Assembly (NCBI GenBank): GCA_021083345.1
Contig: JAJGRE010000004.1
Location: 186,001 to 250,000 of the forward strand
Source of the DNA: Calditrichales bacterium MX18-03
GTDB taxonomy: Bacteria > Bacillota > Clostridia > Lutisporales > Lutisporaceae
DNA length: 64,000 bases
Direction: 5' to 3'
Positions 1 through 64,000 of the stretch are shown one piece after another (position 1 is the first letter of the stretch; every line of letters begins with the position of its first letter). The notes under the pieces are model-generated. The model saw nothing but the letters and a program-made list of their open reading frames with translations, was not told the DNA's origin and made no database searches. The position numbers and the translations under genes were made by a program.

Positions 1-1428
1 AACTTAAGCGTAACGGCGGATTCGGTATATTATAAAAGAATTGAAGACGACCGTGGAAATGGCCGTGTCTATCGAATGAATAAGGATGGGACCAACCGGC
101 GCATGATATCGGCTTCTTCTGTTGATAATTTTGTGACATGGGGCTCCTCCATCTATTTTACAGAAGCCATTTCTAGGAACCTCTATAGGATGAATTTGGA
201 CGGAACTTCTGTTACGGCTATGAATGATGATGAAAGCTACCACTTGAATATCGCAGGCAACACGATATACTATTCCAACGCCGATGACGGCTATAAAATG
301 TATAAAATAAAAACAAACGGTACGGGAAGAAGCAGGGTCAATGACAGCCACTCTGTCAGTATAACGATTACAGGAGGCAGGATCTATTTTTACAACTCGG
401 AAGACGGTTGGGATTACATTCTATTGCCACCTGAAAATAATGAAATAGAAAAAACTTATAAAAACCAATACGGCAATGTTTCGCGAAATATACAAAACGG
501 CGCCTTCATCCTTGAAAACGGCGGCTACTTATATCTGGCAGACAGAACAAATGCAGAAACCTATCGTTTCAAAACCGACGGTACCGGGAGGAGGATGATT
601 CATGACAGACCTATGCACAACATGAACATCCAGGGCGACTGGATTTATTATTCATACACCACGGATGAAACCAGCCGTTACTCCTCCACAACCGGCTTCA
701 TATACCGGATAAAAAAAGATGGCTCCAGCGGCCCCGTGGAGCTTGCACGCTATAACATCCTGGAAATGGTCGTATATGGCGACTGGATCTACAGCACGAT
801 CAATGTACATGATTCCGACATGATTGGCGGAGGACTCCTCTATAAGGTCAGGACGGATGGGACAGGCGGCTCCTTTATTGAGCGCGGCCACTCCGACTAT
901 GGCAAAAACCTTGCCGTGGCCGAAGATTGGATCTACTATGTCAATACAAAAGACAACCACCGCTTGTACAAGATCAGGACAAACGGAACCGGAAGGACGA
1001 AACTGACGGACTATGCAGTGGCTGAGGTCAGTATTGCAGCTGACAGCATTTATTTTACAAAGCCCATTGAGAAAACACCTTATGGCGATATTATGAAAAT
1101 GAATCTGGACGGCAGCAATATGACTGCGCTCAACGGGCAGATGGGAAAGAGCCTGTATATCGTCGACAACAGATTCCTTTACGTTGAAAATGGCACACTT
1201 TATAGCAGCAGTATGGACGGTGCGGAGAAAAAAGTTCTGCTGAGTGATATACGCGAACCGCTGTATTACAACGACCCGCTCCCGATTAATCTTTCAGGAG
1301 ATTATCTCTATCAATACGAGGACGTATATGGAGTTTACAAGACACAGCCAGCATCCTTGTTTGAGTATCCGCAGACGGGTGAAGACGGTTATCATTACAA
1401 AATTGTCAAGCGATACAAAGTTCGGTAA
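1..1428 (+). CDS. DUF5050-type beta-propeller-like repeat protein, 5' end outside the window
   Basis: The reading frame is open from base 1, so the N-terminus, including any signal peptide, is missing; the ATG at 76 is internal. The visible 475 codons are short repeats of about 40 residues in which strands such as DWIYYVN and DNTIYYSN are followed by LYKIRTNGTGR or MNLDGS turns. This is the pattern of DUF5050 (prolow-density-lipoprotein-receptor-like propeller) proteins, which are usually extracytoplasmic in Clostridia. A role at the cell surface is inferred from the family and from the SLH protein 39 bp downstream on the same strand, probably cotranscribed. No catalytic motif is seen. Confidence 0.75.
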   Translation, partial: NLSVTADSVYYKRIEDDRGNGRVYRMNKDGTNRRMISASSVDNFVTWGSSIYFTEAISRNLYRMNLDGTSVTAMNDDESYHLNIAGNTIYYSNADDGYKMYKIKTNGTGRSRVNDSHSVSITITGGRIYFYNSEDGWDYILLPPENNEIEKTYKNQYGNVSRNIQNGAFILENGGYLYLADRTNAETYRFKTDGTGRRMIHDRPMHNMNIQGDWIYYSYTTDETSRYSSTTGFIYRIKKDGSSGPVELARYNILEMVVYGDWIYSTINVHDSDMIGGGLLYKVRTDGTGGSFIERGHSDYGKNLAVAEDWIYYVNTKDNHRLYKIRTNGTGRTKLTDYAVAEVSIAADSIYFTKPIEKTPYGDIMKMNLDGSNMTALNGQMGKSLYIVDNRFLYVENGTLYSSSMDGAEKKVLLSDIREPLYYNDPLPINLSGDYLYQYEDVYGVYKTQPASLFEYPQTGEDGYHYKIVKRYKVR

Positions 1429-1467
1429 GATCGCTGAGCTGAAACCCGATAGAAAGGATAAGAAAAA

Positions 1468-4400
1468 TTGAAAACGCGGTTATTTGTTTTTTTAGTGGCT
1501 GCCATGTTTTTGCTGAGCATAATGCAGACCTACGCCTCAATAAAGGATGTCAACAGCTGCTCTGGTTTTGCCAAAGAGGCAGTGAAAGCACTTTACGAAG
1601 AGAACATCATCAAAGGTGACAACAAGGGAAATTTCCATCCAAAAAAAGAAATCACCCGGGCAGAGTTTTTAAAAATGCTGATCGAAGCTGCCGGTATCAA
1701 CACCACACAGTACGAGAAGGGCTTTGGCAATGTGTTTAAAGATGTACCGGAAAGCCATTGGGCAAAAAAATACATTATGGCCGCACACGCCGGAATGATT
1801 GTGAACGGCGTCACCAGTGATACCTTTTCCCCAAATGAAAAAATAACCCGAGAGCAGATGGCGACCCTTTTCTTCAGAACCATTGTCCCTCCCACTGACT
1901 GGCTGTTCTATGGAAACTATGACCATGTGGAAAAATTCAAGGATAAGGGTCAGATTTCTTCCTGGGCCAAAAAAGGCATAGAAATCATGCGGGTTGTCAA
2001 GTTGATGGAAGGTACTGCACCCGGCGTTTTCAGCCCAAAAAGCTATGCAACCAAGGAACAGGCTGCTGTCGTCATTCACCGTTATCTCTCCAACCGGCGC
2101 AAGATCAATACAGACCTTCTCATCTATGACCTGGCACTGTTTGACACCGAATCCAAACCACACGTAGGAAAATTCGTCAAGTTGGGCATGACGGAGGAAG
2201 CGGTATACGATGTCATGGGTGCGACTAGGCTTGGCGGGACAGTACCGGTAGACATGGAAGTTGCCGTATTCAATATCGAAGAAGGTATTTCCGTAACGCT
2301 GAAAGAAATTCCGGTGGCTTACTTCCTGGTAATACCCTATACGGATTCGGCAGTGTACTTAAGCGGCGGCAAGGTTGTGGGATGGTCAAAAGGCGGCAAG
2401 CTCAGTGTGAAGGTGGATACGCCCAAAACCGGACAGCCTTTCACCTTCGGCTCGTCCCTGGAGGAGGTTTTCCGTGCCATGGGCACACCGGAGGAAATCT
2501 TAATAAACGGCAATACCTTCTACATCTACTATAAGGGCGGATTCATCCAATTAATCAATAATAAAGTCATGACATGGACAGAGCATGAGGATCACAGGTT
2601 AAATGTAAAGTTCGGTGATATTGATCCCAAGCTTCCAGGCTTTACTTACCGTGATAAGCTTGAAGACGTGACAAGTGTGATGGGGACGCCTCAGACCCTT
2701 TGCATCGATGAAAGAGGTATCGTGCTGGAATACGGCAAATCCTTTGTTTACCTGAGCTCCGATTATGAGGTAAAGGATTGGTATAACAAGGGGGAACTGA
2801 AAATCAGAAAGGTGGTCGTGGACGAGAATGCTCCGGCAATCCGTTTAGGCTCGTCGAAGTATGACGTTGTCAAAGCTATGGGTGATCCCGACAGGGTAGA
2901 CGGGGACAGCAGGAGGCGATGGTTCTATCAGGATTCCTGGCTCAATTTCAACAGCGAAGGTGCGGTTGAGGGCTGGTCCGACACCGGAAATCTCAAGCTG
3001 GCGGACTTGGCAGCCGCCGATAAAACGCCCATACGCATCGGCTCATTGAGAGATGAGGTGTTTGCTTCAGCAGGCACACCGGAATATTACTTTGATAAGC
3101 AAATTAAATATGGTAATTCTCTTATTTTGCATGATCAGAACAACCGGGTTACAGAAATCCAGAATAAGGACAAAAACTTAAAAATCGCGCAAAATGAAAC
3201 CGGGACAAGAGAAAGCTTCCGTTTGGGAGATGCGCTGGAGAAGATCCTGGATTCCATGGGAAATCCCGACGCCATGCGTTATGACGCCGCATGGCAATAC
3301 TATAGTACCATCGTACACTATGGAACCTCTGAGCTGCATTTTAGAAATGATGCCCTGATCGGTTATGTCAATGCTGACTCCAATCTCCTGATTGACCTCG
3401 GAAAAGCTGCATCTGCCCGATATTTCACCTATTTCTCCACCTTTGATGACGTCATCGGTGCAATGGGCACGCCTAAAACGGTACTGACTGCTGATTACGG
3501 AAGGGAGTTATATTATGGCCAGTCTCAAATCAGGATTAATAAAAACGGCAAGGTAAGTGAATGGTATAACCATTCAAATAATCTAAAACTGGACAAAAGT
3601 ATCTCCAGTAACGCAGGAATCACGTTTGGGATGCCTCTTGCCGAAGTTATGAAAACCATGGGTGCCCCTGATTGGTTTATAGAAAACGGTTCTGCTATGC
3701 CCGGTATGAGTAATTACACCATAAGGTACGGAAACTCCGTCCTGCTTCTGATCACCAGGTCGAACGAGCCTCCGGAGGTCAGCGGCTGGACAAACAAAGG
3801 TGAGCTGAAACTGGAAAACATCATACCACCGCAAGGAAAACCTTTTATCACAATAGGCGACACCATGGAGAAGGTTATCCGCTTGAAAGGCCTCCCAGAC
3901 CAAGCTTACTACATCTGGTCACTTCCTGTTCAATGTTACTTTGTTTATGACAAAACCGAAATTATCTTTGGCGATAATAAAGTTATAGGTTCTATTTACA
4001 ATGGCAGCAAGGATCTCCGGCTTTTTGATAATAGCCCGGCAAATCCAAGCAATGCACCTATCAGACTGGGCAGCACAAAGGCTGAGGTGCTGCAGGCTTT
4101 GGGAGAGCCGATTCGTATTAAAAATACAGGATACTATGCGGAATATGACCGTTTGGGGTATTCAATCCCCGAATCATGGCGTGTGCTGACAAATTCATGG
4201 TGGGAATATGAGAATGGCTTTACTGTGTTTTTCAATGCGGAAGAGAAGCTGGCATACTTCAATGACAATACGGGCCAGATCGACTTAGGCTATAAGCAGA
4301 CCGGCGCACCTGAAATCAAAATCGGGTCCTATTTGGAGGATGTCCTGCGCCGATATGGAGCCCCAATCCATGTGAAAAACCAAATGCCTGACAGTCATCT

Positions 4401-4518
4401 GGAGTATATAGCCGGTTCAGATGCTCAAATCGAACACAACGGCAAGGTTTACAAGCGACTGTTTGTAAGGCTTAACAAAGATGGCCGGGTATATGGTATC
4501 TATGGATATGATTATTAG
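1468..4518 (+). CDS. SLH-domain cell-surface protein with 11 tandem ~65-residue modules
   Basis: TTG start with AAAGGA nine bases upstream. Residues 1-24 form a signal peptide. Three S-layer homology domains follow (about 28-70, 85-140 and 145-195, with motifs such as FHPKKEITRAEF and FSPNEKITREQM), which would anchor the protein to secondary cell-wall polymer. From about residue 230 to the end there are 11 modules, each opening with a strand like IRLGSS, then a helix ending in MGTP or MGDPD, then a YG..(I/L) strand and a W(Y/S)N.G(E/N)LK end. The module resembles the small alpha/beta fold of BamE/SmpA-like proteins but I cannot assign a family. Function unknown; structural or ligand-binding role at the envelope is inferred. 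It ends at a strong terminator. Confidence 0.8.
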   Translation: MKTRLFVFLVAAMFLLSIMQTYASIKDVNSCSGFAKEAVKALYEENIIKGDNKGNFHPKKEITRAEFLKMLIEAAGINTTQYEKGFGNVFKDVPESHWAKKYIMAAHAGMIVNGVTSDTFSPNEKITREQMATLFFRTIVPPTDWLFYGNYDHVEKFKDKGQISSWAKKGIEIMRVVKLMEGTAPGVFSPKSYATKEQAAVVIHRYLSNRRKINTDLLIYDLALFDTESKPHVGKFVKLGMTEEAVYDVMGATRLGGTVPVDMEVAVFNIEEGISVTLKEIPVAYFLVIPYTDSAVYLSGGKVVGWSKGGKLSVKVDTPKTGQPFTFGSSLEEVFRAMGTPEEILINGNTFYIYYKGGFIQLINNKVMTWTEHEDHRLNVKFGDIDPKLPGFTYRDKLEDVTSVMGTPQTLCIDERGIVLEYGKSFVYLSSDYEVKDWYNKGELKIRKVVVDENAPAIRLGSSKYDVVKAMGDPDRVDGDSRRRWFYQDSWLNFNSEGAVEGWSDTGNLKLADLAAADKTPIRIGSLRDEVFASAGTPEYYFDKQIKYGNSLILHDQNNRVTEIQNKDKNLKIAQNETGTRESFRLGDALEKILDSMGNPDAMRYDAAWQYYSTIVHYGTSELHFRNDALIGYVNADSNLLIDLGKAASARYFTYFSTFDDVIGAMGTPKTVLTADYGRELYYGQSQIRINKNGKVSEWYNHSNNLKLDKSISSNAGITFGMPLAEVMKTMGAPDWFIENGSAMPGMSNYTIRYGNSVLLLITRSNEPPEVSGWTNKGELKLENIIPPQGKPFITIGDTMEKVIRLKGLPDQAYYIWSLPVQCYFVYDKTEIIFGDNKVIGSIYNGSKDLRLFDNSPANPSNAPIRLGSTKAEVLQALGEPIRIKNTGYYAEYDRLGYSIPESWRVLTNSWWEYENGFTVFFNAEEKLAYFNDNTGQIDLGYKQTGAPEIKIGSYLEDVLRRYGAPIHVKNQMPDSHLEYIAGSDAQIEHNGKVYKRLFVRLNKDGRVYGIYGYDY

Positions 4519-4535
4519 CTTTAAAGTAAAAAAGT

Positions 4536-4563
4536 TCACCCGGGTCATCCCGGGTGATTTTTT
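4536..4563. terminator. Bidirectional rho-independent terminator
   Basis: Nine-base perfect stem TCACCCGGG/CCCGGGTGA around a TCAT loop, followed by six T on the plus strand and preceded by an A run that gives T on the minus strand. It ends the SLH gene and also lies at the stop codon of the small convergent gene. Confidence 0.85.
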
Positions 4564-4699
4564 AGATGGGCTTTTTATGCGGATTGTTGTCCGAGTGGTA
4601 ACCATGCTCTTTGTGGTTATCATAGCTGTGGCTCATGGATCCATATCTGCAAAATATAATGAGGGCAGCAAGAATGACGATACCGATAACAATATACAT
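4562..4699 (-). CDS. Small membrane protein, 45 residues
   Basis: ATG start with GGGAG seven bases upstream. The predicted peptide begins with a single hydrophobic helix (residues 2-16, MYIVIGIVILAALIIF) followed by a short polar, histidine-rich tail (SHSYDNHKEHGYHSDNN). No family is recognised. It reads toward the SLH gene and finishes inside their shared terminator. The ribosome binding site, membrane helix and neat fit in an otherwise empty gap support it as a real gene; the histidine-rich tail could bind metal, but that is a guess. Confidence 0.55.
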   Translation of the reverse strand: MYIVIGIVILAALIIFCRYGSMSHSYDNHKEHGYHSDNNPHKKPI

Positions 4700-4770
4700 T
4701 TGCTCACTCCCTATTATGTGATATGTGTCCCGATACCATTATATCACAAATATTGGATAATATTCCGTGT

Positions 4771-5178
4771 CTAGCTGTCTTGCTCCGAATTAAATGCCGA
4801 TCCTTTCACAATCAAGGTCTTCATAACGGATAAATGCCAAGTCACACAAACGGCAATGACCAGAAGCAGCATATCCAAATAGATGTTATGGACTGCAAAA
4901 GCAACCGACCATCCGATGGTCAACCACAATAATGCGATGCTGGTGAGCTTAACGGGCAGCGGTATGCCTTTCCCGGAACGATAATCTGCAATATACCTTC
5001 CAAGCCACTTGCTGGCAAGCAAACGGTGGTAAAGCTTCCTTGAGCCCCTGAAATAGCAGGCTGCTCCCAGCAGCAGAAAAGGTGTCGTCGGCAGCAATGG
5101 CAGAAAAATACCGATGATACCCAGCAGAATGGAGACAGACCCAATCAATATTAAAATGGTTTTGATAAATTTATTCAT
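4771..5178 (-). CDS. DUF454 (YbaN-like) inner membrane protein
   Basis: 135 residues, the usual length for DUF454/YbaN. An N-terminal hydrophobic hairpin with the family signature GIFLPLLPTTPFLLLGAACYFRGS is followed by a polar stretch ending LGRYIADYRSGKGIPL and a second hydrophobic pair. Its ATG overlaps the TGA of the MFS gene (ATGA), so it is translationally coupled to it. The biochemical role of DUF454 proteins is not known; E. coli ybaN sits near adenine salvage and replication genes, which gives no clue here. Membrane location is clear. Confidence 0.85.
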   Translation of the reverse strand: MNKFIKTILILIGSVSILLGIIGIFLPLLPTTPFLLLGAACYFRGSRKLYHRLLASKWLGRYIADYRSGKGIPLPVKLTSIALLWLTIGWSVAFAVHNIYLDMLLLVIAVCVTWHLSVMKTLIVKGSAFNSEQDS

Positions 5179-6467
5179 ATGGACTCCCCTTTATCATGAC
5201 GATCCTTCCAGTCAGCGACTTTATCGATAGAACCGCTTGCTTCACGCCCGTACTCATAAAAACGCAGCCAAAGCATGAACAAACCGGACAATGCTGTAAG
5301 GGAAAAGCATAACAACCACAAGCGGTTCAATCCCAAGGCAGATATAAATATTCCGAACAGGTAAGGTCCCAAAGCACCTCCTGCTCCCATAATCAAAGTA
5401 ATCAACGCATTAAATCTGCCCCTATGGGTGATGGGAGAGTGGTTGGCCGTATAAACGCCTGCATTGGTGGCCTCCAATATTTCACCGATGGTGAAAATAA
5501 ACGCAGAAATCAGAAACAGCGGCAGTGTGCCGATATAGCCGATCATGCCAAACCCTATGGCGTAGAAAAAGCCCGCCAGCGCCATATTGACAAGGGGCTT
5601 CAGCTTGATGGTCATGCGGGTCAGCGGTATGGTGAAGGCGATAACGACCACTGCCGTAAACGACATGATGATACCAAAGCGGCTGGGACCCAGACTGCTG
5701 CCGAAAACCTGCTTCAGCTGCAGCGGAATGGCAAAGCCGATGCTGGAATAAACCAGCTGGTTTATAAACCGTCCGCCGGTGAACATCAACAGAACAGGCC
5801 GTCTGAGCAGTGCTTGGAAAGCAGTGCCCTCCTCTGCCCGTTCATCATCGCAGCTGTCATCCAGCTCCCGGATACGCTCCTTATCCGGCATGGACTCCTC
5901 AATAAAGAAAGCAATCAGCACAACGGCTATGATAATGGCAACGGCATTTCCCCAGAAGATCCAGCTTGTATGATGCTTATACAGGAAGCCTGCTATCATG
6001 GGACCAATGGCGAAGCCGATGTTGATGCCCATATAAAGCAGGGAAAAAGCCTGCTTCCTGTTTTCCTTATCTGTAAAATCGGTGATCATGGCGCCACTGA
6101 TTGCTTGAGCGGCACCGGCAAAAAAGCCGGAAAGGATCAGGAGATAGGGTATTGCCATCGAATTCCCCAGAAATGGGCAGGGAAAGAAGCACAAGGCCGA
6201 CATGCCCTGAAAGCACAGCAGCAGCTTCTTGCGCCCCATGCGGTCCGTCAGCTTGCCTCCGATGATCGCTCCCCCGCCCTGGACAATGGCGCAGACCATG
6301 AAAAAGGTTCCGATGGCTTCGGCGCTGAGGCCCATTTTATCCGTCAGGTAAAAGGTCAGAAACGGATAAACGAAATTCCCCATGGCGTTGACGATCCGGA
6401 CGATAAAAAGGATGTAAATGGGTCTTGGCAGACCCCTGTAGATATTAGGCCACTGCATATACGGCAT
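5175..6467 (-). CDS. Major facilitator superfamily efflux transporter
   Basis: About 430 residues with 12 predicted membrane segments. The loop between helices 2 and 3 carries the MFS signature GGKLTDRMGRKK, and a long charged central loop (DKERIRELDDSCDDERAEE) separates the two halves. The ATG at 6467 is chosen over an upstream GTG because AGGGG lies seven bases before it. Close relatives are drug or metabolite exporters (MDR type), but the substrate cannot be read from sequence. The gene is coupled to the DUF454 gene by a four-base overlap. Confidence 0.85.
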   Translation of the reverse strand: MPYMQWPNIYRGLPRPIYILFIVRIVNAMGNFVYPFLTFYLTDKMGLSAEAIGTFFMVCAIVQGGGAIIGGKLTDRMGRKKLLLCFQGMSALCFFPCPFLGNSMAIPYLLILSGFFAGAAQAISGAMITDFTDKENRKQAFSLLYMGINIGFAIGPMIAGFLYKHHTSWIFWGNAVAIIIAVVLIAFFIEESMPDKERIRELDDSCDDERAEEGTAFQALLRRPVLLMFTGGRFINQLVYSSIGFAIPLQLKQVFGSSLGPSRFGIIMSFTAVVVIAFTIPLTRMTIKLKPLVNMALAGFFYAIGFGMIGYIGTLPLFLISAFIFTIGEILEATNAGVYTANHSPITHRGRFNALITLIMGAGGALGPYLFGIFISALGLNRLWLLCFSLTALSGLFMLWLRFYEYGREASGSIDKVADWKDRHDKGESI

Positions 6468-6556
6468 GATGCCACCCCTCTTCACTAAAAGAACTTTTCA
6501 GTCAACGTTATCACTCTCAGCAAAGTAAAATATATTGATAATGAGGGAGTGATTTT

Positions 6557-6688
6557 ATGCCTGCTTCTGAAGAAATCAACCATGACATTTTACTCATTAT
6601 CACTATTGCACTGGTTATACTTTTTATAACAAACATCAATGTGCCCGGGCAAGGGACAATAAGTCCTGAGGTTGTACCTATACTATAG
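6557..6688 (+). CDS. Small membrane protein, 43 residues
   Basis: ATG start preceded by GAGGGAG with a seven-base spacer. After a short polar N-terminus (MPASEEINHD) comes one hydrophobic helix (ILLIITIALVILFITN) and a short proline-rich tail. No family recognised. It sits 26 bp before the next gene on the same strand, so the two are probably one transcript. Small single-helix proteins of this sort are common among sporulation genes, but nothing here proves that. Confidence 0.55.
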   Translation: MPASEEINHDILLIITIALVILFITNINVPGQGTISPEVVPIL

Positions 6689-6714
6689 CTTAATACAGTG
6701 AGGAGGGGGCCACT

Positions 6715-7035
6715 TTGTTTAATTCAAACAATATAAATTCATTGCTTAATGATATTTTAGCATGCGCTTCAAACAAGAACGCCAACGGCAATAATTGCAG
6801 CGAAAAAGAAAAGGACAATGGCGTCACTTATGCCCCCACCCAAACATTGGTCATCGTTGGACTGATTACCGGTGTCCTAGAGGTACAGTCCATCTTGGTT
6901 GATAGGGACCAAGCTGTACAAATCATATTGGCTGGCTCACTGAAGCGAAAAACGGAACTGGATGTGATGCTTGACAACATCGGATCGAAATCCTTCGACG
7001 AGGTTATGAAAGCCATCATCGGGAGGGTTGTTTAA
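6715..7035 (+). CDS. Unknown 106-residue protein, possibly sporulation-related
   Basis: TTG start with a very strong AGGAGGGGG sequence five bases upstream. The N-terminal third is rich in asparagine and serine (FNSNNINSLLNDILACASNKN), then comes a hydrophobic strand-like stretch (TLVIVGLITGVLEVQSILVDRDQ) and a helical end (DVMLDNIGSKSFDEVMKAIIG). I do not recognise the family. It follows the 43-residue membrane protein and converges on the 87-residue minus-strand gene 19 bp away. Confidence 0.55.
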   Translation: MFNSNNINSLLNDILACASNKNANGNNCSEKEKDNGVTYAPTQTLVIVGLITGVLEVQSILVDRDQAVQIILAGSLKRKTELDVMLDNIGSKSFDEVMKAIIGRVV

Positions 7036-7054
7036 GCTTGCGCAAAAACCCGGC

Positions 7055-7318
7055 TTATCCACCGGCTGACAGGAACCGCAGCCTGAATGCCGAAACCAGC
7101 TGCTCCAGACGCTCTTCTTCGCTGCGAAATAGCACCCTTGTGGATGTTATCCTTAGTGAACCCCTGGCTATCTGCTTTTCCTCACCGATCTCAACCTCCC
7201 AGCCGCTGCCTGAGTATTTGCCCTCGCCGTTGTCTTCTCCCCCAATACTGACAATATACGCGACAATATCGCTTCTTTTCATGCCGCCCATTTCCAATAC
7301 CTTTTCAGCTGTCTCCAA
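7055..7318 (-). CDS. Unknown 87-residue protein
   Basis: TTG start chosen because GGGGGA lies six bases upstream; later ATG codons at residues 10 and 13 lack such a site. The protein is mixed alpha/beta: a helix (AEKVLEMGGMKRSDIVAYIVSIGG), then strands with GSGWEVEIGEEKQIARGSLRITSTRVLF, then a C-terminal helix. No family is assigned. It lies 15 bp after the 54-residue membrane protein and should be cotranscribed with it. Confidence 0.55.
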   Translation of the reverse strand: METAEKVLEMGGMKRSDIVAYIVSIGGEDNGEGKYSGSGWEVEIGEEKQIARGSLRITSTRVLFRSEEERLEQLVSAFRLRFLSAGG

Positions 7319-7333
7319 TTCTATTCCCCCGTA

Positions 7334-7498
7334 TTACTTCTTCTGCTTTTTCCAATACACATAAGCCACTGCAAAATCGATTCCGGCAGCAGCCAGGCTC
7401 ATGACTCCCGGCAGCAGGCTGCCTTGTCCAAGATATTTGACGCCGAGCACGGCAAAGATCAACCCGCAGCCAATAAATAGAAAATGACTTCTAATCAT
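7334..7498 (-). CDS. Small two-helix membrane protein, 54 residues
   Basis: ATG start with AGGAG upstream (reverse complement of the bases just after 7500). The peptide has two hydrophobic helices (SHFLFIGCGLIFAVLGV and PGVMSLAAAGIDFAVAYVYW) joined by KYLGQGSL, and a basic tail WKKQKK, giving a likely cytoplasmic C-terminus. It is the first gene of a minus-strand pair and is divergent from the cupin gene at 7588. Function unknown. Confidence 0.6.
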   Translation of the reverse strand: MIRSHFLFIGCGLIFAVLGVKYLGQGSLLPGVMSLAAAGIDFAVAYVYWKKQKK

Positions 7499-7587
7499 AC
7501 AATCAACTCCTTACATCATATACAAATATTATCTCATATAAGGTATAATGATGCTATAAGGTAGTATACAGTTAACGGAGGGATATT

Positions 7588-7935
7588 ATGATAAAGAAAC
7601 CCTGTGACATGGAAAAGGAACTGAAGGAACTGATGCGCGGCGGCAAAGGCTCGGTAGAGGTCACGCACATATTCAAGCAAGAGGAATTGAAGGGCAAGTG
7701 CAGACTTTGCGCCAGGCTTTCAATCAATCCCGGCTCTTCCATAGGCCTGCATGAGCATGTCGGCGAGGAAGAAATCTTTTATATCCTCAGCGGCAGCGGC
7801 ATTTTCACCGACAACGGCGTACAGAAAAGGGTGAATGCGGGAGAAGGCCTGCTTACAGTAGGGGGAGAGCACCACTCCATCGAAAATGACGGTGAGGAGT
7901 CCCTTGTACTGATGGCAATCATTTTATTGTATTAA
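7588..7935 (+). CDS. Single-domain cupin protein
   Basis: 115 residues with a strong GGAGGG site before ATG. The two cupin motifs are visible: GSSIGLHEHVGEEEIFYILSG (motif 1, with metal-binding His, His, Glu) and GEEHHSIEND (motif 2, His). Small cupins bind a metal and often a sugar, oxalate-like acid or effector; the substrate is not predictable. The gene stands alone, divergent from the small membrane-protein pair, and ends at a bidirectional terminator. Confidence 0.85.
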   Translation: MIKKPCDMEKELKELMRGGKGSVEVTHIFKQEELKGKCRLCARLSINPGSSIGLHEHVGEEEIFYILSGSGIFTDNGVQKRVNAGEGLLTVGGEHHSIENDGEESLVLMAIILLY

Positions 7936-7944
7936 CAAGACAGT

Positions 7945-7973
7945 AAAGGCGGATGACACAATCATCCGCCTTT
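7945..7973. terminator. Bidirectional terminator between cupin and MCP-like genes
   Basis: Twelve-base perfect stem AAAGGCGGATGA/TCATCCGCCTTT around CACAA, giving a T-rich run on either strand. It separates two convergent genes. Confidence 0.85.
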
Positions 7974-7978
7974 ATTTA

Positions 7979-8770
7979 TCATGATATCTGATCCACCAGA
8001 TTGTTTACTGCCGAATTCACATTGGTGGAGGCTTGAACCTGAAGCTCCGAAAGGCTGTTCAGATTCTTGGCCACTGACTCCACATCCTTGATCTCAGCTG
8101 ATAGCTTGGTAAGGATCTCGGTAATCTCTTTGGCAAAGTTCTCACTGCTGCCTGCCAGCTTCTGCACCTCATTGGCCACAACCGAGAAACCCCTGCCCTG
8201 CTCACCTGCTCTGGCTGCTTCTATCGTTGCGTTGATCCCCAGTATTTTAGTTTGCTTCGCAATGTTGTTGACATATTGAATGATCTTATCTGTTTCTTCA
8301 ATATACTCAATGGATGTCCTGGTTATTTCATTCAGCTTCTTATTGATCCCATACGCGTTATCTATTGAATCTGAAATCGCTTTAAGGTGTGACTGCACTT
8401 CTGCCGACGTATCCTTGACAGCCGTTATCTGGCTGTTAAGCTTATCCAGGACTTCAATGTCCCTGGCTACAAGGGCCATGATGAGTCTTGCGCCTGCAGA
8501 ATCGATGATGGTGCAAGCACTTCCGAAGCTGTCGTATAATTCCTGCTTTACCTGTTCCATGCCGGTTGCCTCTATTATGAGGTCAAGATTTTTTGTTGAT
8601 ATTTCCCCAATGGACTGGGAGCATTTGATGCCCAGTTTTTTTGCTAAAACGATCCCGGATGCATCTGCCCTGCTGTCTACCACTTGTACAATACGAATCT
8701 CTTCTATTTTAGAAAAGGAATCGATCATATTGGTTCCGCCTTTTCCTGCTCCAACGATGACAATATTCAT
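7979..8770 (-). CDS. Cytosolic chemoreceptor-like protein: NAD(P)-binding Rossmann domain fused to MCP signalling domain
   Basis: The ATG at 8770 is preceded by GGGGGGAA; an in-frame upstream start lacks a site. Residues 1-100 are a Rossmann fold: VIVGAGKGG nucleotide loop at 4-12, acidic VVDSRAD after strand 2, and LIIEATG. Residues about 115-263 are a methyl-accepting chemotaxis signalling hairpin with the conserved tip [22 protein letters not shown] (about 185-207). There is no membrane segment or periplasmic domain. By family logic it would report a nucleotide or dinucleotide state to CheA/CheW arrays. The hairpin is short, so it may not reach a full array. Divergent from the OsmC gene. 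Confidence 0.8.
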
Positions 8771-8931
8771 TAGTTTTTCCCCCCAAAGTGGTTTTCTTGT
8801 GCTCAAGACGCACTAATACTATCATACCAAGCTTTTGGCACTGTGTAAATTTGTTTATTTCTTATCAATTTTGTAACCTTTTTGCCTGCCCGGTATCTAA
8901 CCTTATAGACACAAATATGAAAGGAGTATAT

Positions 8932-9366
8932 ATGATGAGCACCAATCAATTAGAAGTTTCTCTGAGCTTAACCAATCAAAAAGTCCGGTTTATTGGGGTA
9001 TCGACTTCAAACCCGGATCATCCCATAGCCTTTGACTATTTGCCTCCAATCGGGGACGGTCAGGGTTTCCTGGGCCTTGAGCTGCTGCTTATGAGCTTTT
9101 CGGGCTGTGTCAGCACCGGCATTGTATTCCTGTTGAGAAAGATGGGCAAAAGCGTGTCCGGATACAGGGCTAATGCCATCGGTACCAAAAGAATGCAGCC
9201 TATTTCCCTGGAAAAAATCCATTTCGAGATCGTGCTGGAGTCTTCGGATACGACCGACTCGGATGTCGTGGCCGTGCTCAAGCAGGCTGAGGTAATTTCC
9301 CCTGTATGGGCTGCCATACGGAACAATGTGGAGGTCACTACAGGCTATACGATCGTGTCGCCATGA
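8932..9366 (+). CDS. OsmC/Ohr family protein lacking the second redox cysteine
   Basis: Translation begins at ATG 8932 or 8935, five or eight bases after AAGGAG; an in-frame extension upstream has no such site. The 144 residues have the OsmC layout: N-terminal strands, then the long helix GFLGLELLLMSFSGCVSTG with the peroxidatic cysteine at C59, and a C-terminal domain. In OsmC/Ohr peroxiredoxins a second cysteine sits in a CPV motif, but here it is S123 in ISPVW. The protein may therefore not be a standard thiol peroxidase. It is followed by a terminator. Confidence 0.85.
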   Translation: MMSTNQLEVSLSLTNQKVRFIGVSTSNPDHPIAFDYLPPIGDGQGFLGLELLLMSFSGCVSTGIVFLLRKMGKSVSGYRANAIGTKRMQPISLEKIHFEIVLESSDTTDSDVVAVLKQAEVISPVWAAIRNNVEVTTGYTIVSP

Positions 9367-9371
9367 ATAAG

Positions 9372-9397
9372 CCGGGGGTTATCCTCCGGTCTTTTTT
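9372..9397 (+). terminator. Rho-independent terminator after the OsmC gene
   Basis: Seven-pair stem CCGGGGG/CCTCCGG (one G-T pair) with a TTAT loop, then TCTTTTTTC. Confidence 0.75.
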
Positions 9398-9434
9398 CGC
9401 TTTATACTGTCAATATTGATCAGGGTTTATATGT

Positions 9435-9929
9435 CTATCTTATTGGGATTTGATGCTTGCGAAACCTGTTCATAAGGATTTCCAATCCGATGGCGTGAGG
9501 GTCTACGAAAAAAGTCTTGTTTTCCGTTTTGATCGTAAAGAAGTTTTGTGACAGCTTGGCGGATTTTATCCGTGAGTAGTCATATTTGTAAAGCCGTCCA
9601 AACATCGTTATATATAAGATGTAATCTTCATAGACCAGTATCCGCCATTTGGCGTAGGAAAGCACCAAGCTCAGGCTCAGGAGTGAAAAGCAGATGAACA
9701 CCGCACCGACCCATGCCTCAGCGGTATCATTGGGGTACAATATCATTAAAACTAATAAACTGGTGAAGAAAAGCAGGCTGATGATGCCGAGCCAACCGTA
9801 TATCTTCGGCAAGCGCACCATGAATAAGCCCTCTTCATAGTTTCTGACAGCAGATTCGCTCTCTTTTTTTGCCAATGAGAGCATAAGCCCGATTACAATG
9901 GGAATCAGTGCATATCCAATATATCTCAT
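9435..9929 (-). CDS. Membrane protein with C-terminal PH-like domain
   Basis: 164 residues. Three hydrophobic segments (about 3-20, 45-66, 73-93) are followed by a cytosolic domain with the pattern ILVYEDYILYITMFGRLYKYDYSRIKSAKL and FFVDPHAIGLEILMNRF, which resembles bacterial PH/YdbT-type domains. The exact family cannot be fixed. No convincing ribosome binding site lies close to the ATG; GAGTG is 13 bases away, so a start a few codons earlier is possible. Function unknown. Confidence 0.6.
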   Translation of the reverse strand: MRYIGYALIPIVIGLMLSLAKKESESAVRNYEEGLFMVRLPKIYGWLGIISLLFFTSLLVLMILYPNDTAEAWVGAVFICFSLLSLSLVLSYAKWRILVYEDYILYITMFGRLYKYDYSRIKSAKLSQNFFTIKTENKTFFVDPHAIGLEILMNRFRKHQIPIR

Positions 9930-10096
9930 GTTGTTCCATTTTCACTCCGTTTATTATGGATTGGCTATATCATATCCTTCATGGTCATATTATTTCCATC
10001 ATTCCGGGCTGTGCATACAGTAGGAGTGGCGGTTGCTGCCGATAAAAGTAAGGACATCCTTCCGGATGTCCAGCAAAAGCATTCATATTATAATTT

Positions 10097-10468
10097 TCAA
10101 TCCCCCACCGGCTTGATCCCTTCATTCTCAATCATCAAGACGATGGTTTTGGAACTTGCTATGGGCCTGTGCATCGTCCCCTTGGGAATACAGATGCCTT
10201 CATTCTTCTCCAGCTTGAAAGTGCCTTTTTCGCTTTCAATCAGAAGCTCGCCATCCAGAACGAAGAATACCTCATCATCGCTGTCGTGCTTGTGCATATG
10301 GAATTCGCCTTCAAATATCCCTAGCCTCAAGACAGACGAATTGACTTTGCAAAGGGTCTGGTTGAACCATTTCTCCTTGCAATTTTCTATAATCTCCGGT
10401 ACTCTGATTACCTCGTGGTAATCGTACTTTATGTCCATGTTCAGCTTGTATTTGTCCTCAAAAGCCAT
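10097..10468 (-). CDS. Cupin-domain protein
   Basis: The ATG opening MAFEDKYKLN is preferred because GGAAGGCGGA lies five bases upstream. The 123 residues carry cupin motif 1 (GEFHMHKHDSDDEVFFVLDGEL) and motif 2 (IPKGTMHRPIA), with three histidines and a glutamate positioned for metal. This sub-type (HMHKH.dsDEvF) is common as a small stand-alone cupin of unknown substrate. A weak hairpin (GGACATCC/GGATGTCC, 10052-10071) downstream could terminate it. Confidence 0.8.
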   Translation of the reverse strand: MAFEDKYKLNMDIKYDYHEVIRVPEIIENCKEKWFNQTLCKVNSSVLRLGIFEGEFHMHKHDSDDEVFFVLDGELLIESEKGTFKLEKNEGICIPKGTMHRPIASSKTIVLMIENEGIKPVGD

Positions 10469-10532
10469 AGTGATCCGCCTTCCTTTCGTTTCATTCACGC
10501 GATGAGACCGTCAATTCATTATAGCATACGGC

Positions 10533-11153
10533 TTATTCCACGGATAGCGCCCACAGGTACAGGGATGCAACGGTTCCGTAAGGCGAATACCGCTTCCTGT
10601 ACTTTTCGAACTTCTCTCGGGGCAGCTCCTTCAGTCCGTATAGGTTCATCATGCCTCTGCATATGGCCAGGTCTTTATAGCTTACCACATCCGGCCTGCA
10701 AAGTGAAAATATCAGCAGCATTTCAGCTGTCCAGACCCCCACGCCATTCAGCGACGAAAGCAGCTTTATGACCGCTTCGTCACTCAGCGTATGAAGGTTA
10801 TTGAAATCTATGCGGCCTATAGTAGCTGCTTCCGCAGCCCCCTTGATATAGCCCGCTTTTCTCAGGGACATCCCACAGGCCTGGATCTCTGACAACTCCG
10901 CCGCTGCAATACTCTCTGGCGTTATATTCCCAAGCAGCTGGCATAGCCTGTTCCACACTGTATCTGCAGCCTTGCTGGATATCTGTTGCGCCACAATGCT
11001 TGAGACAAGTGCCGTGAACGGATCCGGCACAATCCCGCGCTTGATCATCCCGATCCTGTCTATAGCAGCGCCCAGCTTCTTATCTTTCTTTTTCAGATAT
11101 TCTATTTCCTTTTGCCCATATTCATAGTATAGTGTGTCCTTCGTTCTTTCCAT
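10533..11153 (-). CDS. DNA-3-methyladenine glycosylase II (HhH-GPD family)
   Basis: 206 residues from the ATG at 11153, which has GAGGGG seven bases upstream. The helix-hairpin-helix is LSSLNGVGVWTAEMLLIF, and the catalytic aspartate falls in SYKDLAICRG, as in AlkA. SSIVAQQISSKAAD is the family's conserved N-terminal helix. The enzyme would remove alkylated bases by cleaving the N-glycosidic bond. It has no iron-sulphur cluster motif, unlike EndoIII. The short form without the AlkA N-terminal beta domain is typical of clostridial members. Confidence 0.85.
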   Translation of the reverse strand: MERTKDTLYYEYGQKEIEYLKKKDKKLGAAIDRIGMIKRGIVPDPFTALVSSIVAQQISSKAADTVWNRLCQLLGNITPESIAAAELSEIQACGMSLRKAGYIKGAAEAATIGRIDFNNLHTLSDEAVIKLLSSLNGVGVWTAEMLLIFSLCRPDVVSYKDLAICRGMMNLYGLKELPREKFEKYRKRYSPYGTVASLYLWALSVE

Positions 11154-11171
11154 GTGCACTACCCCTCTTTT

Positions 11172-11492
11172 TCAGGCTATGAGTTTATTATAGCGGTTAA
11201 TGACAGTATTGTGTAGAGTCGGCTTAGCCGCCATGCCTTTGTCATTTTCACACACACCTGAACTGTTCATATTTTTTATACATAAGAGGTCTTCTTTTAT
11301 AATCACATTTAATTCTTCTTTTAGTATCTCTTGTCCATCTACAACACCATAGGAATATTGACTGCCTGGAGCATTCATAAAATGCCATTGCAGCTTGCGC
11401 CCTTGCCCCCGGATTTTCTTGCACCAGGTCAAGTAAACCCTTATCCTTATAATAATTATGCAATGCATCCGTAATTGCTTATAATATCTCAT
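11172..11492 (-). pseudogene. Frameshifted remnant of an unrecognised gene
   Basis: Two overlapping minus-strand frames look like one broken protein. The first reads LHNYYKDKGLLDLVQENPG and on to AMAFYECSR; after about position 11360 the sensible sequence continues in the other frame (QYSYGVVDGQEILKEEL...). No ribosome binding site or clean start is seen. The parent family is not recognised. The rest of 11493-11630 shows nothing recognisable. Confidence 0.35.
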
Positions 11493-11630
11493 CCCACCCG
11501 ATACTACAAGGCAGACCTCTTATTACCTCCGACACTAATTCTGCTGCAATTTTTCCGTCGGTTTTCCCATCAAACAAAATACAATATCGCAGCTGCCCAT
11601 ACAGCTAATGCTAACAAAGCCGAACAGAAA

Positions 11631-12062
11631 TCAGAGATACTTCTTATAGCCTTGGACTACATCATTCCTATATCCAAGTGATTCATAAAACATATGTGCT
11701 TCCTTTCTTTTTCGCAAGGAAATGAACATGGTATAATAACAGTTTCTCTCTCTTGCAATGCTCTCAACCTTCTCCATCAGCTGCCTGCCAACACCTTGCC
11801 CTCTGAATTTTGATGATACGATCACATTCTCAATAACCATAAACGGCCTGCAGTCCCCAACGACGTCATGACATACAATTCCCATAACCGAACCACAGAT
11901 TTCATTGCTTTGATTTTTATAGCACAACAAGTAGTAATTCGGATCCGCCTCAATCCGCCTGAAGCTTTCAGTCATCCGTTCAATATCTGTCTTGCAGCCG
12001 TTCAATTCTTCATATAGTGCTGCCAAGGATTGCAAATCTTCTATTGTAACTCGTTCTACCAT
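11631..12062 (-). CDS. GNAT family N-acetyltransferase
   Basis: 143 residues, ATG with GAGGGGGTG five bases upstream. The acetyl-CoA binding loop is SSKFRGQGVGRQLMEKVE, preceded by the strand VIENVIV and followed by the C-terminal FYESLGYR motif. The acceptor substrate is unknown; single-domain GNATs of this type acetylate small molecules or protein termini. It is the last gene before the duplicated coiled-coil gene and the integrative element. Confidence 0.85.
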   Translation of the reverse strand: MVERVTIEDLQSLAALYEELNGCKTDIERMTESFRRIEADPNYYLLCYKNQSNEICGSVMGIVCHDVVGDCRPFMVIENVIVSSKFRGQGVGRQLMEKVESIARERNCYYTMFISLRKRKEAHMFYESLGYRNDVVQGYKKYL

Positions 12063-12132
12063 TATTACACCCCCTCAAGGAGATAAATTTTACAACTTGG
12101 GATTCCAAGGTCTCTGATAATCTGTAAAGCAA

Positions 12133-12166
12133 ATAAAAACCGGTACTGACGTCTGAGTCAGTACCG
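12133..12166 (-). terminator. Terminator of the first coiled-coil gene
   Basis: Ten-base perfect stem CGGTACTGAC/GTCAGTACCG around GTCTGA; read on the minus strand it is followed by TTTTTATTT. A diverged version of the same hairpin follows the second copy of the gene near 17970. Confidence 0.8.
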
Positions 12167-12174
12167 AGAATGTG

Positions 12175-12489
12175 CTACTTTACCGCTTTCAAGTGTGCAA
12201 TCTCATTCCAGTTCTTTGATGTGATGATCTCAATTGCAGTCAGGTTCTTCTTCATGTCATCTATTTCGCCCACCATTTCAAGGTGTCTTTCAGCATTCTT
12301 TGCATCAAGCTCAATGAGATGCTTTTCTATCGAATCGACTTTTCCTTCAATACGTTCCTGGCCTTGCTTCAAATCCTTAACGTCATTCTGCATAATGGCC
12401 TGGCCTTCTTTCAAGTCTTTAACTTCATCCTTTATGCCTTTGACTTCGAGGTAAAGCTGTTCGAGCATGTTCATTATCTTTTCTTCCAT
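12175..12489 (-). CDS. Coiled-coil protein, copy 1 (outside the element)
   Basis: 104 residues, almost entirely heptad-like helix (MEEKIMNMLEQLYLEVKGIK..., KDLKEGQ, KDLKQGQERIEGKVDSIEKHL), ending in ITSKNWNEIAHLKAVK. A near-identical C-terminus, start and flanking DNA recur in the gene at 18001-18273. These short DUF-type coiled coils are common in Firmicutes near mobile DNA and have no known activity. It lies just left of the 45-bp attachment-site copy, so it is chromosomal or belongs to an older insertion. Confidence 0.7.
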   Translation of the reverse strand: MEEKIMNMLEQLYLEVKGIKDEVKDLKEGQAIMQNDVKDLKQGQERIEGKVDSIEKHLIELDAKNAERHLEMVGEIDDMKKNLTAIEIITSKNWNEIAHLKAVK

Positions 12490-12841
12490 CGTCTCACTCT
12501 CCCATCATATACATTATAGCACTTCCAGCTACCATTTCAAATTGTTCATGCGGCATATCCAGTCCTATTATATACCCACATGTTAGTAAATCATTCACCA
12601 TTGCTTCATTTCATCTTGAATCTTATAGGCAATTTCCGCTCACGCACTGATCTCGCTTCCCAAATGCTGGTGTTGTACTAATACTATTATATCAATATGT
12701 TATTACTTATTCTACCAATTTTTTACATCTTTCCGAACTCGTTACCCTGACTACCCCAAAAAAATAAATCTTTGTCAACAATTTAACAATTTACATAACA
12801 AAAAAACCTTGGAATTCCAAGGTTTCTAAATTTGTCTAAAA
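12490..12841. other. Non-coding gap holding the displaced tRNA-Arg terminator
   Basis: The first 120 bp are homologous to the DNA upstream of the second coiled-coil gene (18275-18385). At 12799-12825 a perfect AACCTTGGAATTCCAAGGTT hairpin is followed on the minus strand by seven T. Before insertion of the element this would have stood about 20-40 bp behind the tRNA-Arg 3' end, so it is probably the native tRNA terminator. No gene is seen in the gap. Confidence 0.6.
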
Positions 12842-12886
12842 TGGTGTGCCCGAAAGGATTCGAACCTTCGACCTTCTGATTCGTAG
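12842..12886 (-). repeat. Attachment-site copy (3' part of tRNA-Arg)
   Basis: These 45 bases are identical to the 3' part of the tRNA-Arg(ACG) gene at 25029-25073, from the anticodon loop through the CCA end, in the same orientation. Beyond the anticodon the sequence diverges at once, so this is not a tRNA gene. It is the distal attachment site made by integration into the tRNA 3' end. Confidence 0.9.
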
Positions 12887-12958
12887 CTCGATTTGGATAT
12901 TAATTATATTTATTGAGTAATATCATTCTGTCTCAAATAGTTCCTTATATAGCAGATT

Positions 12959-13032
12959 AGCTAACATAAATGTATAAACTAACATTACTTTTTATTAAGT
13001 AGTTACAAATATTCTGTTAGCAACTGTTAGCA
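12959..13032. promoter_or_regulatory. Candidate integrase arm-type sites, distal end
   Basis: The octamer TGTTAGCA occurs at 13015-13022 and 13025-13032, ten bases apart, with inverted variants AGCTAACA at 12959 and AACTAACA at 12978. The same octamer occurs twice, 11 bases apart, just inside the other end (24985, 24996). Paired repeats inside both att sites are where arm-binding sites of tyrosine integrases lie. Binding is inferred only. Confidence 0.4.
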
Positions 13033-13052
13033 TTAGTATTCTACAGTATTTT

Positions 13053-13526
13053 CTATAAATCAGCAATATCAGATAGGTCTTCTACTTTGGCAATATTTGC
13101 TAATAACCTAGCATAATTCCTCAAATCATTCTGCAAAGCACCCAGCTCACTTCTGAACTCTTCACATTTTTCCGGGAATTCAAATGCTTTCTGCAGACTT
13201 AGCTTATGCCATTTAGCTGTAAAAGGTCTAATAATTTGATTTAGCACAATTACAGCAATTCTAGTAAATTCTTTACATTTCCTTCCACGCTCTTTTAAGA
13301 TAAATCTTGTAATATCAAAAAGTTTGTACACGCTGTCTAAAGCTGCTTTTTCATCACCATGCTCAGGAGATAAATATTGCGTTGTGACCCTAGTAATTAA
13401 TTCTACGTACATTTCCCAGGCAGCTTCCTCATCCTCAGGATTGGGATCAAATTCCAATTGAGCAAATTTGAAATCAAGGCTAACTTTAGTTATACTCCAG
13501 CTTTCAAATAGATCTTGCCATTTCAA
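13053..13526 (-). CDS. All-helical protein partner of a TIR gene, unknown family
   Basis: 157 residues from a TTG start with AAGGGGG seven bases upstream. Predicted to be wholly alpha-helical: WQDLFESWSITKVSLDFKFAQLEF, WEMYVELITRVTTQYLS, SVYKLFDITRFILKERGRKCKEFTRIAVIVLNQIIRPF, and so on. No enzyme motif, signal or membrane helix. It follows the TIR gene by 12 bp and is the last gene of the TIR operon, so the two proteins probably act together. Its two-part pattern, an acidic N-terminal piece and a helical bundle, could be an adaptor or regulator of the TIR protein, but that is inference. Confidence 0.6.
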   Translation of the reverse strand: MKWQDLFESWSITKVSLDFKFAQLEFDPNPEDEEAAWEMYVELITRVTTQYLSPEHGDEKAALDSVYKLFDITRFILKERGRKCKEFTRIAVIVLNQIIRPFTAKWHKLSLQKAFEFPEKCEEFRSELGALQNDLRNYARLLANIAKVEDLSDIADL

Positions 13527-13538
13527 GTTTATACCCCC

Positions 13539-14096
13539 TTATATTCTCCAATCTAGAATGCTATCTAATGGATGAGGTGATGCATTATTACTGATTAGTC
13601 TATCATTGTAGTACATATATGACGTATTCTTGCTTTTTATTTCTCTAATATACTCGTTTAAACTTTTTGTACCCATTATAGTTTTTTCAATGTGAAGAAA
13701 AGAAGGTATTTTATCAATGTTCTTAAGCTTTAAACTCGCAATGTTAATTTTTGATCTCTTGGCAAATCCAATCTCATAAGGAACCCACCAGGATATTTCT
13801 GTCATGTCAGATACCAAACATAATAGATGAGTACTTTTGATTAATCCCTGTTCTATGTACTTAACAATGCTAGTATGATCATTTTTACTTACAGCACCCT
13901 GCAGCCCCTCATCATATTTATCCAAATAAATATCAATATCTCCATGTTGAAGAATATAATCGCCAACCGCAGTGGCTTGCTTTAAGTCTTCCGACTTATG
14001 TGAAATAAAAATACAATTTTTTTCACTTTCTTGAACTTGTGCAAACTCAAGAAGTGATTTTGTTACATACTGCTTAAGAGCTCGATTGATAGCCAT
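13539..14096 (-). CDS. TIR-domain protein (predicted NADase)
   Basis: 185 residues, ATG with GGAGGGCG upstream. After a 25-residue helical N-terminus the TIR core begins with CIFISHKSEDL (strand A/box 1), then YILQHGDIDIYLDKYDEG (BB-loop region), HLLCLVSD (strand D) and WWVPYEIGFA, where the glutamate is in the position of the catalytic Glu of NAD-cleaving TIR domains. A short C-terminal extension follows. TIR proteins in defence systems degrade NAD+ or make signalling nucleotides from it. Paired with the helical protein 12 bp downstream; which outcome applies here is unknown. Confidence 0.75.
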   Translation of the reverse strand: MAINRALKQYVTKSLLEFAQVQESEKNCIFISHKSEDLKQATAVGDYILQHGDIDIYLDKYDEGLQGAVSKNDHTSIVKYIEQGLIKSTHLLCLVSDMTEISWWVPYEIGFAKRSKINIASLKLKNIDKIPSFLHIEKTIMGTKSLNEYIREIKSKNTSYMYYNDRLISNNASPHPLDSILDWRI

Positions 14097-14229
14097 TCTA
14101 CGCCCTCCTTATTCTTAGTAGTCATAGTTAGCTGTATTTGAGTAAAATGATTGGCGCTTACTCATAAAAAGGCAGACAGAAATCTTAAATACTATGATGA
14201 TAATTGGCCTATCATTAGCCTTCATACTC

Positions 14230-14835
14230 TTATGAGTTCGCTCTTCTCATAGGTCTGCTTAAATCATAATTACAATTCGCTCGATCGTCAAAAGTAGCAT
14301 CAATAAGGAATTTTAATGCACTAAAGTCGTTTTCAATTTTACTCCAATTTACAACCGATATTTTTGCGTCTGGTTTTAACAAATTATCTACAATTCGGTC
14401 AGGCATAAATGGGTACCGCTTCTCGTATTCACTTCTGTTACTTATTGAAATCCATTCTGTATTCTCTGGATAAAGCCTTTCCTTTTCACCGACATGACAC
14501 GCTGTATAATAAGAGCAGTCAATAGAGGGTAAATTAATGACAATTACCCCCGACTTCTTATTGACTTTTCCATCATACATACTTGAATATATCTCCCAAT
14601 CTACATGTTTACGACGCTTTGTTTCAGTACCAACCAAAACAATTGTAACAGTAGAATCTCTTAAGTATTCATCGCGTATTTTTTCTCGTATAGAATGGTC
14701 ATCAAGTTGATCAGATATGTCGCCTGTATTGACAGAAACATCAATGAATATTTGATTAAACATATTCATCACTATAAGTTTGTCTTTGTAATACTGGTCA
14801 TTTTCATGGTGGTAGCTAATAAATACTTTATGCAT
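14230..14835 (-). CDS. ThsB-like TIR protein (DUF1863 / MTH538 type)
   Basis: The ATG of MHKVFISY is chosen because GAGGT lies seven bases upstream. The 201 residues begin with KVFISYHHENDQYYKDKL, then FIDVSVNTGDISDQL, TVTIVLVGTETKRRKHVDWEI (with the family's W-E) and IVINLPSI. This is the layout of DUF1863 TIR-like proteins such as Thoeris ThsB, which on phage sensing make an ADP-ribose signal from NAD+. A ThsA-type SIR2/SLOG effector gene is not present in this window. The gene lies 40 bp after the PF10137 TIR gene. A 133-bp gap without a clear promoter or terminator leads to the next TIR gene. Confidence 0.75.
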   Translation of the reverse strand: MHKVFISYHHENDQYYKDKLIVMNMFNQIFIDVSVNTGDISDQLDDHSIREKIRDEYLRDSTVTIVLVGTETKRRKHVDWEIYSSMYDGKVNKKSGVIVINLPSIDCSYYTACHVGEKERLYPENTEWISISNRSEYEKRYPFMPDRIVDNLLKPDAKISVVNWSKIENDFSALKFLIDATFDDRANCNYDLSRPMRRANS

Positions 14836-14875
14836 GCACAATACCTCACTTCTAAATCATTTTATTATAAAATCA

Positions 14876-15643
14876 TTAAATGTCTACATGATACCCCACA
14901 GCTTTCAGGTCCTTTAAAATTGAGAATGCTTTCTCTTCTACATTGTTTTCAATTTCCTTATATATCAATCCGTTTACATCTGAGGGCAAACAAACTCCTT
15001 TTTTAAAAAGGCAGCAGACTCTGTTTCGTCCTAGTTTTGCAAGGAAATACCCATATTCAAAAATGACATTTTGCCTGGCCCTGTATTCTTTTGTTTCCAC
15101 ATTGTCAATACTACAGACTATGTCATCTGGAGTCAGGAGAACAAATGCAAATCCAACATCACTATGTTTTTCAAATTTTTCTATAATTGTTAGGCCTTCA
15201 TCAGCCTCTCTATGTAGGACTACAGGCTTTAAGCCAATCTCAGCAATGAATATTTCCAACTCGTGTTTTAATTGTACATCATGACCATGAACAATAAAGA
15301 CCTTGTTGTTAGCTATGTCATTAATACTATCGTCAGATGTCTTATACTTCATAGTACTGAGTGCCGCATGTAGTGAACCTAATATTATCTGTTGAGCATT
15401 TCCAAATTGGTCTTGACCATTTCCTTTAAGTTTAAATCTTTCATGTTTTTTGAAAGATTCATAAATCACACTACCTTTACCAAAGTTTGTTACAATAAAA
15501 TCTTCAACTTTTGTTATCCAAGTAAAGTACTCATTCTTAATTATTTCTGGATAACCGCTTACTGACTTGCTTGAAAAATTGCTGTAATTAAAATCTTCCC
15601 CTTCTTTTATTAAATCGTTAATTCTTATATCAAGATCAGTCAT
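14876..15643 (-). CDS. Predicted nucleotide-binding TIR-like protein (PF10137 type)
   Basis: 255 residues, ATG preceded by GGGGAG. Residues 1-105 are helical and of unknown family. From about 110 the PF10137 TIR-like domain starts with NKVFIVHGHD, followed by LHREADEGLTIIEKFEKH, FAFVLLTPDD and RARQNVIFEYGYFLAKLGR, where the E is the probable catalytic residue. Such domains occur as NAD-degrading effectors in CBASS and Pycsar systems. No cyclase gene is next to it here. It is the first gene of the four-gene operon, so it sets the promoter, which must lie in 15644-15740. Confidence 0.75.
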   Translation of the reverse strand: MTDLDIRINDLIKEGEDFNYSNFSSKSVSGYPEIIKNEYFTWITKVEDFIVTNFGKGSVIYESFKKHERFKLKGNGQDQFGNAQQIILGSLHAALSTMKYKTSDDSINDIANNKVFIVHGHDVQLKHELEIFIAEIGLKPVVLHREADEGLTIIEKFEKHSDVGFAFVLLTPDDIVCSIDNVETKEYRARQNVIFEYGYFLAKLGRNRVCCLFKKGVCLPSDVNGLIYKEIENNVEEKAFSILKDLKAVGYHVDI

Positions 15644-15739
15644 AATACTCCCCCTTGTGAAACTATATTTAGTCCATTTTGTTAACTTTGCGCCATCTGC
15701 ATATAACGATAGAATTCCTTGATCAGTTTATACATACAT

Positions 15740-15866
15740 ACTCCAATTATACCTCAAAATCTGCCAGCTTTATATAAAATCTGTAATATTTTGGACGACA
15801 CTTTTCGACATCAACGCAAAATAAAGAATCCTTGAAATTCAAGGATTCTCAACATCTCACATGCTC
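15740..15866. repeat. Duplicated spacer, copy A
   Basis: About 125 bp closely matching 17481-17607 (copy B). Shared landmarks include ATTATACCTCAAAA and GACACTTTTCGACA. It contains a strong hairpin (15826-15848, GAATCCTTGAA/TTCAAGGATTC) followed by T on the minus strand, which would terminate transcripts from the integrase remnant beside it. In both copies the repeat lies between an integrase 3' remnant and the promoter end of a cargo gene. Confidence 0.75.
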
Positions 15867-15915
15867 ATTATCCGGTTTTTTCCACTAGTACGCCTTACCT
15901 GTACCGCTCGCCAGT

Positions 15916-16293
15916 CTACTTCATCAGGCTATCCCGCTTGCTGACTGCATCCCTCTGCATGTCCACCGATACATGCGAATAGAAATACATCGTGATGCCT
16001 ATTGTAGTGTGCCCGAGGCGTTCACTGATTACTTTCGGATGGACGATGGCGCTGATTAGCGGCTTGTACTCCAGTTGCATCTTGCGCTTCTGGCGGAGGA
16101 TCTCCACCAGCTCGTCAGTTAGAACCACAAGCCGGTTGCTCTTGATGGTCTTGGGCTGCTTGAAGATGACCCGGCCACTCACCCGCTGCGCTGTCCTCCG
16201 GATAGTGCACACCTTGTTCTTTGTATCAATATCCTCCCACATCAGGCCGAATTATTCGCCCAGGCGGAGACCGGTGCAAATTGTTATCATGAC
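15916..16293 (-). pseudogene. Integrase remnant A (C-terminal part, internal deletion)
   Basis: Aligns to the C-terminal half of the integrase at 18416, from TGLRLGE through the tyrosine region. It carries an in-frame stop after GLRLGE. It also lacks about 60 residues between QLEYK and VHPKV, which removes the catalytic HDLRH box. The end (HTTIGITMYFYSHVSVDMQRDAV) is still readable. It cannot encode an active recombinase. Bases 16294-16443 show nothing recognisable. Confidence 0.85.
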
Positions 16294-16443
16294 ACCCAGT
16301 AAAGCAGCGTGGTGCATTGTTTCGGAATATACGTTAGTCACGAAGCCAAACTTACCAAATACACCCGTCAGCGTTAATGCATTATTATGACATAGGGAGC
16401 GCTTACGAAGTTGAAGCTGCCAAAGGATGGTTGCTTGATAAGT

Positions 16444-17370
16444 TTAGTTCAATTCTTCACCAAATGCGTATAACCTCTTCAAGTCTAATATATCAAGTGC
16501 GTGAAGGAATTTCTTTCTAAACTTTATATGTGTTTGATTAAATGGTGCTTGAAAATACTCCACTACCTTAATATTATCAAAATCGATATTTGCGGGCTGA
16601 CGGCTCTTTATCTTTATATAGTCTTCACCTGTTACAACCAAAATTAATACACCAATCCTAAAATGCTCTGCATATAGCTTTAATTCCGTAGAATCAAGCT
16701 TATTGACTAAGTCTTCGGGATATATGAATGCAAAATATGATCTGTTGGCAAATCTTGTATGAGCTACAGCTTCAAATATCCATTCTTCCCAGTTATCATT
16801 TGTTAATTTTGCCTCAATTGTTGTAATCTCGATATCTGGTCGCCCATATATATCTTCTATTTTTAGTCCAACAATATCTGGATTTCCCCACTTCCCATTT
16901 GTCTTAAGTGTAGACGTATCAGATACTCTATCGAAGTCTTTTTCAAATAACCACTGCTTAAGTTTAAAATACAAATCCTTTTCTCTAATTGCTTGCTCAA
17001 CACGTATTGCCTGCTGCTCTTCGCCACATTTTTCCTCTGTAGATTCTATCTTCTCAATCTTTTCTACCAATTGCTCTAAATAATATCCCTGCTTCCTGCC
17101 TGGACAATTAATTCTAGAGTTTTGTTCTCCCGATACTTTTGATAGGAGAACAATAAACGTATTATCTGGTATATCCGGTATAAAATCTGGATACACATCT
17201 CTCAGACTTTTATAAACATCCAAGATCTCTCTTGTCGACTTACTACTTGCAGGCTTGGTGGCTTTCATGTGGTCCAAAATATACTCCGACAGTATTTTAA
17301 TCTGTGATGGCCTATCATGCGAATTGTCCAAACTTTTTCTCAAATTATCAGTTTTTTGAAACTCACTCAT
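16444..17370 (-). CDS. PD-(D/E)xK nuclease-like protein with N-terminal helical domain
   Basis: 308 residues, ATG with GGGGGAG eight bases upstream. The N-terminal 100 residues look like a small winged-helix or HARE-HTH-type fold (SQIKILSEYILDHMKATKPASSK...RKQGYYLE). A charged linker (VEKIEKIESTEEKCGEEQQ) follows. The C-terminal half has the nuclease core: a KWGNPDIVG strand (metal-binding Asp) and ITTIEAKLTN (the E-x-K). That fits type-IV-like or solitary restriction nucleases. No methyltransferase is adjacent. As single-gene cargo between two integrase remnants it is probably an anti-phage nuclease, but this is inferred. Confidence 0.65.
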   Translation of the reverse strand: MSEFQKTDNLRKSLDNSHDRPSQIKILSEYILDHMKATKPASSKSTREILDVYKSLRDVYPDFIPDIPDNTFIVLLSKVSGEQNSRINCPGRKQGYYLEQLVEKIEKIESTEEKCGEEQQAIRVEQAIREKDLYFKLKQWLFEKDFDRVSDTSTLKTNGKWGNPDIVGLKIEDIYGRPDIEITTIEAKLTNDNWEEWIFEAVAHTRFANRSYFAFIYPEDLVNKLDSTELKLYAEHFRIGVLILVVTGEDYIKIKSRQPANIDFDNIKVVEYFQAPFNQTHIKFRKKFLHALDILDLKRLYAFGEELN

Positions 17371-17480
17371 TCAACAATCTCCCCCTTTCTCATCATTTTC
17401 GTTTATTGTCTATCCGCCCATATTGTACGGTAATGTCCCATTTTGTTGAACTAGAGCTTGATGTATCAATGCATACTAAT

Positions 17481-17607
17481 ACTCCCATTATACCTCAAAA
17501 CCTACCAATGCTATATGAAATCTCTTATATTTTGCACGACACTTTTCGACACTCGCGCAAAATAAAAAATTCCTGAAACTCAAAGATTTTCGATATCTCA
17601 TATGCGC
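17481..17607. repeat. Duplicated spacer, copy B
   Basis: Diverged copy of 15740-15866. The inverted repeat seen in copy A is degraded here (ATTCCTGAAACTCAAAGATT). The two copies and the integrase remnants beside them form a repeating unit of about 1.7 kb. Confidence 0.7.
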
Positions 17608-17629
17608 CATAGCCCAGGCCGGCACAAGT

Positions 17630-17959
17630 CTACTTCATCAGGCTCTCTAGCTTGCTGACTGCTTTCCGCTGCATGTCCACCGAGACATGCAAATAGAGAT
17701 CCCTCGTGATGCCTATCGTGGTTTGGCCGAGGCGTTCACTGAGTACTTTTGGATTAACGACGGCGCTGATCAGCGGCTTGTACTCCAGTTGCATCTTGCG
17801 CTTCTGGCGGAGGATCTCCACCAGCTCGTCAGTCGGAACCACGAGGCGGTTGCTTTTGATGATCCTGGCTGCATAAGATGATCCGGCCTCTCCGCCGCCG
17901 CGCTGTCCTCCAACATCAGGCCGTATAATTTGCCCAAGCGGAGGCCGGAACGAAGCCAA
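17630..17959 (-). pseudogene. Integrase remnant B (same internal deletion as remnant A)
   Basis: Matches the integrase C-terminus from KSNRLVV to the end and has the same deletion between LEYK and (N/H)PKV as remnant A, so the two derive from one already deleted copy. The upstream part is frameshifted around GLRLGQII. The catalytic HxxR is missing. It directly abuts the second coiled-coil gene. Confidence 0.85.
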
Positions 17960-18000
17960 ATAAAAATCGGTACTGATATCTATACCAGTACCGAAGTATG

Positions 18001-18273
18001 CTACTTTACCGCCTTTAAGTGTGCAATCTCATTCCAATTCTTTGAGGTGATGATCTCGACTGCAGCCAGGTCTTTCTTCATTTCCCTGATCTCGTTCATC
18101 ATTTCGACATGTCTGTTTGCGTTCTGAGCTTCCGTATTATCAAGCTTTGATTCAATGCGCTCTTGGCCTTGCTTCAAGCCTTTAACATCATTCTGCAGGT
18201 CAGCCTGCCCGGCCTTCAAGTCCTTTACTTCAGTGTAAAGCTGTTCAAGCATGTTCATTATCTTTTCTTCCAT
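18001..18273 (-). CDS. Coiled-coil protein, copy 2 (inside the element)
   Basis: 90 residues. The first 13 residues and the last 17 (ITSKNWNEIAHLKAVK end) are identical to the copy at 12175; the middle heptads differ by a deletion and many substitutions (KDLKAGQADLQNDVKGLKQGQ). About 120 bp of upstream DNA and the downstream hairpin are also homologous. It lies just downstream of the integrase, the usual position for passenger genes. Function unknown. Confidence 0.7.
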   Translation of the reverse strand: MEEKIMNMLEQLYTEVKDLKAGQADLQNDVKGLKQGQERIESKLDNTEAQNANRHVEMMNEIREMKKDLAAVEIITSKNWNEIAHLKAVK

Positions 18274-18415
18274 CGGCTTCTCACACTCCTACATACATTA
18301 TAGCACTTCCGACTATTAATTCAAATTGTTCATGCTGCATATCTAGTCTCATTATATACCCACCGGCTGGCAAATCATTCACACCAGCGCCGCCTTACCA
18401 ACTCCCCACACTAGT

Positions 18416-19540
18416 CTACTTCATCATGCTTTCCAGCTTGCTGACTGCATCCCGCTGCATGTCCACCGATACATGCGAATAGAGATCCATCGTGATCCCT
18501 ATTGTCGTATGGCCGAGGCGTTCACTGACTACTTTTGGATGGACGCCGGCACCGATAAGCATCGTGGCGTGCGTGTGCCGGAGGTCATGGAACCGGATCA
18601 CCGGCAGATCAGATCCGGAAGTGATCTTCTGAAACTTCTTGCCGACATAGTCCGGCTCTTTGAATCGGCCATCCTCCCAAACGCTGAGGAAGCCATCATA
18701 ATCAGCTTTGTAGCTGTTGCCCATCAGCAGCTTGTACTCCAGCTGCTTCTTGCGTTCCTGGCGGAGGATCTCCACCAGCTCGTCAGTCAGAACCACAAGC
18801 CGGTTGCTTTTGATGGTCTTGGGCTGCTTGAAGATGATCCGGCCATTCACCCGCTGCGCTGTCCTCCGGACGGTGCAGATCTTGTTCTTTGTATCAATGT
18901 CCTCCCACATCAGGCCGCATATTTCCCCCAGGCGGAGGCCGGTGTAGATCGCCATCATGACATGGATGTAAACCGGTGAGTCTTTGAATACCCGGGCAGC
19001 TTCCCGAGCCTGGTCGAGATCCCACACTTTCATTTCGCTCCGGATCTTCCTGGGCGGATCTACTTTGTCGCATGGGTTCTGCTCTATGTATTGCCACTTC
19101 ATAGCATACTTGAAGATCTCATTCAAAAGCCGGTGGTGATAGTTTATGCTTGTATCGGACAGATCGGCAGCAATCTTCAAGCTGGTATAGTACTTCTGAA
19201 TGATGGCCGGACTCACCCGGCTGATCTCGATATCTCCCAGCTGGGGCTTGAAGTACAGCCGCATTATGCTTTGATAGGATTCCAAGGTCTTGGGTGCCAG
19301 CTTCGGCCTGCAGTAGATCTCCACCCACTCATCCAGGAACCCGGCGAAGGAGATCCGCTTCGGCTCGAAGTACCGGTTGGTGTTGATGAGCTGCAGCTTC
19401 TCCGTCAGTGCCCTCTCCGCATCCTTCTTTGACTTGAAGCCGCCCACCCATTTCTGCTGCCGCTTGCCGGTCTCCGGACTAATACCCAGGTCAAATATAA
19501 TTGAGTATGTACTCCCTCTTTTTTTGACTGATCCTCTCAT
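18416..19540 (-). CDS. int: Tyrosine-type site-specific integrase
   Basis: 374 residues from the ATG at 19540, which has AGGGGT about six bases upstream; the frame is open further but without a start signal. Domains in order: an arm-binding N-terminal domain (RGSTYSIIFDLGISPETGKRQQ), a SAM-like core-binding domain (about 65-165), and the catalytic domain with Arg (GLRLGE, about 203), HDLRH (about 320), GHTTIG and the nucleophile in DLYSHV (about 354). All catalytic residues are present. It should integrate and excise the element at tRNA-Arg. It is an intact member of the family represented by remnants A and B. Confidence 0.92.
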   Translation of the reverse strand: MRGSVKKRGSTYSIIFDLGISPETGKRQQKWVGGFKSKKDAERALTEKLQLINTNRYFEPKRISFAGFLDEWVEIYCRPKLAPKTLESYQSIMRLYFKPQLGDIEISRVSPAIIQKYYTSLKIAADLSDTSINYHHRLLNEIFKYAMKWQYIEQNPCDKVDPPRKIRSEMKVWDLDQAREAARVFKDSPVYIHVMMAIYTGLRLGEICGLMWEDIDTKNKICTVRRTAQRVNGRIIFKQPKTIKSNRLVVLTDELVEILRQERKKQLEYKLLMGNSYKADYDGFLSVWEDGRFKEPDYVGKKFQKITSGSDLPVIRFHDLRHTHATMLIGAGVHPKVVSERLGHTTIGITMDLYSHVSVDMQRDAVSKLESMMK

Positions 19541-19608
19541 ACTCTTACCCCTAAGTGAATATTTTGCATCCGATTGATTTATGGAAGTGATTATATCATA
19601 TTGATGAC

Positions 19609-19660
19609 CTAAGAAGGAAAAATACGACTTCCTTACGAGCATCGCATTTTTCCTTCTTAG
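19609..19660. repeat. Perfect 15-bp inverted repeat upstream of int
   Basis: Arms CTAAGAAGGAAAAAT and ATTTTTCCTTCTTAG are separated by 22 bases and lie about 70-120 bp before the integrase start. There is no T run, so it is not an obvious terminator. It could be a regulator or accessory-factor site controlling int. The rest of 19541-19774 shows no gene. Confidence 0.6.
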
Positions 19661-19774
19661 ATTCTGTACTATGAAATGAAAATTTGTCTGTCCCTTCATT
19701 TGCAGCACTCGGCCTGCCTAAAATCCGTCGTAATATCGAAAAAAGTAATATTTGCAAAAATTACGACTGCCGCG

Positions 19775-20125
19775 TTACCGCTTCGGGCGGTGATCCTGCT
19801 CAAAACACGCCTTAAGAAATTCCACAAATTCCCTGCTGAAAGTCACCACTCTGATGGACTTTCCGCTCCGATAAATCACGTTGGTGTTGCACCGGCCACT
19901 CTTGTCCGTCACGATGAACCCAAGCTTCCGGAAAGCGGTAAGCAGCTCCTGGGGATTCTCGTCCGGATAGAATTTGCTCAGCACCGCTTTGAAGTTGCGG
20001 GGGGTCACGCTGATATTCCGGCCCTTATGAGTCTCAATCAGGACTTTCCGGCCAGAGCTATGTACATTGAAAAGCGTGTTGGTTACGGTGATCATGATCC
20101 CGGCATAATGATCCAGGAGATTCAT
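19775..20125 (-). CDS. Unknown element protein, 116 residues
   Basis: No family recognised. The middle is beta-rich (IMITVTNTLFNVHSSGRKVLIETHKGRNISVTP) and the rest resembles a small winged-helix pattern (RNFKAVLSKFYPDENPQELLTAFRKLGFIVTDKSG). It starts one base after the stop of the upstream gene and is the last of three tightly packed genes before int. It may bind nucleic acid, but this is a guess based on shape. Confidence 0.5.
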   Translation of the reverse strand: MNLLDHYAGIMITVTNTLFNVHSSGRKVLIETHKGRNISVTPRNFKAVLSKFYPDENPQELLTAFRKLGFIVTDKSGRCNTNVIYRSGKSIRVVTFSREFVEFLKACFEQDHRPKR

Positions 20126-20126
20126 A

Positions 20127-20483
20127 CTATGTCATCCTCCCGAACCTGATTTTTATTGCATTCATGGCAGCCTCAAAACAATTGTGATCCAGATAGCAAA
20201 AGACATCCCGGACCGATGGGCACTCGAAGCCGTTATAGAGGTTGTAGGCCAGCAGCACCAGCGCCCTGGTTCCATGCGACAGGTCAACTTCCCTGAGTGC
20301 ATCCGGCTCGATCCAATGCTCGAAAAAGTTATAGAGATGCTTTGACTTAGAAAACAAATCACTGTTGACAGCAAATATGTAGAACATCGACAGCCTTTCG
20401 GTGTCCTTCGGATTGGTGCGGTCTTTCTTTAGTAATGTTTCGAACCTTTCCTGGTGTGCACTATCTAAAAATTTGTAACACAT
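20127..20483 (-). CDS. DUF6075-like protein
   Basis: 118 residues. The pattern FLDSAHQERFETLLKKDRTNPKDTERLSMFYIFAVNSDLFSK...YNFFEHWIEP resembles DUF6075-type proteins found in many clostridial and bacillar prophages. Its function is not known. It overlaps the upstream gene by 19 bp and is followed by the 116-residue gene after one base, so all three are one transcript. Confidence 0.5.
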   Translation of the reverse strand: MCYKFLDSAHQERFETLLKKDRTNPKDTERLSMFYIFAVNSDLFSKSKHLYNFFEHWIEPDALREVDLSHGTRALVLLAYNLYNGFECPSVRDVFCYLDHNCFEAAMNAIKIRFGRMT

Positions 20484-20803
20484 TTACACTCTAACCCCCT
20501 ATCTGATTCCAGAGTACAAAGAATCTCTCTTCTCATGAGTTCAGCTTCTAGCAACGCTTTTACTGCTTTCATAACCGGTTCCGTGTAGCCCTCACCTGAC
20601 GTACCTTTATATTTCTCCTGGATAAGCTGCCAGTCTCTCTCAAATGTACTTACCGCAGCTTCAAGATCCGAATCATCCAGGGCGGCATAGTGGTCTAGGA
20701 TGCGCTGAAATAATTCGTAATCCGGACTGCTCTCATTAACGCGGAGCGCACCGGCATTGTCGATCTTGATATGAAAATCAACCGTCGTTTTTTTAATTTC
20801 CAT
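20465..20803 (-). CDS. Unknown element protein, 112 residues
   Basis: ATG with GGGAGA upstream. Begins with a strand (IKKTTVDFHIKIDNAGALRVNE) and then is acidic and helical (DYELFQRILDHYAALDDSDLEAAVSTFERDWQLI). Similar small acidic proteins are frequent in the early regions of clostridial prophages, but I cannot name a family. First gene of the three-gene cluster before int. Confidence 0.5.
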   Translation of the reverse strand: MEIKKTTVDFHIKIDNAGALRVNESSPDYELFQRILDHYAALDDSDLEAAVSTFERDWQLIQEKYKGTSGEGYTEPVMKAVKALLEAELMRREILCTLESDRGLECKCVTNF

Positions 20804-20854
20804 TATACATCTCTCCCGGTATTATATTAATTTTACTTGGGTCGGGAAAAACGA

Positions 20855-20946
20855 TATAATGGTCTTGCATATGTGCTGACAGCCGCCAAACTGATGCAGC
20901 ACTATGCCGGTGTGAGCTTGGGATTTTCCCAAGCTCTCTCGTTTTT
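20855..20946 (+). ncRNA. Possible small RNA, antisense to the early transcript
   Basis: A plus-strand promoter-like pair (TTTACT at 20832, 17 bases, TATAAT at 20855) is followed 55 bases later by a ten-base perfect stem GAGCTTGGGA/TCCCAAGCTC (20914-20936) and, after five bases, five T. The transcript would be about 80 nt and run against the leftward early operon. The T tract is not directly at the stem, so the terminator is imperfect. Confidence 0.25.
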
Positions 20947-20961
20947 CCCATACAATACCCT

Positions 20962-21249
20962 TCACCTCTTCACTTTGCTCTTTTTATTCGTGCTCGAAAT
21001 ACTATGTACAGACTGCCGTATCTCTTCATGAATCGCTTTCAGATAATCAACAATTTCCTTCACGCCTTTCAGTTCTCCTTCGTGCAGTCCTTTCTTGATG
21101 CAACCACGATATGCCCATTCGAGATCTGGATAATACCCTTCATTTTCCCAACGAATTTCGCTATCTTTTTCAGAAATTTTTTTCTCCTGCAGGATTACAT
21201 TGTACTTGTCCGAAATCAGCCTATAGATTTCATTGATATTAATCTCCAA
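20962..21249 (-). CDS. Unknown element protein, 95 residues
   Basis: The second of two nearby TTG codons is taken as start because AAGGGGG is seven bases before it; the first is only two bases away. Helical: NINEIYRLISDKYNVILQEKKISEKD, then YYPDLEWAYRGCIKKGLHEGELKGVKEIVDYLKAIHEEI and a basic tail. No family recognised. It lies between the regulatory fusion gene and the short genes before int. Confidence 0.5.
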   Translation of the reverse strand: MEININEIYRLISDKYNVILQEKKISEKDSEIRWENEGYYPDLEWAYRGCIKKGLHEGELKGVKEIVDYLKAIHEEIRQSVHSISSTNKKSKVKR

Positions 21250-21345
21250 AGTCAAACCCCCTTTTTAAGCTTGTCAGACCCTGACACAGCGGTTTTTCGT
21301 ATAGATTACGTGACATTTTACAGTCACGTAAAAATATTAGCTGTA

Positions 21346-22128
21346 TCACGCTTTAAAGCGCTCATTTTGAAATTGTCTATTTGATGAAAACCGGATCTGC
21401 TTATTATAGCCGTCGATCCACTCCTGCAGCGCTTTTTTGGGTATCAAACGCCGCCCCCCGATATTCATTACTGGGAACCCCTTCTCCCGGATCAGGCTGT
21501 ATGCTTTATTCCTTCCTATACGCATAACCTTCATGAGCTCATCGACAGTAAGGATATCAGGAAGGTTGTCCAGCCTAATTGACCCACCTGTTTCCACTTT
21601 TTGATCCAGCATATCTATTTTGGTGCGTTCGCTCTGTCCACCCTTTTGATTCAGTTCTCTACCGGCTGAAATGCCTATTAGATAGTCAGTAGTGACATTA
21701 AAATACCGTGCAATCCTTTGTAGTATCTCAAAATCCGGTTCTCGTTTTCCTTGCTCATACGACGAAATCGCAGATCTGCTAATATTCATGTCTTTTGCTA
21801 ACTTATACTGAGATAATTCGTTTTCTTCTCTAATAGACTTGAGCCGTTTTGAAAAGAGTGATGCTACATAATCGCCTTCATTTGATTCCCTATCATCATC
21901 TTTTTCTCCATTGGATTCTCTTCCGCTGTGGATCTCTGTCCTCCCAAGTAAAACATCAACAGATACGTTAAAAAAATCTGCTATCTTTCCGAGCATCTCT
22001 ATACTTGGCTGCCTTACCCCTGTTTCTATCATTCCAAAAGCTGATGTTGTCAGTCCTACACTGCAGGCCACCTCTGCCTGTGTTAACTCCTTCTTGATCC
22101 GCAATTCCCGTATTTGTTTTCCTATCAT
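21346..22128 (-). CDS. Fused regulator: two XRE HTH domains plus an excisionase-type HTH
   Basis: 260 residues, ATG with AAGGGGTG upstream. Residues 1-62 are a XRE/Cro-CI HTH (LTQAEVACSVGLTTSAFGMIETG). Residues 92-152 are a second one (LSQYKLAKDMNISRSAISSYEQG). Residues about 190-244 are an excisionase/AlpA-type winged HTH (ILTVDELMKVMRIGRNKAYSLI...GGRRLIPKKALQEWID). It lies within the leftward early operon. Excisionases usually are single small proteins; joining them to two repressor-type domains would tie excision to the lysogeny decision. The fusion is read directly; the role is inferred. Confidence 0.85.
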   Translation of the reverse strand: MIGKQIRELRIKKELTQAEVACSVGLTTSAFGMIETGVRQPSIEMLGKIADFFNVSVDVLLGRTEIHSGRESNGEKDDDRESNEGDYVASLFSKRLKSIREENELSQYKLAKDMNISRSAISSYEQGKREPDFEILQRIARYFNVTTDYLIGISAGRELNQKGGQSERTKIDMLDQKVETGGSIRLDNLPDILTVDELMKVMRIGRNKAYSLIREKGFPVMNIGGRRLIPKKALQEWIDGYNKQIRFSSNRQFQNERFKA

Positions 22129-22156
22129 ACTATCACCCCTTATTAATATGTGTCTC

Positions 22157-22936
22157 TTAACGGTTCAACCGATGATTTAATTCATGTCCCTGAAAGACAA
22201 CGATCCGTCCTGAGCACTGCTCAATCAGTCTACTTCCTGTGCCTTCATCAAACTCAAGCCAACTATTACACAAGTGCTCGGAAGTAATTACAACCGGCAG
22301 TCCGCTAAAATATCTAAAATTAATTATTTCATAGACGATGTTTTCATCCTTGCCTTTGCCCTTAAATAGATCGTCAATAAACAGCAGCTCTGCGGTCTTA
22401 TATTTTTGAATCTCAAGTTGATAGCTTTCCGCTTCCATCAGATTTTGCTTTAATCTGGTTAACGCATCCCGGTAATCCATATAGACGACTTTAATGTTTC
22501 TCGTTAGTAGCTCATAGCATATAGCCAATGCTAAATGCGTTTTTCCGGAGCCGACCTGGCCGCAAAATGCTATGCTGTTACTCTCCTGTTTCCGGATTTG
22601 CTCAAACTCACGCACATATGCAATGGCTAATGTCTTTGCCTTAAAAAGGATTCCTGTTCCATTTGTCTTAAACGCATCAAAGGTTTTAGCTTTAGCAGTA
22701 CTGGAAATACCCGAACACCCCATAAGCTTTTCAAAGTAAGCCTTATATGAGCATTTGCAAGGCCGAGCAGAGTTCGCCCCCTGGTCTACTATCCAGCCAA
22801 TATCATTACACTCTTGGCATCTGAAGACCTTCACTGTGGATATATTGGTCGTTATTTTATCCAACAGCGCATCCACTTTTTGAGTCAACTGATCTTCGAC
22901 TCCTTTCAAATTCTTCACCTCCGATATTGTCCACAT
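22157..22936 (-). CDS. DnaC/DnaI-type helicase loader ATPase
   Basis: 259 residues, ATG with TAGGAG six bases upstream. An N-terminal zinc site is formed by C40, C43, C60 and C62 (CQECNDIGW...PCKC). The AAA+ core has Walker A GQVGSGKTH (126-134), Walker B LLFIDD (184-189) and a sensor-like VITSEH. This matches phage and ICE homologues of DnaC/DnaI that load the replicative helicase. It is next to the replisome-organiser genes, giving the element its own replication start module. Confidence 0.88.
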   Translation of the reverse strand: MWTISEVKNLKGVEDQLTQKVDALLDKITTNISTVKVFRCQECNDIGWIVDQGANSARPCKCSYKAYFEKLMGCSGISSTAKAKTFDAFKTNGTGILFKAKTLAIAYVREFEQIRKQESNSIAFCGQVGSGKTHLALAICYELLTRNIKVVYMDYRDALTRLKQNLMEAESYQLEIQKYKTAELLFIDDLFKGKGKDENIVYEIINFRYFSGLPVVITSEHLCNSWLEFDEGTGSRLIEQCSGRIVVFQGHELNHRLNR

Positions 22937-22975
22937 GCAATACTCCTAACAGAATACTCATTAAGTTAATAATCC

Positions 22976-23365
22976 CTACGGCCTCTTAAGTGGTAGGACG
23001 CTATGCCTTATAATTCGTATCAGGGGCTTCTTGCTATTTGGTACACTTGATGTATAGAAGTCTTCGGTTACAATCTCCCTCAGAAATGTCCGCAGTTTCG
23101 CCCTATTCCAGCCCCACCGCCGCACTAGATTTGACTCTGTCGTTATCAGGCTCTCCCTTTTCATATCAACCGTAAATCTTCCTGCTTGTACAGTTTGATC
23201 GGTGCGTTTTGATAGAGCTAATAAATCCATTAAGGCTTGTGCCTTTGTGACCCGTTCCTTTGCTCGTCGACTACTCTTCTGGAGCTTGCTTTGGCCTCTT
23301 GATGCATCATCTGACAGTATACTTGTCGATATCATACTTTTGGATCTTCTTTTGATTTGCTTCAT
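22976..23365 (-). CDS. Probable replication-associated DNA-binding protein
   Basis: 129 residues, strongly basic N-terminus (MKQIKRRSKSMIS...SSRRAKERVTK). The rest has the pattern GRFTVDMKRESLITTESNLVRRWGWNRAKLRTFLREI, a winged-helix-like block seen in small replication proteins of Firmicute phages. The first 59 bp overlap the end of the replisome-organiser gene in another frame. Initiation could instead be at the internal ATG of MISTS. Confidence 0.5.
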   Translation of the reverse strand: MKQIKRRSKSMISTSILSDDASRGQSKLQKSSRRAKERVTKAQALMDLLALSKRTDQTVQAGRFTVDMKRESLITTESNLVRRWGWNRAKLRTFLREIVTEDFYTSSVPNSKKPLIRIIRHSVLPLKRP

Positions 23366-24197
23366 TCGCCTTCCCTCCTTGCGGATTGTTATTTATCATC
23401 TCTATGTATAGCCGGTCATACTGTTGCCTGAGCTTGTCCGTACTCAGGATGTTGATATGCCAAAAGGAATGCTTTTGTGAGAACCGGATGACTTCTAAAA
23501 TCTCCTGAATATTACGCTTGTCCACCCTCACCATAAGTTCAATATGCTTAGCCCATGTTTTCAGATTTGGGTTTTTGAAGTTCGGATTATTAAGCTTAAT
23601 CAAATTGAAAAGCTCTTTTGACAGAAAGAAAGAATACTTTTCAAGGTCGTTTTTATCCTCTCCGGACATATTATTTATATTATCTATATCTATTTCTTTT
23701 TCTATTTCTCTTTCTTCTTCTATAGCGTGACCGTCACGTGACGACACGTGACAATTTTCCATTGTCACATTATCATTACCGTGACATTCACTTTGATCAG
23801 ATAACAGCAACCTTTCTCTTTCCCGCTGCTTGTGCTTTCTGATCCTATTCTGCTCCCTGATTTTTTCCAAACTTTCAGTTCCTTGCTCACTCTCCCAATC
23901 AACAATTTTAATTACTTGGTTCTCATGGATCTCTATCATCTGGAATTTCTCGAAAGCTGAAAGTGCCAGCCGGATAATGCTTACTTCCGTACTGAGTATT
24001 ATCGCTAGCATTTCGTCAGTATACGGTATGCTTTCGGTTACGTAAATAAATCCGGAATCATTGCACTTTCCCGCCAGCATCATAAGCCGTATCCAAATTA
24101 GTAGTATGTTTGTACCTTCAGGCATTTTCTCAATCAGCTTGAATATTTCCTCATCAAACATTGATGTCTTAAGCTTGATCCATTTTAGTCCCTGCAT
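23307..24197 (-). CDS. Phage replisome organiser (DnaD-like) protein
   Basis: 296 residues, ATG with AAGGGGG seven bases upstream. The N-terminal 130 residues match the phage_rep_org_N winged-helix pattern: WIKLKTSMFDEEIFKLIEKMPEG, LIWIRLMMLAGK, FIYVTESIPYTDEMLAIIL. A polar, arginine-rich linker (KHKQRERERLL) follows and a helical C-terminus resembles DnaD/DnaB. It would bind the element's origin and recruit the loader encoded downstream. First substantive gene after the leftward promoter and XRE gene. Confidence 0.82.
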   Translation of the reverse strand: MQGLKWIKLKTSMFDEEIFKLIEKMPEGTNILLIWIRLMMLAGKCNDSGFIYVTESIPYTDEMLAIILSTEVSIIRLALSAFEKFQMIEIHENQVIKIVDWESEQGTESLEKIREQNRIRKHKQRERERLLLSDQSECHGNDNVTMENCHVSSRDGHAIEEEREIEKEIDIDNINNMSGEDKNDLEKYSFFLSKELFNLIKLNNPNFKNPNLKTWAKHIELMVRVDKRNIQEILEVIRFSQKHSFWHINILSTDKLRQQYDRLYIEMINNNPQGGKANEANQKKIQKYDIDKYTVR

Positions 24198-24251
24198 CCA
24201 TTGACCCCCTTGTTGTAGAACGAGTAATTATGACTCACCCTTACATACCTA

Positions 24252-24458
24252 CTAGCCCACGATTTCAAATAGTTCATCAAATCCAACCTCTAGGGCATCT
24301 GATATTGCTTTTGCTATTCTTGGTGTGGGCGGTTGTCCATTTTCTACCTGGGCAATGCTTGACTTACAAACACCTGCTTTTTTGGATAATGCGTTTTTTG
24401 ACAACCCTCTTCTTATTCTTATTTCCGAAATGGCTTTTCCTTTTGGTCTGATTACCAT
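24252..24458 (-). CDS. Small XRE-family HTH regulator (Cro-like)
   Basis: 68 residues, ATG directly after AGGAGGTGATTAA. A complete five-helix XRE domain: ISEIRIRRGLSKNALSKKAGVCKSSIAQVENG...AISDALEVGFDELF. It is the first gene of the leftward early operon and divergent from the repressor at 24599, so it stands where Cro stands in lambdoid switches. Direct repression of the repressor promoter is expected but not shown. Confidence 0.8.
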   Translation of the reverse strand: MVIRPKGKAISEIRIRRGLSKNALSKKAGVCKSSIAQVENGQPPTPRIAKAISDALEVGFDELFEIVG

Positions 24459-24482
24459 TTAATCACCTCCTTCACCCGAAAA

Positions 24483-24574
24483 CTACACATTTTTGTACAT
24501 TACCATAATTTTACTACACGTTTTTGTGCATGTCAAACCAAATTCTACACTTTTTAACATTACGATGATATAAT
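24483..24574. promoter_or_regulatory. Lysogeny switch: three operators, leftward promoter, repressor promoter
   Basis: Three related sites, CTACACATTTTTGTACAT (24483), CTACACGTTTTTGTGCAT (24514) and CTACACTTTTTAACAT (24545), start exactly 31 bp apart. The leftward promoter is TTGACA (24531-24536, minus) and TAAAAT (24508-24513) with a 17-bp spacer that the middle operator fills. The rightward repressor promoter has TATAAT at 24569-24574, and the third operator covers its -35 area. Repression of both promoters is expected. Confidence 0.75.
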
Positions 24575-24598
24575 GATAGATAACGAGGAGTTGATAAT

Positions 24599-24958
24599 AT
24601 GTTCTCAGATAGGCTTCGGAAATTACGAGAAGAAAAGGGAATCACTCAATTTGATATGGCAAAAGCGATAAATATCAGCAGAACATCTTTAAGCAGCTAC
24701 GAACTAGGAGTAAGAACTCCGGATATTGATGTGCTCGAAAGAATAGCTAATTTTTTTAATGTCTCATCTGATTATTTATTGGGAAGAGAAAATGAGATAA
24801 TCCATATTGATTCGCAGGCCGCTGAAATTGACATCACAAAAGCATGTCAAATTGTTGATACTTCAGGACTACCTGAAGAAGCCATTAAGCAAATTGAGGA
24901 CTATATTGAGCTGCTGAAAATGAGATATCAGCCAGGACGAACAACGAGGAAAAAATAG
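24599..24958 (+). CDS. CI-like XRE repressor of the element
   Basis: 119 residues, ATG with GAGGAG eight bases upstream. N-terminal XRE domain RLRKLREEKGITQFDMAKAINISRTSLSSYELG..FNVSSDYLLG, then an acidic linker and a C-terminal helix (LPEEAIKQIEDYIELLKMRYQ) typical of small Firmicute phage repressors that dimerise through this helix. No peptidase domain, so induction would not be by RecA-driven self-cleavage. It is the only rightward gene of the replication module and faces the three operators. Confidence 0.85.
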   Translation: MFSDRLRKLREEKGITQFDMAKAINISRTSLSSYELGVRTPDIDVLERIANFFNVSSDYLLGRENEIIHIDSQAAEIDITKACQIVDTSGLPEEAIKQIEDYIELLKMRYQPGRTTRKK

Positions 24959-24974
24959 CTCAAAAAAACAACAA

Positions 24975-25013
24975 AAAACACGTTTGTTAGCATTATGTTA
25001 GCAAACGTGTTTT
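24975..25013. terminator. Bidirectional terminator of the repressor and of tRNA-Arg
   Basis: Twelve-base perfect stem AAAACACGTTTG/CAAACGTGTTTT around a 15-base loop. On the minus strand it is followed by a long T-rich run, so it can replace the tRNA terminator that was displaced when the element inserted. Two TGTTAGCA octamers lie within it, which is also a candidate arm-type site. Confidence 0.75.
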
Positions 25014-25028
25014 ACAATTCGGTTAAAG

Positions 25029-25073
25029 TGGTGTGCCCGAAAGGATTCGAACCTTCGACCTTCTGATTCGTAG
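25029..25073 (-). repeat. Attachment site in the intact tRNA-Arg gene
   Basis: 45 bp identical to 12842-12886 and in the same orientation. It covers the tRNA from the anticodon loop through CCA. Confidence 0.9.
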
Positions 25074-25105
25074 TCAGACACTCTATCCAACTGAGCTACG
25101 GGCAC
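25029..25105 (-). tRNA. tRNA-Arg (anticodon ACG)
   Basis: On the minus strand a full cloverleaf folds: acceptor GTGCCCG/CGGGCAC, D-arm GCTC..GAGT, anticodon stem TCTGA/TCAGA with loop CTACGAA (anticodon ACG), T-arm with GTTCGAATC, discriminator A and encoded CCA. ACG is deaminated to ICG in bacteria and reads CGU, CGC and CGA. It is the integration target of the element and remains complete. Confidence 0.95.
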
Positions 25106-25184
25106 ATATGAGGCCATTGCCTATTTGAAGTACATTACTCATTATAATCAACATTTTTCGAGAAGTCAATGTATAAATTATGCT

Positions 25185-25478
25185 TTACAAAAGAAGCATG
25201 ATGCCATCAACAGCCAGATCCTTGACCCATAAAAACTTTCGCATGAAAATGCGGATGCCGTTGGGATGGACTTTGACGCGTTTGGACAGATAGACGTCGA
25301 TACCGTCAACCACATACAGGTCGAACTGATCGCCACGTGTAGGCTTACCCAACTGAACTGTTGGGGTCTTGACCGCGCATCAGCCGCCTCCGGAGGCTGC
25401 CAGATAAAGCGATACTGCTTTTGAGCTTGTCTTTTTCAAAATATAGGCTGCTGCATCCTGATCGATTCGTATCTCCAT
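25185..25478 (-). CDS. CC/Se-motif selenoprotein candidate (TGA read as Sec33)
   Basis: ATG with GGAGGG six bases upstream. After 32 codons (MEIRIDQDAAAYILKKT...LAASGGG) there is a TGA (25380-25382). The same frame then continues as CAVKTPTVQLGKPTRGDQF, YVVDGIDVYLSKRVK and so on, with a good C-terminal domain, to a TAA. The total is 97 residues. The SGGG-U-C arrangement is that of CC/Se-motif small (seleno)proteins of Clostridia, distantly HesB-like, which have Cys-Cys or Sec-Cys at this place. A hairpin fitting a bacterial SECIS follows the TGA. If Sec is not inserted, the product would be a 32-residue peptide. The recoding is inferred; the open frame, ribosome binding site and hairpin are seen. 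Confidence 0.75.
25348..25379 (-). promoter_or_regulatory. Candidate bacterial SECIS element
   Basis: Immediately after the TGA the mRNA can form a perfect six-pair stem CCCAAC/GUUGGG with a six-base apical loop AGUUCA. The loop begins 20 nt after the UGA, and G is its second base. Both fit the published bacterial SECIS rule (loop 16-37 nt from UGA, G in the first two loop positions). Confidence 0.6.
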
Positions 25479-25530
25479 TTCAATCCCTCCCATATGTACA
25501 TTATAACCTGTTTGTCAGAAAAAAAGCCAT

Positions 25531-25563
25531 AAAAAATAGACTTGCGGTACAAGCCTATTTTTT
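25531..25563 (-). terminator. Terminator of the ECF operon
   Basis: Stem AAAAAATAG-CTTG/CAAG-CTATTTTTT with one mismatch and a CGGTA loop, T-rich on both strands. It stands just after the zinc-ribbon membrane gene and before the selenoprotein gene. Confidence 0.7.
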
Positions 25564-25571
25564 AACATATA

Positions 25572-26288
25572 TTATCCTTCTATTGTGGTCTCGGCACTGA
25601 CCTCCAGCGGACCTTCAAACTGGCTGCCAACCTCGGTATCGGACGATTCCGATTCTGCATTTTTCTTTGACCGCCTTAGAATCCCCACACCAATCAGAAT
25701 CAGCATCAACGGTACGATGCTTCTCTTTACAGACCAGAAAAAGTTGGAAAAGCGCTCTCCGAAAAATTGCACTATGTTGTAGTGTTCCCAGGCATTTGTG
25801 AGTCCAATGATCCCCAAGACCAGCATGCCTGCACCAAAGTATTTCCTGTAGCCGAAAACCAGGCTGTAATCATATACAAGTGTATCTTCTACGAACTCGC
25901 CATTCCGGAGTTTTCTGCGAATATAATAGCTGTCAAAGAAGTTGAAGAACCAGGTAGGTATGATGATAAGCGGAATCAGCGCTTCGATGTTGACATAGCT
26001 GACAACAACGATGGCGGCAATGGTCGTAAACATGAGCTGAAAGCCTCTTCTAAACAGGTTCATGTACATGTAGGCCGCTCCCGGCATCAAAGCGAAACAG
26101 AAAAATGCAAAGCTTTCGAGGAATCCGCCCCGGCTGGGCTGATCCGGGCTTGCAAAAAGGGTCTGCTGGACACACCGGTTGCACACCCTTTTTCCCAGGA
26201 CCTCCGACGTACATTCCTCACACACCGGTTGTTTGCATTTCTCACATATATACTTGGCTTCCGCTTCCTTGTGGTATTTGCAATTCAT
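25572..26288 (-). CDS. B-box-type zinc-ribbon membrane protein
   Basis: 238 residues from the ATG of MNCKYHKE, which has GGAGG upstream. The N-terminus is a zinc-binding B-box-like segment with paired cysteines and a histidine (CKYHKEAEAKYICEKC, VCEEC, VCNRC). Four hydrophobic segments follow. The C-terminal tail is acidic (ESESSDTEVGS). It begins right after the anti-sigma gene, so it belongs to the ECF operon. Such proteins are common beside ECF sigma genes in Clostridia; their function is unknown. Confidence 0.7.
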   Translation of the reverse strand: MNCKYHKEAEAKYICEKCKQPVCEECTSEVLGKRVCNRCVQQTLFASPDQPSRGGFLESFAFFCFALMPGAAYMYMNLFRRGFQLMFTTIAAIVVVSYVNIEALIPLIIIPTWFFNFFDSYYIRRKLRNGEFVEDTLVYDYSLVFGYRKYFGAGMLVLGIIGLTNAWEHYNIVQFFGERFSNFFWSVKRSIVPLMLILIGVGILRRSKKNAESESSDTEVGSQFEGPLEVSAETTIEG

Positions 26289-26289
26289 T

Positions 26290-26796
26290 CTAATTTCCTC
26301 CCTTTTTTCCCTTTTCCAGCCGTCCGGATATGCCATCCAGCTGTATGATTGAATCTGTTATGCCGTTTATTCCGTTATTGATTCTGCTGATGGGCTGCGA
26401 CAGCTTCTCTCCGAAGCACTCCCCCAGCTTTATCAGGCTCATATTGCTTTGCATCAGGCTCTCCCCATTAGGGGTGATACTGATAATCAGAAGGATCAAG
26501 CCGGCTGCCACCAGGCTCATGCCCCAATTGGCCATTTCTCTGCCTTTTGCTTTCCGGACGGGTTTATACCGGGTCAGGTCTATTGCGGCTAACACCGATG
26601 CTCTCATCTCTTCGTCCGGCGCCGGTGCCTTAGGGGTGCATTCTGCAAAGAAGCCCCTCAGCAAGTCTATTTCTTCCGCTTCCTTGCGGCATTTTTCGCA
26701 TTTCCCGAGGTGCGTTGCAACTGCCTGCATCTCCAGCTCACTCAGGCTTCCGCTTGCATAGGCGTGCAAGCTCTGTCTATACTTGCTGCAGTCCAT
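26290..26796 (-). CDS. Zinc-finger anti-sigma factor
   Basis: 168 residues, ATG of MDCSKYRQ with GGAGG eight bases upstream; it overlaps the sigma gene by 20 bp. The zf-HC2 anti-sigma fold is shown by MDCSKYRQSLHAYASGSLSELEMQAVATHLGKCEKCRKE, the H-x3-C-x2-C zinc site. One transmembrane helix (WGMSLVAAGLILLIISI) splits a cytosolic domain from an outer domain. It should hold the sigma factor until an envelope signal releases it. Confidence 0.88.
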   Translation of the reverse strand: MDCSKYRQSLHAYASGSLSELEMQAVATHLGKCEKCRKEAEEIDLLRGFFAECTPKAPAPDEEMRASVLAAIDLTRYKPVRKAKGREMANWGMSLVAAGLILLIISITPNGESLMQSNMSLIKLGECFGEKLSQPISRINNGINGITDSIIQLDGISGRLEKGKKGGN

Positions 26797-27370
26797 AAGT
26801 GCCACCTCCGTACATAAATTCCTTCAGATTCTGCTTCAAAAGTCCCTTTGCCCGGTAAAGCCTTGTCTCCACCGTTCGCCGGGGTGTATCGATTATATCG
26901 GCTATCTCTTGAGGGTTAAAGCTTTCAAAATAATAGAGCACGATAACTGTGCGGTAAATCTCCGGCAGGTCTTTGACCGCTTCCCGGATCAGGTCTGCGT
27001 CTTCCTGCCGCAGCAGCAGCTCCTCCGGATTATTGCTGTCATCCGCAACCCGGTCCAGTATCGCTGCATCCTCGCCCTCCCCATCAGCGTGAAAGGAAAG
27101 GATCGGCAGCCTTTTTTTGCGGGTCCAGTCAATGCACCGGTTGACAGCAATGCGGTACAGCCAGGTTGAGAAGGATGCTTTGCTCTGGTAGCCGGCCAGG
27201 CTGTTGTAGACTTTGATAAAGATCTCCTGGGTAAGGTCCCGGGCTTCCTCCCGGCTCTGGGTATAGTGATAGACGGTGGAAAACACCTTGTGCTGATACC
27301 GTTCCAGCAGCTGTCCATAGAGCTGCGTTTTCCCCTTCAATATCAGCGATACGATTTCTTCATCCTTCAA
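26777..27370 (-). CDS. ECF-type RNA polymerase sigma factor
   Basis: 197 residues from a TTG start with GGTGG nine bases upstream. Region 2 is seen in YHYTQSREEARDLTQEIFIKVYNSL and FSTWLYRIAVNRCIDWTRKK. Region 4 is LPEIYRTVIVLYYFESFNPQEIADIIDTPRRTVETRLYRAKGLLK. It lacks region 3 as ECF factors do. The upstream sequence carries a likely ECF promoter (27404-27430), consistent with autoregulation. Operon order is sigma, anti-sigma, zinc-ribbon membrane protein. Confidence 0.92.
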   Translation of the reverse strand: MKDEEIVSLILKGKTQLYGQLLERYQHKVFSTVYHYTQSREEARDLTQEIFIKVYNSLAGYQSKASFSTWLYRIAVNRCIDWTRKKRLPILSFHADGEGEDAAILDRVADDSNNPEELLLRQEDADLIREAVKDLPEIYRTVIVLYYFESFNPQEIADIIDTPRRTVETRLYRAKGLLKQNLKEFMYGGGTYGLQQV

Positions 27371-27403
27371 TACCCATCACCACCTTTGTCACCTGCTAAT
27401 ATA

Positions 27404-27430
27404 TACGTGATATTTGCCCAAAACACTTCA
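27404..27430 (-). promoter_or_regulatory. Candidate ECF autoregulatory promoter
   Basis: On the minus strand TGAAGT (27425-27430), 17 bases, CGTATA. This resembles SigW-type ECF promoters (TGAAAC-N16-CGTA) and lies about 35 bp before the sigma gene start. Confidence 0.5.
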
Positions 27431-27456
27431 GATTAAGCAAAAAAAATAAACAAATG

Positions 27457-27488
27457 AAAAAGGTTTGCCTTCTTCCGAGGCAAACCCG
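27457..27488 (-). terminator. Terminator of the HAD hydrolase gene
   Basis: Nine-base stem GGTTTGCCT/AGGCAAACC around a seven-base loop, followed on the minus strand by five T. Confidence 0.8.
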
Positions 27489-27511
27489 CTTTCTGCTTGA
27501 CCGCTGCACAG

Positions 27512-28165
27512 CTACAGGTATTCCATTACCTCATCAAAACCGTTGATATAGCGCTCCGTCATGGTCTCCAGCTTTTCCTTCGAATCCTTCGACACCTCGT
27601 CGGCAATGGCGATGGCGCGCATGCCCGCTGCCAATGCTGCCGTCACGCCTGCAATCGTATCTTCAAAAACCAGACATTCCTCCGGCCGCACCTCCAGCTC
27701 CTCTGCCACCTTCAGGTAAACATCCGGATAGGGTTTCCCTTTGTCCACTTCACAAGAGGTCTTGATCCTTGAAAAATACCGGTGTATCCCATGGTTATCC
27801 AGCATATGCTCCACCAATTCTCTGGAGTTGCTGGTTGCAATGCCCAATTTGACTCCTTTTGTATAGAGTCTCTCAATCAGCGCCTTGGCGCCCTTTTTCA
27901 ATGCAATCCTGTTCTTGTAAAAATCCTCCGCCATCATACGCCATTCCTCTTTGATGTCCTCTACGGCGTCCGGCAGATTAAATCGCTCCTTGAAGTAGAT
28001 TGCTGTTTCAGTATAGCTCTTGCCTTCTATTTCCAGCTGAAGGGTTTCGGGAAGTGAGATGTTTCTTTTGCCCAGATAATCAATATCCACCTGTTTCCAG
28101 ATCCACATGGAGTCTACTAGTGTACCGTCTACGTCAAAAATTACCGCTTTTACACGATCAAACAT
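27512..28165 (-). CDS. HAD-superfamily hydrolase (beta-phosphoglucomutase-like)
   Basis: 217 residues, ATG after AGGAGG. The HAD motifs are all present: motif 1 VIFDVDGTLVDS (nucleophile Asp), a helical cap (about 16-80), motif 2 LGIATSNS, motif 3 lysine in VDKGKPYPD and motif 4 LVFEDTIAGVTAALAAG. This is subfamily IA, related to PgmB and phosphatases of sugar phosphates. The substrate is not known. Stands as a single gene with its own terminator. Confidence 0.88.
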   Translation of the reverse strand: MFDRVKAVIFDVDGTLVDSMWIWKQVDIDYLGKRNISLPETLQLEIEGKSYTETAIYFKERFNLPDAVEDIKEEWRMMAEDFYKNRIALKKGAKALIERLYTKGVKLGIATSNSRELVEHMLDNHGIHRYFSRIKTSCEVDKGKPYPDVYLKVAEELEVRPEECLVFEDTIAGVTAALAAGMRAIAIADEVSKDSKEKLETMTERYINGFDEVMEYL

Positions 28166-28249
28166 AATGCCTCCTGAAATTGAAGATTATCAATATTATG
28201 CACCTTTTCATTCTGTCCAGTCAATATGAAGGAGTGGCAAAGCGAATCG

Positions 28250-28276
28250 AAAAAGCACAGCAGGTTGTGCTGTGCT
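28250..28276 (-). terminator. Terminator of the DUF4097 gene
   Basis: Nine-base perfect stem AGCACAGCA/TGCTGTGCT with a five-base loop; on the minus strand it is followed by TTTTTC. Confidence 0.8.
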
Positions 28277-28295
28277 TGTCGTTACCTGATTGGAA

Positions 28296-29594
28296 TCAAT
28301 CGATATAGATATTGCCGTTGTTTGTCCGCAGGTCAATCCGGTACGCAGCCGATCCTGTTTTGCCTTCCGCGGTTATATCCTGTCCCGATTTGTTGATCTG
28401 TATGTGCTTGTCGCTGTTGATATCACCGAACTTGGTATTGGCATAGATCGTGGCGTTGTCACTGTTATCCGAGTCATAGTAAATATCTCCGAAGGCGTTT
28501 TTGATCTCAGTGTTACCGCCTATATCCCTGGCTTCCACTCTTCCGTTCTTGTTATCTATGAAAAGCTCTCCGCCTACGTTCTCTGCAGTAACATCCCCGA
28601 AAGCAGTCCGGATGTCGGTTTTTCCGCCGATGTTGTTGACGTTGATGTCACCGTTATTGTTGATGACCGTGAGACTTCCGCCTATTTTGGCAGCGTCCAC
28701 ATCGCCGAAATGTGTCTCCAAGACGGCAGCACCGCCGATATTCTCTGCCACGATGACGCCGTTCTTGTTGTTGATATTGACCTGTCCGCCTATATCCCTG
28801 GCCTTGATGTCCCCAAAGGCATTCTTCAGGGTTGCACTCCCGCCTATATGATCAGCCGTGACTTCACCATTCATGCTTTCAAGTACGCAATCCCCGCCCA
28901 CACCTTCTGCGCTTACATCGCCGAAGCTGTTTTCTGCTTTGACACTGACTGAGTTGGGTACATAGACGATCATATCAGCCCTGGCTTTTGCATAATCCTT
29001 TCTATCCGAACCCGAAAGCGGAGATTTGATGCCGATGGTAAGGGTCTCCCCTTCCTTTATCTCAATAGCTTCCTTTACATACTGCCTTGCCTTGCTTTCA
29101 TCGTTGAATTTCACGCTGACATCCGCTTCAACCCTTATAGCGTTGCTGTTGGACGGCAGCACCTTGATTTCGCCGAAGTTATTCTTGATCATGACTTCCT
29201 TTACATTGATACCGGCTGCTACATTATCCCTTGTAAAGGTCTCATTGATTTCCGACTTGTATTTGATTCCATCAACGATTCCGTCTCCGATATGGATACC
29301 CCGAAAAAAGTCCGGATCCTTGAGGTTCAGCAGGCCGGCGCCTCCGGAAACAATTCCCAGGACGATGATGAATACGATGCAAAGCCCGTCAATACTCAGC
29401 TTTACGTTTTCATCCTTCCTATTATACAATGCCATATACAGGATCATTTCCAGACCCAGTCCAATCAGCAACACAGGCCAGTATTTGTACAGGTCCTTTA
29501 CGGGCAGCTCCATAAAATTAGCGGCAAACAACAGCACCCCAACTGTTATCAGCCCGACAGCCAATGTAATGCTGCCCACTTTCTTCTTGATCAT
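28296..29594 (-). CDS. LiaF-like membrane protein with DUF4097 beta-helix domain
   Basis: 432 residues, ATG with GGAGGG six bases upstream. The N-terminus has a membrane region of the LiaI/LiaF type (four hydrophobic segments: ITLAVGLITVGVLLFAANF, YWPVLLIGLGLEMILYMAL and more). From about residue 130 the DUF4097 domain forms regular rungs of about 20 residues. Rungs of the type (A/S)FGD(V/I).A..(I/V)GG alternate with rungs of the type NKNG.(V/I)..(E/D).IGG. The regular alternation would give a right-handed beta-helix. The family is often tied to envelope-stress sensing; no regulator is adjacent. Confidence 0.85.
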   Translation of the reverse strand: MIKKKVGSITLAVGLITVGVLLFAANFMELPVKDLYKYWPVLLIGLGLEMILYMALYNRKDENVKLSIDGLCIVFIIVLGIVSGGAGLLNLKDPDFFRGIHIGDGIVDGIKYKSEINETFTRDNVAAGINVKEVMIKNNFGEIKVLPSNSNAIRVEADVSVKFNDESKARQYVKEAIEIKEGETLTIGIKSPLSGSDRKDYAKARADMIVYVPNSVSVKAENSFGDVSAEGVGGDCVLESMNGEVTADHIGGSATLKNAFGDIKARDIGGQVNINNKNGVIVAENIGGAAVLETHFGDVDAAKIGGSLTVINNNGDINVNNIGGKTDIRTAFGDVTAENVGGELFIDNKNGRVEARDIGGNTEIKNAFGDIYYDSDNSDNATIYANTKFGDINSDKHIQINKSGQDITAEGKTGSAAYRIDLRTNNGNIYID

Positions 29595-29829
29595 TTTTGT
29601 CCCTCCAATTCCTTATATGAAAGCTCATTATAACTTTTCACAAACATTTGTGTATTCGATATATAGTACGGATGCCGGATGAAAAAGTCTTACTGAAAAC
29701 AGGATTTTTTGAGATTCCCACGATTTTCATCTTTCTATCACAATCTCATCATAAATCTGACAATTCCTTTTGCTAGAATTGAACACATAAGGATTTCCTG
29801 ATCGATTACAAAAAATAGGAGGGGATAAA

Positions 29830-30654
29830 GTGAAAAACAAAAAATACCGGCTGCTTGTGCAGATTTTCTTTTTTATACTGATTGCAGTGATAACAACCAA
29901 CCATGTGCTGGCTGAGAAGGGGGCGCCGCTGGCCTTTCTACCCTCAGCATCGCTGCATGCCCTATGCCCTTTTGGCGGTGTTGCAACGGCATATCAGCTT
30001 ATAACCGCAGGCATCTATGTGCAAAAGATACATAAGTCCGCCATCGTGCTTATGGCCATCGTCTTTTTTATTTCCATTCTCTTCGGTGCCGCCTTCTGCG
30101 GCTGGATCTGCCCCTTCGGAAGCTTCCAGGAGTGGCTTGGAAAGCTTGGCCGAACCCTTTTCAAGAAAAGATACAACCATTTTATTCCACAGAGATTGGA
30201 CGGCATTCTCAGATATATCCGCTATATCATCCTTGCCTGGGTCCTTTATGTGACTGCCGTATCCGGCAAGCTGCTTTTCTCTACTTATGACCCCTATCAT
30301 GCACTATTCACCTTCTGGTCGGGAGAAGTAGCCCTGGAGGCATTCGCCATTCTTCTGGCAGTCGCCCTGACGGCTTTAGTGGTGGAGCGGCCCTGGTGCA
30401 AATACTTATGCCCATTGGGCGCATTACTGGGTATTTCGAATTTATTCCGCATTTTCAGGATTGTCAGACGGGAGGAGAGCTGCATTTCCTGCAAGCGTTG
30501 TGATGCTGAATGCCCAATGAACCTCAAAGTCTCGGCAGCGGGAAGCATGAAGGACCACCAATGCATCACCTGCCTGAACTGCACTTCGGAAGCTGCCTGC
30601 CCGGTAGCTGATACTGTAAGCTGTAATACTGCTTCAAGGAGGAATCCTATATGA
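29830..30654 (+). CDS. NapH/CcoG-like membrane-bound 4Fe-4S ferredoxin protein
   Basis: 274 residues from a GTG start with GGAGGGG upstream. Membrane helices carry CPFGGVATAYQ and CGWICPFGSFQEW, the two CP motifs of NapH/NosR-like quinol or membrane electron carriers. The C-terminus has two cysteine clusters, CISCKRCDAECP and CITCLNCTSEAACP. It probably passes electrons between a membrane donor and a soluble acceptor. ATGA overlap with the next gene shows coupling. Confidence 0.85.
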   Translation: MKNKKYRLLVQIFFFILIAVITTNHVLAEKGAPLAFLPSASLHALCPFGGVATAYQLITAGIYVQKIHKSAIVLMAIVFFISILFGAAFCGWICPFGSFQEWLGKLGRTLFKKRYNHFIPQRLDGILRYIRYIILAWVLYVTAVSGKLLFSTYDPYHALFTFWSGEVALEAFAILLAVALTALVVERPWCKYLCPLGALLGISNLFRIFRIVRREESCISCKRCDAECPMNLKVSAAGSMKDHQCITCLNCTSEAACPVADTVSCNTASRRNPI

Positions 30655-31412
30655 GAATCAAAACCGCAATGTTCTCAGTTGTTATAACGGTTACGATGCT
30701 GGGGGGAATCATCATCAGCGACTTAATGGGACTCTGGGTAACGGAATCCGGTAAAGAACCGGCCAGATATACCACCGGCGTAAATGCAGGGCACTATAAT
30801 CCCGCCGACATAAGGGGTTCGTACAGCTTTGAGGATATCAGCAAGGCCTTTAAAATCCCGGTAGAAGAGCTGGGTACCGCCTTTGGAGTCAAGGAAAATG
30901 CAGCGGCATTTCAATGTAAAGACCTGGAAGCAGCCTATGCAGACGCTGCCGCAGCAGGGTATGAGATCGGAACGGACTCGGTCCGGATGTTTGTGGCTTT
31001 GTATCTCGGTTTGCCTTACCAGCCGGAAGCAGCCTACCTTCCGGTGTCAGCTGCTGCACTTCTGAGAGAAAAGGTCTCCTTTTCTGATGAGCAGTTGAAA
31101 TATCTGGAGGCACATACTTACTCTGCAAACACCACCAGTTCGGAGGTTCCCATTGCTGTTCAGCCACGGCCTCAGGAACCGCAGCCTTCACCCTCCGCGG
31201 AGCACAACACATCGCCTGAAGAGCGCCTGATCAAAGGCAAAACCACTTTCCGGGAAATGCTGGACTGGGGTGTATCGCGGGAGGAAATCCAAAGTGTGTT
31301 GGGCAGGCATTTTGATGTGGAAGTTATGACAATACGGGACTTCTGCAGCCGGGAGGGGATTGAGTTTTCAGGCATCAAAGAACAGTTGCAGGCTATCTTG
31401 GATCAGAAGTAG
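30651..31412 (+). CDS. Membrane-anchored partner of the NapH-like protein
   Basis: 253 residues, start overlaps the previous stop (ATGA). One N-terminal membrane anchor (MFSVVITVTMLGGIIISDLMG). Two similar motifs, (I)RGSYSFEDISKAFKIPVEELGTAFG and IKGKTTFREMLDWGVSREEIQSVLG, flank a proline-rich linker. This IRGS-type helical repeat is often found beside or inside NapH-like ferredoxin proteins in anaerobes. No heme, flavin or cysteine motif is seen. Probably an assembly or docking subunit, by context only. Confidence 0.6.
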   Translation: MRIKTAMFSVVITVTMLGGIIISDLMGLWVTESGKEPARYTTGVNAGHYNPADIRGSYSFEDISKAFKIPVEELGTAFGVKENAAAFQCKDLEAAYADAAAAGYEIGTDSVRMFVALYLGLPYQPEAAYLPVSAAALLREKVSFSDEQLKYLEAHTYSANTTSSEVPIAVQPRPQEPQPSPSAEHNTSPEERLIKGKTTFREMLDWGVSREEIQSVLGRHFDVEVMTIRDFCSREGIEFSGIKEQLQAILDQK

Positions 31413-31446
31413 CTTTCCGTTTCTTCTGAAGATACAAAGGCATTAA

Positions 31447-31477
31447 AAAGCTGCAGTTCACAACAGACTGCAGCTTT
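31447..31477. terminator. Bidirectional terminator
   Basis: Eleven-base perfect stem AAAGCTGCAGT/ACTGCAGCTTT around a nine-base loop between two convergent genes. Confidence 0.8.
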
Positions 31478-31510
31478 CTATCCTATTTATTCTACATCTG
31501 CACAGCAGGA

Positions 31511-32137
31511 TCAATAATGGCCTACATCCCGCACATCGATCCCGGCGTGTTTCAGCTCCATGACCAATGCGTCGGTATCCTTGGCATTCACCTTCATCAC
31601 CATCTGCTTTGCGTGCACCAGTTTAGAATCAAAGACGCTGATGGCGTCGATGGAAATGCCGTGATGTTTCACGATGTTGACGATTTTGGCTATCTGACCA
31701 ACAAAATCAGGGATAAGCATGTATATCCGCGTGCCGTCGTTATCGACACCCAGTGTATCGGCGAAGGCATCAAAAATGTCCGTCCTGGTGATGATCCCCA
31801 CCAGCTTGTCGTCCGTATCCAATACCGGCAGCGCGCTGATGTCTTTCTCCTTCAGCAGGAAGACCGCCTTCTCCAGATAATCATTTTTCCTCACCGTAAC
31901 GGAATGGACGGTCATCAGGTCCTTGACGAGGGTATCCTCGAGAAAGCTGCAGCCTTGCTCACCACAGAAATACTGGGTGATGATGTCCTCCTTTGCGATG
32001 ATTCCGGCCAATACGCCGTTTTCAACAACGGGGATGTTGGAATAGCCTTTCTGGTGCATGATATCCAGGGTTGTTCTGGCTGTTGTATTGGGTGTCACGG
32101 TTTCTGGGCTTTCCGTCATTCGGTTCGATACATACAT
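31511..32137 (-). CDS. CBS-ACT domain protein (AcuB-like)
   Basis: 208 residues; the ATG of MYVSNRM has GGAGG seven bases upstream. Two CBS domains (about 7-60 and 80-130: TTLDIMHQKGYSNIPVVENGVLAGIIAKED; AVFLLKEKDISALPVLDTDDKLVGIITRTD) are followed by an ACT domain (about 140-208). CBS pairs bind adenosine nucleotides and ACT domains bind amino acids. That makes it a likely metabolic sensor; AcuB in Bacillus is linked to acetoin use. No partner is adjacent. Confidence 0.88.
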   Translation of the reverse strand: MYVSNRMTESPETVTPNTTARTTLDIMHQKGYSNIPVVENGVLAGIIAKEDIITQYFCGEQGCSFLEDTLVKDLMTVHSVTVRKNDYLEKAVFLLKEKDISALPVLDTDDKLVGIITRTDIFDAFADTLGVDNDGTRIYMLIPDFVGQIAKIVNIVKHHGISIDAISVFDSKLVHAKQMVMKVNAKDTDALVMELKHAGIDVRDVGHY

Positions 32138-32241
32138 GAATATCCCTCCTTTAATGTCCCTTTTTGGTATTTGATAATAATCTACCATAAACCTGGATAT
32201 TTTGCATCAGGGATTATCATGTCTGTCTCTTATTTTATCTT

Positions 32242-33789
32242 TCAATTCTTCAAGTACCTGTCAAAGACCGGATCCAATTCGGTGCTGCTGACGGTCTCAC
32301 TGATCCGGATGAAATCCTCCGTCGTAGCAATCTTGAACCGGTATTGATCGTAATAGGCCTGCAAAATGCGGTAGAACACATCGTCACCCACCTGCTTCCT
32401 CAGTTCCTCCAGTACCATGGCCCCTCCATTGTACACGGCCGGCCCGTAATCATCCCAGTTCCGAAACCCGCTGAGAGGCTTCAGTATCTTGCCGTCGAAC
32501 CTTTCCGAAGCGGCGGCACTCTCCACATAGGCTTCAATGTCCTCATAATACTGCTGGCCCTTACTCCTGCCCATGGCCGCTTCGGTATAAACCACCTCCG
32601 AATAAGTGGCAAAGCCTTCATCCAGCCAGGCTTCGTCGATCTGATCGTTGCCGACGATGGCATACCACCACTGATGAGCTGTTTCATGCACCACTGTATA
32701 GATGATATACTCCAAACTTCTGTCTTCATCATAATATTTGTCGCTGATGTAGACCAGTCCGGGATACTCCATTCCGCTGGGAAATTCCGTCTCAACGACG
32801 GAGTAAACAGGATAAGGGTATTTTCCAAATTTATCGTTGAAAATTTCAATGGATTCCTTGGCATAATCCAACGCTTTCTTGCCGCGGTATTCATGATCCT
32901 TGTAGTAATACGACTTGACCAGGATTCCCTCTGCTTCTGTTTCGGCTACCTGGAAATCCGTATTGGCAATGAAAGCAAAATCCCGCATGTTCCGGGCCTC
33001 GAAATGCCATATCCTGGATTCATTCTCCGTCTTCTCCTTTTCCAACCGGCCGGAGGCTGCAATCACATATTCCTTCGGCGCCTTGACCGTTACGGCGTAG
33101 TCGGCTGCATCGCTATAGAAAGGGTCCCCGATGGCATAATATTTATCCAGATTCCAGCCAGTTTCATCATAAACGGCAGCAACCGGATACCAGTTTCCCA
33201 GGTTGAAGTGGGTACCGCCATAACCAAAACGCTCTCCTGCCGGTGGTATGAATACCTGGTATTTCATTTCCAGCGTCACACTTTCCCCGGGCTTCAGCAC
33301 CTCTGGCAGAACCACCTTCAGGATGGTATCCCCTTCTCCCTGAAAGCTGTACGTCACGCCCCCCCGCGTTCCCTTATCCAACAGCTCTATGCTTTGGATT
33401 TCCGAGTAGCCCGGCTTGAAGCCCCGTGAATAGGCCCTTTCAAAATCATCGAAAAGAAAGGGTGCTGTTTCCTTTTTCCTGAAGGCATTGGCGTAAACGT
33501 GGAAGTACAGTTCCTGCAAGTCTGCTTTGTCGCTATTGACATAAACCACCTGCTGCGTTGCATCCAGCCTTTTTTCTTCAGGATTCAGCTCAGCATGGAT
33601 GGCATAGGCATTCACCGCTGCCGTTTGCTTCACTTCCGCTGTTTCTACCTGTTTAGGCCGTACCGTTTCCTCCTTCGGGAGCTTTATAAACTTACTGCAC
33701 CCGGCAAGCTGCAGCACAAAAATGAATGTAAGGACAAAAAGCAGCATACGCCTTCTTTCTATTATCCGCAACCCAATCAACCTTTCCAT
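32242..33789 (-). CDS. M1-family zinc metallopeptidase lipoprotein
   Basis: 515 residues. Residues about 15-31 are a signal with lipobox LAGC, so it is anchored to the outer face of the membrane. The gluzincin core is HETAHQWW with the third ligand in DEAWLDEGFATYSE, and the family motif EFPSGMEYPG stands in the GxMEN position. It would cleave N-terminal residues from peptides. The start is uncertain: the ATG used has AAAGGA 11 bases upstream, and an ATG 14 codons later is possible. Confidence 0.85.
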   Translation of the reverse strand: MERLIGLRIIERRRMLLFVLTFIFVLQLAGCSKFIKLPKEETVRPKQVETAEVKQTAAVNAYAIHAELNPEEKRLDATQQVVYVNSDKADLQELYFHVYANAFRKKETAPFLFDDFERAYSRGFKPGYSEIQSIELLDKGTRGGVTYSFQGEGDTILKVVLPEVLKPGESVTLEMKYQVFIPPAGERFGYGGTHFNLGNWYPVAAVYDETGWNLDKYYAIGDPFYSDAADYAVTVKAPKEYVIAASGRLEKEKTENESRIWHFEARNMRDFAFIANTDFQVAETEAEGILVKSYYYKDHEYRGKKALDYAKESIEIFNDKFGKYPYPVYSVVETEFPSGMEYPGLVYISDKYYDEDRSLEYIIYTVVHETAHQWWYAIVGNDQIDEAWLDEGFATYSEVVYTEAAMGRSKGQQYYEDIEAYVESAAASERFDGKILKPLSGFRNWDDYGPAVYNGGAMVLEELRKQVGDDVFYRILQAYYDQYRFKIATTEDFIRISETVSSTELDPVFDRYLKN

Positions 33790-34023
33790 CTTTTATTGAG
33801 TCCTTTTCATACCTGCCTATCCGGCTTTTCACTACTTATCATAGCATATCCCCCTGCTCGCTGTCGAACCTGCCGTTTGTACCGGACTATCGGCTCAGAT
33901 TAAAATAAATGTCGAATTTTGTATACAAGGACACGCGTACATATGCTAAAATAATGATAGGCATCACTATTTATAATAGTATTCCCCCTCGAATTTCATA
34001 CCATATTTTTATTCGCTCAGCCT
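33790..34023. other. Gap before the MITE, no gene seen
   Basis: AT-rich intergenic DNA between two divergent genes. It must hold the promoters for both, but only a lone TATAAT (about 33973) can be pointed out. No ORF with a ribosome binding site. Confidence 0.4.
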
Positions 34024-34184
34024 AGTACTCTGTTAACCCTAATTCTATATATTGTCGCCGGTTAAATTTCCGTAGTACTGCGTTGTCGTCACTCGCAATA
34101 CATAGAGTATTACTCACTCCGCCGCCTTGTCCTACGAAAATTTTCCTCGCCGAGTAATACATAGTTTAGAGTTATCAGAGTACT
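34024..34184. mobile_element. 161-bp MITE, copy 1
   Basis: Non-coding element with terminal inverted repeats AGTACTCTG..TTA at both ends. Its reverse complement matches 62444-62604 at all but six of 161 positions. It ends 61 bp before the giant kinase gene. TA within AGTACT could be the target duplication, as for IS630/mariner-type MITEs. No transposase is in the window. Confidence 0.85.
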
Positions 34185-34245
34185 AAAAAGACCTGCTGCA
34201 GCCATAAACCTGCCGGCAGCTTGTCATTGAAAGGAGTCGGATGGA

Positions 34246-37200
34246 ATGCTGACCATACCGGACTACACCATTACCGATAAAATTCATGAGGGAAGAAAAA
34301 CCAATATCTATACAGGCTACCGCAATGCCGACCGCCGTCCGGCGGCATTCAAGCTCTTGAAAGACCCTTACCCCAGCCTGCTGGATATTGCAAAGCTGAA
34401 GTATGAGCATGATATAGCCAAAGCGGCAGAAGGAGACGGCGTCATCCAGGTCTGCGGCATGGCACAGTATGAGAATACGCCGGTTCTCATCCTGGAGCAT
34501 TTCGGCCTGTCACTTAAGGAATATTTAAGGTCCCATAAGCTGGGTCTGCAGCAGGCTGTTGAGCTGGCAATCCGCTTGGCGGAGATCCTGTCTCATATCC
34601 ATTCCAAAGGCATCGTCCATAAGGACTTGAATCCCAATAATATCCTGATCGACCCCGGGACATCCGCCCTCAAGGTCATTGATTTTGAAATCTCCACGCT
34701 TCTATCCAGCGAAGCCGGTGCCATGGAGCACAACGGAAGGCTGGAGGGAACGCTTTCCTATATTTCTCCCGAACAGACCGGCAGAATGCGCAGACTGCTG
34801 GACAACCGCAGCGATTTCTATTCACTGGGCGTTACCTGCTATGAGCTTTTTACCGGTATATTGCCTTTCCAGGCTGAGGATGAGATGGAGCTGGTCCATT
34901 GTCATCTGGCCAGAGAGCCGGTGCCGGCGCATCATGTCAACAAAGCCGTTCCAGCTGCGCTTTCCGCCATTATTGCCAAGCTGATGGACAAAAAAGCCGA
35001 GAACCGCTATCAAAGCGCTGACGGCCTGATCTATGACCTGACCTGCTGTCTGGAAGCCTCCCATGACTTCCAAACCGGCACCCGCGACTTTAGCGCCACC
35101 TTCCAGATTCCCCACAGGATCTATGGACGTGAGGAAGAACTGGAAGCCGTCATGAGCAGCTTTGACTACGTCTCACAGGGCGGCAATGAGCTGTTTTGCC
35201 TGACCGGCGGTTCCGGAATGGGCAAATCCTTTCTGCTGAATGAGATCCATCATGCCATGGCAAAAGAAAATGCTTATTATATATCCGGAAAATACGAGCA
35301 GTTGAAAACAGGTATACCTTATTATGCCGTTTTCTCGGCCTTTAAAGAACTGATCAGCCAAATCCTGACGGAAAGCGAGGAAAGGCTTGCCTATTGGAAA
35401 AGCAAACTGAGCGGCGCATTGGGTGCAAACGGCAAGATCATGACCGATGTCCTGCCGGAGCTGGCCATCATCATCGGGCAGCAGCCCGACGTACCCGGAC
35501 TGCCTTTGATGGAAGCTCAGAACCGCTTCAACCTGGTTTTCCAGAATTTCATCAAAGCCTTTACCTCCAAGGGACATCCTCTTGTCCTTGCGCTGGACGA
35601 CCTGCAATGGGCAGATCTCCCTTCTCTCAAGCTCATTGAAACCTTGCTTTCGGACTCAAGCATCAAGTACCTGATGATCCTCATTGCTTACAGGGATGAT
35701 GAGCCTCTACCGTCTCTGACCGTTGCCGCCATGCTGGACAGGCTGCTGGGCAAGCGGCAGAAACATGCGCACAGGGAGCTGCAGCCGCTGAAGCCGGAGT
35801 ATATAGACCAGCTTCTATCCGATGCTTTGAAGAGCGAAACAGTGCGGATACAGTCTCTCTCCGAACTCTGCCTGCGAAAGACCGGCGGAAACCCTTTTCA
35901 CCTGAATCAGTACCTCTATGAGCTCAGCAGGCAGCGGCTGGTCTATTTTGACAAAGTGCAGCAGAAGTGGAGCTGGCAGATCGATAAGATAGAGAAGACC
36001 AGTGCCACTGAATACATGGCCGATCTGGTAGCCAAAAAAATCGGTGGATTGTCTCCGGAGGCTCAGTCCATCCTCAAAACGGCGGCCTGTCTGGGCAGTC
36101 GCTTTGAGCTTAAGACGCTGGCAAATGTCAGCAGCAATTCCACTGCCCATACTGCAGCCCTGCTATGGGAACCGATCAAAACCGGCGTCATTGTCCCGCT
36201 GAATGATGATTACCGCCTTGCCGTCGAGCTCCAGGACGCGGATGTGGGCTACAGGTTCTTTCATGACAAGGTACAGCAGGCTTTGTATGCGGCGATGACC
36301 GGCAAGGGCAGGATGGCTGTCCACCTGAAGACCGGAAGGATTCTATTGAATCAAGCCGGAGGAACGGAAGCAGACCGGCAGCTTTTCAGCACTGTCAATC
36401 ATCTGAACCTGGGTCAGCCTTTGATCGAAAGCCGGGCGGAGCTGCTGCGGCTGGCTCAGCTCAATCTGGAAGCCGGTCTGAAGGCAAAAGCTACGGCAGC
36501 CTTTGATACAGCTCTGGGTTACTTCAAGGCCGGCCTTGCGGTGCTGGATGAATCTGCATGGGACAGCAGCTATGACCTCATGCTGTCACTGCATGCCGAA
36601 GCTTGCGAATCAGCTTACATCACAACCGACTCCAACTATATGGAGCAGTTGGTGGACGCAGCGCTGAAACGCACCAGGCATCAATTGGATATGATGAAGT
36701 TTTATGAAATACGGATTCTCTCATACATTGCAGGGAATCGTCTTCTGGAAGCAGTAGATACGGCCCTCCATGCACTACGTCTTCTTCATTACGCATTTCC
36801 CTCAAAGCCGGGCAAGCCTCGGGTCGCGCTGGAGCTGGCAGGTGTCAACCTGATACTGGCCGGGAAGGATACAGAGGCACTGCTGTCGCTTCCTCCCATG
36901 ACGGACCCCAGAATGCTTTCCATCATGCGCATCCTGGCATCCGCAGGGATTGCGGCATACTCTGCCGTGCCGGATCTGCTGCCTGTTTTTACCTTCAGGA
37001 GCATCGGCATTTCACTGCGGTACGGCAACGCACCGGAATCCAGCATGACCTATATCGCATACGGACTCATCCTGTGCTGCGTGCTGGGCGATATCGAAGG
37101 CGGCTACAGTTTCGGCAGGCTGGGTGTCCGGCTGGTTGAAGCAACCAATGCCAGAGGTGCTTTGCCCAATGCCTATCACCTTTTTGCCGCTCTCATCCTG

Positions 37201-40200
37201 CACTGGAAGCAGCCCTTCAGGGAAGCCTACAAGGTCTTCCTGGACGCCTACCGGATCGGGCTGGAAACCGGTGATATCGAGTCGGCTTCCTATGCGTTGC
37301 ATAACCATTGTTCTACTTCCTTTCTTGCCGGTGAGCCGCTGAGCCGCCTGGAGCAAAAACTGACCGCCTCCAGCCAGACCATCTCTCGCTTGAAGCAAAG
37401 CGCACCCTTGTTCCTCAACGAGCTGTACCATCAGGCGGTCAAGAACCTTACCTTACCGGGGAGCAGCCCCTCCCGTCTTGTGGGGGACTCCTATGACGAA
37501 GACAAAATGCTGATACAGCACATGCAGGCCAATGATACCAACCTGCTGTTCAACCTCTATTTCAACAAGCTGATGCTGGGACTTATCATGGGTGAATGGG
37601 AAGAAGCCTACCAGTATGCAGCCGAGGCTGAGAAGCACCTGCACGGTGTTCTAGGCACCATTGCTTATCCGGTTTTCCATTTTTATAGTACTCTGGTGTG
37701 GACTGCTCGCTATACCGGTTCAGACAGTCAAAAAAGGCAGCAGCTTACCCGCAAGATAAAGAAAAATATCAAGCTGATGAAAAAATGGTCCTTTCATGCA
37801 CCGGATAATTTCCTGAATAAATACTATCTGATGCAGGCCGAGCTGAACCGGATCACAGACCGGGAGCTTGAGGCCATGGCTTATTACGACAAAGCAGTGG
37901 AAGCAGCAAGGCAGCAGGGTTTCGTTCAGGAAGAAGCTCTGGCCAATGAACTGGCCTCCCGCTTCTACTTTGACAGCAATAAAAACAAGGCAGCCAGAGC
38001 CTACCTTTGCGATGCCTACTTCTGCTACGGCAAATGGGGTGCTGCGGCAAAAACGCATATGATGGCACTCCAATACTCTGAAATCCTCAGCAGCGGCTTT
38101 GCAGCCGCACATGCCTCCTATACGGCAAGCAGCAGCGCTTCAGGGACTACCCCCAGTGCTTTGGACATTACCACTATCATCAAGGCCTCCCAGGCTATTT
38201 CCGGGGAAATCGAACTGGAACCGCTGGTGAAGAAACTGGTGGGTATCCTATTCGAAAACGCCGGTGCCCAGAAAGTTGTCCTGATCCTGAAGGGAGAAGC
38301 GGGATACCAGATTGAAGCGGAAGGCTTTGCGGAGGATAAAATCCGCATTGCCACCAAGCCGGTTCCCCTATACGGAAGCGGCAAGCTCCCGGAAAGCATC
38401 ATCAATTACGTGCTGCGGACAGGAGAAGCGGTGGTGCTTGATGATGCCTGCAAAGCGGATACCGATGCCGTCCGCTTCATTGGGGACCGGTATATTGAGG
38501 AATACAGGCCCCGTTCCATTTTGTGCCTCCCTATTATAAGCAAGGGAGATCTGGCAGGTATCGCCTATATGGAAAACAACAGCATTTCAGGCGCCTTTAC
38601 CACTGACCGGCTGGAGGTTCTGAATATTCTGGCAGCACAGCTTGCCATCTCCATGGAAAACGCCGCACTGTACAGGAACCTCAGGCTTTCAAAGGAAAAC
38701 CTGGAGGAACAGGTCTATGAGCGGACCCTGAAGCTGACGGATGCCAATAAGCGGCTGGAGCAAACCTCCGCCAACATCAAGAGCCTGTTGAACAACGCCG
38801 GTCAGGGCTTTCTGTCCTTTGACTTCCGGCTGCAGGTGGATAACGAATACAGCAGCGAGTGCAAGCGTGTTTTCCAGCGGGATATCGAGGGCGCCTATTT
38901 CCCTGAGCTTCTATTTTCCCATGATCCCGAGCAAAAGGACCTGTTGGAGCAGGTTTTGAAGCAGATCTTCATTGAGAAGGAACTCCTGCGGCGACATGTT
39001 TACCTGACGCTGCTCCCGGGTGAAGCGGTGGTCTCGGATCATTACCTGCAGGTGGATTATAAACTGTTGGACCAGATACAAGGCGCAGCATCCGACAAGA
39101 TCATGGTCATCCTTACAGATATCACCGGCAAGTATCAGCTGGAAAAGCGAATGGAAGAGGAGAAAAGCATCCTGAAAATGGTGGTAAAGGCTGTGGTCAG
39201 CTATAACGACCTGACTGAAACCATCAAGGACTATCAGCAGTTCTGCCTGCAAAAATCAAAGGAAATACTGGAAAGCAGCCTTTCGGTTGAAGAAAAGCTT
39301 TATGAGTTTTTCCGGAATGTCCATAATTTCAAGGGGAATTTCAGTCAGCTGGATATGTTCAATATCGTTGAACGGCTGCATCAGTTTGAAACGGCACTCA
39401 GTGTATTCAAGGACAAGACCCCGCAGCTCTCACTGGAGGACCTCAAACGCTTTTTAGATGCATACGGCATGGCCGACTGGCTGGAGACAGACCTGCGCAT
39501 TCTGAAGGAGATCCTGGGTGAGCGATTCTTCCTCAGCGAGAATACACGCTATGTGGACACTGCCAAGCTGATGGAAATCGAGAAAAAGATGGCCGCCATC
39601 CTGTCGCCTATCGAATGCGGCATCCTGCTGCCTCAGCTCCGGGCTTTACGGCACAAGCCCTTCAAAGAGCTGCTCAGCAGCTACCCTGAGTATGTGGCAC
39701 GGCTTTCGGAGCGGCTGGAAAAGCCCCTTACTCCCATGGTTATTGATGGCGGCGACTTTCTGGTTGATACCGATAAATACGCTGCCTTCACTCGGACACT
39801 GGTCCATGTTTTCAGGAATGCTCTGGATCATGGCATCGAAACGCCGGATGATCGCTTCATGGCCGGAAAAAGCGAGAATGCAACCGTCAGCTGCAGCATC
39901 AGTCTTGAAGGCGGGCAGCTGCGTATTAAGATAGCCGATGACGGGAGAGGCGTTGATATTGAGCGTATCCGCAGGATCGCCGCTGATAAGGGGATGTTGT
40001 CGGAAACGGGCATAGAAAACTCCCAGGATTCGGAGCTGCTTCAGTTGATCTTCAGAGATGAGTTGACAACCCGCACGTCGGTCAGCGAGCTGTCCGGGCG
40101 GGGCATAGGTCTTTCGGCTGTAAAAAAGGAACTGGACGCTCTGGGCGGAACGGTGACGGTGACAACGGCAGCCTATAAAGGTACAAGCTTTGATTTCTTC

Positions 40201-40719
40201 TTGCCCTGCTTCAGATTGCCGGAGGTATTTGCAATACCTGTCGAAGAATTCATGGCTTTGCTGCTGTCCACATCAGCCACCTTCTTGGAAAGTACATTGG
40301 GGTTCAGGCTTCAGCATAGCGGGTTGCCAGCCATGGAGAGGGACCGGCTGCAGCTCCATCCCATTTCTGTATTCATCAGCCTTCGGGGCATCCTGTCCGG
40401 CAAAATCATCCTCAGTGCCGACAACGCCTTTGGAGAAGCTGTACTCAAGAGCTTTGCGGCAGATGAGTCGGCAATCGCTGCAGATTTGCGCCGAGACTAT
40501 GTTGAGGATGTCCTGGGGGAATGCCTGAATACCATTCTGGGCAATCTCATGCATCACCTGCGGGAGTTCGACAACTACATTCTCATAGAGCCGCCTGTGG
40601 TCATCAGCTCAGCAGAAGCTTCACTCAAGCACATGCAGTCGGAGATTTGGACAATGGATGTCGGCAATGAAGCCGGCAAGCTCAGCCTCAGCTTTGTGAC
40701 ACAGAAATACGGGGAATAA
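34246..40719 (+). CDS. Giant hybrid signalling protein: Ser/Thr kinase, AAA ATPase, GAF, CheA-type kinase, CheX-like end
   Basis: 2157 residues, ATG with AAAGGAG upstream. Residues 1-270 are a Hanks kinase: K36, HKDLNPNN at 125-132, DFE at 146-148 instead of DFG, and YISPEQTGRM. An AAA/NACHT-like ATPase follows (Walker A GGSGMGKS, about 320; LALDDLQWAD) with a long TPR-like region. A GAF domain is at about 1310-1480, then a coiled coil. An Hpt-like helix with H1693 (NVHNFKGN) leads to a CheA-type ATPase domain (FRNALDHGIETPDDR, DDGRGVDI, GRGIGLSAVKKEL). Residues 1990-2157 resemble CheX/CheC. Trifunctional kinase/ATPase/sensor proteins are known; the Hpt-CheA-CheX end is not the usual one. Cytosolic. 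Signal and partners unknown. Confidence 0.85.
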   Translation: MLTIPDYTITDKIHEGRKTNIYTGYRNADRRPAAFKLLKDPYPSLLDIAKLKYEHDIAKAAEGDGVIQVCGMAQYENTPVLILEHFGLSLKEYLRSHKLGLQQAVELAIRLAEILSHIHSKGIVHKDLNPNNILIDPGTSALKVIDFEISTLLSSEAGAMEHNGRLEGTLSYISPEQTGRMRRLLDNRSDFYSLGVTCYELFTGILPFQAEDEMELVHCHLAREPVPAHHVNKAVPAALSAIIAKLMDKKAENRYQSADGLIYDLTCCLEASHDFQTGTRDFSATFQIPHRIYGREEELEAVMSSFDYVSQGGNELFCLTGGSGMGKSFLLNEIHHAMAKENAYYISGKYEQLKTGIPYYAVFSAFKELISQILTESEERLAYWKSKLSGALGANGKIMTDVLPELAIIIGQQPDVPGLPLMEAQNRFNLVFQNFIKAFTSKGHPLVLALDDLQWADLPSLKLIETLLSDSSIKYLMILIAYRDDEPLPSLTVAAMLDRLLGKRQKHAHRELQPLKPEYIDQLLSDALKSETVRIQSLSELCLRKTGGNPFHLNQYLYELSRQRLVYFDKVQQKWSWQIDKIEKTSATEYMADLVAKKIGGLSPEAQSILKTAACLGSRFELKTLANVSSNSTAHTAALLWEPIKTGVIVPLNDDYRLAVELQDADVGYRFFHDKVQQALYAAMTGKGRMAVHLKTGRILLNQAGGTEADRQLFSTVNHLNLGQPLIESRAELLRLAQLNLEAGLKAKATAAFDTALGYFKAGLAVLDESAWDSSYDLMLSLHAEACESAYITTDSNYMEQLVDAALKRTRHQLDMMKFYEIRILSYIAGNRLLEAVDTALHALRLLHYAFPSKPGKPRVALELAGVNLILAGKDTEALLSLPPMTDPRMLSIMRILASAGIAAYSAVPDLLPVFTFRSIGISLRYGNAPESSMTYIAYGLILCCVLGDIEGGYSFGRLGVRLVEATNARGALPNAYHLFAALILHWKQPFREAYKVFLDAYRIGLETGDIESASYALHNHCSTSFLAGEPLSRLEQKLTASSQTISRLKQSAPLFLNELYHQAVKNLTLPGSSPSRLVGDSYDEDKMLIQHMQANDTNLLFNLYFNKLMLGLIMGEWEEAYQYAAEAEKHLHGVLGTIAYPVFHFYSTLVWTARYTGSDSQKRQQLTRKIKKNIKLMKKWSFHAPDNFLNKYYLMQAELNRITDRELEAMAYYDKAVEAARQQGFVQEEALANELASRFYFDSNKNKAARAYLCDAYFCYGKWGAAAKTHMMALQYSEILSSGFAAAHASYTASSSASGTTPSALDITTIIKASQAISGEIELEPLVKKLVGILFENAGAQKVVLILKGEAGYQIEAEGFAEDKIRIATKPVPLYGSGKLPESIINYVLRTGEAVVLDDACKADTDAVRFIGDRYIEEYRPRSILCLPIISKGDLAGIAYMENNSISGAFTTDRLEVLNILAAQLAISMENAALYRNLRLSKENLEEQVYERTLKLTDANKRLEQTSANIKSLLNNAGQGFLSFDFRLQVDNEYSSECKRVFQRDIEGAYFPELLFSHDPEQKDLLEQVLKQIFIEKELLRRHVYLTLLPGEAVVSDHYLQVDYKLLDQIQGAASDKIMVILTDITGKYQLEKRMEEEKSILKMVVKAVVSYNDLTETIKDYQQFCLQKSKEILESSLSVEEKLYEFFRNVHNFKGNFSQLDMFNIVERLHQFETALSVFKDKTPQLSLEDLKRFLDAYGMADWLETDLRILKEILGERFFLSENTRYVDTAKLMEIEKKMAAILSPIECGILLPQLRALRHKPFKELLSSYPEYVARLSERLEKPLTPMVIDGGDFLVDTDKYAAFTRTLVHVFRNALDHGIETPDDRFMAGKSENATVSCSISLEGGQLRIKIADDGRGVDIERIRRIAADKGMLSETGIENSQDSELLQLIFRDELTTRTSVSELSGRGIGLSAVKKELDALGGTVTVTTAAYKGTSFDFFLPCFRLPEVFAIPVEEFMALLLSTSATFLESTLGFRLQHSGLPAMERDRLQLHPISVFISLRGILSGKIILSADNAFGEAVLKSFAADESAIAADLRRDYVEDVLGECLNTILGNLMHHLREFDNYILIEPPVVISSAEASLKHMQSEIWTMDVGNEAGKLSLSFVTQKYGE

Positions 40720-40723
40720 AGCA

Positions 40724-40770
40724 TGTAAAAACAGGGTGTACCTCGAAACGAGGTACACCCTGTTTTTACA
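40724..40770. terminator. Bidirectional terminator with 22-bp stem
   Basis: A perfect 22-base stem (arms 40724-40745 and 40749-40770) with a three-base loop and A/T-rich ends separates the giant kinase from the convergent transporter gene. The transporter's stop codon lies inside it. Confidence 0.85.
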
Positions 40771-41710
40771 TAAAGGTGAACAACACCATGTAGATCGGTA
40801 TGAAAACCATGCTGATGATGGTGGTTACTGTAACCATGACAGCCGCATACTGATAATCCCCTTTATAGGCTTTGGTGATGATGGCCGACTGTGTAATGAT
40901 GGGCATGGCAGCTTGGATGATGAACACCTGCGTCATCAGGGTCCCGGCAGCAAACATGCCGGACAGGAGGTATATGATAGCCGGGGACAAGACGAACCTT
41001 CCGAAAACAAGGGCCAGCATATCCCTGTTGATTTTGATCTCTTTGATATTGATGCTGTAGAAGGTCATGCCGATAAACATCAGGGACAACGGCGTCGTCA
41101 GGTTCCCCAGGTATTTACAGGTGTCCATGACGAACCGCGGCAATGAAGCGCCTGCCAGTATCAGCAGCAATGAGAAAAGGAAGCTGAGCAGGGGTGGAGA
41201 GAAAATTCGCTTGATGCTTTCCAGCTGCAACATGCCTTTTTTTTCGCCTGCGATGCTGCTGCGGATGTAATACTGCCCTATTGTCCAGAAGGTCGTGGTG
41301 CTGGCGGCAAAGTAAAACAGCACATATGGAACGCTTTTTTCACCGAAAAGCGCCAGATTAACCGGCATACCCATAAAGATCGTATTGGATGAAAAGAACA
41401 TCGTGATAAATATTCCCCGGCGGTCAGGCCTGACCTTGATCAGCTTTGCCGTCAGAAGCGCTGCAAAGAAGCAGGCAAGGATGGAGACAAAGGGGATCAG
41501 GATGGCGGCCCCGGCATTCCTGAGCATCTCCCTGTCAAAGGTGGTCAGGATATTGTTGACCATCATGGCCGGCAGGGACACATTGACCACTAGCCTTGTG
41601 AAAAGCACCGAGGTGCTTTCATTGAACCAACCCTTGTGAGACAAATAGTAACCCAGCAGGATCATCAGGACGATACTCAATACACTCTGAACCGCATTCA
41701 GTACAACCAT
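40766..41710 (-). CDS. AEC-family (auxin efflux carrier type) transporter
   Basis: 314 residues; the ATG at 41710 has GGAG eight bases upstream, better than the in-frame TTG six codons earlier. Ten hydrophobic helices in two groups of five, as in the AEC/PF03547 family, with the charged central linker (SSIAGEKKGMLQLESIKR). Bacterial relatives carry malate, malonate or other organic acids. The gene is divergent from the plus-strand catabolic operon, so a substrate or product of that pathway is a reasonable guess. Confidence 0.82.
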   Translation of the reverse strand: MVVLNAVQSVLSIVLMILLGYYLSHKGWFNESTSVLFTRLVVNVSLPAMMVNNILTTFDREMLRNAGAAILIPFVSILACFFAALLTAKLIKVRPDRRGIFITMFFSSNTIFMGMPVNLALFGEKSVPYVLFYFAASTTTFWTIGQYYIRSSIAGEKKGMLQLESIKRIFSPPLLSFLFSLLLILAGASLPRFVMDTCKYLGNLTTPLSLMFIGMTFYSINIKEIKINRDMLALVFGRFVLSPAIIYLLSGMFAAGTLMTQVFIIQAAMPIITQSAIITKAYKGDYQYAAVMVTVTTIISMVFIPIYMVLFTFM

Positions 41711-41877
41711 ATCAAAAACTCCTGTCAAAATTTCTTTATGTTCATTCCTATGATACTACATGACTGCAATCCTTCACAAGCGCTAAATGCCTTCAGTGGA
41801 ATTCAACATGTAAACGCAGCTGTTAAATTATTAAACGCATCCGGGCGGCAGCCTGCCATTTCACATATCCTTCCATA

Positions 41878-41893
41878 TGGTATGGAATTTGCA
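41878..41893 (+). promoter_or_regulatory. Candidate sigma-54 promoter of the oxidoreductase operon
   Basis: TGGTATGGAATTTGCA fits TGGCAC-N5-TTGCW: GG and GC are exactly ten bases apart. It lies 44 bp upstream of the first gene, leaving room for a start site about 12 bp after the GC. Confidence 0.65.
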
Positions 41894-41936
41894 TAGTTCT
41901 ACATTAATGATGATATTTGGTAAAGGGGGCACCGAG

Positions 41937-42251
41937 ATGAGAATTGAGGATCACCCGATTTTGACCTATCCCCGTCGGAGGCTGGTGACCTTCACCTTTG
42001 ACGGACAGGAAATGACGGGGTATGAAGGCGAACCCATTGCAGCAGCCCTGCATGACGCAGGGGTCAGGGTACTGCGGGAAAGCCCCAAGCTGCACCGGCC
42101 AAGAGGGTTTTACTGTGCCATAGGCAATTGCTCGTCCTGTCTGATGCGGGTGGATGGCAAACCCAATGTCCGTGTGTGCGTGGAGGAATTGAAAGAGGGA
42201 ATGACAGTGGAAACTCAGAAAGGAAAGGGTGATTTGCTTGCTGAGCTATGA
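41937..42251 (+). CDS. Small 2Fe-2S subunit (HcnA/OoxX type)
   Basis: 104 residues, ATG with AAGGGGG seven bases upstream. Fer2_4 domain with GYEGEPIAAALHDAGVRVLRES and the cluster ligands in FYCAIGNCSSCLMRVDG; the fourth cysteine is CVEE. Such subunits pass electrons in hydrogen cyanide synthase, opine oxidase and proline/hydroxyproline dehydrogenase complexes. It overlaps the FAD gene by 14 bp, so they are coupled. Confidence 0.85.
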   Translation: MRIEDHPILTYPRRRLVTFTFDGQEMTGYEGEPIAAALHDAGVRVLRESPKLHRPRGFYCAIGNCSSCLMRVDGKPNVRVCVEELKEGMTVETQKGKGDLLAEL

Positions 42252-43314
42252 AATTGCCGTAATAGGCGGAGGCCCGGCAGGGCTATGTGCTGCCATCAGT
42301 GCAGCAGCTGCGGGGGCAAGCGTGGCGCTGATCGAAAAGGACCGGCATTTGGGGGGGCAGCTGGTCAAGCAGACCCATATGTTCTTCGGTTCCAAGGCTC
42401 AGTTTGCCTCCACAAGGGGGATCGACATCGCAGATATCCTGAGCCGCCAGTGCGAAGAACTGAAGAATATTACTGTCCTACTAGGCGCGACTGTCCTGGG
42501 CTATTATGACGACCAGGTCCTCACCATCGAGCAGGATAATAAGGTGCAGCGGGTGAAGGCGGACTGCCTGGTGGTGGCAACGGGTGCATCAGAAAAGGTG
42601 CTACCCTTTCCGAATAATGATTTGCCAGGAATCTATGGCGCCGGAGCGGTTCAGACACTGATGAACGTATACGGGGTAAAGCCCGCAGACCGCGTCTTGA
42701 TGGTGGGAGCAGGAAATATCGGCCTCATTGTCAGCTATCAGTTGCTGCAGGCCCATGTCAAGGTGGCCGGCATCATTGAAGCGGCAAAGCATATAGGCGG
42801 TTATCTGGTGCATGCCTCCAAGATCAGGCGTGCCGGGGTGCCGATCATGACCGGTTATACCATAAAAAAGGCTTACGGAGAAAGAAAAGTAGAAGGTGCC
42901 ATTGTGTGGCAGCTGGATGACCGCTGGCAGCCCATACCGGGAACGGAGCTGGATATTCCGGTGGATGCGGTGTGCCTGGCGGTTGGACTGACACCCATGG
43001 GCGAGCTGCTGTGGCAGGCAGGCTGTCAAATGATTTACGTACCGCAGCTGGGAGGCCATGTCCCTTTCAGGAAAGCAACCCTGGAAACAACGGTTCCGGG
43101 GATCTATGTGGCCGGCGACGTGGCCGGTGTGGAGGAAGCCAGCAGCGCCATGGTGGAGGGCCGGCTTGCAGGCCTTGCGGCAGCCCGCAGGCTGGGTTAC
43201 CACAATGCGGATTGGGAGAATAAGTATCAGGACGCACTGCAGCAGCTGATGGCGCTGCGTTCAGGACCGGTAGGGGAGAAGATCTGCTCCGGGCTGAAAT
43301 GCGTCGTGGTTTAA
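42238..43314 (+). CDS. NAD(P)/FAD-dependent oxidoreductase (HcnB/OoxA type, without BFD tail)
   Basis: 358 residues from TTG 42238, which has AGGAAAGG nine bases upstream; GTG 42229 is too close to that site. FAD loop EIAVIGGGPAGLCAA, internal NAD(P) loop VLMVGAGNIGLIVSY and the FAD motif GIYVAGDVAGVEEAS. Homologues in opine oxidase and HcnB carry a C-terminal BFD-type 2Fe-2S domain of about 100 residues. Here that domain is a separate gene two cistrons on (43822). Confidence 0.85.
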   Translation: MLSYEIAVIGGGPAGLCAAISAAAAGASVALIEKDRHLGGQLVKQTHMFFGSKAQFASTRGIDIADILSRQCEELKNITVLLGATVLGYYDDQVLTIEQDNKVQRVKADCLVVATGASEKVLPFPNNDLPGIYGAGAVQTLMNVYGVKPADRVLMVGAGNIGLIVSYQLLQAHVKVAGIIEAAKHIGGYLVHASKIRRAGVPIMTGYTIKKAYGERKVEGAIVWQLDDRWQPIPGTELDIPVDAVCLAVGLTPMGELLWQAGCQMIYVPQLGGHVPFRKATLETTVPGIYVAGDVAGVEEASSAMVEGRLAGLAAARRLGYHNADWENKYQDALQQLMALRSGPVGEKICSGLKCVVV

Positions 43315-43330
43315 AGGAGGGACTTATCAT

Positions 43331-43819
43331 ATGCTATCCAGAACCGGCGTTGCTACCTGTGAGAATATTGAAAGCATCCTGCCGCCAAAGGAAAGACTGC
43401 AGAAGGGACCTGTAGCCGTTATCGAGTGCTTTCAGCAGATCCCCTGCAATCCGTGCTACAGCTCATGTCCCCGGAATGCCATCAAACCCTTTGACGATAT
43501 CAATGACCTTCCGGTGCTGGACTACGAGAGCTGCAACGGCTGCGGCACATGCATCCACAATTGCCCGGGGTTGGCCATCTTCGTGGTGGATGAGACCTAC
43601 ACGGAGGAGGAAGCCCTTGTAAAGCTGCCTTATGAGTATACCCCCTTGCCCAAGGTAGGCGACCTAGTGGAAGCCTTAGACAGGGAAGGAAAAAAGGTGG
43701 GGCAGGCGCAGGTGGTAAAAGTGCAGAATGCTAAGGGTCAGGACCGTACGCCAGTGCTTTGGGTATCGGTATCCAAGCACCTGTCTCAACAAGTCCGGAA
43801 TATTGGAATGGAGGGTTGA
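43331..43819 (+). CDS. 4Fe-4S ferredoxin-type electron carrier
   Basis: 162 residues, ATG after AAAGGAGG. Two cysteine groups: CFQQIPCNPCYSSCPRNAI and CNGCGTCIHNCPG, fitting two 4Fe-4S clusters. A C-terminal beta domain (LVEALDREGKKVGQAQVVKVQ) follows. It would take electrons from the FAD subunits. Same operon, three bases from the next gene. Confidence 0.8.
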   Translation: MLSRTGVATCENIESILPPKERLQKGPVAVIECFQQIPCNPCYSSCPRNAIKPFDDINDLPVLDYESCNGCGTCIHNCPGLAIFVVDETYTEEEALVKLPYEYTPLPKVGDLVEALDREGKKVGQAQVVKVQNAKGQDRTPVLWVSVSKHLSQQVRNIGMEG

Positions 43820-43821
43820 GA

Positions 43822-44100
43822 ATGGAAGACAAAACCGTAATCTGCCGCTGCGAGGATGTTACGCTGGAAGAGATCCGGACGCTGATCCAGGAAGGTTTTC
43901 AGACGATCGACGAGATCAAGCGGATGTGCCGGTGCGGCATGGGGCCTTGCCAGGGAAGAACCTGCCGTGCCGTGGTGAGCCAGGAAATTTCACGAGCTAC
44001 GGGCTTGCCGCTGAACGAGGTCAAGGGTCCTACCTTCAGGCAGCCCATCAAGCCTGTCAAGCTAGGCGCTTTTTTAGGTGGTGATGATGATGGCAAATAA
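43822..44100 (+). CDS. BFD-like 2Fe-2S protein
   Basis: 92 residues, ATG with GGAGGG upstream. The BFD-type cluster ligands are VICRCEDV and CRCGMGPCQGRTC. Same domain as the C-terminal end of HcnB and NirB, here as a free protein. It probably joins the FAD and 2Fe-2S subunits into one complex. The end overlaps the start of the DAO gene. Confidence 0.85.
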   Translation: MEDKTVICRCEDVTLEEIRTLIQEGFQTIDEIKRMCRCGMGPCQGRTCRAVVSQEISRATGLPLNEVKGPTFRQPIKPVKLGAFLGGDDDGK

Positions 44101-45250
44101 TATGGCGGACGCCGTCATAATCGGCGGTGGTGTCCACGGCTGCGCCACAGCCTATTACCTGGCAAAGGCAGGCTGCAAGCGTGTGGTGCTGCTGGAAAAA
44201 GGATATCTGGCCAGCGGCGGGACAGGTCGCAGCGGCGCCGGCATCCGGCATCAGTTCGGAACGGAGATCAATATCCGCTTAAGCTCCGCAGCGGTCAGAA
44301 TGATGGAGAACCTTGAACAGGAATTGGAATATCCCCGGGGCATCAGCCTGATGCAAAAGGGATATCTGATCATTGCCTATACCGAGACTCAAATGGAGCA
44401 GTTTGCCAAAAACGTGCAGCTGCAGCGTGAAATCGATCCCGAGAATCTGACGGAAATTCTGACAACCGAAGAAATTAACCGGAAACTCCCCTTCCTCAAT
44501 GTAGAGGGTGTTCTGGGCGGCACCTTCAACCGTCGGGACGGACACGCCAATCCCTTCCACGTGGTGCAGGCCTTTGCGGAAGCTGCAAAACGACTGGGCG
44601 TTGATATCCGGACTTTTACGGAGGTCGTCGACATCAGGACAGACCAAGGCAAGGTAACAGCTGTCGTCACGGACAAGGGTGAGGTGATCCAAACCCCTGT
44701 GGTTGTCAACTGTGCAGGCCCCCATGGTGCCGTCGTCAGCAAAATGGCAGGCGTGGATATTCCCCTGTACCCGCAGCGCCATCAAGTGGCTGTTACCGAG
44801 CCCTTGGAAATGTTTTTGCCCTGTATGGTTTTGGATTTTACACATGGCACATGGTTCAAGCAGACGCCGGACGGCAGCCTGATCCTGGGTGTAGGTGATC
44901 CAGAGCACGAAGTAAAGGAAATCAATCAGCGCTGCACCTGGGAATTTATGAAGGATGTAGCTGAGAAAATGGTTTTCCATATACCCCGGCTGAAAGACGT
45001 CGTCGTCGTCAGGCAGTGGGCCGGACTTTATGACATGACCCCGGATTCCCAAGCCATCCTGGGCGCCACACCGGTGGAAGGATTTTACCTGGACGTGGGC
45101 TGGAGCGGCCACGGGTTCCAGCTTGGACCCATTGTGGGGAAAATCATGGCTGAGCTGATATCAGGTCAAAAGCCCTGCATTGATGTTTCCTGCATGAGTC
45201 TTGAGCGCTTTGAGAAAGGCGAGCTGATACCTGAACCCAATTGTGTATGA
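44090..45250 (+). CDS. FAD-dependent amino-acid oxidoreductase (DAO/sarcosine-oxidase-beta type, HcnC-like)
   Basis: 386 residues. Three ATG codons in a row (44084, 44087, 44090) follow AGGTGG; the third has the best spacing. FAD loop DAVIIGGGVHGCATAYYLA, then GTGRSGAGIRHQFGTEINIRL and the C-terminal GLYDMTPDSQAILG. DAO enzymes oxidise the C-N bond of glycine, sarcosine, proline or D-amino acids. With the HcnA- and HcnB-like subunits it forms a dehydrogenase, so electrons go to ferredoxin and not to oxygen. Substrate not determined. Confidence 0.85.
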   Translation: MANNMADAVIIGGGVHGCATAYYLAKAGCKRVVLLEKGYLASGGTGRSGAGIRHQFGTEINIRLSSAAVRMMENLEQELEYPRGISLMQKGYLIIAYTETQMEQFAKNVQLQREIDPENLTEILTTEEINRKLPFLNVEGVLGGTFNRRDGHANPFHVVQAFAEAAKRLGVDIRTFTEVVDIRTDQGKVTAVVTDKGEVIQTPVVVNCAGPHGAVVSKMAGVDIPLYPQRHQVAVTEPLEMFLPCMVLDFTHGTWFKQTPDGSLILGVGDPEHEVKEINQRCTWEFMKDVAEKMVFHIPRLKDVVVVRQWAGLYDMTPDSQAILGATPVEGFYLDVGWSGHGFQLGPIVGKIMAELISGQKPCIDVSCMSLERFEKGELIPEPNCV

Positions 45251-45270
45251 TGTGAATGGGAGTGAATGCG

Positions 45271-45663
45271 ATGAAGATCATAGGGAAGAAACCGGAGCTT
45301 TGTACCGCCTGCCATGCTTGCGAAAATGCATGCTCCCAGGCATGGTTCAAAGTTCAGGATATCGGATTGTCTTGTATTGAAGTCAGAGAAGCAGCTGCCG
45401 GCAGCGGGAAAACGGCTGTAACGGTATGCGACCAGTGCGGGGAATGCATCGATATCTGCCCGGTAAGTGCCATTTCAAGACAGCAGAACAGTATAGTCAG
45501 AATCAGTAAAAAGGAGTGTGTCGGATGCTATTCCTGCGTGGGCTTCTGTCCCGCGTCTGCAATGCACATGCATCGGAATCAGCTGGTACCGTTCAAATGT
45601 GTGGCCTGCGGCGTGTGTACAAAGGTCTGCCCCACCGGCGCAATCTATTTGGAGGAGGTATAG
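45271..45663 (+). CDS. Polyferredoxin partner of the aldehyde oxidoreductase
   Basis: 130 residues from the ATG at 45271 with GGGAG eight bases upstream. Four cysteine groups are seen: CTACHACENACSQAW, CDQCGECIDICP, CVGCYSCVGFCP and CVACGVCTKVCP. That fits up to four 4Fe-4S clusters, as in the small subunits of tungsten oxidoreductases of the WOR5/BamC type. The next gene begins three bases later. Confidence 0.82.
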   Translation: MKIIGKKPELCTACHACENACSQAWFKVQDIGLSCIEVREAAAGSGKTAVTVCDQCGECIDICPVSAISRQQNSIVRISKKECVGCYSCVGFCPASAMHMHRNQLVPFKCVACGVCTKVCPTGAIYLEEV

Positions 45664-45665
45664 CC

Positions 45666-47840
45666 ATGTCTTGCGGAACAAAATGCACCGTCCAGGAAAT
45701 GAGGAAAGCCCATAAGGTGCTGGCTGAATATGATTATGAATTGGGCAAGGTGGAGCGGGGCTACAATAACCGTACACTATATGTAAACTTGTCCGATAAC
45801 CGGATAGAGAGCAAGGCTGTTTCCCAGGAGATGAAGGACATCTTCATCGGCGGCAGGGGCTTTGGTTTGAAGTTGCTTTGGGACGCAGTAAAGGAAACGA
45901 CAAAATGGAACGATCCGGAAAACGAGATTATCATTTCCCCGGGTCCCATTGGCGGCATTACCCAGTACCCAGGTGCCGGGAAGTCCCTGGTTGTCAGTAT
46001 TTCACCTCTTACCGGCGCCATCGCCGACAGCAATGTAGGCGGATACTTCGGTCCCCTTCTCAAGTTTTCAGGCTGGGATGCGCTGGAGATCCAGGGCAAA
46101 GCCCAAGCGGACGTCATCGTCTATATTGATGGAAACAGCGGCAAGGTTACCATCGAGGATGCACCGGATGAAGAAGTCAACAGCCATATCCTGGCTGAGC
46201 AGCTGACCGAGATGTATGCGGACTCCGAAAGCGATAAGCGGAATGTTTCGGTTGTATCCTCCGGCATGGCAGGGCAGCACAGCTTGATGGGGATGCTGAA
46301 CTTCTCCTTTTACGACGTCAGGAGGAAGCTGGCCCGGCTGAAGCAGGCCGGCCGCGGCGGCATCGGCACCGTCTTCAGGGATAAGCATATCAAGGCCCTG
46401 GTAGTCAAGTTCTCCAATGTCAAAGGAGACTCCAACGGTCCTGCGGATATCGAGCGTATTGCAAAAGCCGGTCTGAAGGTACACAAAGAGCTTCATGACT
46501 ATGATGATGTACAGTGCAGGATGCGGAAGCAGGGCACAGCCCATCTGCCAGGCATCGCGCATGATTATGACTTCCTTCCGGTACACAATTTCAGATACGG
46601 CTCCCATCCTGAAGCAAGAAAAGTAACCGGTATTGTATGGGAGCAGCTCTTTACACAAGGTATTCCCGACGGCTGCTGGTATGGCTGCACCATGGGCTGC
46701 GCCAAGGCTGTAGACAATTTCATGCCCCTTACCGGTCCCTACAAGGGAGAGCGTGTTACGGTAGACGGGCCGGAGTATGAGACCATCTCCTGCTGCGGTA
46801 CCAACCTGGGCATATTTGACCCCCATGCCATCGTTGAGATCAATTTTTATGTGGATACCTACGGCATTGACTCCATTTCTTTTGGCACTGCAACAGCCTT
46901 TGCCATGGAATGCTTTGAACTGGGGTTGATCGACAAAAACGCCACCGGCGGGCTGGATTTCCGGTTCGGCAGTGCATTATCGGTGTTGGAGGCGCTGCAT
47001 CAGATGGCCCGTGGCGAGGGCTTCGGCCGGATCATCGGACAGGGCGTCAGGCGGATGAAGAAGCACTTTGCTGAAGCCTATGGCGCAGATGCGCAGCTCT
47101 TGGCCGACATCGGTATGGAGTGCAAAGGGCTGGAGTATTCCGGCTATGTATCCAAGGGTTCCCTTGCCCAGCAGGGCGGATACGGCCTTACACTGAAGGG
47201 CGCCCAGCACGATGAGGCCTGGCTGATTTTCATGGATGCGGTGAATAGGCAGATCCCCACCTTTGAGGATAAAGCGGAAGCACTTTACTATTTCCCCATG
47301 TTCAGGACCTGGTTCGGCCTGAACGGGCTGTGCAAGCTGCCCTGGAACGACGTGGAACCGGCGGACAATGCCGAAACCGACGAGCCGGCCAAGGTTCCGG
47401 GCCATGTCCAGAACTACGTGGATATCTTCTCAGGGGTTACCGGGAGAGAAATCTCAAAAGAAGACATCATCCGGATGTCCGAAGCCATGTACGATTTCCA
47501 GAGGCTCTTCAACCTGCGCCTGGGCTACGGCACACGGGTGCATGACGACATCCCTTACCGTTCTCAAGGTCCGGTGCTGGATGTGGAGTACCTGTCAAGA
47601 GCGGATAAGTATGACAAGGAATTAAAGGAAGCCGTCGGGTTTGATCCGGAAGGCAAAACGGTTGCTGAAAAGATCCATGCTCTGAAAAGCTACCGCAAGG
47701 ATCAGTATGAAAAGCTTAAGGATGCAGTTTACAAGCGCAGAGGTTGGACGCCTGACGGCATTCCGAAGCTGGAAACGGTCAAACGGCTCAGGATTGACTT
47801 CCCTGACGTAGTAGCGCTGATCAATAAGCATGCAAAGTAG
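45666..47840 (+). CDS. Aldehyde:ferredoxin oxidoreductase family protein (tungsten/molybdenum)
   Basis: 724 residues from the ATG at 45666, right after GGAGGAGG; the frame is open upstream but overlaps the ferredoxin. N-terminal domain with GGRGFGLKLLWD and GPIGGITQYPGAGKSLVVS (bis-pterin binding), then a cluster region DGCWYGCTMGC with spacing C-x3-C-x3-C, and the distal LNGLCKLPW cysteine. Pyrococcus AOR has C-x2-C-x3-C, so this is a divergent branch. The enzyme oxidises an aldehyde to its acid and reduces ferredoxin. Confidence 0.88.
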   Translation: MSCGTKCTVQEMRKAHKVLAEYDYELGKVERGYNNRTLYVNLSDNRIESKAVSQEMKDIFIGGRGFGLKLLWDAVKETTKWNDPENEIIISPGPIGGITQYPGAGKSLVVSISPLTGAIADSNVGGYFGPLLKFSGWDALEIQGKAQADVIVYIDGNSGKVTIEDAPDEEVNSHILAEQLTEMYADSESDKRNVSVVSSGMAGQHSLMGMLNFSFYDVRRKLARLKQAGRGGIGTVFRDKHIKALVVKFSNVKGDSNGPADIERIAKAGLKVHKELHDYDDVQCRMRKQGTAHLPGIAHDYDFLPVHNFRYGSHPEARKVTGIVWEQLFTQGIPDGCWYGCTMGCAKAVDNFMPLTGPYKGERVTVDGPEYETISCCGTNLGIFDPHAIVEINFYVDTYGIDSISFGTATAFAMECFELGLIDKNATGGLDFRFGSALSVLEALHQMARGEGFGRIIGQGVRRMKKHFAEAYGADAQLLADIGMECKGLEYSGYVSKGSLAQQGGYGLTLKGAQHDEAWLIFMDAVNRQIPTFEDKAEALYYFPMFRTWFGLNGLCKLPWNDVEPADNAETDEPAKVPGHVQNYVDIFSGVTGREISKEDIIRMSEAMYDFQRLFNLRLGYGTRVHDDIPYRSQGPVLDVEYLSRADKYDKELKEAVGFDPEGKTVAEKIHALKSYRKDQYEKLKDAVYKRRGWTPDGIPKLETVKRLRIDFPDVVALINKHAK

Positions 47841-47869
47841 ACTGAAATAACCCTCAGGGAGGTGTACCC

Positions 47870-48067
47870 ATGATAACCGTGAACGGAGAGACTTATCCAT
47901 GGCAGGAAGGCATGACGGTTTCCGATGCCCTGAAGGCATGCAACTATAAGTTTCCGCTGATCATCGTCCGGATCGATGGCCGTCTGATACCCCGAGACCA
48001 ATACGCGGTCCAGCCGGTTGAAGATAATGCAGACATCAAAGCTTTCCACCTCATATCCGGAGGCTAA
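47870..48067 (+). CDS. ThiS/MoaD-like sulphur-carrier protein
   Basis: 65 residues, ATG with GGAGG six bases upstream. Beta-grasp sequence MITVNGETYPWQEGMTVSDALKACNYKFP ending in HLISGG; the free GG is the thiocarboxylate site. It ends the operon directly behind the aldehyde oxidoreductase, so a role in making or tuning the pterin cofactor of that enzyme is likely. A thiamin role is not excluded, but no thi genes are near. Confidence 0.85.
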   Translation: MITVNGETYPWQEGMTVSDALKACNYKFPLIIVRIDGRLIPRDQYAVQPVEDNADIKAFHLISGG

Positions 48068-48097
48068 TAAACCTCATGTTAATCTTCCAATCTGCAG

Positions 48098-48168
48098 ATA
48101 AAATGAAAGCGGTCTGCCTCTCATATACGTATATCGCGTATATGAGAGGCAGACCGCTTTCATTTTAT
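48098..48168. terminator. Bidirectional terminator with a perfect 32-bp stem
   Basis: Arms 48098-48129 and 48137-48168 are perfect inverted repeats with a seven-base loop (TATATCG) and A/T-rich ends. It divides the two convergent catabolic operons. Confidence 0.9.
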
Positions 48169-48171
48169 TCC

Positions 48172-49248
48172 TTAAATATAAGTCCTGACTTCCTCCTGCC
48201 CTGCCAGTACCCTTAATGCACCTTGTGCAAGCGCTATCATCTCGAATTCCCCGGGAAAAACCATCACCCTTGCGATAAAACCCACGCGCTCAATGATCCA
48301 GCTGATGAATTCCGTATCGTAGGCCACGCCGCCGGTCAACAGGATGGCATCCACCTCGCCCTTTAGTACTGTCGCGCCTGCTCCGATCTCCTTTGCAATC
48401 TGGTACGCCATTCCTTTATACACCAACTCTGCGTAATTGTCTCCCTCCCTGATCCGCTTCTGCACTTCCCGTCCGTCATTGGTGCCCAGGTAAGCCATGA
48501 GGCCGCCGTTTCCCACTAGTTTTTTCTTGATTTCCTCCTTTGTATACCTTCCCGAGTAACACATATCGATCAGCGAGCCGGCGGGCACACCCCCCGCACG
48601 TTCCGGGGAAAATGGACCATCGCCGTCCAGCGCGTTGTTCACATCGATTATTTTGCCTTTCTTGTGGACACCGAGGGAAATACCGCCTCCCAGGTGTGCA
48701 ACCAGGAAATTGAAATCCTCATATCTGCCTCCAAATTCAGCCGCGGCCCTTCTGGCAACAGCCTTCTGGTTCAGCGGGTGGTCCTTGGACTTCCTTTGGA
48801 TGTCCGGTATGCCCGACAGCCGTGCCAGGTCTTCCAGCTCATCCACCACCACCGGGTCCACCACATAGGAGGGCAAACCCAGTTGACCTGCAATCTCAAA
48901 GGCAATAACACCACCCAGGTTAGAGGCATGCTGCCCCATGACGCCGATCTTCAGGTCTTCCACCATCTGCTCATTGATCCTGTAGGTTCCGCCCAGTACC
49001 GGCTTCATATTGCCCCCTCTTGCTACGATGGCGTCGATGGATCCGAAATCAATGCCCCGCTCCTTCAACGTTCCGAGGATCACATCCTTGCGGAAGCCAT
49101 ACTGGTCGATAATCCTGGCAAACTTGCTTGTTTCTTCTGCAGGATGCCGGAGGACCTCCACAAAATTCTCCTTTTCATTGTCATAAACGGCTATCTTGGT
49201 CGAGGTGGAACCCGGGTTTATGACCAGCATTCTATACGTGCTCTCCAT
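48172..49248 (-). CDS. buk: Butyrate kinase
   Basis: 358 residues, ATG with GGAGG seven bases upstream. The ASKHA phosphotransfer motifs are clear: MLVINPGSTSTKIAVYD, FLVAHLGGGISLGVH, DALDGDGPFSPERAGGVP and ILLTGGVAYD. The reaction is acyl phosphate + ADP to acid + ATP. It follows ptb by 11 bp, the usual clostridial pair. With the 2-oxoacid oxidoreductase in the same operon it would make ATP from branched-chain or straight-chain acyl-CoA. Last gene of the nine-gene operon. Confidence 0.93.
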   Translation of the reverse strand: MESTYRMLVINPGSTSTKIAVYDNEKENFVEVLRHPAEETSKFARIIDQYGFRKDVILGTLKERGIDFGSIDAIVARGGNMKPVLGGTYRINEQMVEDLKIGVMGQHASNLGGVIAFEIAGQLGLPSYVVDPVVVDELEDLARLSGIPDIQRKSKDHPLNQKAVARRAAAEFGGRYEDFNFLVAHLGGGISLGVHKKGKIIDVNNALDGDGPFSPERAGGVPAGSLIDMCYSGRYTKEEIKKKLVGNGGLMAYLGTNDGREVQKRIREGDNYAELVYKGMAYQIAKEIGAGATVLKGEVDAILLTGGVAYDTEFISWIIERVGFIARVMVFPGEFEMIALAQGALRVLAGQEEVRTYI

Positions 49249-49259
49249 ATCTCATCCTC

Positions 49260-50165
49260 CTAACAATACATGGCTGCCAGAACGGCCAACGCGATGGAAT
49301 TCAGCTTGGACGCATCCGAGCTGGCCCTGGAGGTCAGCACCACCGGCGCTGCTGCCCCCATAATAATCCCTGCCTTCTCGGCAAAAGCAAAATACTCCAT
49401 GGATTTATTCAATAAGTTACCTGCCTCCAGGTCCGGTGTGATCAGAATGTCGGCATTCCCTGCCACCGGATGTTTGATTCCTTTATGCTGTGCTGCTCTG
49501 GGGCATACGGCATTGTCAAGGGCAAAGGGCCCACCTACCATACAGCCTTCTATCAGTCCGGCTTCGTTCATTTTGACCAGTTCTGCCGCATCCAGCGTGC
49601 ACTGCATCTTGGGGTTAACCTTTTCCACCGCACACAGCACGGCAACCTTGGGCAAGGGATTCCCCAAGGCATGGGCAACCTTGACGGCATTCCGGATAAT
49701 ATGGGCTTTTTCCTCGAGGGTGGGCGCCAGGTTCATGGCAGAGTCGCTCAGTATGAAAAAACGGTCATACCCTTTTATGCTTAGGACGCCTACGTGGCTG
49801 AACAACCCCCCCGACATCAGCCCGCTCTCTTTGTCCAGCAGAGCCTTCAGGATGACAGCTGTATCTACAAAACCCTTCATCAATAGTGAGGCCTCTCCGG
49901 ACTTGACCAGTTGTACTGCCTTACTGCAAGCTTCCGTTTTATCACTTATAGGAAGGATTTTGAAACGGGTGATATTCAATCCTTCCTCACCGGCTGCCCG
50001 GCAGGTCTCCTCCGGGTCCCCGACCAGCAGCGGCACAATGATGCCCAGTTCCCATGCGTGATGGACGGCTTTCAGCACATCTCCGTCCTCGCAGGCAGCA
50101 ACGGCCAGCACCTTGGGACCCAGATCCCTGGCCCTCCGGATAATGCCGTCAAAAGTATTGATCAT
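49260..50165 (-). CDS. ptb: Phosphate butyryltransferase
   Basis: 301 residues, ATG with GGAGGTG upstream. Pta/Ptb family fold with VLAVAACEDGDVLKAVHHA, IVPLLVGDPEETC, LLMKGFVDTAVILKA and the C-terminal APVVLTSRASSDASKLNSIALA. It converts acyl-CoA + phosphate to acyl phosphate + CoA. Length and the neighbour buk favour Ptb over acetate Pta. The substrate may be isobutyryl- or isovaleryl-CoA, given the operon. Confidence 0.93.
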   Translation of the reverse strand: MINTFDGIIRRARDLGPKVLAVAACEDGDVLKAVHHAWELGIIVPLLVGDPEETCRAAGEEGLNITRFKILPISDKTEACSKAVQLVKSGEASLLMKGFVDTAVILKALLDKESGLMSGGLFSHVGVLSIKGYDRFFILSDSAMNLAPTLEEKAHIIRNAVKVAHALGNPLPKVAVLCAVEKVNPKMQCTLDAAELVKMNEAGLIEGCMVGGPFALDNAVCPRAAQHKGIKHPVAGNADILITPDLEAGNLLNKSMEYFAFAEKAGIIMGAAAPVVLTSRASSDASKLNSIALAVLAAMYC

Positions 50166-50190
50166 ACCATCACCTCCCTCCCGTTAAAGC

Positions 50191-51369
50191 CTACAAAGCC
50201 TTCAATACCTGACCAAGTCTTTTAATGCCCTCTATGATTTTTTCCTCACTCATATTGGAATAATTAAGTCTGAAGGTGTTTTCATGCCCGCCATTGGGAT
50301 AGAAAGCCGCACCGGGCACAAAGGCCACATCATTCTCAATAGCTTTCTGGAAGACATTGGCTGCATCTGCGCCTTCGGGAAGCTCAACCCATATAAAGAG
50401 TCCGCCCCCAGGGTTTGTAAAATTTATCGTATCGGGGAATTCCGACTCGATGGCTTTCAGCATCAGATCCCGTCTTGCCCTGTAGACATCCCTGATCCTT
50501 GCTATGTGTGATTCTATGTCGTAGGTATACACAAAGGCTGCCAGCTCTCTTTGCGCCATGGTGTTGACCTGCAGGTCGGCCGCCTGCTTGAGCATGACAT
50601 ACTTCCTTGTTATTTCGGGCGCAGCCGCAATCCAGCCGATTCGGAGTCCCGGACAGAATATTTTTGAGAAGGAACCCAGATAGATGACGGCACCTTCCGC
50701 ATCATAGCTTTTGACCGCAGGCAGCCTTTCCCCTTCCAAGCCCAGTTCGGCGTATGGATTATCTTCTATAACCGGCACCTGATAGCGGGCAGACAGCGCC
50801 ATCAACATCTTTCTCCGCTCCGGCTCCAGGGTAATACCCGTTGGATTCTGAAAATCCGGGATGGTATAGATGAATTTCGCTCCCGGGTTCTCCTGAAGGA
50901 CCTGCTCCAGTGCATCCATCCGCATGCCGCCTTCGTCCATGGCTACCTCCGCGAACCTAGGCCTGTAGGGCCTGAAGGCACTGATAGCGCCCACATACGT
51001 AGGGCTCTCGCATATGATCACGTCATGGTCATTCAAAAACAGTTTCCCGGTAAAATCCAGCCCCTGCTGTGATCCATTGGTAAGCAGCACCTGATCCTCG
51101 CTTATTTCTACACCAAATCGCCTCATTCTCTCTACGATATGCTTCCTGAGCGGCAGGAAGCCCTCTGTAGTGGTATACTGAAGCGCCTCTTTCCCGCTCT
51201 CATCCAGCACCTTGCTGCAAATCTGCTTCATTTCCTCAATGGGAAAAAGCTCAGGAGCCGGGTAACCTCCGGCAAAGGATATGACGCCAGGCTTTTGCGT
51301 CAGCTTTGTAATCTCACGTATGGCAGAAGGCTTGACATTTTCCATCCTGTCCGCGAATCCGAATTTCAT
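50191..51369 (-). CDS. PLP-dependent aminotransferase (class I/II, LysN/MocR type)
   Basis: 392 residues, ATG with GGGG eight bases upstream. Fold-type I pattern: ISFAGGYPAPELFPIEE, QYTTTEGFLPLRKHI, LTNGSQQGLDF, YTIPDFQNPTG, VIEDNPYAEL and the PLP lysine in LGSFSKIFCPGLRIGWI. Near relatives are 2-aminoadipate and branched-chain/aromatic aminotransferases. It would give the 2-oxoacid used by the downstream ferredoxin oxidoreductase (same operon). Confidence 0.88.
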   Translation of the reverse strand: MKFGFADRMENVKPSAIREITKLTQKPGVISFAGGYPAPELFPIEEMKQICSKVLDESGKEALQYTTTEGFLPLRKHIVERMRRFGVEISEDQVLLTNGSQQGLDFTGKLFLNDHDVIICESPTYVGAISAFRPYRPRFAEVAMDEGGMRMDALEQVLQENPGAKFIYTIPDFQNPTGITLEPERRKMLMALSARYQVPVIEDNPYAELGLEGERLPAVKSYDAEGAVIYLGSFSKIFCPGLRIGWIAAAPEITRKYVMLKQAADLQVNTMAQRELAAFVYTYDIESHIARIRDVYRARRDLMLKAIESEFPDTINFTNPGGGLFIWVELPEGADAANVFQKAIENDVAFVPGAAFYPNGGHENTFRLNYSNMSEEKIIEGIKRLGQVLKAL

Positions 51370-51381
51370 GCTTGTTACCCC

Positions 51382-51936
51382 CTATTCCTTTTTCCCGGCC
51401 AGCTCCAACCCTTTGTCGAAAGCCCGCCTGTTCAGCTCTGCCGCTTTGGGCTTCTCTGAAAAGCGCGCTTCCAGGGCCTGGTAAAAGGCTTCCCTGGCTA
51501 CAGCCTGCGTCAAGCCCACAATGGTTCCAATGGCGATGATGTTGGCGATGGCCGGATTTCCCAGCTCCAGCGCCAGCCGGTTGAAGGGATGGCCATATTG
51601 ACTTGCCTGGACGTTCTGTGCCGCAGTCACAGTTCCACTGTCAAAAACCAACAGGCAATCCGGATCCAGCTTCCCGGCATACCTGTCATAGGCTGCCTGT
51701 GCAAGTGCCAGCACCACATCGGCTTTCATGACCTCCGGAAAATAGATCTCACGTTTGCTGATGATGATATCGGACTTGGTAAAGGTTCCTCTGGTTTCCA
51801 CGCCATAAGAGGAGGTCAATGTGGCCTTTGCATCCCCATAGACCGTTGCCGCTTCCCCCAATATGGAGCCTCCCAGTATCAGGCCCTGCCCCCCCACACC
51901 GCTCAGAATGATCTCCCATCTATCCTTCACGCTCAC
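51382..51936 (-). CDS. 2-oxoacid:ferredoxin oxidoreductase, gamma subunit
   Basis: 184 residues. The POR_gamma domain begins LSGVGGQGLILGGSILGEAA and has TRGTFTKSDIIIS. It begins at GTG 51936 or 51930, overlapping the beta gene; the second has AAGGGG nine bases upstream and the first only three, so the second may be used. The subunit holds part of the CoA-binding interface. Order in the operon is delta, alpha, beta, gamma. Confidence 0.88.
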   Translation of the reverse strand: MSVKDRWEIILSGVGGQGLILGGSILGEAATVYGDAKATLTSSYGVETRGTFTKSDIIISKREIYFPEVMKADVVLALAQAAYDRYAGKLDPDCLLVFDSGTVTAAQNVQASQYGHPFNRLALELGNPAIANIIAIGTIVGLTQAVAREAFYQALEARFSEKPKAAELNRRAFDKGLELAGKKE

Positions 51937-52768
51937 TCACCCCTTTGCTTACGGAAGCTTCGGCAAGCGCCATAACAGCCTCATATCGGGTGCTGTAATC
52001 CACGCTTTCTTTATCGGTAAACTTCCCTATGACGAATTTATTCTCCCATTCTGCTTGGGGCTTCTTTTCCGCCTCTTTCAACGTGATGGCATTTTCCTTG
52101 ATCCACTGCATCATCTTAGGCGCCGTCTTCATGCCGTTATGGCGTCCATAATGAGTGGGACAGGGTGACAGCGCTTCCACAAAGGAAAAGCCCTTTTTCC
52201 GGATTGCCTCGGTGATAAAGCCCTCCAGCTGAATGACATTTAAGACATGGCTTCTGGCCACATAAGGCGCCCCTGCTGCTTCCACCAGCCTGCAAAGGTC
52301 AAACGCGCTCTCAATATGACCGAACTGGGAGGTGGTGGTATAGGTCTCTTCCAGAGTCGTGCCGGAGTATTGCCCTCCTGTCATACCGTAGTTGAAGTTG
52401 TTCACCACAATGGCAGTGATATCCACATTCCTTCTGGCTGCATGAATCAAATGGTTGCCGCCGATGGTTGCCCCGTCTCCGTCACCCATCAGGGCTATTA
52501 CCTTCAGCTCCGGATTCGCCAGCTTGATGCCGGTGGCAAAGCCCAAGGCCCTGCCGTGGGTGCCGTGGAAGGTATTGGTGTTGATATAGTCATCCGCCTT
52601 GCCCCAGCAGCCTATTCCTGTAACAACAACGGTGTTGTGCCTATCCAGCTGCAGCTTGGCAAAGGCTCTGAGGATGGCACCGAGGACGATTCCGTTACCG
52701 CAGCCGCTGCACCAGAAAAGCGGCATCCTGCTTTTTACCAGATAATCGTCATACTTCATTTCCGGCAT
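51920..52768 (-). CDS. 2-oxoacid:ferredoxin oxidoreductase, beta subunit (TPP-binding)
   Basis: 282 residues, ATG with GGAGGTG five bases upstream. WCSGCGNGIVLGAI, GIGCWGKADDYINTN and the thiamin diphosphate/Mg motif MGDGDGATIGGNHLIHAARRN..NNFNYGMTGGQ. No extra 4Fe-4S domain, so electrons go through the delta subunit. Together with alpha it decarboxylates a 2-oxoacid to acyl-CoA and reduces ferredoxin. Sequence type is KorB/VorB-like rather than pyruvate-specific. Confidence 0.9.
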   Translation of the reverse strand: MPEMKYDDYLVKSRMPLFWCSGCGNGIVLGAILRAFAKLQLDRHNTVVVTGIGCWGKADDYINTNTFHGTHGRALGFATGIKLANPELKVIALMGDGDGATIGGNHLIHAARRNVDITAIVVNNFNYGMTGGQYSGTTLEETYTTTSQFGHIESAFDLCRLVEAAGAPYVARSHVLNVIQLEGFITEAIRKKGFSFVEALSPCPTHYGRHNGMKTAPKMMQWIKENAITLKEAEKKPQAEWENKFVIGKFTDKESVDYSTRYEAVMALAEASVSKGVSEREG

Positions 52769-53910
52769 TTTGACACCTCCCTGATCTGTTCCATGATTTC
52801 AAAGGGTGTAATGGCCTCGCTGTTTACCTTGTTGACGCCGATGACGGGAATGCCGCTGTCATTGACTCTGCAGACCTCTCTGATAATCTGTCCCAGATTC
52901 ATTTCAGGCACGATAATGGCTTTCATCCTGCTGCACAGCGCTCTCACCTGGGAATCTGCAAAAGGCCATATCGTCACCAGCTGCAGCACCCCCACCCGGA
53001 TGCCCTCCCCCCTCGCAAGGTCCATGGCTTCCAGGGCAGAACGGGTAGAGCAGCCGAAAGTGATGACGGCGAATTCCGCATCCTCCAGCTTATATTCTTT
53101 TGTCATGACGATATCGTCTTTGTTGTTCTCGATTTTATCAGTATAATGACGGATGAATTTATCCGCATTCTCCGGTTTGCTGTTGGGAAATCCGGTTTCA
53201 TCATGGGTGGAGCCGGTCAGCCGGACGATAAACCGGCTGCCGTAAGCAGCAAGGGGTGCAATTCCATCCGCATCTGCCTGGAAAGGCTTGTAGTCAGCGG
53301 GATCACAGGCAGGCTGCTTTCTGTCTGTCACATCATAGGTTCCGGGCTTCCGGATAATCATTTTTTCTTTCATATGCCCCACGATCTCATCTGCCAGCAG
53401 GATCACCGGCGTACGGTACTTCTCAGAAAAATTAAACGCCGTTATGGTCAGGTCAAAGCACTCCTGCACTGAAGAAGGCGAGAGTACGATGATGCCATGG
53501 TCGCCGTGGGTACCCCATCGGCTTTGCATGACGTCAGCCTGTGCGGGCTTCGTCGCCAGCCCTGTGCTTGGTCCTGACCGCTGGATGTCAATGATGACGC
53601 AGGGGATCTCCGCCATGACTGCCACACCCAAGTTTTCCTGCATCAGCGAAAACCCCGGGCCGCTGGTTGCGGTATAAGACTTTTTCCCTGATGCGGATGC
53701 GCCTATGACAGCTGCAATGCTGCCGATTTCATCCTCCATCTGAATGTACAAGCCGCCCAGCTGCGGAAGTCGTCTGGATGAGATCTCGGCTATTTCGGAT
53801 GAGGGCGTAATGGGATAGCCGGCATAAAACCTGGCGCCTGCAGCAAAAGCACCCTCTGCAATGGCTTCATTTCCTTGTATGAACCGGATACTGTTATTTG
53901 GGTTCATCAC
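52756..53910 (-). CDS. 2-oxoacid:ferredoxin oxidoreductase, alpha subunit
   Basis: 384 residues, GTG or the adjacent ATG (53907) after GGAGG. Starts FIQGNEAIAEGAFAAGARFYAGYPITPSSEIAE, typical of KorA/VorA, and has the GPGFSLMQENLGVA and SGPSTGLATKPAQ motifs. It contributes substrate binding in the alpha-beta heterodimer. Overlaps with the beta and delta genes show coupled translation. Confidence 0.9.
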   Translation of the reverse strand: MMNPNNSIRFIQGNEAIAEGAFAAGARFYAGYPITPSSEIAEISSRRLPQLGGLYIQMEDEIGSIAAVIGASASGKKSYTATSGPGFSLMQENLGVAVMAEIPCVIIDIQRSGPSTGLATKPAQADVMQSRWGTHGDHGIIVLSPSSVQECFDLTITAFNFSEKYRTPVILLADEIVGHMKEKMIIRKPGTYDVTDRKQPACDPADYKPFQADADGIAPLAAYGSRFIVRLTGSTHDETGFPNSKPENADKFIRHYTDKIENNKDDIVMTKEYKLEDAEFAVITFGCSTRSALEAMDLARGEGIRVGVLQLVTIWPFADSQVRALCSRMKAIIVPEMNLGQIIREVCRVNDSGIPVIGVNKVNSEAITPFEIMEQIREVSKCRK

Positions 53911-54097
53911 CGCTCACCTCCAACTGTATCGCAAAATCCGGACACCGCAGCACACAAAGCTTGCAGCCCGTACACCTCTCCTGATATTCAGGCACCGGCG
54001 TCCCATCCCGTTCCTGTGTGAACACCTTTACAGGGCAGAACGCGGCACATATGCCGCAGCCCTTGCACCAGGCGGTATTGACACTTATTCTGTTCAT
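53894..54097 (-). CDS. 2-oxoacid:ferredoxin oxidoreductase, delta (ferredoxin) subunit
   Basis: 67 residues; ATG of MNRISV is chosen since AAGGAG lies eight bases upstream. Two 4Fe-4S motifs: CKGCGICAAFCP and CTGCKLCVLRCP. It carries electrons from the TPP centre to free ferredoxin. First of the four subunit genes. Confidence 0.9.
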   Translation of the reverse strand: MNRISVNTAWCKGCGICAAFCPVKVFTQERDGTPVPEYQERCTGCKLCVLRCPDFAIQLEVSGDEPK

Positions 54098-54135
54098 TCC
54101 CCTACTCCTTTCGAAAAACTTATATACAGTCAATG

Positions 54136-54660
54136 CTATTCGTTTTGCCCGATAATCGCCGTTTCATATAAGCCGTCGAAGACTTTGACGATCTGTGTAC
54201 TCTGCTCCATCATGGCATTGTAGCGCTTCCGGTGCGACTCTTTAAACTGTTTCCTGCTGACCACATCACCATTGTGCCTGTAGTCCTCCATATACAACAG
54301 GTAGGCTTTAAGATCCTCGCACAGAAGCCTTATATCCCCGCTGACCACCGCTATATCCTGGTAGTTGAAATGAAAGTCCTCAACGTGTTTCATACATGAG
54401 ATGACCTTATCCTTTTGTACGTCGTAGCTTTGCCAGAAGCTGTCCTCAAAGCCTTCATCCTTTGCTGCCTCCTTGTCAACCAGCTTCGCCAGCTCTGTCA
54501 AAGCAATGGCAAGCTTGTTGTACAGCCCGATGGCCTCGTTGTATTCATTGACTTTGTCTGCGTTAAGCTTGATCCGGCTGATATCGCCACCAGCACAGGC
54601 ACACAGGCAGATACAGGCTGCCAGCAAACAGAAGGCGGCTGCGATCCTTCGCATTGTCAT
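54136..54660 (-). CDS. Lipoprotein of unknown function in the catabolic operon
   Basis: 174 residues. Signal peptide with lipobox LCAC (about residues 17-22), then an all-helical domain (RIKLNADKVNEYNEAIGLYNKLAIALTELAKLVDKEA...). No family recognised. It lies between the symporter and the ferredoxin subunit with gaps of 29 and 38 bp, so it is cotranscribed with genes for cytosolic metabolism. A role with the symporter is possible. Confidence 0.65.
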   Translation of the reverse strand: MTMRRIAAAFCLLAACICLCACAGGDISRIKLNADKVNEYNEAIGLYNKLAIALTELAKLVDKEAAKDEGFEDSFWQSYDVQKDKVISCMKHVEDFHFNYQDIAVVSGDIRLLCEDLKAYLLYMEDYRHNGDVVSRKQFKESHRKRYNAMMEQSTQIVKVFDGLYETAIIGQNE

Positions 54661-54689
54661 CGGATACCAACCCTTTCCCCACCTAAATT

Positions 54690-56096
54690 CTATGCTTCAA
54701 TGTTTTTGGGCGCGTCTTTCTTGAAAAGGATGCTGAAGAACACAGTAGCAAATACCGCCGTTATGACGGAGGCATAGGTTTCGGTCAGCGCAGGATGGAT
54801 CGGGAACTCCCCGTAAATGGCTTTGTAAGCTACCCAGATGAAGCCTACAACAGCGGTGAATACCATACTGTATATCGCCCCCTTGGGGGAAGTAGCCTTC
54901 CAATAAATTGCAAACAGCAATACCACAAACAGGGAACCGCGAAGCGTATAGGCAAAATAGACCATATCCAAGATGCGTGTGCTGCCGTACATGAAGACCG
55001 AAAGGACAATGCAGATCAGTCCGGCAATACCTGTTGATATCCTGGAAACCAGCAGCACACGTGCATCGGAGGCCTGGGGTCTCAGGACCCTTTGGTACAG
55101 GTCCTTGGTAAACATCGTGCCCGCTGCCAGGATGATGGGGGATACCGTAGACAATATGGCAGCCAGGATGGAAGCCAGAACGATTCCGCCGGCCACCGGC
55201 TGCAGATTCATCATCAGTGTAGGCAATGCCAGCTTTGCGTTGGCAAGATCAGGAAACTTTGCCTTCGCCGCCATGCCCAGCATAGCAGTCAGAATACCGA
55301 AGGGTGCAACGGCAAAGGCCGTTATCAGGGCGGATTTTTTTGCAACATTGACGTCCCTTGCTGCCAGGATGGGCTGTATCCCGGCCTGTGCCGTGCATGC
55401 GCCCAATATGGACGCGATGATCCAGGAGCTGACCTTGGGCATTCCGATGCTGAACCAACCGAAATACGGGTTGGCAGGCAGTGCCGTCCTCAGGGACTGA
55501 AGGCCGCCGATATCCCTTCCCACCAGGATCAGCGCCAGGATAACGCCGCCATACATTGCAGCCAGGTGCATGATATTGGTATAACCTATAGCGACCATGC
55601 CTCCGGCCAGGGTGTACAAAATAAAGCCTATTCCCAGCACCACCACGGCAACGTTATAATCCAGGCCCAACACCGATACGCCCAACGTACCCGCTGCGAT
55701 GATCTGTGAAGTTCCTACCACCAGCATGACAAAGGTAAGCAATATGCTTGCTACCACTCTGGCGTTCACACCCACATATTTCTCGACAATCCCGGGGACT
55801 GTCACCGTTTCAAGGCTTCTGTACAGCTTGGCGAAGAACAGTGCCAGAACAATGATGCCGATACCGTTTGAAATGGTATACCATGCGCCTGAAAGCCCAT
55901 AAGCATACCCATATTCCGAAACGCCGGTGGTGGATGTTCCGCCAAGCCATTCTCCCGTACCGGCAGCTACACACATCAAGACCCCCAGTCCTGCGCCATG
56001 GAACGCATCAGCGCTTTTGGACCTTTTCTGCGCGTAGATGCCGATGGCGACCGTTGCAACAAAATATAAAAGGATGATGAAAACCTGAACGGACAT
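54690..56096 (-). CDS. Sodium:solute symporter (SSS family)
   Basis: 468 residues, ATG with GGAGG eight bases upstream. About 13 hydrophobic helices; family marks are GTGEWLGGTSTTGVSEYGYAYGLSG, the long helix GGMVAIGYTNIMHL (region of the Na+ site) and LAAILSTVSPIILAAGTMFTKDLY. It would bring in the amino acid, or related acid, used by the operon, with sodium. First gene after a sigma-54 promoter. Confidence 0.9.
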   Translation of the reverse strand: MSVQVFIILLYFVATVAIGIYAQKRSKSADAFHGAGLGVLMCVAAGTGEWLGGTSTTGVSEYGYAYGLSGAWYTISNGIGIIVLALFFAKLYRSLETVTVPGIVEKYVGVNARVVASILLTFVMLVVGTSQIIAAGTLGVSVLGLDYNVAVVVLGIGFILYTLAGGMVAIGYTNIMHLAAMYGGVILALILVGRDIGGLQSLRTALPANPYFGWFSIGMPKVSSWIIASILGACTAQAGIQPILAARDVNVAKKSALITAFAVAPFGILTAMLGMAAKAKFPDLANAKLALPTLMMNLQPVAGGIVLASILAAILSTVSPIILAAGTMFTKDLYQRVLRPQASDARVLLVSRISTGIAGLICIVLSVFMYGSTRILDMVYFAYTLRGSLFVVLLFAIYWKATSPKGAIYSMVFTAVVGFIWVAYKAIYGEFPIHPALTETYASVITAVFATVFFSILFKKDAPKNIEA

Positions 56097-56146
56097 AAGC
56101 CATTCCTCCTTCTGGTTATGGTATTATTGCGATTAACCGTCTTTAT

Positions 56147-56162
56147 TGCAAAATGCGTACCA
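56147..56162 (-). promoter_or_regulatory. Sigma-54 promoter of the nine-gene operon
   Basis: Minus strand TGGTACGCATTTTGCA: -24 GG and -12 GC are ten bases apart, matching TGGCAC-N5-TTGCW at 15 of 16 fixed or allowed places except C4. It lies about 50 bp before the symporter start. Upstream, two direct repeats (TTTGCATG, GTTGCATG, 56199-56222) are possible activator sites. Confidence 0.8.
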
Positions 56163-56313
56163 GTTTTGAAGGCGCTGCTTTACATCTGTTTTCTTACGTT
56201 TGCATGGCGTTTCCCGTTGCATGTCCCCCTGTGCGCCGGAGTGCTTTACCTATGTTTTTAATTTGTGAACAATTTGTCATTTTAACGTTTTAAAAATGAA
56301 CGACAAGAACAAT

Positions 56314-56347
56314 AAAAAAACCGCTGAGCTTTTCATCAACGGTTTTT
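56314..56347. terminator. Terminator of the sigma-54 activator gene
   Basis: Stem AAAACCG-TGA/TCA-CGGTTTT with one mismatch, T-rich on both strands, 18 bp after the activator's stop. The gap 56097-56364 holds this terminator and the symporter promoter; no gene. Confidence 0.65.
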
Positions 56348-56364
56348 GACTTCTTTATTCAATT

Positions 56365-58305
56365 TCAGGAGCACTCTGTAGTACTATCCTCCAGTTCTTT
56401 CAGCCGTTTCCAAAGCGTGGTCCTGCTGATCCCGAGCTTTTCTGCCAGAAGCGACTTGTCATCCTTCAGCATGCTGCCCACAGCCCGGATCAGCTGCAGC
56501 TCCATATCCTTCAGCGGTCCCAGCTTTACAGGGATCGTACCGGCATCTTCATTCTCCTGTAGAGGTGCTTCTCCCTGTATTCCGTAAAAGTGCTCGGACA
56601 AAAGCTCCTGGATGAAGCTGAATGGCACCGTCGGCTGATTTGAAAGGATGATGACCCTTTCAATGAAGTTCTCCAACTCCCTGACATTTCCCAGCCAGCT
56701 ATATGCCTTTAAAGCATTCATCCCTTCTTCGCATATTTCCTTTACCCCCGATTGATGCTCCCGGCTCAATCTCCCCATCAGGAACCTTACAATCAGAGGA
56801 ATATCTTCCTTGCGTTCCCTTAGGGCCGGCAGCCTCAGGTTCAATATACTGATCCTGTAATACAGGTCTTCCCTGAACTTGCCTTCCCGAACCATTTTGT
56901 ACAGATTGCAGTTTGTGGCTGCTATGATTCTGACGTCCACATTCAGGATATAGTCCCCTCCGATCCGGAGTACCTCTTTCTCCTGCAGGACCCTCAGGAG
57001 TCTGCTTTGCAGGCTTAAGGGCATCTCTCCTATCTCATCCAAAAAGATGGTGCCCTTGTGGGCCAGCTCGAACAGGCCGGGCTTCCCGCCTTTTTTTGCC
57101 CCCGTAAAAGCCCCTTCCTCGTAGCCGAAAAGCTCGGATTCCAGCAGGCTTTCCGGCAAAGCGGCGCAGTTGATGGCAACAAAAGGCCCCTCCTTCCGCG
57201 AACTGACATTATGTATGGACTGCGCAAAAAGCTCCTTGCCGCTGCCGGTCTCCCCTTCTATCAATATGGTAGTGGCCGACTTAGCATACCTCTCGGCCTT
57301 CTGTATGGTATCCTTCATGATCATGCTGCTTCCAACAATGTCCTTGAAGGTGTATCTGGCCACCAGACCCTTATTGTAAAGCTGAGTCCTGACCTTCTGC
57401 TCCAGCCTTTGCAGCTTTGTCACATCCTGAAAGGTGATGATGGTGCCGGCCGGCTCGTTATCCACCACGATTATGACCCGGTTGGCAATGACCTGTATGT
57501 TATCCATTCTCAGAAGCTTGCCTATTTCATTGCTGCCGTCGCCATACAGCAGCCTGAAGGGATGGTCGGCATCATAGCCGGACACCGGGTACCCGATAGC
57601 CTTCTCCTGCTTCAGGTTGAGCAGTTTGCTTGCAGCAGGGCTGAAGGTGGTGATGATACCGTCCTTATCCAAGGCGATAATACCCTCTCCGGAGAAGTCG
57701 ATGACGGTCTTAAGCCACTCCGCCTTTTCCTTCTCCCGTCTGCCGAAATCACAGATATTCCTTGCACTGATGATGGCTTGCCTTATGGCCTTTACATGGG
57801 TTTCGATCATGACCACCTTGATATTCCTGCTCCCGGCCGCCTCCATGACACAGCTGCCCATACCCACCAGCGTCAGCTTTTCCAAGGCAACCGCTTCCTC
57901 GATCTGCCGTTTCAGCTCATTCCTGTCCGAATAGGGAAAAACCTTAAAGTCTATATTCAAGGCGCTTTTCACTTTTTCCAGGTTGTGCAGCATCTCGCTC
58001 TTATAGCTGACGATACCGATGGTATTGCCGAATTCCTTCGCTTGCAGAAGGGCATTCAGGAAATCGGTAATACCGATTTCTATATCAACCACCGGTATGC
58101 TGACAATACTCTTGATGGCCGCTGCAGTGCCGCCTTGACTGATGATCACATCATAGAAGCCCTCCATATTCTGAGCATAAAGGTGACCGTTTTTCATGAT
58201 GCCCCCTTCATGGATCGTCATGGGTATGTCCAGCTCCTCCGCTATTCGTCCGGCCGTTCTGGTTAATTCGGGATAAGTGGATATAAACAGTATTCTCGGC
58301 TTCAA
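56365..58305 (-). CDS. Sigma-54-dependent activator with PrpR_N sensor domain
   Basis: 646 residues from a TTG start with GGGGA seven bases upstream. Residues 1-180 are a PrpR_N-type sensor ([34 protein letters not shown]). A PAS domain follows at about 200-310 ([17 protein letters not shown]). The AAA+ domain has Walker [13 protein letters not shown] and GAFTGA, the sigma-54 contact loop. The C-terminus has a Fis-type HTH ([19 protein letters not shown]). It most likely activates the symporter operon next to it and, by promoter similarity, the oxidoreductase operon. BkdR of Bacillus gives a parallel for ptb-buk control. Confidence 0.92.
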
Positions 58306-58345
58306 CGGTTATTCCCCCTTATCACAATATTCCTTTATCTTGCAG

Positions 58346-59701
58346 CTATCCTGCCTGTATATGGGATGCCTGCCCGCTTCCTTTCAGTGCACTGACCCGG
58401 TCTGCTGCCGGTTTTATCAGCAAGTGGCATAAGGGCAGCAGATACAAATAGACGGCATATGGTATATAACCCGCACCGACCGACAAAGCAGCTGCCGGAA
58501 CAGCCCCCGCAATATTCCAGGGGATCAGGGCAGCCATCACCACCACTGAATTCTCAAGATCCACGGCCAGTTCATAGGGTTCGCTGCCTTTGCCGTTATA
58601 CAGGCCCTGCACCAGCTGATAAGTCAGCATAATGGCAAGGACCTGGCTGCAGCCGAAGGCTACGGCAAAAACACCGGCAGACAGCATGGTTCCAAAGGGA
58701 CCAATCTTTTCACTCAGTTGTTTGACCTGCCGGTTTGCTTCCTTCAGCATACCGGTGCTTTCCAGAATGCCGGATATGGAAAAGGAAACCAGCACCACTA
58801 GCCCCACATTCAGCATGGAGGCAATGCCGCCTCCCTTTATGATATCTATTGTAAAGCCATGTTTCATATGATAACCGTACAGGATAAAGCCTAAAAGCTC
58901 AGAAACCGAACAATGCTGCACAAAAACCGCAGCACCGGCTCCCGTCAGGATGCTGAGCAGCATGGACAGCTTGACGTCAACTCTGAACAGGCTGAGAATC
59001 AGGATCACTAATGCAGGCAGCATCACCCAGCCGTTCAGGACAAAATCCGATGCAAGCCCCCAGCCGATGCCGCTTCCTGCCGTGTAGACAGGATGTCTTA
59101 CAGACAAAATGCCGTAAATGATAAGCGACAAAACGAAGGGCATGACGGTAGTCAAAAACATATTCCCAATGTTCTTGTATAGCTTTGTCCCGGTTATAGC
59201 TGCTACCAGGTTGGCGCTGGAGGACATCGGGGAACACCGGTCCCCGAAATAAGCGCCTGCGATGATGGCCCCCGCTACCATATTGGGATCGATCATACTG
59301 CCCTTGGCCATAATCATCAGGATCACGCCCACCGTTCCCACTGTTCCGAAGGACGTACCCAGCAGAAAGGAAATCAGGCAGCAAAGCAGAAAAGCGGATA
59401 AAAGGAACATTCTGGGCTGAATGAACTGCATGCCGTAGTAGACCATATAAGCCACCGTACCGGAGGCTCGCCAGACCGCAGTAATAGCACCTATCAGCAG
59501 AAGTATACCGATGATCAGCCAGGCCTTCCTGATGCTGGACATGACCGACTTCATAAGTATCCCTGCTTTGTGCCCTCTGAGCAGCGCCATGATGAAGAAT
59601 ACAGCAAAACCCGAAAGAAGGGGATATAAAATCCATATCCCCTTGTAAATACTGATCATTAAAAGTGTGAAAACTGCAGCAAATGCTGTGAAGACAGCCA
59701 A
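58346..59701 (-). CDS. NhaC-type Na+/H+ antiporter
   Basis: 451 residues from TTG 59701, chosen because AGGAAG lies about seven bases before it; the longer frame to GTG 59776 has no site. About 11 helices with GTSFGTVGTVGVILMIMAKG, GAIIAGAYFGDRCSPMSSSANL and MLTYQLVQGLY, typical of NhaC/MleN. It may exchange Na+ and H+, or substrate as MleN does. It would return sodium used by the symporter. A palindrome GTATGC-T-GCATAC (59752-59764) lies before it. It precedes the activator gene by 40 bp. Confidence 0.85.
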   Translation of the reverse strand: MAVFTAFAAVFTLLMISIYKGIWILYPLLSGFAVFFIMALLRGHKAGILMKSVMSSIRKAWLIIGILLLIGAITAVWRASGTVAYMVYYGMQFIQPRMFLLSAFLLCCLISFLLGTSFGTVGTVGVILMIMAKGSMIDPNMVAGAIIAGAYFGDRCSPMSSSANLVAAITGTKLYKNIGNMFLTTVMPFVLSLIIYGILSVRHPVYTAGSGIGWGLASDFVLNGWVMLPALVILILSLFRVDVKLSMLLSILTGAGAAVFVQHCSVSELLGFILYGYHMKHGFTIDIIKGGGIASMLNVGLVVLVSFSISGILESTGMLKEANRQVKQLSEKIGPFGTMLSAGVFAVAFGCSQVLAIMLTYQLVQGLYNGKGSEPYELAVDLENSVVVMAALIPWNIAGAVPAAALSVGAGYIPYAVYLYLLPLCHLLIKPAADRVSALKGSGQASHIQAG

Positions 59702-59782
59702 AAAATCACTTCCTATTAGTTCGTATGGTACTGCGAAGAAATACTTGTCCTGTATGCAGCATACAATGGTGTCCACTTTCGA

Positions 59783-60709
59783 TTATAAGGCAAGTTGCGA
59801 TGGATTTCCACACAATTTCATTTCTGACAGTCTTTTGTTGTAGCAAATAACCGTCTCCAGCTTCTGATAACCTTCCCGCAAGTAGATATTGGCGGCACGG
59901 TCATTCTCCGCATTGACGGAAAGGCCGCACTTCCTGAGTCCTAGAAGGCTGCCGTAAACAAGCGCATGGCGGATCATATTGGTAGCAAGACCTTTGCCCT
60001 GATACTCAGGCAAAACGCCTACGCCGGAGATAAAAGCGATATGTTCACCGTTTTCCAGTTCCTTTGTGATCCGGATGGTACCTACAGGCACATCCCCCTT
60101 CCACAGCAGCAGCATGCCTGCGTCCAGATGGGTCTCTTCTTCTCTCAGTTTTTTCACATCCTCCACCGCCATATCCACATGACCGGCAAGTTTGGCAAAG
60201 GTTATGGCGTTGATCCGCTGCCAAACCGGTTCATCCTGGTCCCAACGCAGCGGTCTCAGCGCATAGCCTTCAGGAAATTCCGGTTCAGCGCCTCCACGGC
60301 ATGGCCTTTCCAGGTACCAGGCATAGCGTTGGATTGCAAATTCCAATGTTTCCAGAATGAGGCCCACATCTTCTTTCCTGTTCTCCTGTATGAACAGATA
60401 GATATTGTCAATGTCCTTTGTATGCTGCAGGATTGCGTCCGTCAGCAGACGGTAGGCTTCCAGACTGCGCGGTACGGTGTGCAGGATTCTGAACCGGCCT
60501 TTGCGGCTGCTTTTGAACCCATGGGTTATGATCAGTGATACTGCACCTATGACCGCATCATGGTCATCCAGCAAAAGGTAGGTGGGATTCTCCGCATCCG
60601 GCTTGAAGCTTTTGTCCGGCAGAAAGGATTCATCATGCTCCTTGCAGTACCTGCCGCAGTAATCAATAAAGTCACCTATTCTCCGTTCTTCCAAATAACA
60701 TACCTTCAT
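59783..60709 (-). CDS. Two-domain GNAT acetyltransferase
   Basis: 308 residues; ATG of MKVCYLEE has GGAGG eight bases upstream. The C-terminal half is a full GNAT domain with ISGVGVLPEYQGKGLATNMIRHAL and the end LREGYQKLE. The N-terminal half looks like a decayed GNAT (YLLLDDHDAVIGAVSLI). Tandem GNATs of this form include mycothiol-synthase-like and aminoglycoside-type enzymes; the substrate is unknown. It overlaps nothing and follows the ABC-F gene by 24 bp on the same strand. Confidence 0.8.
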   Translation of the reverse strand: MKVCYLEERRIGDFIDYCGRYCKEHDESFLPDKSFKPDAENPTYLLLDDHDAVIGAVSLIITHGFKSSRKGRFRILHTVPRSLEAYRLLTDAILQHTKDIDNIYLFIQENRKEDVGLILETLEFAIQRYAWYLERPCRGGAEPEFPEGYALRPLRWDQDEPVWQRINAITFAKLAGHVDMAVEDVKKLREEETHLDAGMLLLWKGDVPVGTIRITKELENGEHIAFISGVGVLPEYQGKGLATNMIRHALVYGSLLGLRKCGLSVNAENDRAANIYLREGYQKLETVICYNKRLSEMKLCGNPSQLAL

Positions 60710-60733
60710 CGCAATTCCTCCACTCTCATTCAA

Positions 60734-62374
60734 TTAGTTTTGATCCAAAGTCCGAAGCTCCGACAGCAGCTTTTTATACTCCAGGTCCAGAAGGGCTGCA
60801 TCATCTCCCTTTCCGGGCGCGGAAAGCCTGCTCAGAACCAGGGTCAGACGGTTTTCCAAAAGCATCCTGGCTTCTTTTTTGTCCTTCTGTCTGCCAAGCG
60901 CGGCATTGCTTTTCCATGCTTCATAATCATCATAGCAGCCGTTGTAAGTTATGATCCGCTGGTTTTCTATTACAAGTATCCGATCAGCAGTCTGCCTGAC
61001 AAACCGCCTGTCATGGGATACCAATAGTACGGTTCCGTGATAATCCCTTATCGCCTTTTCCACTGCTTCCACTGCTTCAACATCCAGGTAGTTCGTAGGC
61101 TCATCCAGCACGATGAGGTTGATATCCTGCAGCAGTATTTTGGCAAGGCAAACCCGCACCCTTTCACCGCCGCTCAGGCAGCCCACTTTCTTATCGACCT
61201 GGTCCCGCCGGAAAAGCAGCCGGGCCAGAACAGTCCTGGCAAAAGCTCTGCTGCACTTGCTGTCAGCCAGCACATTCTCCAGAATGCTGCTGCCTGTGTC
61301 AAGGATATCCATGGTCTGGCTGAAGTACCCGATACGGGCGCTCCTGGCAACCGTTATTCCCGCTTCATGATCTGTGATCATCCTGAGCAGAGTTGTTTTC
61401 CCGCTCCCGTTGTCACCCAGCAAAGCTGTTTTGCTTCCTCGCGGAACTTCAAAGGCCGCATCCTGGAAGATTACCCGGCTTCCGAAGCATTTCCGAAGCC
61501 CCTGCCCGCTGATCAGCACTTTGCCGGCAGCCTCTTCATTTTCCTGAAGGTCGATGGCCGCACGCTGCCGCTCTTCAGGCTTCTCCTTGGCTTTCAGCTG
61601 TCTCAGCCGGCTTTCCAGCCCCTTCTGTGCCCTGTCCAGATTTGCCTTGGCCTTTTGGTTCCCCATTTTGTGAAGCCGTGCTTCCGAGTTCCCCATCCGG
61701 CTGGGTGCTTTCTTCATGACCGTTACCTGATGCTTCTTATCCTCAATGGCTTCTTCCAAACGCTTTTTCTCCGACTGGTACTGCTCATATTCAAAACGCT
61801 TCCGCGCCAGCTCGGCAGCCTTCTGCTCCTTATACCGGCTGTAATTGCCGCTATACAACCGGACCGCTGCATTATCGATCTCCATTATGGTGTCGCACAG
61901 GCCATCCAGAAGCTCACGGTCATGGGATACCAGAAGAAGCAAGCCTTTGTGGCTCTTCAGCGCCTCCTCCAAAAGCCGGATGCCCTTGATATCCAGGTTG
62001 CAGGTGGGTTCGTCCGCCAGAATGATACTGCCGGGACTGCTGAGGCATTGTGCAATCTTCAGCCGTGTTTTTTCTCCACCGCTCATATGCTCATCCATCA
62101 GATCCGCAACGTTGAAGGTTTTCAGCAGCTGCCTGTCGGCCATGCCCTCCGCAGCGCCAAGCTGCGTGATATAGGCCATACTGCCGTATGACTTTGCGGC
62201 TCCTTCATCCGGCATTGTTTTCCCCGCAATCATGTCCAGCAAAGTGGTTTTCCCGGCACCATTGGCGCCTACGATGCCTATGCGGCTCCCTTCATACAGC
62301 TTCAGCCCATCGATTTTCAAGATAAGCCTGTCGCCGTAGTATTTTTTTATATCCGTCAGTTCAAGTAATAACAA
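60734..62374 (-). CDS. ABC-F ATPase, probable ribosome-protection antibiotic resistance factor
   Basis: 546 residues from TTG 62374, which has GGAGGGG six bases upstream; an ATG further up has no such site. Two ABC domains without membrane parts. First: GANGAGKTT, MSGGEKTRL, ILADEPTCNLD. Second: GDNGSGKTT, LSGGERVRV, VLDEPTNYLD. A basic linker (FEYQYQSEKKRLEEAI...RMGNSEARLHKMGNQKAK) joins them. The long linker and short N-end suggest a Vga/Lsa/Msr-like antibiotic-resistance factor and not EttA/Uup, but this is not certain. The gene has a strong promoter and a long leader. Confidence 0.85.
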   Translation of the reverse strand: MLLLELTDIKKYYGDRLILKIDGLKLYEGSRIGIVGANGAGKTTLLDMIAGKTMPDEGAAKSYGSMAYITQLGAAEGMADRQLLKTFNVADLMDEHMSGGEKTRLKIAQCLSSPGSIILADEPTCNLDIKGIRLLEEALKSHKGLLLLVSHDRELLDGLCDTIMEIDNAAVRLYSGNYSRYKEQKAAELARKRFEYEQYQSEKKRLEEAIEDKKHQVTVMKKAPSRMGNSEARLHKMGNQKAKANLDRAQKGLESRLRQLKAKEKPEERQRAAIDLQENEEAAGKVLISGQGLRKCFGSRVIFQDAAFEVPRGSKTALLGDNGSGKTTLLRMITDHEAGITVARSARIGYFSQTMDILDTGSSILENVLADSKCSRAFARTVLARLLFRRDQVDKKVGCLSGGERVRVCLAKILLQDINLIVLDEPTNYLDVEAVEAVEKAIRDYHGTVLLVSHDRRFVRQTADRILVIENQRIITYNGCYDDYEAWKSNAALGRQKDKKEARMLLENRLTLVLSRLSAPGKGDDAALLDLEYKKLLSELRTLDQN

Positions 62375-62811
62375 AAATACCCCTCCAGTCATGCTCCGGA
62401 GAGGCGGTCCCAACGATATGCACCAAGGCGCAGAAAGGCAGCAAGTACTCTGTTAACTCTAAACTATGTATTACTCGGCGAGGAAAATTTTCGTAGGACA
62501 AGGCGAAGGAGTGAGTAATACTCTATGTATTACGAGTGACGACAACGCAGTACTACGGAAATTTAACCGGCGATAATATATAGAATTAGAGTTAACAGAG
62601 TACTAAACCCATCTGAACCCAACAAAAAAATAGCATCATCGATGAATGACCCATATCCTAACCGGAACAAAATCACTGCAGCACAATCAGGAGCTTTCTT
62701 TCAAACCCCTCCATGCCTTGCCCGTGTATGGGCTGCTGCCACTTGTGTCTTGCTGTTCCAAATTAGAATATCATTCTCATCGGCTCTGCTACCTTAACCT
62801 TTCATTCATGT
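62375..62811 (-). promoter_or_regulatory. Long 5' leader of the ABC-F gene
   Basis: About 435 nt separate the predicted start point from the start codon, 161 of them the MITE. Just upstream of the MITE a T7 run follows GATGATGCTA (minus, about 62626-62640). Nearer the 5' end a five-codon reading frame ATGAGAATGATATTCTAA is seen at about 62766-62783. Parts of the two (GATGAG-A-TGA with TCATTCATC) can pair. This is the layout of ribosome-mediated attenuation used by many ABC-F genes; the fold is only a hand model. Confidence 0.4.
62444..62604. mobile_element. 161-bp MITE, copy 2
   Basis: Ends AGTACTCTGTTAACTCTAA and its exact inverse TTAGAGTTAACAGAGTACT. 155 of 161 positions match the reverse complement of 34024-34184. 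It sits inside the transcribed leader of the ABC-F gene. Confidence 0.9.
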
Positions 62812-62818
62812 CGCTTTT

Positions 62819-62847
62819 ATTATATCCACCTGCCTTTTTGGTGTCAA
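62819..62847 (-). promoter_or_regulatory. Consensus sigma-A promoter of the ABC-F gene
   Basis: Minus strand TTGACA, 17 bases, TATAAT: a perfect consensus match on both hexamers. The rest of 62605-62960 contains no gene other than this leader and, at 62917-62922 on the plus strand, a TATAAT for the gene at 62961. Confidence 0.85.
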
Positions 62848-62960
62848 GTTACATTTTAGTAACGGACGAATTGCATCCGCAAGCAGGGATATGGGACTAT
62901 CCCGTCGAAATATAGGTATAATGCGACACGGTACACTGATTCTCATTTCGGAGGGATTAT

Positions 62961-64000
62961 ATGACGCTGACACAAGAAAAAACACGGCAGAAATCCATGC
63001 ATATCATCAACGCACTCAAAAATGGCGTCGTTCCTGACGAGGACCTGGAGCTTCTATGCGTAGGCCGAAGCAAGGAAATGCAGGAATTTGACCGGTGCCT
63101 TGAACTGACCGCCAGTGGGAGCGGTGTGGTGAAATTCGTCAAAGGCGAATACGGCGCCGGAAAAACCTTCATGCTGAATGCAGTCAAGCAAACCGCAGTC
63201 AAGAAGGGCTTCATCGTGTCCAAGTTTCAGGTGGACGGCGGCTTCCGTTTTAATCATATAGACCAGCTGTTTTATCATATTATGCATCATCTGTCCCTCA
63301 GCGTCACCGGACGGTCGGTGACCAGCTTTGAGGGCATATTCGACCTGTGGCTCAAAAAGCTCCAGGACGACCCTGACCGAAGCAAGGCTGCAGAGGAAAT
63401 CAACCGGGTCATCTCGGAGCTGAACCGCTACAACCTTTCCTTTTCACGGGCTTTCCTGGTCTTTATCAAAGCGCGGATAGAAAAGAACCAGGCTCTGTCC
63501 GACGCAGCCGCTTCCTGGCTGATGGGTGAGAAAAATATCCCTGCCGCTCTTAAGGCCAAGCTGGACATCGTGGGAAGCGTCGATAAGCTGAATTCCGTTG
63601 ACTTTCTGAAAGCCTTTATCCATCTCACCACCCTTCTTGGGTATCAAGGGCTTGTGGTGCTGATCGATGAAATGGAGCTGCTGCTCGGCGACCGTTCCGA
63701 TATCCGCAGAAGCTCCTACGAAAACCTTCGGAACCTGATTGATCTTTGCTGCTCCGGCGAAATGCCCCACTGCATGTTCGTCTTTGCTGCAACTGCAGAC
63801 TTTTTTGATAACCCGGAAAAAGGTCTGCGGACTTACGAAGCCCTTTCGCAGCGCCTTGGAGATGCCCTTGCCAAAGCGGGTACGGCTCTGTCCGATCTAC
63901 GGCAGCCCATCCTGCAGCTGCAGAAGCTGTCAGCGGAGGATTTCCTGACCCTGGCCGACAAGGTGATTGAAATATACAGGAGCGTCTACCCTTTGGAGCT
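62961..64000 (+). CDS. DUF2791 / BrxD-like ATP-binding protein, 3' end outside the window
   Basis: ATG with GGAGGG six bases upstream; the frame stays open for 346 codons to the last base. Begins with IINALKNGVVPDEDLELLCVGRS and has a Walker A KGEYGAGKTF (about 75-84), Walker B VVLIDEMELLLGDR (about 235) and ATADFFDNPEKG. This fits the DUF2791 P-loop family (PF10923), which includes BrxD of type 2 BREX and ATPases next to TerB-type and helicase genes. A helicase is the usual next gene and would lie past the window edge. Confidence 0.7.
   Translation, partial: MTLTQEKTRQKSMHIINALKNGVVPDEDLELLCVGRSKEMQEFDRCLELTASGSGVVKFVKGEYGAGKTFMLNAVKQTAVKKGFIVSKFQVDGGFRFNHIDQLFYHIMHHLSLSVTGRSVTSFEGIFDLWLKKLQDDPDRSKAAEEINRVISELNRYNLSFSRAFLVFIKARIEKNQALSDAAASWLMGEKNIPAALKAKLDIVGSVDKLNSVDFLKAFIHLTTLLGYQGLVVLIDEMELLLGDRSDIRRSSYENLRNLIDLCCSGEMPHCMFVFAATADFFDNPEKGLRTYEALSQRLGDALAKAGTALSDLRQPILQLQKLSAEDFLTLADKVIEIYRSVYPLE

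Follow-up and report, generated by a model that had tools for sequence, protein, structure and literature searches.

Small bacterial proteins that carry selenocysteine (Sec) or cysteine in a Cys-type motif are collected in the NCBIfam family NF041239, "CC/Se motif family (seleno)protein" (Moor_selen_rel). A 2026 review lists this family with the motif CxxU, one Sec and a hypothetical protein predicted in Moorella thermoacetica (PMC13188914), while the main texts of the two papers that it cites for the Moorella protein (PMC2398784 and PMC5029168) contain no mention of Moorella. For the HesB-like selenoprotein family TIGR01911 the review gives the motif UxGP (PMC13188914), differing from the U-C pair of the protein described here. 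Two consecutive Sec residues were reported as a first in 2020 for the algal PDI_e, with the motif GUGUU (PMC7539508).

Here we describe a gene on the minus strand of a 64-kb stretch of bacterial DNA (the window, meaning the whole stretch that was analysed) that, judged by its sequence and its relatives, is a real selenoprotein gene and a new member of a known, little-studied family, its function being predicted only. Since the product matches NF041239 and the review lists that family, the family itself was already known.

A minus-strand gene with an in-frame UGA

The gene runs from an ATG at 25478 to a TAA ending at 25185 (minus strand, 25478..25185) and consists, in order, of GGAGGG, six bases, ATG, 32 codons, TGA, 64 codons and TAA (Table 1). 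A first-pass annotation had given the coordinates 25185–25478, which proved correct, but had left the minus strand unstated; reading the interval on the plus strand was rejected as meaningless. The strong ribosome site, the 32 and 64 codons and the SGGG-TGA-TGC context that it had described are all read in the minus-strand sequence, where codon 33 stands in GGC-TGA-TGC (SGGG-U-C). With the TGA read as Sec (U), the product has 97 residues, MEIRIDQDAAAYILKKTSSKAVSLYLAASGGGUCAVKTPTVQLGKPTRGDQFDLYVVDGIDVYLSKRVKVHPNGIRIFMRKFLWVKDLAVDGIMLLL, with a predicted Sec33-Cys34 pair and Cys or Sec at residues 33 and 34 only. Because no table-11 ORF of at least 60 aa overlaps the gene on either strand, plain gene calling would not detect it, in line with the earlier claim about automated callers. 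The combination of a strong ribosome site, at least 20 codons, a TGA and at least 50 more codons occurs twice in the window, the second time at 37356 on the minus strand.

Table 1. Features at and around the selenoprotein gene (window coordinates).
Feature	Position	Strand	Basis
Selenoprotein gene, 97 codons + TAA; predicted Sec33-Cys34	25185..25478	(-)	Reading frame, NF041239 match, homologues
UGA codon 33, predicted to be read as Sec	25380..25382	(-)	TGA in 10/10 orthologues of the codon table; homologue alignment
Putative bacterial SECIS hairpin CCCAAC-AGUUCA-GUUGGG, loop start +21 after UGA	25348..25365	(-)	Folding, comparison, published limits
Ribosome-binding site GGAGGG, six bases before ATG	25485..25490	(-)	Direct reading
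Possible -10 box TATAAT; no promoter-like pair listed there	25500..25505	(-)	Direct reading
Terminator-like hairpin between upstream gene and selenoprotein gene	25530..25564	(-)	Consensus match only
tRNA-Arg(ACG), downstream neighbour, outside the selenoprotein gene; own promoter-like site 25169-25141	25029..25105	(-)	

The match to NF041239 covers residues 1–92 with 76.5 bits against a cut-off of 40, bearing out the CC/Se-motif family guessed at first. Like the family, the window protein is small and has its Sec in a Cys-type motif; the motif given in the review is CxxU, whereas the window protein has U-C (GGGUC), and CxxU is present in relatives such as L041. Against TIGR01911, no match to the window protein was listed up to E 10, a search in which the HMMER filters drop most weak matches; a relative with two UGAs (L053) gave a weak match (E 0.014). 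TIGR01911 and the window protein presumably go back to a common HesB-type ancestor.

Three further relatives lie in the same genome, namely L016 with a C-U motif, L018 with GUGCGG and L055 with TGATGA. L018 (G000:C7:1089354-1089665) and L079 represent one type of paralogue, marked by the motif GUG(S)CG and by an insertion; in the best hairpin of L018 the loop starts at +16. Scanning contigs with the single protein as query returned no relative, and the same scan with the alignment A1 as query returned 11 loci.

Conservation of UGA33 and of the reading frame

The protein query matched 13 of 41 genomes at E ≤0.001, a count that includes the genome of the window. Among these 13 same-family genomes with the gene, 12 have TGA at codon 33, and the remaining one (G002, locus L009) has TGC TGC, encoding Cys-Cys. 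Genome G011 holds a second copy with TGA, cut by a contig end (L015), and G001 a second, Cys-Cys relative without TGA (L017); Lutispora thermophila DSM 19022 is a same-family relative with an orthologue (L155). A sequencing error, the objection that the first-pass annotation had raised against itself, is practically excluded by this recurrence of the TGA.

With alignment A1 as query, matches were obtained in 37 of 391 genomes of the class. At the column of the window's Sec, 46 of 74 aligned homologues have Sec, 27 have Cys and one has Thr; this set is part of all relatives found (75 rows minus L080, whose frame is lost), and 19 new places (L157–L175) were taken into it from the 76 listed in one search. 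The sole Thr (L045) is the residue immediately ahead of a TGA and represents an alignment slip, leaving Sec or Cys as had been anticipated.

For the codon comparison we used ten equal-length orthologues with the U-C motif, leaving out L009, L013, L014 and L015. All ten have TGA at codon 33, and dN/dS was below 1 in every computable pair, ranging from 0.06 to 0.93 before the TGA and from 0.04 to 0.56 after it, with dS saturated in many pairs.

A SECIS hairpin at fixed distance from the UGA

The hairpin claimed at the outset, with its loop 20 nt after the UGA and G at loop position 2, was found as described: 25365–25360 pairs with 25353–25348 (six pairs) around the loop AGUUCA (25359–25354), whose second base is G and whose first base is +21 after the UGA, with 20 nt between. 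Published limits for bacterial SECIS elements (bSECIS) are a spacing of 16–37 nt, a loop of 3–9 nt, a stem of 4–16 bp, a G at loop position 1 or 2 and an MFE ≤ −7.5 kcal/mol (PMC13188914). The window hairpin lies within all of them, including the spacing to which the first-pass annotation had appealed, and the 44-nt fold amounts to −11.8 kcal/mol. This energy is not unusual when compared with shuffled sequences (z −0.8 and −0.9; an equally stable fold arises in 38 and 36 of 200 shuffles), and an Rfam scan of 24900–25700 returned a tRNA and weak, probably chance matches with no SECIS family. The support for a SECIS is therefore comparative.

We lined up the rows ungapped from the UGA, taking the second UGA where there are two. 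Over all 39 TGA-bearing rows, ten of which have two TGAs, 185 of 234 cells at the six stem positions are paired (79%), compared to 24–54% when the stem is shifted by −10 to +12 (22 positions) and to a mean of 60% and a maximum of 67% in 2000 runs with shuffled 3′ letters. This is the figure to use; a value of 83% refers to 36 rows, from which L018, L079 and L045 had been dropped for not fitting. The 29 single-UGA rows alone show 76% pairing (shifted 26–50%; best shuffle 66%). All six pairs are present at the fixed place in only 18 of the 39 rows, the hairpin being shifted or weak in some relatives; in 37 rows the first or second loop base is G. In 15 Cys-bearing relatives 39% or 46% of the cells are paired, depending on the anchoring Cys, with six pairs in L009 only and five in L115.

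The stem sequences themselves vary (CCCAAC/GUUGGG, GCCAUU/AAUGGC, UCCAAG/CUUGGG). In L015 two pairs are changed on both sides, C-G to U-A and A-U to G-C, where by our own reading the 3′ arm carries the synonymous changes CAG-CAA and TTG-CTG. Since nine of the ten codon-compared genes encode TVQL at this place, part of the hairpin conservation is protein conservation. At the level of codons, GTT41 is identical in 10/10 and ACA40, CAG42 and TTG43 each in 9/10, L012 differing; by contrast, Leu88 and Val90 use three codons each among the same genes. Judged from the pairing over all TGA-bearing rows, set against shifted stems and Cys-bearing relatives, covariation maintains the hairpin at its fixed spacing from the UGA.

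The Cys-Cys orthologue L009 (G002:C17) retains the six stem pairs around the loop AAUCCU, which has lost the G, a pattern that a recent switch from Sec to Cys would be expected to leave, and this hairpin looks like a fossil SECIS after such a switch. Its Cys-Cys motif is also what could suggest that the window gene is dead, having once encoded Cys-Cys and then acquired the TGA as a stop mutation. The chance of this is practically nil, as nearly every same-family genome that has the gene shares the TGA, purifying selection acts on the codons after it, and the Cys form, with its six pairs and its loop without G, looks derived.

Selenocysteine machinery

The window's genome (4.69 Mb, 15 contigs) contains all of selA, selB, selD and selC (the tRNA-Sec gene), whose presence the first-pass annotation had proposed as a check. 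We found selA at E 5.1e-164, the C-terminal domain of SelB within a frame of 701 codons at E 3.7e-15 and selD at E 9.7e-117, together on one contig (C7). The selD gene (L028, G000:C7:1184060-1184980) has an in-frame TGA, so SelD is probably also a selenoprotein. The tRNA-Sec model scored 70 bits at its best place and 49.1 bits, against a cut-off of 47, at a second one; it is a loose model, matching in 14 of 14 control genomes and above the cut-off in five. The identity is settled by ARAGORN, which reads the best place as tRNA-Sec with anticodon TCA.

In the proposed sequence of events, the ribosome would start at 25478; the hairpin, its stem starting 14 nt after UGA33, would hold SelB and its Sec-tRNA(Sec), which would insert selenocysteine at this codon; and translation would stop at the TAA at 25185. 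From the conserved frame, the conserved UGA, the covarying SECIS and the complete Sec machinery, we infer that Sec is almost certainly inserted at UGA33 in vivo. Readthrough of another kind, with Trp or a near-cognate tRNA decoding the UGA, is highly improbable given this machinery and the covarying hairpin; moreover, the alternative residue among the 74 aligned homologues is Cys and never Trp.

Predicted fold and possible function

The AlphaFold2 model, built from the window protein and 11 relatives, has a mean pLDDT of 88 and a pTM of 0.77. Its least confident part is the active loop (residues 31–40, pLDDT 75), and Sec33-Cys34 is placed in the loop between the strands 21–29 and 36–43. The ten best Foldseek matches are SufA, IscA and their kin (best E 3.1e-3, none ≤0.001), and VIA-align superimposes the model on IscA (1r94) with Z 9.3 and an rmsd of 2.8 over 87 aligned residues at 15% identity; all ten VIA-align entries shown are of what we take to be the IscA/HesB group. 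The predicted fold is thus that of IscA/SufA/HesB, as a single beta domain.

This predicted fold is common to the window protein and the A-type carriers IscA and SufA. In IscA, the C-terminal Cys pair provides the cluster ligands. The window protein, having no Cys or Sec besides residues 33 and 34, lacks that pair. It could nevertheless be a reduced A-type carrier, in which an Fe-S cluster or sulfur is held or handed on across a dimer interface and Sec replaces the first Cys of IscA. The best fold matches and a weak match to Pfam Fe-S_biosyn (PF01521) over residues 1–37 point this way, whereas the score of the latter (19.8 bits) falls below the gathering cut-off of 26.3 and Sec33 could not be mapped residue by residue onto an IscA Cys, a PDB sequence search with A1 having returned only 2qgo (E 1) and an unrelated protein (E 0.012). 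Together with the missing Cys pair, this makes such a carrier distinctly doubtful.

A thiol-selenol redox protein, in which Sec33 and Cys34 (in relatives, the Sec and its displaced partner) form a selenenylsulfide and shuttle electrons, would fit the expectation that most uncharacterised selenoproteins have redox roles, deemed likely in the review (PMC13188914). By our own reading a partner Cys near the Sec is indeed common in the family, though at −3, −2, −1 or +1. The model, however, is IscA/HesB-like rather than thioredoxin-like, no redox neighbour is recognised at the locus, and the ring formed by a vicinal Sec-Cys pair is strained, so that we regard this role as unlikely, if worth keeping in mind.

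The reading to which we lean, with limited confidence, is that the Sec-Cys pair may bind a soft metal(loid), a persulfide or a selenide, or hand it on; the former Fe-S site would then have shrunk to a single selenol-thiol site. A hint towards a soft metal(loid) comes from members of a sister clade in ars clusters; at the window locus, no ars, redox or Fe-S neighbours were recognised, and the surroundings of the gene point to no particular function.

A sister clade with two adjacent UGAs

This clade, which is the part that a specialist would find surprising, has two adjacent in-frame TGAs in the motif GUUMAFEAPSGLMG. One member lies in the window's genome, outside the window (L055, G000:C10:20277-20555, minus strand); others are L137–L144 and L176–L188. 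A profile made from seven double-TGA members, blind to Sec or Cys, was searched in class and phylum samples and gave 17 places at E ≤1e-17 (eight plus nine more), with the next ones at 1e-10, and two TGAs are present in 17 of 17. Adding four more places gives 21 in 19 genomes, where the TGAs are adjacent in every case; since these had been picked for two TGAs, this latter count speaks for adjacency only and 17/17 is the fair count. At +21 after the second UGA, a hairpin with five of five pairs is present in all 19 rows compared, which leave out L187 and L188 as a divergent type, and G is at loop position 2 in 18.

Beside eight of the 21 double-TGA places we found ArsR and the arsenite exporter ACR3 (in two pieces at L140), with ArsD and ArsA in addition at five of the eight and a phosphoesterase at five; these genes were identified by Pfam in the window's genome and by BLAST in the others. 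At the other 13 places BLAST found no ars genes in regions of ~8–12 kb, and the notion that the clade is always an ars protein was rejected on this account. Seven of those 13 (L178–L184) have in common a tungsten-enzyme-like cluster, whose neighbours, as named from reading their sequences, are a large enzyme similar to aldehyde:ferredoxin oxidoreductase, a ferredoxin and a small protein of ThiS/MoaD type. In the window's genome ArsA appears as two overlapping ORFs of ~300 aa, each with an ArsA_ATPase domain (L137:6177-7947, minus strand), and in four relatives as one ORF of ~580 aa.

The NF041239 cut-off was passed by five of the 12 clade members scanned and missed by seven, so NCBI may already file some of them under this family. 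Table 1 of bacterial selenoproteins in the review contains no Sec-Sec motif (PMC13188914), and we found no bacterial Sec-Sec protein in the literature searched; papers dedicated to selenoprotein families could hold one. A link between selenium and arsenic handling has precedents, since arsenite methyltransferase and arsenate reductase are listed among selenoproteins (PMC13188914). The algal PDI_e shares with the clade the two consecutive Sec residues, predicted in the case of the clade, but it is a eukaryotic protein of the PDI type, whereas the clade is bacterial and HesB-like and has a single conserved hairpin shortly behind its UGA pair.

Sec geometry across the family

By ungapped counting and our own reading, the Sec precedes the Pro of LGKP (or the equivalent of this motif) by 13 residues and has its SECIS loop at about +21. 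The partner, again by our own reading, is at +1 in the window gene (U-C), at −1 in L016, L043 and the double-UGA clade, at −2 in L013 and at −3 in L041. The clade's equivalent of UGA33 is the second UGA by ungapped LGKP counting and SECIS spacing and the first by MAFFT, which places some gaps differently.

The gene itself enlarges a family of predicted proteins by one well-supported member that plain ORF calling would not see. Its relatives matter more, as they suggest a fixed Sec and a wandering partner on a HesB fold. We tentatively picture the CC/Se family as a HesB-fold selenol scaffold with a fixed Sec and a moving partner, which may have become Sec itself in a widespread clade (two UGAs, one hairpin, Sec-Sec) that was partly recruited to ars clusters. 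On this picture, a bacterial arsenic protein with a diselenol site would have the window gene as its sister, one that has a single Sec and binds a soft metal(loid). The clade makes two questions testable: can one bacterial SECIS decode two adjacent UGAs, and does a vicinal selenol pair serve in arsenic handling?

Genomic neighbourhood

The upstream membrane-protein gene has a homologue in six of the 12 regions compared, the window included, and the two genes before it, an anti-sigma and a sigma factor by our own sequence reading, in five of 12; the tRNA-Arg(ACG) recurs in five of 11 relatives' regions. Several of these regions are cut by contig ends. The terminator-like hairpin at 25530..25564 suggests a separate transcript for the selenoprotein gene, and co-transcription with the upstream gene or the tRNA-Arg is opposed by this hairpin and the separate promoter-like site of the tRNA, both of which are consensus matches only.

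From its sequence context, the selenoprotein gene looks like a case of old vertical inheritance, beside and not in a neighbouring mobile element. A plasmid search gave no match. The 3′ end of the tRNA-Arg is repeated as a 21-base exact direct repeat at 12846–12866 and 25033–25053 of the window, with none expected by chance. The two copies bracket ~12.2 kb. Of the six proteins scanned there, five have matches in phage families (repressors, DnaC-like loader, replisome organizer), and this stretch is probably an integrated element attached at the tRNA-Arg that adjoins the selenoprotein gene.
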